In this document: positions 1-19,606 of the stretch, piece by piece
How positions within the stretch are numbered: position 1 is the stretch's first letter
How the letters are laid out: every line of letters begins with the position of its first letter
Assembly: GCA_001898095.1 (NCBI GenBank)
Contig: MKSH01000275.1
Coordinates: forward strand, 25,377-44,982
Reading direction: 5' to 3'
DNA length: 19,606 nucleotides
DNA from: Solirubrobacterales bacterium 70-9
GTDB taxonomy: Bacteria; Actinomycetota; Thermoleophilia; Solirubrobacterales; 70-9
The notes under the pieces: model-generated
The model's input: the letters and a program-made list of their open reading frames with translations, nothing else
The model's database searches: none
Told to the model about the DNA's origin: nothing
Made by a program: the position numbers and the translations under genes

Positions 1-553
1 CGCCGACGCCTTCCTGCTCGGCGCCGTTGAAGTCCTCGTTGAGCTGGTGGCCGGCTTCGACCGCGGCCTCGACCCAGGCCTCGAGCAGCGGGTCGACGTT
101 GCGGCAGTCGCTCACCGTCAGCGGCCCGCCGACCCCGTGGAACTCGTCGTCGAAGGTCTGGTTGTCCTCGGAGCGCTTGAAGTCCGCGAGCACTTCCTCG
201 TAGCCCCAGCCGGTCGCGCCGAGCCCGACCCAGCGGTCGTAGTCGACCCGGTTGCCGCGCACGTAGAGCATCGTGTTCATCGAGCTGGTCCCGCCGACGA
301 CCCGCCCCCGCGGCAGGTACGCGCGCCGGTTGTTCAATTGCGGCTCCGGTTCGCTGTGGAAGTCCCAGTCGTAGAAGGACTTCAGCTGCCGCCCGAACCG
401 CCCCGGCAGGTCGAAGAGGTCCCCGGTCGCGGGCGGCCCGGCCTCGACCAGCGCCACCGACACGTCGGGGTCTTCACCGAGGCGACCGGCGACGGCACAA
501 CCCGCCGACCCGGCCCCGACGATCACGTAGTCGTACGTCTTCTGCTCGCTCAT
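1..553 (-). CDS. GMC-family FAD oxidoreductase (choline/alcohol dehydrogenase type), N-terminal part
   Basis: Translating the minus strand from ATG at 551-553 gives MSEQKTYDYVIVGAGSAGC, a classic Rossmann FAD-binding motif (GAGSAG). It continues with LVEAGPP and then LPRGRVVGGTSSMN around residues 75-90, the GMC signature 1 region. About 184 residues are visible of a family length near 530, so the catalytic His region lies beyond the left edge. The start is supported by AAGGG five bases upstream. GMC enzymes of this type oxidise alcohols such as choline, usually in the cytoplasm; the substrate here cannot be told. Unlike the other two GMC genes in the window, the visible part has no cysteine cluster. 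It is separated from the broken ATPase by about 120 bases that contain a perfect 8-bp inverted repeat. The family call is secure. Confidence 0.9.
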   Translation of the reverse strand, partial: MSEQKTYDYVIVGAGSAGCAVAGRLGEDPDVSVALVEAGPPATGDLFDLPGRFGRQLKSFYDWDFHSEPEPQLNNRRAYLPRGRVVGGTSSMNTMLYVRGNRVDYDRWVGLGATGWGYEEVLADFKRSEDNQTFDDEFHGVGGPLTVSDCRNVDPLLEAWVEAAVEAGHQLNEDFNGAEQEGVG

Positions 554-570
554 AGTGACCCTTGATTTTC

Positions 571-594
571 CTGGGACCCGCGCGACGGTCCCAG
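571..594. repeat. Perfect inverted repeat upstream of the GMC start
   Basis: CTGGGACC at 571-578 and GGTCCCAG at 587-594 are perfectly complementary around an 8-base spacer. The element lies 18-41 bases upstream of the ATG at 553 and about 80 bases beyond the stop of the ATPase remnant. It could be an operator for the GMC gene or a terminator stem for the ATPase; no T-run follows it on the minus strand, so the operator reading is slightly favoured. Confidence 0.6.
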
Positions 595-673
595 ACCCAG
601 ATTGTGATGGGAGGTTCCGCCCGGTACACGGGGCGTGCAAGCCGGCCGGCGACCGCGTGGCCCGCCCGTGGGC

Positions 674-1648
674 TCAGCCCAGCTCGCGCATCCGGATCCA
701 GCGCTCGAGCAGTGGGTCGACGATGACCGGGCGCCCGTCGAGTTTGACCACCTCGCCGTCCTTGATCAGCCCGGCCTCGCCGGAGGCGGCCTGTCCTTTC
801 TGCAACTCGAAGGCGCTGAAGGTCCGCTGGTTGTAGAGGCTCTCGCCGCTGAGCGCGAGGGCCTTGATCACCCGCCGCTTGTTGGCGCTCCCGGCGAGCG
901 CCTGCCAGGTCGCCTCGAAGCGCTCCTTGGTCTCCCGGTCTACCTGTTCGAGCGCCGCGTCGAAGGTGTCGGTGGTGGCGGGCTCGCCGGCGACCGTGCT
1001 CTGCCAGAGGTGGTGGGCGATCAGCATCGCCCGTTGCGGGTGACCGCGGGCGAGGTCGAGCAGGTGGTCGAGCGCTTCGCCGGGATCTTTGCCGGTGCAG
1101 TCGAAACGGTCGGCGATGTAGTCACCGAGGTCTACCCCGGGCAGAGGGCCGAGGGCGATCGGCCGCGCCTGGTCGAAGAGCGGCCGCTCGCGGGAGTCGA
1201 AGTACTCGTTCAGCAACGACTGCTCGGAGCCGGCGTAGACGTAGCTGGCCGCTTCGCCGTGCATCTGGATCTTCGATCTCAGGAGGCCGTCCAGATCGCC
1301 CTCGGCGCGGAGGAAGTCCTGGAACTCGTCGAAGAGCACCAGCGTCCGCTCGCCGCTCGCCTCGAGGACTTTCTTCGGCAGGTCGAGTAGATCGGCGAGG
1401 CGCTGCATCGCGTCGCTCTCCCCCAGGTATTCGAGTTCGCCGCCGATGCCGCCAGGCGCCGCCTTGGCGCGGCCGCGCCAGCTGCGCCGAAGGCGTTCGA
1501 AGACCTTCGCCACCGGCCCCTTCAGCGCGGCGACGTAGGCCTCCTCGATCCGGCGGGCGATCTCTGCGGGCGTGGTCGCGACAAGGAAGTCGACGTGCAC
1601 GACCCGGAATCCGGCCCGGTCCGCCTCCTCGCTCAGCTTCAACAGCAC
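674..1648 (-). pseudogene. AAA-type ATPase with winged-helix C-terminus, 5'-truncated and P-loop damaged
   Basis: The open frame from GTG at 1648 encodes 324 residues. A clear Walker B (TLVLFDEFQ, residues 102-110) is followed by a sensor-like strand (YVYAGSEQSLL) and a C-terminal region with winged-helix character (KRRVIKALALSG onward). This resembles the archaeal-type/STAND-like ATPases often found as orphan genes. Upstream of the GTG the frame reads LNRLLSKTSVLLKL before a TAA at 1682-1684. The GK[ST] part of the P-loop is therefore SKTS and its glycines and preceding strand are missing. No in-frame start recovers a proper Walker A, so the gene is probably inactive, or the product cannot bind ATP normally. 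A plausible P-loop piece, RIGTGK, lies in another frame at 1705-1722, just after the neighbouring GMC stop. Family assignment is good at superfamily level only. Confidence 0.65.
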
Positions 1649-1668
1649 GCTGGTCTTCGATAGCAGCC

Positions 1669-1698
1669 GGTTAAGATCAACTTAACCAGACGGTTAAG
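1669..1698. repeat. Three-copy GGTTAAG palindrome cluster
   Basis: GGTTAAG (1669-1675), CTTAACC (1681-1687) and GGTTAAG (1692-1698) form two overlapping perfect 7-bp inverted repeats with 5- and 4-base spacers. The block is conspicuously AT-rich for this DNA and lies exactly at the broken 5' end of the ATPase frame. It may be a regulator binding site or the core of a small inserted element. Confidence 0.6.
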
Positions 1699-1725
1699 CC
1701 GCGCTTTACCAGTGCCGATCCGGAA

Positions 1726-3270
1726 TTAGGCGGTGAGGGCGCCGGAGTCGACCACGCGCATCGCGTTGGCGGCGACGGTCAGGGCCGGGTTCATCGCGCC
1801 GGAGGAGCAGAAGACGGAGGAGTCGAGGATCCAGAGGTTGTCGAGGTCGTGGGCGCGGCAGCCGGGGTCGACGACGCTGGTCGACGGGTCGGTGCCCATG
1901 CGGGCGGTGCCGGACTGGTGGGAGGTCGCCTCGATTCCCAGCTGCTCGGTGAAGACGAGCGGGTAGCCGGCTTTGCGCAGGGCGGTGCTCGCGCGCTTCA
2001 CCAGCTCGGCGTGCGGGCCGAGGTTGGTCGGGCGCCAGTGGAGGCGGCGGGTGCCGTCGGGCTCGATCGCGACGCGGTTCTCGGGCAGCGGCACGTCCTC
2101 GGTCTGGGCGAAGAAGTCGACGCTGCGGCGGGTGAACCAGTCGAGGATCGCGGTCGGGGCCCAGGGGCGGGCGGCCTTGATCGTGGTGCCGGTGAGCTTG
2201 CCCAGGGACTGGATGTTGCCGAGCGGGAACGGGGTGCCGGGGCCGGCTTCGTACCAGTCGCTGATGCCCATCGTCTTGTGGTAGACGAAGTGCGGGTCGC
2301 GGCCCGGCCGGACGCCGGCGACGAAGGTGCAGGTGTGGGCCATGTAGTTGCGGCCCAGCTGGTCGGAGGAGTTGGCGACGCCGGGTCCGCCGGGGTCGGA
2401 GGCGAGGAGGAGCGCGGCGGTGTTCATTGCCCCGGCGGCGAGGACGTAGCGGCCCGCCTTCACCTTGATCCGGCGGCCGTCGCGGTTCGCCGCCAGGCTG
2501 CTGACCGCGCCGCCCTCGGTGAGCACGCGGTCGACCGCGGTGCGGGTCATCAGGCGCACGTCGGGGGACTCGATCGCCGGGCGCATCGCGCAGACGTCGG
2601 CATCGCCCTTCGCGTCGAGCATGCAGATGTAGGCGTCGCAGGTGCGGCAGAGGACGCAGTCGCCGCCCGCCCGCCGGTCGAGGGCCTGGGGCAGGTGGTA
2701 GGGCCGGATGCCCTGGCCGCGGAGGCGCTCGGCGAGCTTCTCGATCGGCGCCTCGTGCGGGATCGGCTCGTAGGGGAAGGCGGTGGAGCGGCGCGGTTCG
2801 GTCGGGTCGGCGCCGTCGCCGTGGACGAGGAAGAGGGACTCGGCCTCGCCGTAGAAGGGCTCGAGGTCGTCGTAGGAGATCGGCCAGGCGGGCGAGAGCC
2901 CGTCCTCGTAGGCGATCTCGCCGAAGTCGGCCTCGCGGAGCCGCGGCAGGGTCGCCCCGTAGAGCTTGGTCGAGCCGCCGACGTAGTGGTAGTAGCCGGG
3001 GGTGAACTTGCGGCCGTCGCCGCCCACCCAGGGATCGGCGTTTTTGTAGCGGTTCTCGCCGAAGACGGCCCGCGGGGACCAGTTCTCGTACTCGCGCGGG
3101 GCGAAGTCACCGCGCTCGATCACCAGCACCTTGGCGCCCTTCTCGCGCAGCGCCCAGGCGACGGTGGCGCCGCCCATGCCGGAGCCGACGACGGCGATGT
3201 CGCACTCGACCGTCTCCGCCGTCTCGCCGACGACGCCCGGGGTGCCGGGTCCGAAGATCGCCTCAGACAC
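1726..3270 (-). CDS. GMC-family FAD oxidoreductase with a central cysteine cluster
   Basis: This 514-residue protein has a Rossmann FAD motif (VVGSGMGGATVAW, residues 28-40) and YVGGSTKLYG near 96-105. Its C-terminal GMC block has HQSGTARMG, SVVDPGCRAHDLDNLWILDSS and the conserved AMNPALT. Between them lies a cysteine cluster, C205-X2-C208-X2-C211-X4-C216 plus C227. The overall layout is that of gluconate/glucose-dehydrogenase-type large subunits, in which similar cysteines hold an Fe-S cluster; that role is inferred here. The GTG start at 3268-3270 overlaps the TGA of the upstream flavin oxidoreductase by 8 nt (GTGTCTGA), implying translational coupling. It likely acts in the same oxidation pathway as that gene under LacI-type control. 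No small subunit adjoins it. Substrate unknown. Confidence 0.9.
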   Translation of the reverse strand: MSEAIFGPGTPGVVGETAETVECDIAVVGSGMGGATVAWALREKGAKVLVIERGDFAPREYENWSPRAVFGENRYKNADPWVGGDGRKFTPGYYHYVGGSTKLYGATLPRLREADFGEIAYEDGLSPAWPISYDDLEPFYGEAESLFLVHGDGADPTEPRRSTAFPYEPIPHEAPIEKLAERLRGQGIRPYHLPQALDRRAGGDCVLCRTCDAYICMLDAKGDADVCAMRPAIESPDVRLMTRTAVDRVLTEGGAVSSLAANRDGRRIKVKAGRYVLAAGAMNTAALLLASDPGGPGVANSSDQLGRNYMAHTCTFVAGVRPGRDPHFVYHKTMGISDWYEAGPGTPFPLGNIQSLGKLTGTTIKAARPWAPTAILDWFTRRSVDFFAQTEDVPLPENRVAIEPDGTRRLHWRPTNLGPHAELVKRASTALRKAGYPLVFTEQLGIEATSHQSGTARMGTDPSTSVVDPGCRAHDLDNLWILDSSVFCSSGAMNPALTVAANAMRVVDSGALTA

Positions 3271-3715
3271 GGCGCGCCACCCGCTCGGCTTCGTGGATCG
3301 ACTCGAGCATCGTGCGGGAGGCTACGGCGTCGCCGACCCGGCGCACCGAGGCGTGGCGGGGCTTGAGGTCGAAGTAGAGGTCGGTGACCGGCTCGTGCCA
3401 GCCGGCGAGGATCACGGTGTCGATGCCGGTGAGGCGGTTCGGCTTGCCGTCGGTGCGCAGGGTGACGCCGTCGTCGTCGACCGCGGTGAGGAGGCTGAAC
3501 GGGTGGCGGACGATCCCCGCCTCGGCGACCCGCGGCACCAGCTTGTTCTGGGTGAACGGGCCGAGCGCCGCGCCGACGTACGGAAGCGGGGTCGAGAGGT
3601 GGACGCGCTTGCCGTCGGCGGCCAACTGCAGGGCGAGCGCGATCCCCTTCCAGCCGCCCTCGCCGTCGTCGACGATCAGCACCTCGTCGCCGACCGCGGC
3701 GCCGCGCTCGAGCAC
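3263..3715 (-). CDS. C-terminal FAD/NAD(P) domain fragment of the interrupted flavin oxidoreductase
   Basis: This fragment reads on in the same frame after the TAG at 3758-3760. The in-frame text between the stop and this ORF (VTGLDHPRVLDTFDVLERG) is ordinary linker sequence of the 2,4-dienoyl-CoA reductase/trimethylamine dehydrogenase-like family. It is followed by the second nucleotide-binding strand (DEVLIVDDGEGGWKGIALALQL) and ends at 3263. The nominal GTG start at 3715 has no Shine-Dalgarno sequence upstream, so independent translation is doubtful. The true unit is most likely a 667-codon gene running 5266 to 3263. The TGA overlaps the next gene's GTG by 8 nt, so a stop upstream would also weaken coupling to that GMC gene. 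Confidence 0.75.
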   Translation of the reverse strand: MLERGAAVGDEVLIVDDGEGGWKGIALALQLAADGKRVHLSTPLPYVGAALGPFTQNKLVPRVAEAGIVRHPFSLLTAVDDDGVTLRTDGKPNRLTGIDTVILAGWHEPVTDLYFDLKPRHASVRRVGDAVASRTMLESIHEAERVARRV

Positions 3716-3757
3716 GTCGAAGGTGTCGAGGACGCGCGGGTGGTCGAGCCCGGTGAC

Positions 3758-3760
3758 CTA
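3758..3760 (-). other. In-frame TAG codon interrupting the flavin oxidoreductase
   Basis: On the minus strand the codons read AAC GGC GTC TAG GTC ACC GGG, with the family's reading frame intact on both sides. One base change (for example from CAG, GAG or TGG) would account for it. It may be a nonsense mutation, a sequencing error or, less likely, a recoded amber codon. Confidence 0.9.
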
Positions 3761-5266
3761 GACGCCGTTGGAGATGTTGCCGACGATCCGCCGTCCCGGC
3801 GCCGAGCCGGTGGCGACGATGACGTGGTCGGGGGCGAGCGCGCGGACCGCCTCCGGGTCGGCGCCGGCGCCGGTCCGCACCTCGACGCCGAGCTTGTCGA
3901 GCTGGACCTCGAGGTGGCGGATGACCTCGGCGATCTCCTCTCGACCTTCGATGCTCGAGGCCAGGCGCAGCTGCCCGCCGAGCCGCTCGCGCCGCTCCAG
4001 CAGCACGGTGTCGAAGCCGCGCCGGGCGCAGACCTCGGCCGCCTTCATCCCCGCCGGGCCGCCGCCGACGACCACCACGCGACCGCCGTCGGCCGGGGCG
4101 GGCGTCAGCGTCCCCTCGCCCAGCTCCAGCTCGTAGCCGGCAGCCGGGTTGTGGACGCAGGTGGTGTGGGTGATCTTGAACAGGCGGTCGATGCAGCCCT
4201 GGTTGCAGGCGATGCAGCCGCGCACGTCCTCGAGCCGGTTCTCGCGGATCTTCGTGACGGTCTCCGGGTCGGCGATGTGCTGGCGGGTCATCGCGATCAG
4301 GTCGGCGCCGCCGTCGCGCAGCACCTGGGCCGCGGCGTAGGGATCGGTGACGCGGCCGACCGCGATCACGGGCACGTCGACCACCTCGCGGAGTTTGGCG
4401 GCGAGGTCGAGCCAGACGCCCTTCGGGTGCTGCATGTCGGGGACGTTCTGGCTCGCCGAGTAGTAGGTGGCGCCCTTGACCACGACGTAGTCGAGCGGGC
4501 CGGTGCCGGTGAGGAGGGCGGCGATCTCCTGCGCGTCCTCGACCTCGAGGCCGCCGGGGCTGAAGTCGTGGCCCTGCATGTTCATCCCGACCAGGTAGTC
4601 GCGGCCAACCGCGTCGCGGACCGCCTCCAGCGCCCGGCGGGCGAAGCGGACGCGGTTCTCGACCGAGCCGCCGTACTCGTCCTCGCGGAAGTTCGAGAAC
4701 GGCGAGAGGAAGGACGCGAGCAGGTAGCCGCCGTAGCCGGAGTGGATCTCGACCCCGTCGAAGCCGCCCTCGCGAGCGTGCACGGCGGCGAGCGCGTGGG
4801 CGGCGACGAGCTCGTCGATGTCCTCGATCTCCATCGCCTTCGGCATCTCCCGGTTCATCGGGCAGGGGATGCTGGAGGGGGCGAAGAGCGCCCGCTCCGA
4901 CCAGGTCGAGGAGGACTGGCGGCCGGTGTGGCCGAGCTGCATGACGATCTTCGTCTCGTACCGGTGGACGGCGTCGGCGATCTTGCGCAGGCCGGGGATC
5001 ACCGCCGGGTCGTAGGCCTGGACCTCGCCAGGGACGTTCTGGGAGCTCGGGTGGATCTGCGGGAAGGCCATGCCGATCAGGCCGACGCCCCCGCGGGCGC
5101 GTTCGCGGTAGTAGGCGGCGTGCTGCTCGGAGGGCAGGTGGTGGTCGGCCATCCCGGTGCCGTGGCCGGTCATCACGATCCGGTTCGGGAGGGTCACCCC
5201 GCCGACCTCGATCGGGTCGAAGAGGATCTGCAGGTCGGTCGGGACAGTGCTCTGGGAGGTCGTCAT
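3758..5266 (-). CDS. FMN/4Fe-4S NADH:flavin oxidoreductase (2,4-dienoyl-CoA reductase/TMADH-like), ended early by in-frame TAG
   Basis: The 502 residues up to the TAG cover an Old-Yellow-Enzyme-type FMN barrel (LFDPIEVGGVTLPNRIVM; GFDGVEIHSGYGGYLL; SPFSNFREDEYGGSVENR). The 4Fe-4S motif follows as C351-X2-C354-X3-C358-X11-C370. Next comes the first FAD-domain strand (VVVVGGGPAGMKAAEVCARRG, about 397-416) and the VIVATGSAP strand. Full-length relatives are about 650-690 residues. Here the frame hits TAG at 3758-3760 and then continues intact for 164 more codons, so this is a single nonsense codon, not a natural domain end. Such enzymes reduce enoyl-CoA or dehydrogenate amines using FMN, Fe-S and FAD. 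ATG at 5264-5266 lacks an SD and lies only about 11 bases past a strong -10, so the mRNA is probably leaderless. Confidence 0.85.
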   Translation of the reverse strand: MTTSQSTVPTDLQILFDPIEVGGVTLPNRIVMTGHGTGMADHHLPSEQHAAYYRERARGGVGLIGMAFPQIHPSSQNVPGEVQAYDPAVIPGLRKIADAVHRYETKIVMQLGHTGRQSSSTWSERALFAPSSIPCPMNREMPKAMEIEDIDELVAAHALAAVHAREGGFDGVEIHSGYGGYLLASFLSPFSNFREDEYGGSVENRVRFARRALEAVRDAVGRDYLVGMNMQGHDFSPGGLEVEDAQEIAALLTGTGPLDYVVVKGATYYSASQNVPDMQHPKGVWLDLAAKLREVVDVPVIAVGRVTDPYAAAQVLRDGGADLIAMTRQHIADPETVTKIRENRLEDVRGCIACNQGCIDRLFKITHTTCVHNPAAGYELELGEGTLTPAPADGGRVVVVGGGPAGMKAAEVCARRGFDTVLLERRERLGGQLRLASSIEGREEIAEVIRHLEVQLDKLGVEVRTGAGADPEAVRALAPDHVIVATGSAPGRRIVGNISNGV

Positions 5267-5304
5267 GGTAAATCGAATTATCTGGCACTAGAATGCGATT
5301 TCAA
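5267..5304 (-). promoter_or_regulatory. Promoter and candidate LacI-type operator for the flavin oxidoreductase/GMC unit
   Basis: On the minus strand TTGAAA (5304-5299) and GATAAT (5282-5277) are separated by 16 bases, each matching the -35/-10 consensus in five of six positions. The expected transcription start falls at about 5268-5272, next to the ATG at 5266, so the transcript is leaderless or nearly so. An inverted repeat overlaps the promoter: AATCGAATT at 5271-5279 and its near-complement AATGCGATT at 5292-5300, matching at 8 of 9 positions. The divergent LacI-family gene starts at 5364, which makes this repeat a natural operator for it. The promoter is seen directly; the operator role is inferred. 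Confidence 0.6.
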
Positions 5305-5363
5305 GAGGCCCCTCGGGGTCAATCCGTGAAGAGATCGCCCGCCCCCCTGCTCACTCCGTAGAC

Positions 5364-6437
5364 ATGGCCACGCCCAGACCCGACCGCGCCGTGACGATGC
5401 GCGACGTCGCCCTCGCCGCGGGCGTCTCCCAGGCCACCGTCTCCAACGCCTACACCGGCAGCGGCCGGCTCTCCCCCGACCGGCGCGAACACGTCCTCGC
5501 CGTCGCCCGCGAGCTCGGCTACCCGGGGCCGAGCGGCGCCGGGCGCTCGCTGCGGACCGGCAGCACCGGCGCGGTCGGGGTGATGGTCACCGACGCGCTC
5601 ACCTTCGCGCTCGAGGATGCCGCCGCGGTCGAACTGCTGCGCGGGATCGCCGCCGTCGGCGAGGCCCGCGAGGTCGCCCTCACCCTGCTCCCCTTCCCGG
5701 TCGGCGCCGACGAGGCGGCCGCCGCGGCGGCGAGCACCCGGCGCGGGGTGGTCGACGGCTTCCTCGTCTTCTCGATGCCCGACCGCCACCCGGCGGTGGA
5801 AGCGGCGCTCGCCCGCCGCGAGCCGCTGGTGCTGATCGACGGCCCGCGCCTCGACGGGGTGCCGCTGGTCGGCATCGACGACGCGGGGGCGGCGCGCGAG
5901 GCGGCCACCGCGGTGCTCGACGGCGGCCGGCGGCGGGTCGCGGTCCTGGTCGACCGGCTGAGCCCGGACGGCCGCGCGGGAGTCGCCGACGCGGCGCGCC
6001 TGCGCGAGGCCCGTGACCAGGCGGCCCGCGAGCGCGTCGCCGGCTACCTTGCCGCCTGCGAGGCGGTCGGTGCCGAGGCGACCGTGATCGAGGCGGGAGC
6101 GTTCTCCCCGCCCGCCTTCCGCGCCGTCACCGCGGCGGCCCTGGCCCTCGACGGCCTCGACGCGATCTTCGCCGCCACCGACGCCGTCGCCCTCGCTGCC
6201 CTGGCCGAGCTCGACGCCCGCGGCATCGACGTCCCCGGCCAGATCGCCGTCCTCGGCTTCGACGGCACCGCCGAGGCGGCCCGCGTCGGCCTCTCGACCG
6301 TGGACCAGTCGCTGGTCGAGAAGGGAAGCCAGGCGATGCGCATGCTCCTCGCCGCGATCGACCGGACGGAGCCCGAGTCGGTCCTGCTGTCCACCCGTCT
6401 CCAGCTCCGCCGCACCACCGCCCCCGGATTCGGCTGA
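5364..6437 (+). CDS. LacI-family transcriptional regulator
   Basis: The 357-residue product begins with a LacI helix-turn-helix (TMRDVALAAGVSQATVSNAY, residues 11-30). The third helix and hinge follow (LSPDRREHVLAVARELGYP, GRSLRTGSTGAVGVMV). The periplasmic-binding-protein-like effector domain runs from about residue 70 and includes the typical VLGFDGT and LSTVDQSL segments near the C-terminus. Length and domain order are normal for the family. It diverges from the flavin oxidoreductase/GMC pair with a 97-base gap containing a palindromic site, so it most likely represses that pair and responds to a small ligand, classically a sugar. No SD is visible before ATG 5364; a leaderless start or use of the internal ATG at 5397 cannot be excluded. 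It is convergent with the 6954-8426 gene, across the hairpin cluster. Confidence 0.93.
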   Translation: MATPRPDRAVTMRDVALAAGVSQATVSNAYTGSGRLSPDRREHVLAVARELGYPGPSGAGRSLRTGSTGAVGVMVTDALTFALEDAAAVELLRGIAAVGEAREVALTLLPFPVGADEAAAAAASTRRGVVDGFLVFSMPDRHPAVEAALARREPLVLIDGPRLDGVPLVGIDDAGAAREAATAVLDGGRRRVAVLVDRLSPDGRAGVADAARLREARDQAARERVAGYLAACEAVGAEATVIEAGAFSPPAFRAVTAAALALDGLDAIFAATDAVALAALAELDARGIDVPGQIAVLGFDGTAEAARVGLSTVDQSLVEKGSQAMRMLLAAIDRTEPESVLLSTRLQLRRTTAPGFG

Positions 6438-6470
6438 GGCACGGGCCGGGCCGGAAAAGGACGGACAAGG

Positions 6471-6530
6471 GACCCGGCCCTCTCGTAGGCGGTCACAGCC
6501 TGCCCGGACCGCCTACGAGAGGGCCGGGTC
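6471..6530. repeat. Hairpin A: perfect 23-bp inverted repeat, 14-nt loop
   Basis: Arms 6471-6493 and 6508-6530 are perfectly complementary. The arm reads GACCCGGCCC then TCTCGTAGGCGGT. The loop is CA plus CAGCCTGCCCGG (6496-6507), and the same 12-mer occurs in the loop of hairpin C. It lies 33 nt after the LacI stop and may terminate that transcript, although no T-run follows. Confidence 0.9.
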
Positions 6531-6636
6531 TCGGGGGGACTGCCGAGGGTGCGGGTCCTGTGCGGGTCACGGCGGAGGGACGTGACGAAGTGCGCGGGTC
6601 CGGTGCGGAACTCCGCGTCCCTTGAGGAGGTCCGGA

Positions 6637-6686
6637 CGCGCTCTCGACTTTCACCCTGCCCTGGCAAGGTGAAAGTCGAGAGCGCG
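6637..6686. repeat. Hairpin B: perfect 19-bp inverted repeat, 12-nt loop
   Basis: Arms 6637-6655 (CGCGCTCTCGACTTTCACC) and 6668-6686 are perfectly complementary around CTGCCCTGGCAA. It shares the TCTCG/CGAGA stem segment and the CCTGCCC loop-proximal core with hairpins A and C, but its inner stem (ACTTTCACC) is unrelated to theirs. Confidence 0.9.
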
Positions 6687-6692
6687 ATGCCC

Positions 6693-6729
6693 TCGACTTT
6701 TTCCCACCCCCCGGCCTGGAAAAGGTCGA
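6693..6729. repeat. Hairpin B2: imperfect 12-bp inverted repeat
   Basis: TCGACTTTTTCC (6693-6704) pairs with GGAAAAGGTCGA (6718-6729) with one mismatch (a T:G opposition) around a 13-base C-rich loop. The TCGACTTT core resembles the arm of hairpin B next to it, so it may be a decayed copy. Confidence 0.65.
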
Positions 6730-6778
6730 CCGCGCGTCCCGACCTGCGCCCGGACCCGCGCACTTCCCCCCGGAAGGC

Positions 6779-6844
6779 TCGCGTCCTGGGCGTCTCGCGG
6801 CGGCCGCAGCCTGCCCGGGCCGCCGCGAGACGCCCGGGACGCGA
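6779..6844. repeat. Hairpin C: 27-bp inverted repeat with one G:T opposition
   Basis: Arms 6779-6805 and 6818-6844 pair with a single T/G mismatch. The central part is TCTCG, CGGCGGC, then CG and CAGCCTGCCCGG (6807-6818), then GCCGCCG and CGAGA. This is the layout of hairpin A with an altered but still complementary inner stem. Confidence 0.9.
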
Positions 6845-6876
6845 CCGTCCCCGGCCGCAGGCGCACCGAAGCACGC

Positions 6877-6943
6877 CGTCCCCACCTGGCGTTCGCAGTT
6901 ACCCGTACCGGCTACGGGGAACTGCGAACGCCAGGTGGGGACG
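6877..6943. repeat. Hairpin D: perfect 24-bp inverted repeat with nested inner stem
   Basis: Arms 6877-6900 and 6920-6943 are perfectly complementary, with an arm core of CCACCTGGCGTTCGCAGTT. Inside the loop CCCGTA and TACGGG pair again around CCGGC. It ends 10 nt beyond the stop of the minus-strand ALDH-like gene and is the best terminator candidate for it. Confidence 0.9.
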
Positions 6944-6953
6944 TGGGGTCGGC

Positions 6954-8426
6954 CTAGTCGACCCTGCCGGCCACCGGCTGCGTGAAGACGCGCCAATCGG
7001 GGGCCGTGGCGGCGGCGACCTCAGCTTCGGTGGGACAGGTGCCGAGGGCAACGAAGCCGCGGTCGGAGCCGAGGGCGGCGAGGAAGCGGGAGCGTTCGGC
7101 GGCGTCGCCGCCGAGGAGCGCCGACCAGGAACGGGGCATCGCGTCGCGGTGGGCAAGCGCCTCCTCGAGGTCGGCGTAGGAGGCGAGGAAGAGGACCGGC
7201 GCGCGCACCGCGGCGAGCGTCGCGGGGTCGGGCGCGGCCGGCAGGCGGACGAGGGCAGGCTCGGCGAAATAGGCATCGGAAAAGGCGGCGAGGTCGCGGT
7301 CCTCGCCGCCGGCAAGTAGCTCGCCGCCCTCGGCTTCGGCGGACTGGACGGCGTCGAGGTGGTCGCGATAGGCGTCGAGGTCGGGCAGCGGCCCGAGCGC
7401 CGTCGCCGAATCGAGCGGGTCGCCGATCTGCAACGCAGCGATGGCGTCGCCCAACCGCCGCTCCAGGTCGGCGACGAGCGACTCGTGGACGAGCAGCAGC
7501 CGCAGCGCCGCCGACGAGCGGCCCGCGCCGGCCACGGTCACCGCGAGCGCCTCGCGGGCGACGAGGTCCAGGTCGGCCCCCGGCGCCGCGATCGCGACGT
7601 TGGCCGCCGGCGCAGGCGGCCGAACCGTGAGCGCGATCGCGTCCTCGCCGGCGAGCGCCTCCGCCGCATCGGCCTCGCCGAGCACGAGCGAGTGGAGTCC
7701 CGCCGAACCGGTAGAGCTTGTCCAACCCGTGGCGGCGAGAGCGGAGGCGACCAGGGCGGCGACGGCGGTCGCGACCAGAGGGGCGCCGGGGAGCCAGACG
7801 ACCGGGTCGCCGCAGGCGAGCGCCGGCGGCGCGGCGGTCGCCCAGTCGAGCAGCGGCAGCTCGGCCGAGCCGAGGACGGCGACGGGTCCAAGCGGGCGCC
7901 GGACGGCGAAGCGACCGGTCTGCATCGGAACCCGAAAGGCGGCGGCCGGCGGCGCGGGGGACGCGGTGGCGGGGAGCGCGGCGACCTCTTGGGCGGTGGT
8001 GGCGGCGCTCGCGCAGGCATCGACGGCTGCCCCGACCTCGGCGCGCGCGGCCGTGAGGGGCTTTCCGGTCTCGATCGTGATCAGGTCCGCCAGCTCGGGA
8101 GCGTAGCGGTCCAGGGCGGCGGCGATCGCCGTCACGGCGGCGGCGCGGGACTCGGGGGCGGCAGTGCGCCACTCGGTGAAGGCCGTCGCCGCTCGGGCCG
8201 CGGCGGCGATCGCGTCGGCGGCGCTTGCGCCTTCGAGGGCGGCGACCTCCTCGCCGTCGATCGGGGACGTCACCGGGATGGCGGCGCCGTCCGCCACGGC
8301 GGGCTCTACCCCGCACGCCCGCAGCGCGGCGAGAGCGCGATCGCGGGGCGCCTCAGCCGGCCGCCCGGTCGGTCCCTCGCCCGTCGGCTCGCCGGCGGGC
8401 TCGGTCGGCAGTGGTCCGGAGGTCAT
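6954..8426 (-). CDS. Catalytically degenerate aldehyde-dehydrogenase-fold protein
   Basis: The 490-residue length and overall pattern are those of the ALDH superfamily: SPIDGEEVAALEGAS, DLITIETGKPLTAARAEV (about 114-131), RRPLGPVAVLGSAELPLL, VVWLPGAPL and ALRLLLVHESL. Every expected active-site residue is changed. The NAD-binding Lys of VVxKP is Leu212. The oxyanion Asn in the PWN/PFN motif aligns to Glu189. The ELGG general-base motif is replaced by Pro/Ala-rich sequence (PPAPAANVAIA). The nucleophilic Cys of GQRC aligns to Ser304/305 (GRSSAALR). The frame is open and its base composition matches its neighbours, so it seems maintained rather than decaying. The ATG lies 12 nt after the FadR stop, suggesting co-transcription. 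It might be a pseudoenzyme partner or sensor for the hydroxyproline pathway; that is inference. The N-terminal 25 residues are low-complexity. Confidence 0.8.
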   Translation of the reverse strand: MTSGPLPTEPAGEPTGEGPTGRPAEAPRDRALAALRACGVEPAVADGAAIPVTSPIDGEEVAALEGASAADAIAAAARAATAFTEWRTAAPESRAAAVTAIAAALDRYAPELADLITIETGKPLTAARAEVGAAVDACASAATTAQEVAALPATASPAPPAAAFRVPMQTGRFAVRRPLGPVAVLGSAELPLLDWATAAPPALACGDPVVWLPGAPLVATAVAALVASALAATGWTSSTGSAGLHSLVLGEADAAEALAGEDAIALTVRPPAPAANVAIAAPGADLDLVAREALAVTVAGAGRSSAALRLLLVHESLVADLERRLGDAIAALQIGDPLDSATALGPLPDLDAYRDHLDAVQSAEAEGGELLAGGEDRDLAAFSDAYFAEPALVRLPAAPDPATLAAVRAPVLFLASYADLEEALAHRDAMPRSWSALLGGDAAERSRFLAALGSDRGFVALGTCPTEAEVAAATAPDWRVFTQPVAGRVD

Positions 8427-8438
8427 CCCGGAAAGATG

Positions 8439-9272
8439 TCAGCCGGAGGCGCGCTCGTCCTCGGGGCCGCGGAGATAGGGCGGCAGGCGGTTCGTCATCC
8501 CGCGGCCGAGGACGTCTTCGACCAGCAACTCGAAGTGCTCGAGGTGGCGGTGCATCTCCGCCTCGACCTCTTCGGGGCGGCCGCGGCGCAGGGCGCGGAG
8601 GGTGTCGCGGTGGAGCTCGGCGCCGAAGTCGATGTCCTCGCCGGTGCGCAGCATGCTGTCGCGCTCGACCGCGAGGCGGCGGAAGATGTCGACCAGGGTG
8701 CCCTCCAGGGTGGGGCTGTCGGCGGCCTGCCACATCACCCGGTGGAAGAGGTCGTGGGACTGCTCGTAGCGGGCGCGGTCGTCGCGGTGGCGCTCCAGCA
8801 TCTCGATCGAGCGCTCCATGCGGGCGAAGTGGTCTTCGGTCCCGCGCAGGGCGGCCAGCTGGGCGATCCGCGGGTCGACCACCCGGCGCGCCTCCAGCAG
8901 CTTGTAGATCTCGTCGCCGCTCTGGCTCGAGTGGACCGAGGCGGTCAGCTCCGGCGGCACCCAGATCGAGACGACCTCGGGGCCGCCGCTGCGCCCCGCC
9001 CGCACCTCCAGCACGCCGGCGTCGACGAGGACCTGGATCGCCGCCCGCACGGTAGGCCGCGAGACCTGCATCGTCGTCGCCAGCGCCCGCTCGCTGGGCA
9101 GCATGTCCCCTTCGTGGACGACGCCGGAGCGGATCACGTCGGCGATCTGGTGGACGACGTTGTCGAGCGTCGCCCGGGTGCGGACCGGGGTGAAGAGCGC
9201 GGAATCGGCGCGGTCGCCGACGGATCCGGTGGGAGACGTGCTCATTGGCGAGGGAATGTAGCTGACGGCCAC
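8439..9272 (-). CDS. FadR-subfamily GntR transcriptional regulator
   Basis: The N-terminal winged helix occupies about residues 32-98 (LDNVVHQIADVIRSG, LPSERALATTMQVSRPTVR, VLVDAGVLEVRAGRSGG). An FCD ligand domain follows (about 118-250) with the metal-ligand pattern D174, H177, H221 and H243 in SHDLFH, ELHRDT and HRHLEH. The 277-residue length is normal, with a slightly long N-terminus. GTG 9272 is preceded by AAAAAAGG at a suitable distance; the ATG at 9245 (MSTSPTG) is the alternative. FCD regulators bind carboxylic or amino acids and usually repress nearby catabolic genes. This one diverges from the hydroxyproline-type operon and probably controls it and itself. The degenerate ALDH gene follows 12 nt after its stop. 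Confidence 0.93.
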   Translation of the reverse strand: MAVSYIPSPMSTSPTGSVGDRADSALFTPVRTRATLDNVVHQIADVIRSGVVHEGDMLPSERALATTMQVSRPTVRAAIQVLVDAGVLEVRAGRSGGPEVVSIWVPPELTASVHSSQSGDEIYKLLEARRVVDPRIAQLAALRGTEDHFARMERSIEMLERHRDDRARYEQSHDLFHRVMWQAADSPTLEGTLVDIFRRLAVERDSMLRTGEDIDFGAELHRDTLRALRRGRPEEVEAEMHRHLEHFELLVEDVLGRGMTNRLPPYLRGPEDERASG

Positions 9273-9288
9273 GTCGCTTACCTTTTTT

Positions 9289-9328
9289 GGTCATCCAGTT
9301 GACAATTAATGGTTCATCGGCGTATGTT
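9289..9328 (+). promoter_or_regulatory. Promoter and candidate FadR operator for the hydroxyproline-type operon
   Basis: TTGACA (9299-9304) is a perfect -35 box; TATGTT (9323-9328) follows after 18 bases as the -10. Overlapping it are TGGTCATCCA (9289-9298), a TGG-N4-CCA half-palindrome like those bound by FadR-type proteins, and a near-direct repeat GGTCATC/GGTTCATC (from 9290 and 9311). The operator role is inferred. A small GC hairpin (GGCGG 9348-9352 / CCGCC 9358-9362) lies in the leader. Confidence 0.6.
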
Positions 9329-9368
9329 GGCGGCCCGTCACCCACCTGGCGGCAGGACCGCCGCGTTT

Positions 9369-9375
9369 GAGGAGG
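9369..9375 (+). promoter_or_regulatory. Strong ribosome binding site deciding a TTG start
   Basis: GAGGAGG ends four bases before TTG 9380, supporting this unusual start codon for the first gene of the operon. No other in-frame start lies nearby. Confidence 0.75.
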
Positions 9376-9379
9376 AAAG

Positions 9380-10294
9380 TTGAGCAAGCAAGTCGCCTTC
9401 GAGGGAATCCTCCCGGCGCTGATCACCCCGCTGACCGCCGACGCCGGGGCGGTCGACTACGCCGCCCTGACCACGATCGTCGAGGACCTGATCGCGGCCG
9501 GCGTCCACGGTCTCGTCCCCTGCGGCAGCACCGGCGAGTTCGTCACCCTGAGCCACGACGAGCGTCGCGCGGTGGTCGAGACGGTGACCGGCGCCGCCGC
9601 CGACCGCGTCCCGGTGGTCGTCCACACCGGCGCCCTCTCCACCGCCGAGACGGTCGAGTTCAGCATCCACGCCGAGGCCGCCGGCGCCGCCGCGGTGATG
9701 GTCGTGCCGCCCTTCTACGAGCAGCTGAGCGAGCGCGAGCTGCTCGCCCACTTCGCCGCCGTCGCCGACGCCGTCTCGGTGCCGCTCATGTACTACAACC
9801 TGCCCGGCGCGACCGGGGTCGAGCTGACCTTCGAGCAGTTCCAGGAGCTGCAGCGGGTCGCCCGCGTGGAGACGCTGAAGGACACCAGCGGCAACGCGGT
9901 CGCCGGGATGGAGCTGATCCAGCGCGACGACGAGGGGCCGACCCTGCTGAACGGCATGGACAGCCTCACCTTCTCCTCCTTCGCCGCCGGCGCCCGCGCC
10001 GCGATCTGGGGCGCCGCCAACTTCCTCCCCCGCGAGGCGGTCGAGCTGCACCGCCTGCTCGCGGTCGAGAACGACCTCGTCGGCGCGCGCGAGCTGTGGA
10101 AGCGGATCTACCCGATCTGCGCCTTCCTCGAGTCGCACAGCTACACCGTCGCGGTGAAGGAAGCCTGCGACCTCGTCGGCCTCCCGACCGGGACGCTGCG
10201 CCGGCCGCTGCTGCCGCTGGAGCCGGCCGAGCGGGCAGAGCTCGCCGGGCTGCTGGAGAAGGCCGGGGTCGGGCCGGTGGGCGCGGGCCGATGA
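9380..10294 (+). CDS. DHDPS-family enzyme, probable 1-pyrroline-4-hydroxy-2-carboxylate deaminase
   Basis: This 304-residue (beta/alpha)8 class I lyase has the GSTGE carboxylate-binding motif (residues 49-53), catalytic Tyr in YYNLPG (Y139) and the Schiff-base Lys in TLKDTSG (K167). The length is standard for the dihydrodipicolinate synthase/N-acetylneuraminate lyase superfamily. It is not a convincing lysine-biosynthesis DapA, because it heads an operon with a proline-racemase-family enzyme and an aldehyde dehydrogenase. That trio defines 4-hydroxyproline degradation, where the DHDPS member deaminates and dehydrates pyrroline-4-hydroxy-2-carboxylate to 2-oxoglutarate semialdehyde. The TTG start is backed by GAGGAGG. 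Its TGA overlaps the next ATG by four bases (ATGA). Superfamily is certain; the specific reaction is inferred from context. Confidence 0.88.
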   Translation: MSKQVAFEGILPALITPLTADAGAVDYAALTTIVEDLIAAGVHGLVPCGSTGEFVTLSHDERRAVVETVTGAAADRVPVVVHTGALSTAETVEFSIHAEAAGAAAVMVVPPFYEQLSERELLAHFAAVADAVSVPLMYYNLPGATGVELTFEQFQELQRVARVETLKDTSGNAVAGMELIQRDDEGPTLLNGMDSLTFSSFAAGARAAIWGAANFLPREAVELHRLLAVENDLVGARELWKRIYPICAFLESHSYTVAVKEACDLVGLPTGTLRRPLLPLEPAERAELAGLLEKAGVGPVGAGR

Positions 10295-11361
10295 GGTTCG
10301 AGCGCGTCCTCCGCACGGTCGACGCCCACTGCGAGGGCGAGGCCACCCGGGTCGTCGTCGGCGGCCTCGTCGACGTCCCCGGCGAGACCCTCTTCGACAA
10401 ACGCCGCTACCTCGAAACCGAGCGCGACGACCTCCGGCAGACCCTGCTCTTCGAGCCGCGCGGCCAGTCCTGCCTCTCCGCCGTCTTCGTCTTCCCCTCC
10501 CACGACCCGGCGGCCGATCTCGGCTTCGTGATCATGGAGGGCACCGACTATCCGCCGATGTCGGGGACGAACACGATCAACACCGTCACCGTCCTGCTGG
10601 AGACGGGGATGCTGCCGATGGTCGAACCGCTGACCGAGCTGACCCTGGAGACGCCCGCCGGGCTGGTCGGCGTGACCGCCCTCTGCCAGGACGGCAAGTG
10701 CGTCGAGGTGACCTTCCGCAACGTGCCCTCCTTCGCCACCCACCTCGACGCCAAGGTCGAGGTCGAGGGCCACGGCACGCTTTCCTGCGACGTCGCCTAC
10801 GGCGGTCACTTCTTCGGCCTCGTCGACGCCAACCAGCTCGGCTTCGAGATCGTCGCCGAGGAGGCCCACGACCTGGCCGGCCTCGGCGAGCGGATCAAGA
10901 CCGCGATCGGCGAGCAGCTCGACGTCTCCCACCCCGGCAACCCCGGCATCCACGACATCGGCCTCTTCGTCTGGACCGGCAGGCCGCTGGTCGGCGGCAC
11001 CGCCCGCAACGCGACCGTGGTCAGCCCCGGCCGCATCGACCGCTCCCCCTGTGGCACCGCGACCACCGCCCGGATGACGACGATGGCGGCGCGCGGCGAG
11101 CTCGCGCGCGGCGAGGCCTTCATCCACGAGAGCATCCTCTCCACCACCTTCCGCGGTGAGATCGTCGAGCCGGTCCGGGTAGGGGACCAGGACGGCGTCG
11201 TCACGCAGGTGACCGGACGCGCCTGGATCTACGCGATGCAGACGCTCGGCATCGACCCCACCGACCCCTTCCCGACCGGCTACACCCTGAGCGACACCTG
11301 GGGCACCGCCGCCCCGCGCCCCTTCGACCCGGCGACCACCGATCCCCAGAATGAGAGGTAG
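10291..11361 (+). CDS. Proline racemase family enzyme, probable 4-hydroxyproline 2-epimerase
   Basis: The 356-residue product shows the family hallmarks TVDAHCEGEATRVVVGG (residues 9-25), MEGTDYPPMSGTNTIN (82-97) and DRSPCGTATTARM (250-262). The usual first catalytic Cys of the MCGH-type motif is Ser91, while the second is Cys254. Ser/Cys members exist in this family beside Cys/Cys epimerases and Cys/Thr trans-3-hydroxyproline dehydratases. Retention of the second Cys argues against the dehydratase. The likely reaction is trans-4-hydroxy-L-proline to cis-4-hydroxy-D-proline, feeding the deaminase encoded just upstream. The start overlaps the upstream stop (ATGA) and the aldehyde dehydrogenase begins three bases after its TAG. 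Whether the enzyme acts on 4- or 3-hydroxyproline or another proline derivative cannot be settled from sequence alone. Confidence 0.88.
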   Translation: MRFERVLRTVDAHCEGEATRVVVGGLVDVPGETLFDKRRYLETERDDLRQTLLFEPRGQSCLSAVFVFPSHDPAADLGFVIMEGTDYPPMSGTNTINTVTVLLETGMLPMVEPLTELTLETPAGLVGVTALCQDGKCVEVTFRNVPSFATHLDAKVEVEGHGTLSCDVAYGGHFFGLVDANQLGFEIVAEEAHDLAGLGERIKTAIGEQLDVSHPGNPGIHDIGLFVWTGRPLVGGTARNATVVSPGRIDRSPCGTATTARMTTMAARGELARGEAFIHESILSTTFRGEIVEPVRVGDQDGVVTQVTGRAWIYAMQTLGIDPTDPFPTGYTLSDTWGTAAPRPFDPATTDPQNER

Positions 11362-11364
11362 GCA

Positions 11365-12807
11365 GTGAGCACCAGCACCGACACCCAGGCCCGTAACTTC
11401 ATCGCCGGCAGTTGGGTCGACGCGGCCGAGGGCGGCGCCGAGGACATCGTCAATCCGTCCACGGCCGAGTCGATCGGGACGATGGCCGCCTCCAGCGCCG
11501 CCGACGTCGACGCCGCCGTGTCCGCCGCCCGCGCGGCGCTCCCCGCCTGGCGCGCGCAGACCCCCGCCACCCGCGCCCAGGCGCTCTTCGCGCTGGCCGA
11601 CCTCTGCCGGCAGAACTTCGACGAGCTGGCCCGCTACGAGGCGCTCGACGCGGGCAAGCCGCTGACCGCGGTGCGCGAGGAGGAGCTCCCCGGGGTGATC
11701 GACGGGATGCGCTTCTTCGCCGGCGGCGCGCGGACGCTGCACGGCCCCGCTTCGACCAACTACATGGAGGGGCAGACCTCGATCATGCGCCGCGAACCGG
11801 TCGGCGTGGTCGCGGCGATCACCCCTTGGAACTACCCGCTCTGGCAGGCGGTCTGGAAGCTGGCGCCGGCGATCGCGACCGGCAACACCGTGGTGCTGAA
11901 GCCGGCCGAGACGACGCCGCTCTCGACCGCGCGCCTGGTCGAGCTGGCCGGGGAGATCCTGCCCCCGGGCGTGCTGAACCTGGTGCAGGGATTCGGCGAC
12001 CCGGTCGGCGCCGCGCTCGCCGCCCATCCCCACGTCGACCTCGTCTCCTTCACCGGCTCCGTGCGCGCCGGCCAGGCTGTCGCCCACGCCGCCGCCGACG
12101 GGGTGAAGCGCGTGGTGATGGAGCTCGGCGGCAACGCCCCGGTGATCGTCTTCGACGACGCCGACCTCGATGCCTCGTTCGAGACGCTGGCGATGGCGGG
12201 CCTCTACAACGCGGGCCAGGAGTGCACCGCGGCGAGCCGCATCCTGGTCGCCTCCTCACTCCAGGACCGCCTCGTCGAGGGCCTCGCCGCCGCCGCCCGC
12301 AAGCTGCGGATCGGCGACACGATGGACCCCGAGACGGAGCTCGGGCCGCTGAACTCGGCCGCCCACCGCGAACGGGTCGAGGCGATCCTCGCCCGCCGTC
12401 CCGCCCACTCCGACCTCGCCCTCGGCGGCGGCCGTCCCGACCTCCCCGGCTACTTCGTCGAGCCGACGATCGTCACCGGCCTGCACCAGGACGACGAGCT
12501 GATCCAGGAGGAGATCTTCGGCCCGGTCTTCACCGTGCAGACCTTCGACTCCGAGGAGGAGGCGCTGCGGCTCGGCAACGACACCCGCTTCGGCCTCGCC
12601 GCCTCGGTCTGGACCTCGGACGTCGGCCGCGCGATCCGGGTCGGCAACGAGCTCGACTTCGGCACCGTCTGGATCAACAACCACTTTGCCTTCTCCCCCG
12701 AGCTGCCGGTCGGCGGCTTCGGCGAGTCCGGGTACGGCAAGGAGGGGTCCTCGCTCGGCGTCGAGGAGTTCACCCGGATCAAGGTCATGACGATCAACGC
12801 CGCCTGA
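11365..12807 (+). CDS. NAD(P)-dependent aldehyde dehydrogenase
   Basis: This is a complete ALDH of 480 residues with oxyanion Asn156 (PWNYPLW), nucleotide-binding Lys179 (VVLKPAE), FTGSV (229-233), general base Glu253 (ELGGN) and nucleophile Cys287 (GQECTAASR). The C-terminal GGFGESGYGKEG and EFTRIK are also present. Sequence texture is closest to gamma-aminobutyraldehyde/betaine-aldehyde dehydrogenases. In this operon it most plausibly oxidises 2-oxoglutarate semialdehyde to 2-oxoglutarate, the last step of hydroxyproline breakdown. GTG 11365 is preceded by GAGAGG six bases upstream. It contrasts sharply with the residue-stripped ALDH at 6954-8426. An alternative is oxidation of an aldehyde produced by the GMC enzyme four bases downstream. 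Confidence 0.92.
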   Translation: MSTSTDTQARNFIAGSWVDAAEGGAEDIVNPSTAESIGTMAASSAADVDAAVSAARAALPAWRAQTPATRAQALFALADLCRQNFDELARYEALDAGKPLTAVREEELPGVIDGMRFFAGGARTLHGPASTNYMEGQTSIMRREPVGVVAAITPWNYPLWQAVWKLAPAIATGNTVVLKPAETTPLSTARLVELAGEILPPGVLNLVQGFGDPVGAALAAHPHVDLVSFTGSVRAGQAVAHAAADGVKRVVMELGGNAPVIVFDDADLDASFETLAMAGLYNAGQECTAASRILVASSLQDRLVEGLAAAARKLRIGDTMDPETELGPLNSAAHRERVEAILARRPAHSDLALGGGRPDLPGYFVEPTIVTGLHQDDELIQEEIFGPVFTVQTFDSEEEALRLGNDTRFGLAASVWTSDVGRAIRVGNELDFGTVWINNHFAFSPELPVGGFGESGYGKEGSSLGVEEFTRIKVMTINAA

Positions 12808-12811
12808 CGCG

Positions 12812-14440
12812 ATGGGCGAGCGGTTGGAAGCAGACGTCGTGGTGATCGGCTCCGGTCCGTCGGGGTCGATCGTCACCCACACCCTGGCGACCGCCGGGGT
12901 CGACGTCGTCTGCCTCGAGCAGGGCGACTGGATCAACCCCTCGGACTTCGGCACCAACGAGCCCGAGTGGGAGCTCTCGATCCAGCAGCGGTGGGCGCAC
13001 GACCCGAACGTGCGCATGGCGCCCGCCGACTACCCGGTCGAGGTGAGCGACTCCGACATGTGGCCGGTGATGCTGAACGCGGTCGGCGGCACCAGCCTCT
13101 TCTACGGCGCCGAGTGGGTGCGGCTGATGGCGAGCGACTTCCGCCTGCGCAGCTCGGAGGGGATCTGCGACGACTGGCCGATCTCCTACGCGGAGCTGAA
13201 GCCCTTCCACGACGAGGTCGACGCCTTCCTCGGCGTCGCGGGCGTCGGCGGCGACCCGGCCTACCCGGAGGGCCTCGACTACCCGATGCCGCCGCACCCG
13301 ATCGGCAAGGTCGGGATGAAGGCGGCGGAAGGCGTGAACAAGCTCGGCTGGCACTGGTGGCCGGGCGTGAACGCGATCGCCGTCAACCGCCACAAGACGC
13401 TGGAGCGCTGCCTCCGCCACGGCGTCTGCGAGTGGGGCTGCCCGGCCGGGGCGAAGGCCTCCTTCGACCTGATCTACCTGCCGCAGGCGATCGCCGCCGG
13501 CGCCCGCCTCCTCACCGGCGCGCGGGTGAGCCGGATCGAGAGCGGGCCCGACGGGCTCGCCACCGGCGCCCACTTCGTCGACCGCGAAGGCGAGGAGAAC
13601 TTCGTCGCCGCGAAGGCGGTGGTGGTCTGCGCGAACGGGATCGGCACGCCGCGCCTGCTGCTCCTCTCCGACGGCCCCGCCCACCCGGACGGGCTCGCCA
13701 ACTCCTCCGGCCTGGTCGGCAAGAACCTGATGCTGCACCCGAACTGCACGGTGACCGGCTACTACGACGAGGACCTCGAAAGCTGGAAGGGCCCGGTGGG
13801 CGAGTCGATCCACTCGATGGAGTTCTACGAGACCCGTCCCGAGCACGACTTCGTCCGCGGCGGCAAGATGAACGTCCTCCCCACGCCCGGCCCGCTGGCG
13901 GCGGTCGAGGCGCACCGCGACCAGCCCTTCGACCAGGTGTGGGGACCGGCCTTCGCCGACGTCGCCGCCCGCCACCGCAGCGGCATCCTCTGGGCGACGA
14001 ACACCGAGGACCTGCCGGAGGAGACGAACCGGGTGACGCTCGACCCGACCCTCACCGACGGCGACGGGGTGCCGGCGCCGAAGGTCTCCTACCGGATCAG
14101 CGACAACACCCGCCGGATCCTCGACTTCCACGTCGAGCGGATGACGGAGCTGCACGAAGCCTCGGGGGCGAGCGAGATGATCGCGGTCGACGTCTGGCTC
14201 GACCAGCCCGGCCACCTGCTCGGCACCGCGCGAATGGGCGACGACCCGGAGCGCTCGGTGGTCGACTCCTACGGGCGGGCGCACGACGTGCCGAACCTGT
14301 TCGTCGCCGACGGCAGCATCTTCGTCACCGGCGGCGCCGCCAACCCGACCTCGACGATCACCGCGCTGGCCCTGCGGATCGCGAAGCACATCGTCGCCAC
14401 CGCGGCCGAGCGGCCGACCGCCGGCGGGGTCGCTCGATGA
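12812..14440 (+). CDS. GMC-family FAD dehydrogenase large subunit (gluconate/glucose dehydrogenase-like)
   Basis: The 542-residue protein has VVVIGSGPSGSIV (residues 8-21), NAVGGTSLFYGAEWVR (89-104) and a cysteine cluster C200-X5-C206-X3-C210-P. The GMC C-terminus has HLLGTARMG, SVVDSYGRAHDVPNLFVADGS and GAANPTSTITALALRIA. The cysteine spacing and the adjacent subunit-3-like gene match membrane-linked FAD dehydrogenases such as gluconate 2-dehydrogenase and FAD-glucose dehydrogenase, where these cysteines carry an Fe-S cluster. No Tat signal is apparent, and no cytochrome c subunit is encoded nearby. In this operon it may supply the otherwise missing oxidation of cis-4-hydroxy-D-proline, or handle another hydroxylated substrate; both are inferences. 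ATG lies four bases after the ALDH stop and has no SD, implying coupling. Confidence 0.9.
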   Translation: MGERLEADVVVIGSGPSGSIVTHTLATAGVDVVCLEQGDWINPSDFGTNEPEWELSIQQRWAHDPNVRMAPADYPVEVSDSDMWPVMLNAVGGTSLFYGAEWVRLMASDFRLRSSEGICDDWPISYAELKPFHDEVDAFLGVAGVGGDPAYPEGLDYPMPPHPIGKVGMKAAEGVNKLGWHWWPGVNAIAVNRHKTLERCLRHGVCEWGCPAGAKASFDLIYLPQAIAAGARLLTGARVSRIESGPDGLATGAHFVDREGEENFVAAKAVVVCANGIGTPRLLLLSDGPAHPDGLANSSGLVGKNLMLHPNCTVTGYYDEDLESWKGPVGESIHSMEFYETRPEHDFVRGGKMNVLPTPGPLAAVEAHRDQPFDQVWGPAFADVAARHRSGILWATNTEDLPEETNRVTLDPTLTDGDGVPAPKVSYRISDNTRRILDFHVERMTELHEASGASEMIAVDVWLDQPGHLLGTARMGDDPERSVVDSYGRAHDVPNLFVADGSIFVTGGAANPTSTITALALRIAKHIVATAAERPTAGGVAR

Positions 14441-14486
14441 GCGCGGTGCGGCCATCGAGCGGAGCGGTGGGATGAGCGCCGTGCGG
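14437..14486 (+). repeat. Duplicated start-codon segment (35-base offset)
   Basis: ATGAGCGCGGTGCGG at 14437-14451 recurs as ATGAGCGCCGTGCGG at 14472-14486, 14 of 15 bases identical. The first copy overlaps the GMC stop (ATGA) but is out of frame and encodes only 12 residues, ending in a TGA that overlaps the second ATG. It looks like a small duplication that displaced the original overlap. Confidence 0.6.
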
Positions 14487-14903
14487 TCGCTGGGCGCGGA
14501 GGAGCGCGAGGCGCTGGTCGCCGTGGCCGACGCCCTCTGCGGCGGCGGCCGGCTGCCCGCGCCGAGCGAGACGCCGGGCTACGAGGAGTGGCTCGACCGC
14601 GCGCTCGCCGCCCGCGCCGACGCCTTCGAGGCGGTCGTCGCCACCGCGGTCGGGATGGCGGGGCTGACGCTCGAAGGCCGGCGCGAGGCGCTGCGCCTGC
14701 TGGACTCGCGCGACCGGCCGCGCTTCCACGCGCTCTCCTCGGTCGTCGCCGGGGCCTGGCTCTTGGTGCCGGAGATCAGCGACGCGCTCGGCTATCCCGG
14801 GCAGGTCGCCGCCCCGGCCGCCTTCGACGAGGCCGCCACCCAGCTCGAAACCGGGATCCTCGACCCGGTGATCGAGCGCGGACCGTTCCACCGCGAGGTG
14901 TGA
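14472..14903 (+). CDS. Gluconate 2-dehydrogenase subunit 3-like small subunit
   Basis: This 143-residue, mostly helical protein begins SLGAEEREALVAVADALCGG, has VGMAGLTLEGR near 60-70 and the diagnostic LGYPGQ motif (106-111). It follows directly on a GMC large subunit, the standard arrangement for this family, whose small subunit stabilises or exports the catalytic subunit. Typical members carry an N-terminal Tat signal; none is visible here, so the complex may be cytoplasmic. It starts 31 bases after the GMC stop, behind the out-of-frame copy of its own start. The GTGA at 14900-14903 overlaps the regulator gene downstream. The family call rests on the GYPG motif, size and position, so it is good but not certain. 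Confidence 0.78.
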   Translation: MSAVRSLGAEEREALVAVADALCGGGRLPAPSETPGYEEWLDRALAARADAFEAVVATAVGMAGLTLEGRREALRLLDSRDRPRFHALSSVVAGAWLLVPEISDALGYPGQVAAPAAFDEAATQLETGILDPVIERGPFHREV

Positions 14904-16510
14904 GCGCGCCGGTCGAAACCACGCAGGGCCCGGCGCCGGAACTGTCGATCGCCGAGTTCCTGTCCCTGCGCCCGGTCCGCCGCGGAGCGCCGGAGGTCGC
15001 GGCGGGCGCCGGCGACCTCGCGCGGCCGATCCGCTGGGTCCACTCCGGCGAGGGCGCCGACATCGCCTCGCTGCTGCACGGCGGCGAGCTCCTGCTCACC
15101 ACCGGGATGGGGATCGGCGACTCCGACGACGCCCGCGGGGACTTCGTCGAGAGCCTCGCCGCACGCGGCGTCGCGGCGCTGGCGATCGAGCTCGGCCGGG
15201 CGCTGGAGACGCTGCCGCCCGCACTGGTCACCACAGCCGCGGCGGCCGACGTCTGCCTGATCGCCTTCCACCGGGAGATCCGCTTCGTCGACGTCACCGA
15301 GGCCTTCCACCGGCGGATCCTCGACAGCCGCGCCTCCGGCGAGGTGCGCGGCGACGACCTCCGCGCCCGCTTCGCCGAACTGCTGCTGGCGGGCAAGGAG
15401 GCGCGCGACCTGCTGACCGAGCTGGCCGCCTTCGTCGGCAACCCGGTGGTCCTGGTGAACGCCGAGGGGAAGATCGCCTACCACGTGCCTTACGGCTCCG
15501 ACGACGCCGCGGTGCTAGGCGCCTGGGACTCGGCCGAGCGCGGCGGTGCCTCCGCCCCGCGCCTGATCGACCAGCCGGTGCCGCTCGGCGACGGCACGAT
15601 CGGCCGGCTGCTGGTGCTCGAACTCGACGCCGCGATCACCCCCGCCGACCGCTTCGCCGTCGGGCGCGCCGACGACCTGCTGGCGATCGCCCTGATGCGC
15701 GACCGCGAAGGCGAACGGCTCGCCGGGCACCGGCGCGGCGACTTCCTCGCCGAGCTCGCGAGCGGCACCGAGTCGTCGGGGTCGGAGCTGGCCCGACGCG
15801 CCGCCGACCTCGGCTTCGAGGCCTCCGGGGCCGACCTGATGCCGATCGCCGTGCGGGTGACCAGGGCGACGCCGGGCGACCGGCGCTGGGAGCCGGTGCG
15901 GGTGCGGGTCGGCCGCGAGCTGGCCGGGCGGCGGATCGGCAGCGTGATGGGCGTGCTCGGCGAGAGCGGCGACCTGCAGATGGTGGTCGGGCTGAACGCG
16001 GCCGAGCGCCCCCGGATCGCCGGGCTGGTGGCGGCGACGCTGGAGCGCGCGATCGCCCGCGAGTTCGGCGCCGACGCCACGGCGACGGTCTGCGTCGGCC
16101 CGGCGGTGACCAGCTGGGAGCAGGCGGGCAAGCAGCTCGCCGCGGTGGCGGCGGTGCTGCCCGCGGCGGCCGAGGTCGAGCAGCGCGACTGGTACGACGC
16201 CGAGCTGCCCGACGTCGAGCGGCTGCTCTGGGGGCTGCGCGACAACGCCGAGCTGGGTGAGTTCATCGACCGCCGGATCGGCCCGCTCGTGGCCCACGAC
16301 GAGGGTGGCCGCGCCGACCTGCTGCGCACCCTGGAGGCCTTCTGCGAATGCGGCGGGCGCAAGACCGAGGCGGCGCGGGAGCTGCAGATCGAGCGCCGCA
16401 CGCTGTACCACCGGCTGGCCCGGATCGAGTCGATCCTCAGCGTCGACCTCAGCGACGGGCGGTCGCTGCTCGGGCTGCACCTGGCGGTCCGCGCCCATCA
16501 CCTGCGCTGA
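14900..16510 (+). CDS. PucR-family transcriptional regulator
   Basis: From GTG 14900 the product is 536 residues. The N-terminal PucR ligand domain (about 14-135) contains LSIAEFLSLRPVRRG, PIRWVHSGE and GGELLLTTGMGIGD. A central GGDEF-like/CdaR-type region follows, and the C-terminal HTH_30 (about 475-530) reads LLRTLEAFCECGGRKTEAARELQIERRTLYHRLARIESIL. The frame is open further upstream, but that part merely overlaps the small-subunit gene; GTGA overlap with its stop and the start of homology favour 14900. PucR-type activators control purine, GABA and proline catabolism (for example PutR of Bacillus subtilis), which fits a proline-derivative operon. As the last gene it probably activates its own operon, giving dual control with the divergent FadR protein. 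Confidence 0.9.
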   Translation: MSAPVETTQGPAPELSIAEFLSLRPVRRGAPEVAAGAGDLARPIRWVHSGEGADIASLLHGGELLLTTGMGIGDSDDARGDFVESLAARGVAALAIELGRALETLPPALVTTAAAADVCLIAFHREIRFVDVTEAFHRRILDSRASGEVRGDDLRARFAELLLAGKEARDLLTELAAFVGNPVVLVNAEGKIAYHVPYGSDDAAVLGAWDSAERGGASAPRLIDQPVPLGDGTIGRLLVLELDAAITPADRFAVGRADDLLAIALMRDREGERLAGHRRGDFLAELASGTESSGSELARRAADLGFEASGADLMPIAVRVTRATPGDRRWEPVRVRVGRELAGRRIGSVMGVLGESGDLQMVVGLNAAERPRIAGLVAATLERAIAREFGADATATVCVGPAVTSWEQAGKQLAAVAAVLPAAAEVEQRDWYDAELPDVERLLWGLRDNAELGEFIDRRIGPLVAHDEGGRADLLRTLEAFCECGGRKTEAARELQIERRTLYHRLARIESILSVDLSDGRSLLGLHLAVRAHHLR

Positions 16511-16512
16511 GC

Positions 16513-16547
16513 GCGCGGCGCGCGGCGCGCGGCGGGCGGCGGGCGGC
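16513..16547. repeat. Heptamer tandem repeat in a convergent gap
   Basis: Three GCGCGGC units are followed by two GGGCGGC units without interruption, between the PucR stop and the ThuA-like stop. No ordinary terminator with a T-run is visible in the 57-base gap. Such a tract is prone to slippage. Confidence 0.85.
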
Positions 16548-16567
16548 AGGGATCTAGGCGGGCCGGC

Positions 16568-17227
16568 TCAGCGCGCGGCCCAGGCGAGGCCCTGGCGGAT
16601 CAGCCGGGTCTGCTCGGGCTTCTCGTACTCGTCGAGCTCGTGCCCGGCGGCGGTGTAGAAGACGCGGCCCTCGCCGAACTGCTTCACCCAGGCGTAGGGC
16701 GCGACGACGCCCTTCAGCCAGGGCACGTCCGGCTCGCCGTCGAAGGTGGTCGTCGCGATCACGTGGGTGTCCGGGTTGACCTGCATGTAGTACTGCTCGG
16801 AGGCGACCTCGAAGTTCTCGACGCCCTGCGTCACCGGGTGCTCGCGGTCGGTGATCTCGACCCCGTAGGGGACGCGGACGCCCTCGCCGCCGGGGTGTTC
16901 GACGAAGGAGCCGCCGACGATGTAGCTGTAGGGGAGGCTGGAGCGGAAGGCGGCGGTCATGCCGTGCCAGCCGGCGATCCCGGTGCCCGCGCGGGCGGCC
17001 TCCATCAGCCGCTGCTCGGCCTTCTCGGTCATGTCCTCGGTGGTCAGGGCCTGGGTCCAGCCGATCACGATCAGGTCGTAGACCGTGAGGTCATCCTCGA
17101 GGCGGTGCGGATCTTGGGTCTCCTCCACCTCGAAGCCGAGGTCGACCATGTGCGGGCGCACCCAGTCGGCGACCTCGTAGGGGAGGTGGCCGGGCCAGCC
17201 GCCGTAGAGGAAGAGCGCCTTCTTCAT
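16568..17227 (-). CDS. ThuA-like domain protein
   Basis: The 219-residue product has the class I glutamine-amidotransferase-like ThuA fold: KKALFLYGGWPGH at the N-terminus, DLIVIGW (51-57), GIAGWHGMTAAFR (83-95) and VAPYAWVKQFGEGRVFYTAAGH (175-196), which matches the family's closing motif. Members are linked to sugar/trehalose utilisation, but most have no proven reaction. The frame stays open far upstream on this strand; the start is set at ATG 17227 because family homology begins there and the upstream part is antisense to the phosphotriesterase gene. No SD is visible. It is divergent from that hydrolase, with a shared 108-base gap holding inverted repeats, so the two may be co-regulated. 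Confidence 0.85.
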   Translation of the reverse strand: MKKALFLYGGWPGHLPYEVADWVRPHMVDLGFEVEETQDPHRLEDDLTVYDLIVIGWTQALTTEDMTEKAEQRLMEAARAGTGIAGWHGMTAAFRSSLPYSYIVGGSFVEHPGGEGVRVPYGVEITDREHPVTQGVENFEVASEQYYMQVNPDTHVIATTTFDGEPDVPWLKGVVAPYAWVKQFGEGRVFYTAAGHELDEYEKPEQTRLIRQGLAWAAR

Positions 17228-17269
17228 GACCGGGAGGCTATGGGCAGCGGCGTGGGCACGGTGTGAAGT

Positions 17270-17318
17270 ATCGGCGGGGGCGCTTGCGCGTCGCGCCTCT
17301 TGTCCCAGCCCCCGCGAT
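17270..17318. promoter_or_regulatory. Nested inverted repeats between divergent ThuA and hydrolase genes
   Basis: GCGGGGGC (17274-17281) pairs with GCCCCCGC (17308-17315), extendable by ATC/GAT with one bulge. Between them is the palindrome GCGCG-T-CGCGC (17286-17296). The position between divergent starts suggests an operator, but no regulator gene is adjacent. Confidence 0.45.
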
Positions 17319-17335
17319 GGGCCGATCATGGCCTG

Positions 17336-18352
17336 ATGCCGATCCACACCGTCCTCGGGCCGATCGAGCCGGACCAGCTCGGCCTCACATCCATGCACGA
17401 GCACCTGCTGATCGACTGCCGGGTGCTGCACGTCGAGCCGGAGACACCGCCGCCGGCGGGGGACCAGGTGCGGATCGAGAACCTCGGTTGGCTGCACTGG
17501 AACAACCAGGGGCTGCTCGACAACCTGGTCGTCGACGACGCCGCCGTGGTCGCCACCGAACTGGAGGCGTTCGCCGCCGCGGGCGGCAGCGGCGTGGTCG
17601 ACATGACGAACGTCGGCCTCGGCCGCGACGTCGCCCGACTGCCGGAGATCGCCCGCAACTCGGGCACCCACGTGATGATCGGGGCGGGCTGGTACCTGCA
17701 TCCGACCCATCCGCCCGAGGTCGAGGCGTCGAGCCCCGAGCGCCTGGCCGAGCTGATCGTCGCCGAACTGCGCGAGGGGGTCGACGGAACCGGCATCCGG
17801 CCGGCGCTGATCGGCGAGATCGGCAGCAGCCATCCCGTCACCGAGCGCGAGCGCAAGGTGCTCACCGCTGCCGCCTGGGCGGCGATCGAGACCGGCGCCG
17901 CGGTGAACGTCCACGTCGAGCCGGCGGGCGCCCACGGAGTCGAGGTGGCCAAGCTGCTGACCGGCGAGGGGATGGATCCGACGCGGATCGTCCTCAGCCA
18001 CATGGACGAGCGGATGGACCTCGACTACCACCTCGCGGTCGCCGCGACCGGCGTCGTGCTCGAGTTCGACACCTTCGGCATGGAGGCCTGGTGGAAGATC
18101 CCCGACCGCGACCCGACCGACGACGTGCGCATGGGACGGGTGGCGGAGCTGCTCTCCCGCGGGCTCGGCGACCGCCTCGTGCTCGGCTGCGACGTCTTCA
18201 CCAAGACCTGCCACCGCGCCTGGGGCGGCCAGGGGTACCAGCACCTGCCCGCCCGCGTGGCGCCGATGCTGCGCGACCATTTCGGCGTCGCCGCGGAGGA
18301 GTTGGAGACGATGCTCGTCCACACCCCGCGCCGCCTGCTCGACCGTCCCTGA
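17336..18352 (+). CDS. Phosphotriesterase-family metal-dependent hydrolase
   Basis: This 338-residue amidohydrolase-fold enzyme begins HTVLGPIEPDQLGLTSMHEHLL, the family's canonical start. The visible metal ligands are H21 and H23 (HEH), E161 in LIGEIGSS, H193 in NVHVEP, H222 in LSHMDE and D286 in LGCDVFTK. Glu161 stands where phosphotriesterase has a carboxylated Lys, as in the PHP subgroup; that subgroup and related lactonases are the likelier relatives, so organophosphate hydrolysis should not be assumed. ATG 17336 is chosen over the upstream TTG 17300 because the family motif starts there. It lies 32 bases ahead of the aminotransferase and probably forms an operon with it; together they suggest hydrolysis of a lactone, ester or amide followed by transamination. 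Confidence 0.9.
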   Translation: MPIHTVLGPIEPDQLGLTSMHEHLLIDCRVLHVEPETPPPAGDQVRIENLGWLHWNNQGLLDNLVVDDAAVVATELEAFAAAGGSGVVDMTNVGLGRDVARLPEIARNSGTHVMIGAGWYLHPTHPPEVEASSPERLAELIVAELREGVDGTGIRPALIGEIGSSHPVTERERKVLTAAAWAAIETGAAVNVHVEPAGAHGVEVAKLLTGEGMDPTRIVLSHMDERMDLDYHLAVAATGVVLEFDTFGMEAWWKIPDRDPTDDVRMGRVAELLSRGLGDRLVLGCDVFTKTCHRAWGGQGYQHLPARVAPMLRDHFGVAAEELETMLVHTPRRLLDRP

Positions 18353-18384
18353 ACCACACCAACCCGAACCGATTCGAGGTCCCG

Positions 18385-19606
18385 ATGCCCGCCACCGATC
18401 CGACCACCGACCTGCACCAGCTCGCCGCCGAGCACTTCGTCTGGCCCCTGGTGAACCGCGACGACTTCGAGCGCGAACCGCCGCTGATCCTGGTCGAGGG
18501 CGAGGGCGCGCGGCTGCGCGACGCCGACGGCAACGAGTACGTCGACCTGATGAGCAGCCTCACCCGGGCCTCCACCCTCGGCTACAGCCGCGCCGAGGTG
18601 ATCGCGGCGATGACCGAGCAGCTGGGGCGCCTGCCCTACGCGGGCACCGCCGGCCAGGCCGCCGACACCTCGGTCCGCCTCGCCGCCGAGCTCGCCCGCC
18701 GCACCCCCGGCGACCTCACCGCGGCGGCCTTCTCCGGCAGCGGCACCGAGGCCAACGACACCGCCTTCAAGATCGCCCGCGCCTACCATCAGGCGAACGG
18801 CAAGCCGCGCGCCTACAAGGTGATCTCGCGCTGGAACGCCTACCACGGGTCGATCGGCGGGCCGCTCTCCGCCTCCGACCTGCTCGACGTCCGCCCCCCG
18901 GCGGCGCCGGCGACCGTCCCCGGCACCTCCCACATCCCGGCGCCGACCAACTACCGCACCCCGCTCGGCCTCGACCCCGACGCCCAGGGTGAGATCTGCG
19001 CCGACTACCTGGAGCAGGAGATCATCCACCAGGGCCCGGAGCTGGTCTCCGCCTTCATCGCCGAGCCGATCATGCAGGCCAACGGCGTCCAGGCGCCGCC
19101 GCCCGGCTACCTGCGGCGCTGCCAGGAGATCTGCCGCGAGTACGGCGTCCTCTTCATCGTCGACGAGGTGATCACCGGCTTCTGCCGCACCGGCGCCTGG
19201 TTCGCCGCCGAACACTGGGACCTGGAACCGGACATGCTCACCCTGGCGAAGGGGATCACCGCGGGCTACGCGCCGCTCGGCGCGACGATGATCAGCGCCG
19301 AGATCCGCGACTCGCTCAAGCGCCTCGCCGACGTCCACACCTTCGGCGGCCACGCGACCGCTGCGGCGGCCTCGCTGGAGGCGATCCGGATCTACGAGGA
19401 CGAGGAGCTGGCGGAGCGCTCCCGCGACCTCGGGGCGCGACTGCTGGAGCACATGAAGGGCTTCGAGGAGCTCGGCTCGGTCGGCGAAGTCCGCGGCCAA
19501 GGCCTCTGGATCGCCGTCGACTTCACCGCCGACAAGGCGACCAAGGAGCCGCTCGACAAGGAGACCCTGGGCCGGATCGTGATCGAGACCCGCAAGCGCG
19601 GCGTGA
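18385..19606 (+). CDS. Class III PLP-dependent aminotransferase, C-terminus beyond the window
   Basis: From ATG 18385, with GAGG five bases upstream, 407 codons are visible without a stop. Fold-type I class III features are AFSGSGTEAND (PLP phosphate loop), AYHGS, FIAEPIMQANGV, FIVDEVITGF with the PLP-ring Asp (D260) and LTLAKGITAGYAPLGA with the Schiff-base Lys (K289). These enzymes move amino groups from omega-amines or beta-/gamma-amino acids to pyruvate or 2-oxoglutarate. Typical length is 430-460 residues, so only the last few dozen are missing. The gene follows the phosphotriesterase-like gene closely. Donor and acceptor cannot be deduced. Confidence 0.92.
   Translation, partial: MPATDPTTDLHQLAAEHFVWPLVNRDDFEREPPLILVEGEGARLRDADGNEYVDLMSSLTRASTLGYSRAEVIAAMTEQLGRLPYAGTAGQAADTSVRLAAELARRTPGDLTAAAFSGSGTEANDTAFKIARAYHQANGKPRAYKVISRWNAYHGSIGGPLSASDLLDVRPPAAPATVPGTSHIPAPTNYRTPLGLDPDAQGEICADYLEQEIIHQGPELVSAFIAEPIMQANGVQAPPPGYLRRCQEICREYGVLFIVDEVITGFCRTGAWFAAEHWDLEPDMLTLAKGITAGYAPLGATMISAEIRDSLKRLADVHTFGGHATAAAASLEAIRIYEDEELAERSRDLGARLLEHMKGFEELGSVGEVRGQGLWIAVDFTADKATKEPLDKETLGRIVIETRKRGV

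Follow-up and report, generated by a model that had tools for sequence, protein, structure and literature searches.

BOX elements of Streptococcus pneumoniae are built from a boxA module, a variable boxB module and a boxC module, and are 67–637 bp long (PMC3049150). They are presented there as MITE-like units lacking a transposase of their own, which fold if transcribed and are over-represented between convergent genes. REPINs are extragenic, high-copy units made up of two hairpin-forming elements in inverted orientation, and 93 % of REP doublets are inverted, with a spacing of about 71–110 bp (PMC3116915). In the two REP superfamilies treated in PMC3733652, stem changes are complementary, some loops are fixed and head-to-head dimers predominate. 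Stems are 5–13 bp in the GTAG REPs and 8–9 bp in the CGTC REPs, the latter with loops of 4–5, a tag remains unpaired, and the CGTC REPs are said to have no known transposase, with their mover left open (PMC3733652). BIMEs, as set out in PMC2817692, are mosaics in which the palindromes (REPs) of an array alternate in orientation.

The window analysed here, a stretch of 19,606 nt from Solirubrobacterales bacterium 70-9, includes at 6438–6953 one copy of a dispersed composite repeat of roughly 500 bases that is restricted to one clade. As in BOX, the repeat is composite, with two fixed but differing end modules (slots A/X and C) around an exchangeable interior (slots B and D), lies in a similar size range, is over-represented in convergent gaps, would fold if transcribed and may be MITE-like; the loci fetched included no autonomous copy. 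Unlike in BOX, the end modules are two long, mutually related hairpins whose shared constant loop is oriented oppositely in each, the interior is drawn from several unrelated kinds of palindrome and the hosts are GC-rich actinobacteria; the likeness drawn here is one of architecture. As in REPINs, the hairpins form inverted pairs (91 of 94 with both loops outward), but the ends are hairpins of ~60 nt rather than short REPs, the unit is several hundred bases long and a Y1 transposase was not found among the 12 genus genomes searched. It shares with BIMEs a mosaic of palindromes, but in place of REPs at regular spacing it has a fixed, polar module at either end. The complementary stem changes, fixed loop and head-to-head arrangement recall the GTAG and CGTC REPs, though none of the copies examined has GTAG at the foot of its hairpins and the stems are ~24 bp, not 5–13 bp; CGTC at the foot of hairpin C is paired, with a stem of about 24 and a loop of 12. 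Related hairpins lie inverted near the ends, as MITE terminal inverted repeats do, but with tandem-repeat flanks outside them. We place the element among the composite palindromic repeats, BOX- and REPIN-like in its working but lacking defining features of both REP superfamilies. No prior description for this bacterial group was found in the open-licence PMC literature.

Structure of the copy in the window

The 516-nt gap between two convergent genes is filled by the element copy (Table 1). The + strand of the gap folds at −376.1 kcal/mol compared to −270.05 for shuffled sequences (sd 6.28, n=100; z −16.9), and no Rfam family matched within the window at the gathering score. The original prediction, made from the sequence of the window, had described three hairpins (A, B and C) as one family. 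The composite dispersed element is larger than that observation, and hairpins D and E and a 17-bp exact inverted repeat were absent from its count. Hairpins A and C do belong to one family, and the 12-mer that they were said to share exactly, CAGCCTGCCCGG, is present at 6497–6508 and 6808–6819. Hairpin B belongs to a separate family, its slot being filled by other palindromes elsewhere, and the CCTGCCC taken for its loop core lies largely within the stem, where most of these bases pair with GGCAAGG. The loop of hairpin C, read outward, is GCAGCCTGCCCG. A hairpin of the same type as E was also found at the L079 site without the remainder of the element and, for this reason, E may be resident sequence and not a component of the mobile unit. 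The linkers of the window element include a 31-nt unit in three degenerate direct copies (6545–6575, 6588–6618 and 6773–6803).

Table 1. Features of the element copy in the window and its neighbouring genes
Feature	Position	Strand	Basis or description
Left neighbour, LacI-family gene	5364–6437	+	Gene calls, Pfam
Whole element copy	6438–6953	+	Own-genome search, gene calls, Pfam
End hairpin A (left end)	6471–6530	.	24/24 bp stem, loop 6495–6506
Left arm of 17-bp exact inverted repeat enclosing B and D	6587–6603	.	
Interior palindrome B, exchangeable slot	6637–6686	.	24-bp stem with one mismatch, 2-nt centre
Imperfect interior hairpin D, exchangeable slot	6693–6729	.	
Right arm of 17-bp exact inverted repeat enclosing B and D	6750–6766	.	
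End hairpin C (right end)	6779–6844	+	27-bp stem with one non-Watson–Crick pair, loop 6806–6817
Hairpin E	6877–6943	.	GCGTTCGCA type, adjoins the stop codon of the right gene
Right neighbour, aldehyde dehydrogenase gene	6954–8426	−	Gene calls, Pfam

A dispersed family with a variable interior

When the genome from which the window comes (4.2 Mb in 278 contigs, 84 % complete, 5.7 % contamination) was searched with the element, 153 matches were obtained, and the 40 places scored out of 282 candidates were merged into 40 loci that include the window. The best other copy shares 88 % identity across query positions 16–495. The motif TCTCGN{4,9}GGYCACAGCCTGCC occurs 170 times in this genome, 85 times on each strand, and its reversed control not at all. 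These copies, together with covariance-model matches in six genomes of the genus, bear out the suggestion of a REP-like dispersed palindromic family, and with the fold energy the motif counts put the resemblance between hairpins beyond chance.

A complete element consists of two hairpins of ~60 nt, each with a stem of ~24 bp and a 12-nt loop, ACAGCCTGCC[C/A]G, flanking interchangeable interior palindromes. One end carries an A or X stem and the other a C-type stem. The slot-A hairpin was recognised by eye in 36 of the 40 loci and the slot-C hairpin in 20, some of the loci being truncated at contig ends or by stretches of N. The palindromes in slots B and D differ from copy to copy among the 40 loci, and the centre of slot B is ct in some copies and its complement ag in others. 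In two loci (L053 and L066), the left and right outer arms of slot B come from different variants, CTGAGTGAG and CTCATGCAG, which suggests recombination via the hairpin centre.

Several carrier species also have, inside and near elements, hairpins of a separate family, GTTGATGGGCCGAAAA...TTTTCGGCCCATCAAC, whose small centres are A/T-rich, e.g. ctatatc/gatatag (L077 4581–4629 and 17573–17621, L084 6988–7036, L023 274–324 and L238 about 3930–4015). Degenerate tandem repeats of roughly 35–45 bp lie outside both end hairpins in L145, L165, L167, L030 and others in G006, where the flanking units are of the AAGCTGTCGCCCG type on the left and of the CATCTCGGACGGGTG type on the right, and because of them the outer borders of the element are blurred. 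Many hairpins are located no more than a few hundred bases from contig ends (G009:C55:233, C43:289 and C50:243; G006:C13:66 and C26:76). The repeat thus seems to break assemblies, and the true copy number is probably above that counted. Two stem subfamilies, GAGGCGGCC and TAGGCGGTC, are both present on contig C65 (L079), at 10977–11038 and 14408–14467, and hence coexist in one genome and do not reflect contamination.

Distribution

A covariance model was positive in six of 50 family genomes, all six belonging to the genus of the window and each with at least 105–109 scored matches among its best 109 candidates. The remaining 44, namely the other six genus genomes and 38 further family genomes, gave no match. 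Across the order, under stricter filters, 7 of 201 genomes were positive, and these were the six carriers and G116, which had a single marginal match (E 6e-4). A GTDB scan returned at least 80 loci, among which 79 were in five Actinomycetota/Solirubrobacterales metagenome assemblies. One further locus among these, L226 from Bifidobacterium, is not palindromic and was taken as chance. Viral contigs contained no match to one hairpin pattern. Among the genomes covered, the element is restricted to one clade. Within the genus, assemblies of carriers are 3.8–4.7 Mb and those of non-carriers 2.4–3.4 Mb, and in an rpoB tree of the 7 of 12 genus genomes that yielded the gene, the three carriers among them form one side of a branch with support of 99/99.

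Orthologous sites were found that carry the element in one species and lack it in another. G003 is occupied where the ortholog in G000 lacks the A–C unit and retains an E-type hairpin, G003 and G000 are each occupied at sites that are empty in G006, and G006 carries an element of ~830 bp where the stop codons overlap in G003. G000 and G007 are each occupied at sites where G002 lacks the element, and this non-carrier had the empty state at all four of the compared sites, out of five. At one site G000 and G006 are both occupied, with elements in opposite orientations. Presence and absence between species prove neither movement nor its direction, as deletion is possible at each site. No reproducible target-site duplication was seen in five occupied/empty comparisons, which were too diverged or, at the stop codons, ambiguous.

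Location at convergent gene ends

The element shows a preference for convergent gene ends. Where both neighbours were called (81 elements), 53 were convergent, 24 tandem and four divergent, with 13 more elements at contig edges. The first gene caller gave 22 convergent, 12 tandem and two divergent positions, and four without a call, for the 40 own-genome loci, and a model trained on 545 genes gave 42 convergent, 16 tandem and four divergent for 62 pairs with both neighbours. An earlier gene model for G006 and G007, trained on scant and element-rich DNA, had given mostly divergent contexts and was dropped, the 545-gene model placing these mostly in convergent gaps. In a census of 20 contigs picked by number (189 kb), 5 of 24 convergent gaps contained constant-loop hairpins, as did 2 of 93 tandem gaps and 1 of 22 divergent ones, but none of the 217 gaps of G002 or the 117 of G012. 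The median length of convergent gaps is 623 bp with an element (73 gaps) compared to 36.5 bp for those without one in the same species (72 gaps). TAG was the stop codon in 95 of 146 cases beside elements as against 59 of 144 at element-less convergent gaps (p 0.0007, stratified by species); in G009 the TAG frequency was no different between the two.

A constant loop on changing stems

The stems covary while the loop is fixed. In 21 distinct hairpins from six species, aligned to a structure that we specified, 94.7 % of 450 cells were paired and 46 cells at 10 pairs were altered on both sides. Since the rows had been preselected for hairpin pairing (13 or more of 18 pairs), the pairing level is partly a product of selection, and it is the two-sided changes that constitute the evidence. 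In 500 shuffles, neither of the first two cell measures was ever reached, nor was the covariation score, and one shuffle reached the pair count, while the number of further pair types was not above that in shuffles (61 of 500 reached it). Sliding the partner by 1–3 columns brought pairing down to 33.6–46.9 %. In a larger set of 314 hairpins, two-sided cells were Watson–Crick in 152 cases and not in 10. Stems are species-specific, mostly CTCATGGCGCTC in G006 and CTCATGGGGGTC in G007 among the places listed, and the same loop dominates across species with differing stems. The stem covariation that had been read from three hairpins is thus confirmed by the model.

The orientation of the loops is also largely fixed. 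Among adjacent hairpins less than 900 bp apart, 91 of 94 pairs are (−,+), with ACAGCC outward in both loops, and three are (+,+). In a smaller set 68 of 71 pairs are outward, with the window copy among the three exceptions, and among the motif places listed 25 of 26 close pairs read by eye are (−,+) and one is (+,+). The equal orientation of loops A and C is therefore a peculiarity of the window copy. The outer parts of its hairpin A are in the usual orientation and the loop alone is inverted, as in L060, and it is because of this inversion that the 12-mer appears in both A and C. Inverted loops were found in 2 of 36 slot-A hairpins (the window and L060) and 1 of 20 slot-C hairpins (L040). In the small inversions of plastid genomes, a loop flips between inverted arms that remain unchanged. 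Hairpin A of the window resembles these, but here the flip concerns a repeat family and is rare in it (3 of 94 pairs).

Mismatches within the stems were examined with both arms read in loop orientation. For 211 hairpins, the non-Watson–Crick cells among the inner 18 bp comprised 66 G.T, 6 A.C and 61 other; the corresponding figures were 36, 6 and 27 for distinct mismatch events and 32, 6 and 23 for single-arm departures from the species consensus. Single-arm events in the 314 hairpins numbered 34, 12 and 51 (p 0.0016), so that the G.T:A.C ratio, at first 36:6, fell to 34:12 in this larger set, where it is 23:11 (p 0.058) for changes private to one hairpin and 11:1 for shared variants. Part of the excess may be mutational, as the flanks, which are C-rich, show an excess of C>T over G>A (53:5 and 29:17). 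A>G is not in excess over T>C in the flanks (4:9 and 5:9); within the hairpins the ratio is 12:2 in single-arm events of the first set and 9:6 in private changes of the second. G.T is the better mismatch in DNA as well as in RNA. The remaining excess is consistent with selection for folding of a single strand, either RNA or ssDNA, that acts mainly on spreading variants. Of the structured RNA that had been proposed for this region, one RNA across the whole block was rejected, as the interior varies by copy and is not common to species. For the two end hairpins only, and with the above caveats, the data support folding as a single strand (RNA or ssDNA) in a strand-specific manner.

Origin of the element and alternative explanations

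We consider the best explanation to be a mobile, non-autonomous palindromic element that resembles BOX and REPINs and has a hairpin at either end (probability about 0.6). In its favour are the dispersion in many copies, the restriction to one clade, the outward loops, the compensatory stem changes around a fixed loop, the stems peculiar to species, the occupied and empty sites together with the site filled in opposite orientations, the convergent positions, the TAG enrichment and the G.T excess, greater for shared than for private variants. Against it stand the absence of a mover among the families searched and of an autonomous copy among the fetched loci, the want of a repeatable target-site duplication and the blurred outer borders. 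Its ends would be the related ~60-nt hairpins with their near-invariant ACAGCCTGCC loop, set as inverted repeats with each loop outward, and the palindromes between them would be changeable cargo. An enzyme would recognise the ACAGCC strand of each end, folded on itself and always of the same polarity, copy the unit and insert it at the 3′ ends of genes, where it would do little damage. The interior palindromes may be two-way terminators that make insertion tolerable, since slot-B-type palindromes also occur on their own in convergent gaps within the genus (L076 5107–5138 and a similar one in G002). The RAYT-type transposase that had been expected did not materialise. Two mover families, PF01797 and PF00078, were searched for. 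The Y1 transposase (RAYT family, PF01797) was found in none of the 12 genus genomes, the assemblies of which are incomplete, compared to 5 of 14 control genomes. The reverse transcriptase (PF00078) was found in two of the 12, one carrier and one non-carrier, and shows no association with the element. That the element further represents an undescribed class of miniature element, with long hairpin ends read via a 12-nt loop that is constant and lies on a strand of set polarity, an undiscovered non-Y1 enzyme, insertion at convergent stops and two-way terminators as cargo, is a tentative proposition that we would currently doubt.

The main rival to a mobile element, which we consider unlikely, is a 3′-end device run by the host between convergent genes, either a bidirectional terminator or an mRNA-protecting cassette, in which the transcript would cross the element and end at the far hairpin, the loop of which would then read ACAGCC, while gene conversion keeps the copies alike. 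The convergent position of 53 of the 81 elements, the loop polarity, which suits the far hairpin of each transcript, the excess of G.T over A.C and the solitary slot-B-type palindromes in convergent gaps would all be expected of such a device. However, the GC hairpin followed immediately by a T run that marks an intrinsic terminator was not seen by eye at A or C, and a terminator scan, which cannot score 12-nt loops, returned a single weak site (6462–6476, − strand) compared to 0.3 expected. Furthermore, half of the genus lacks the element, and the private stem changes (23:11) are without clear polarity. In the 24 tandem elements, hairpins are no better preserved on the transcribed strand (G.T/A.C/other 16/1/9) than on the opposite one (14/3/5), which argues against a strong role in host transcripts after insertion.

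Two further explanations address the palindromes themselves. Template switching or arm-to-arm recombination could perfect palindromes and flip loops in passive repeats whose fold has no function, and the inverted loops (window A, L060 A and L040 C) and the mixed slot-B arms of L053 and L066 are what such repair would leave behind. We nevertheless regard it as improbable as the whole explanation, because it accounts neither for the constancy of the loop over six species amid stem change, nor for the outward polarity, nor for occupied and empty sites. Less probable still, to the point of being very doubtful, is a kissing interaction. Outward loops are reverse complements, so that loop A could pair with loop C on one strand and join the ends, and 68 of 71 and 91 of 94 pairs have the complementary orientation, but the loops within an element are no better matched than those of shuffled elements (11.338 and 11.320 of 12, p 0.34, in a test of low power), the G.T signal tracks the loop strand, which is opposite at the two ends, and the window copy is itself incapable of kissing.

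Implications

What moves palindromic repeats that have no RAYT partner is a question raised for the CGTC REPs in PMC3733652, and one on which this family bears. The combination of stem covariation with a fixed loop and a fixed polarity offers a way to distinguish selection for a folded single strand from the repair of palindromes alone. With many copies in one clade, sites that vary between occupied and empty, and a rigid end signature, comparison of the six carriers with the six non-carriers could reveal the mover.
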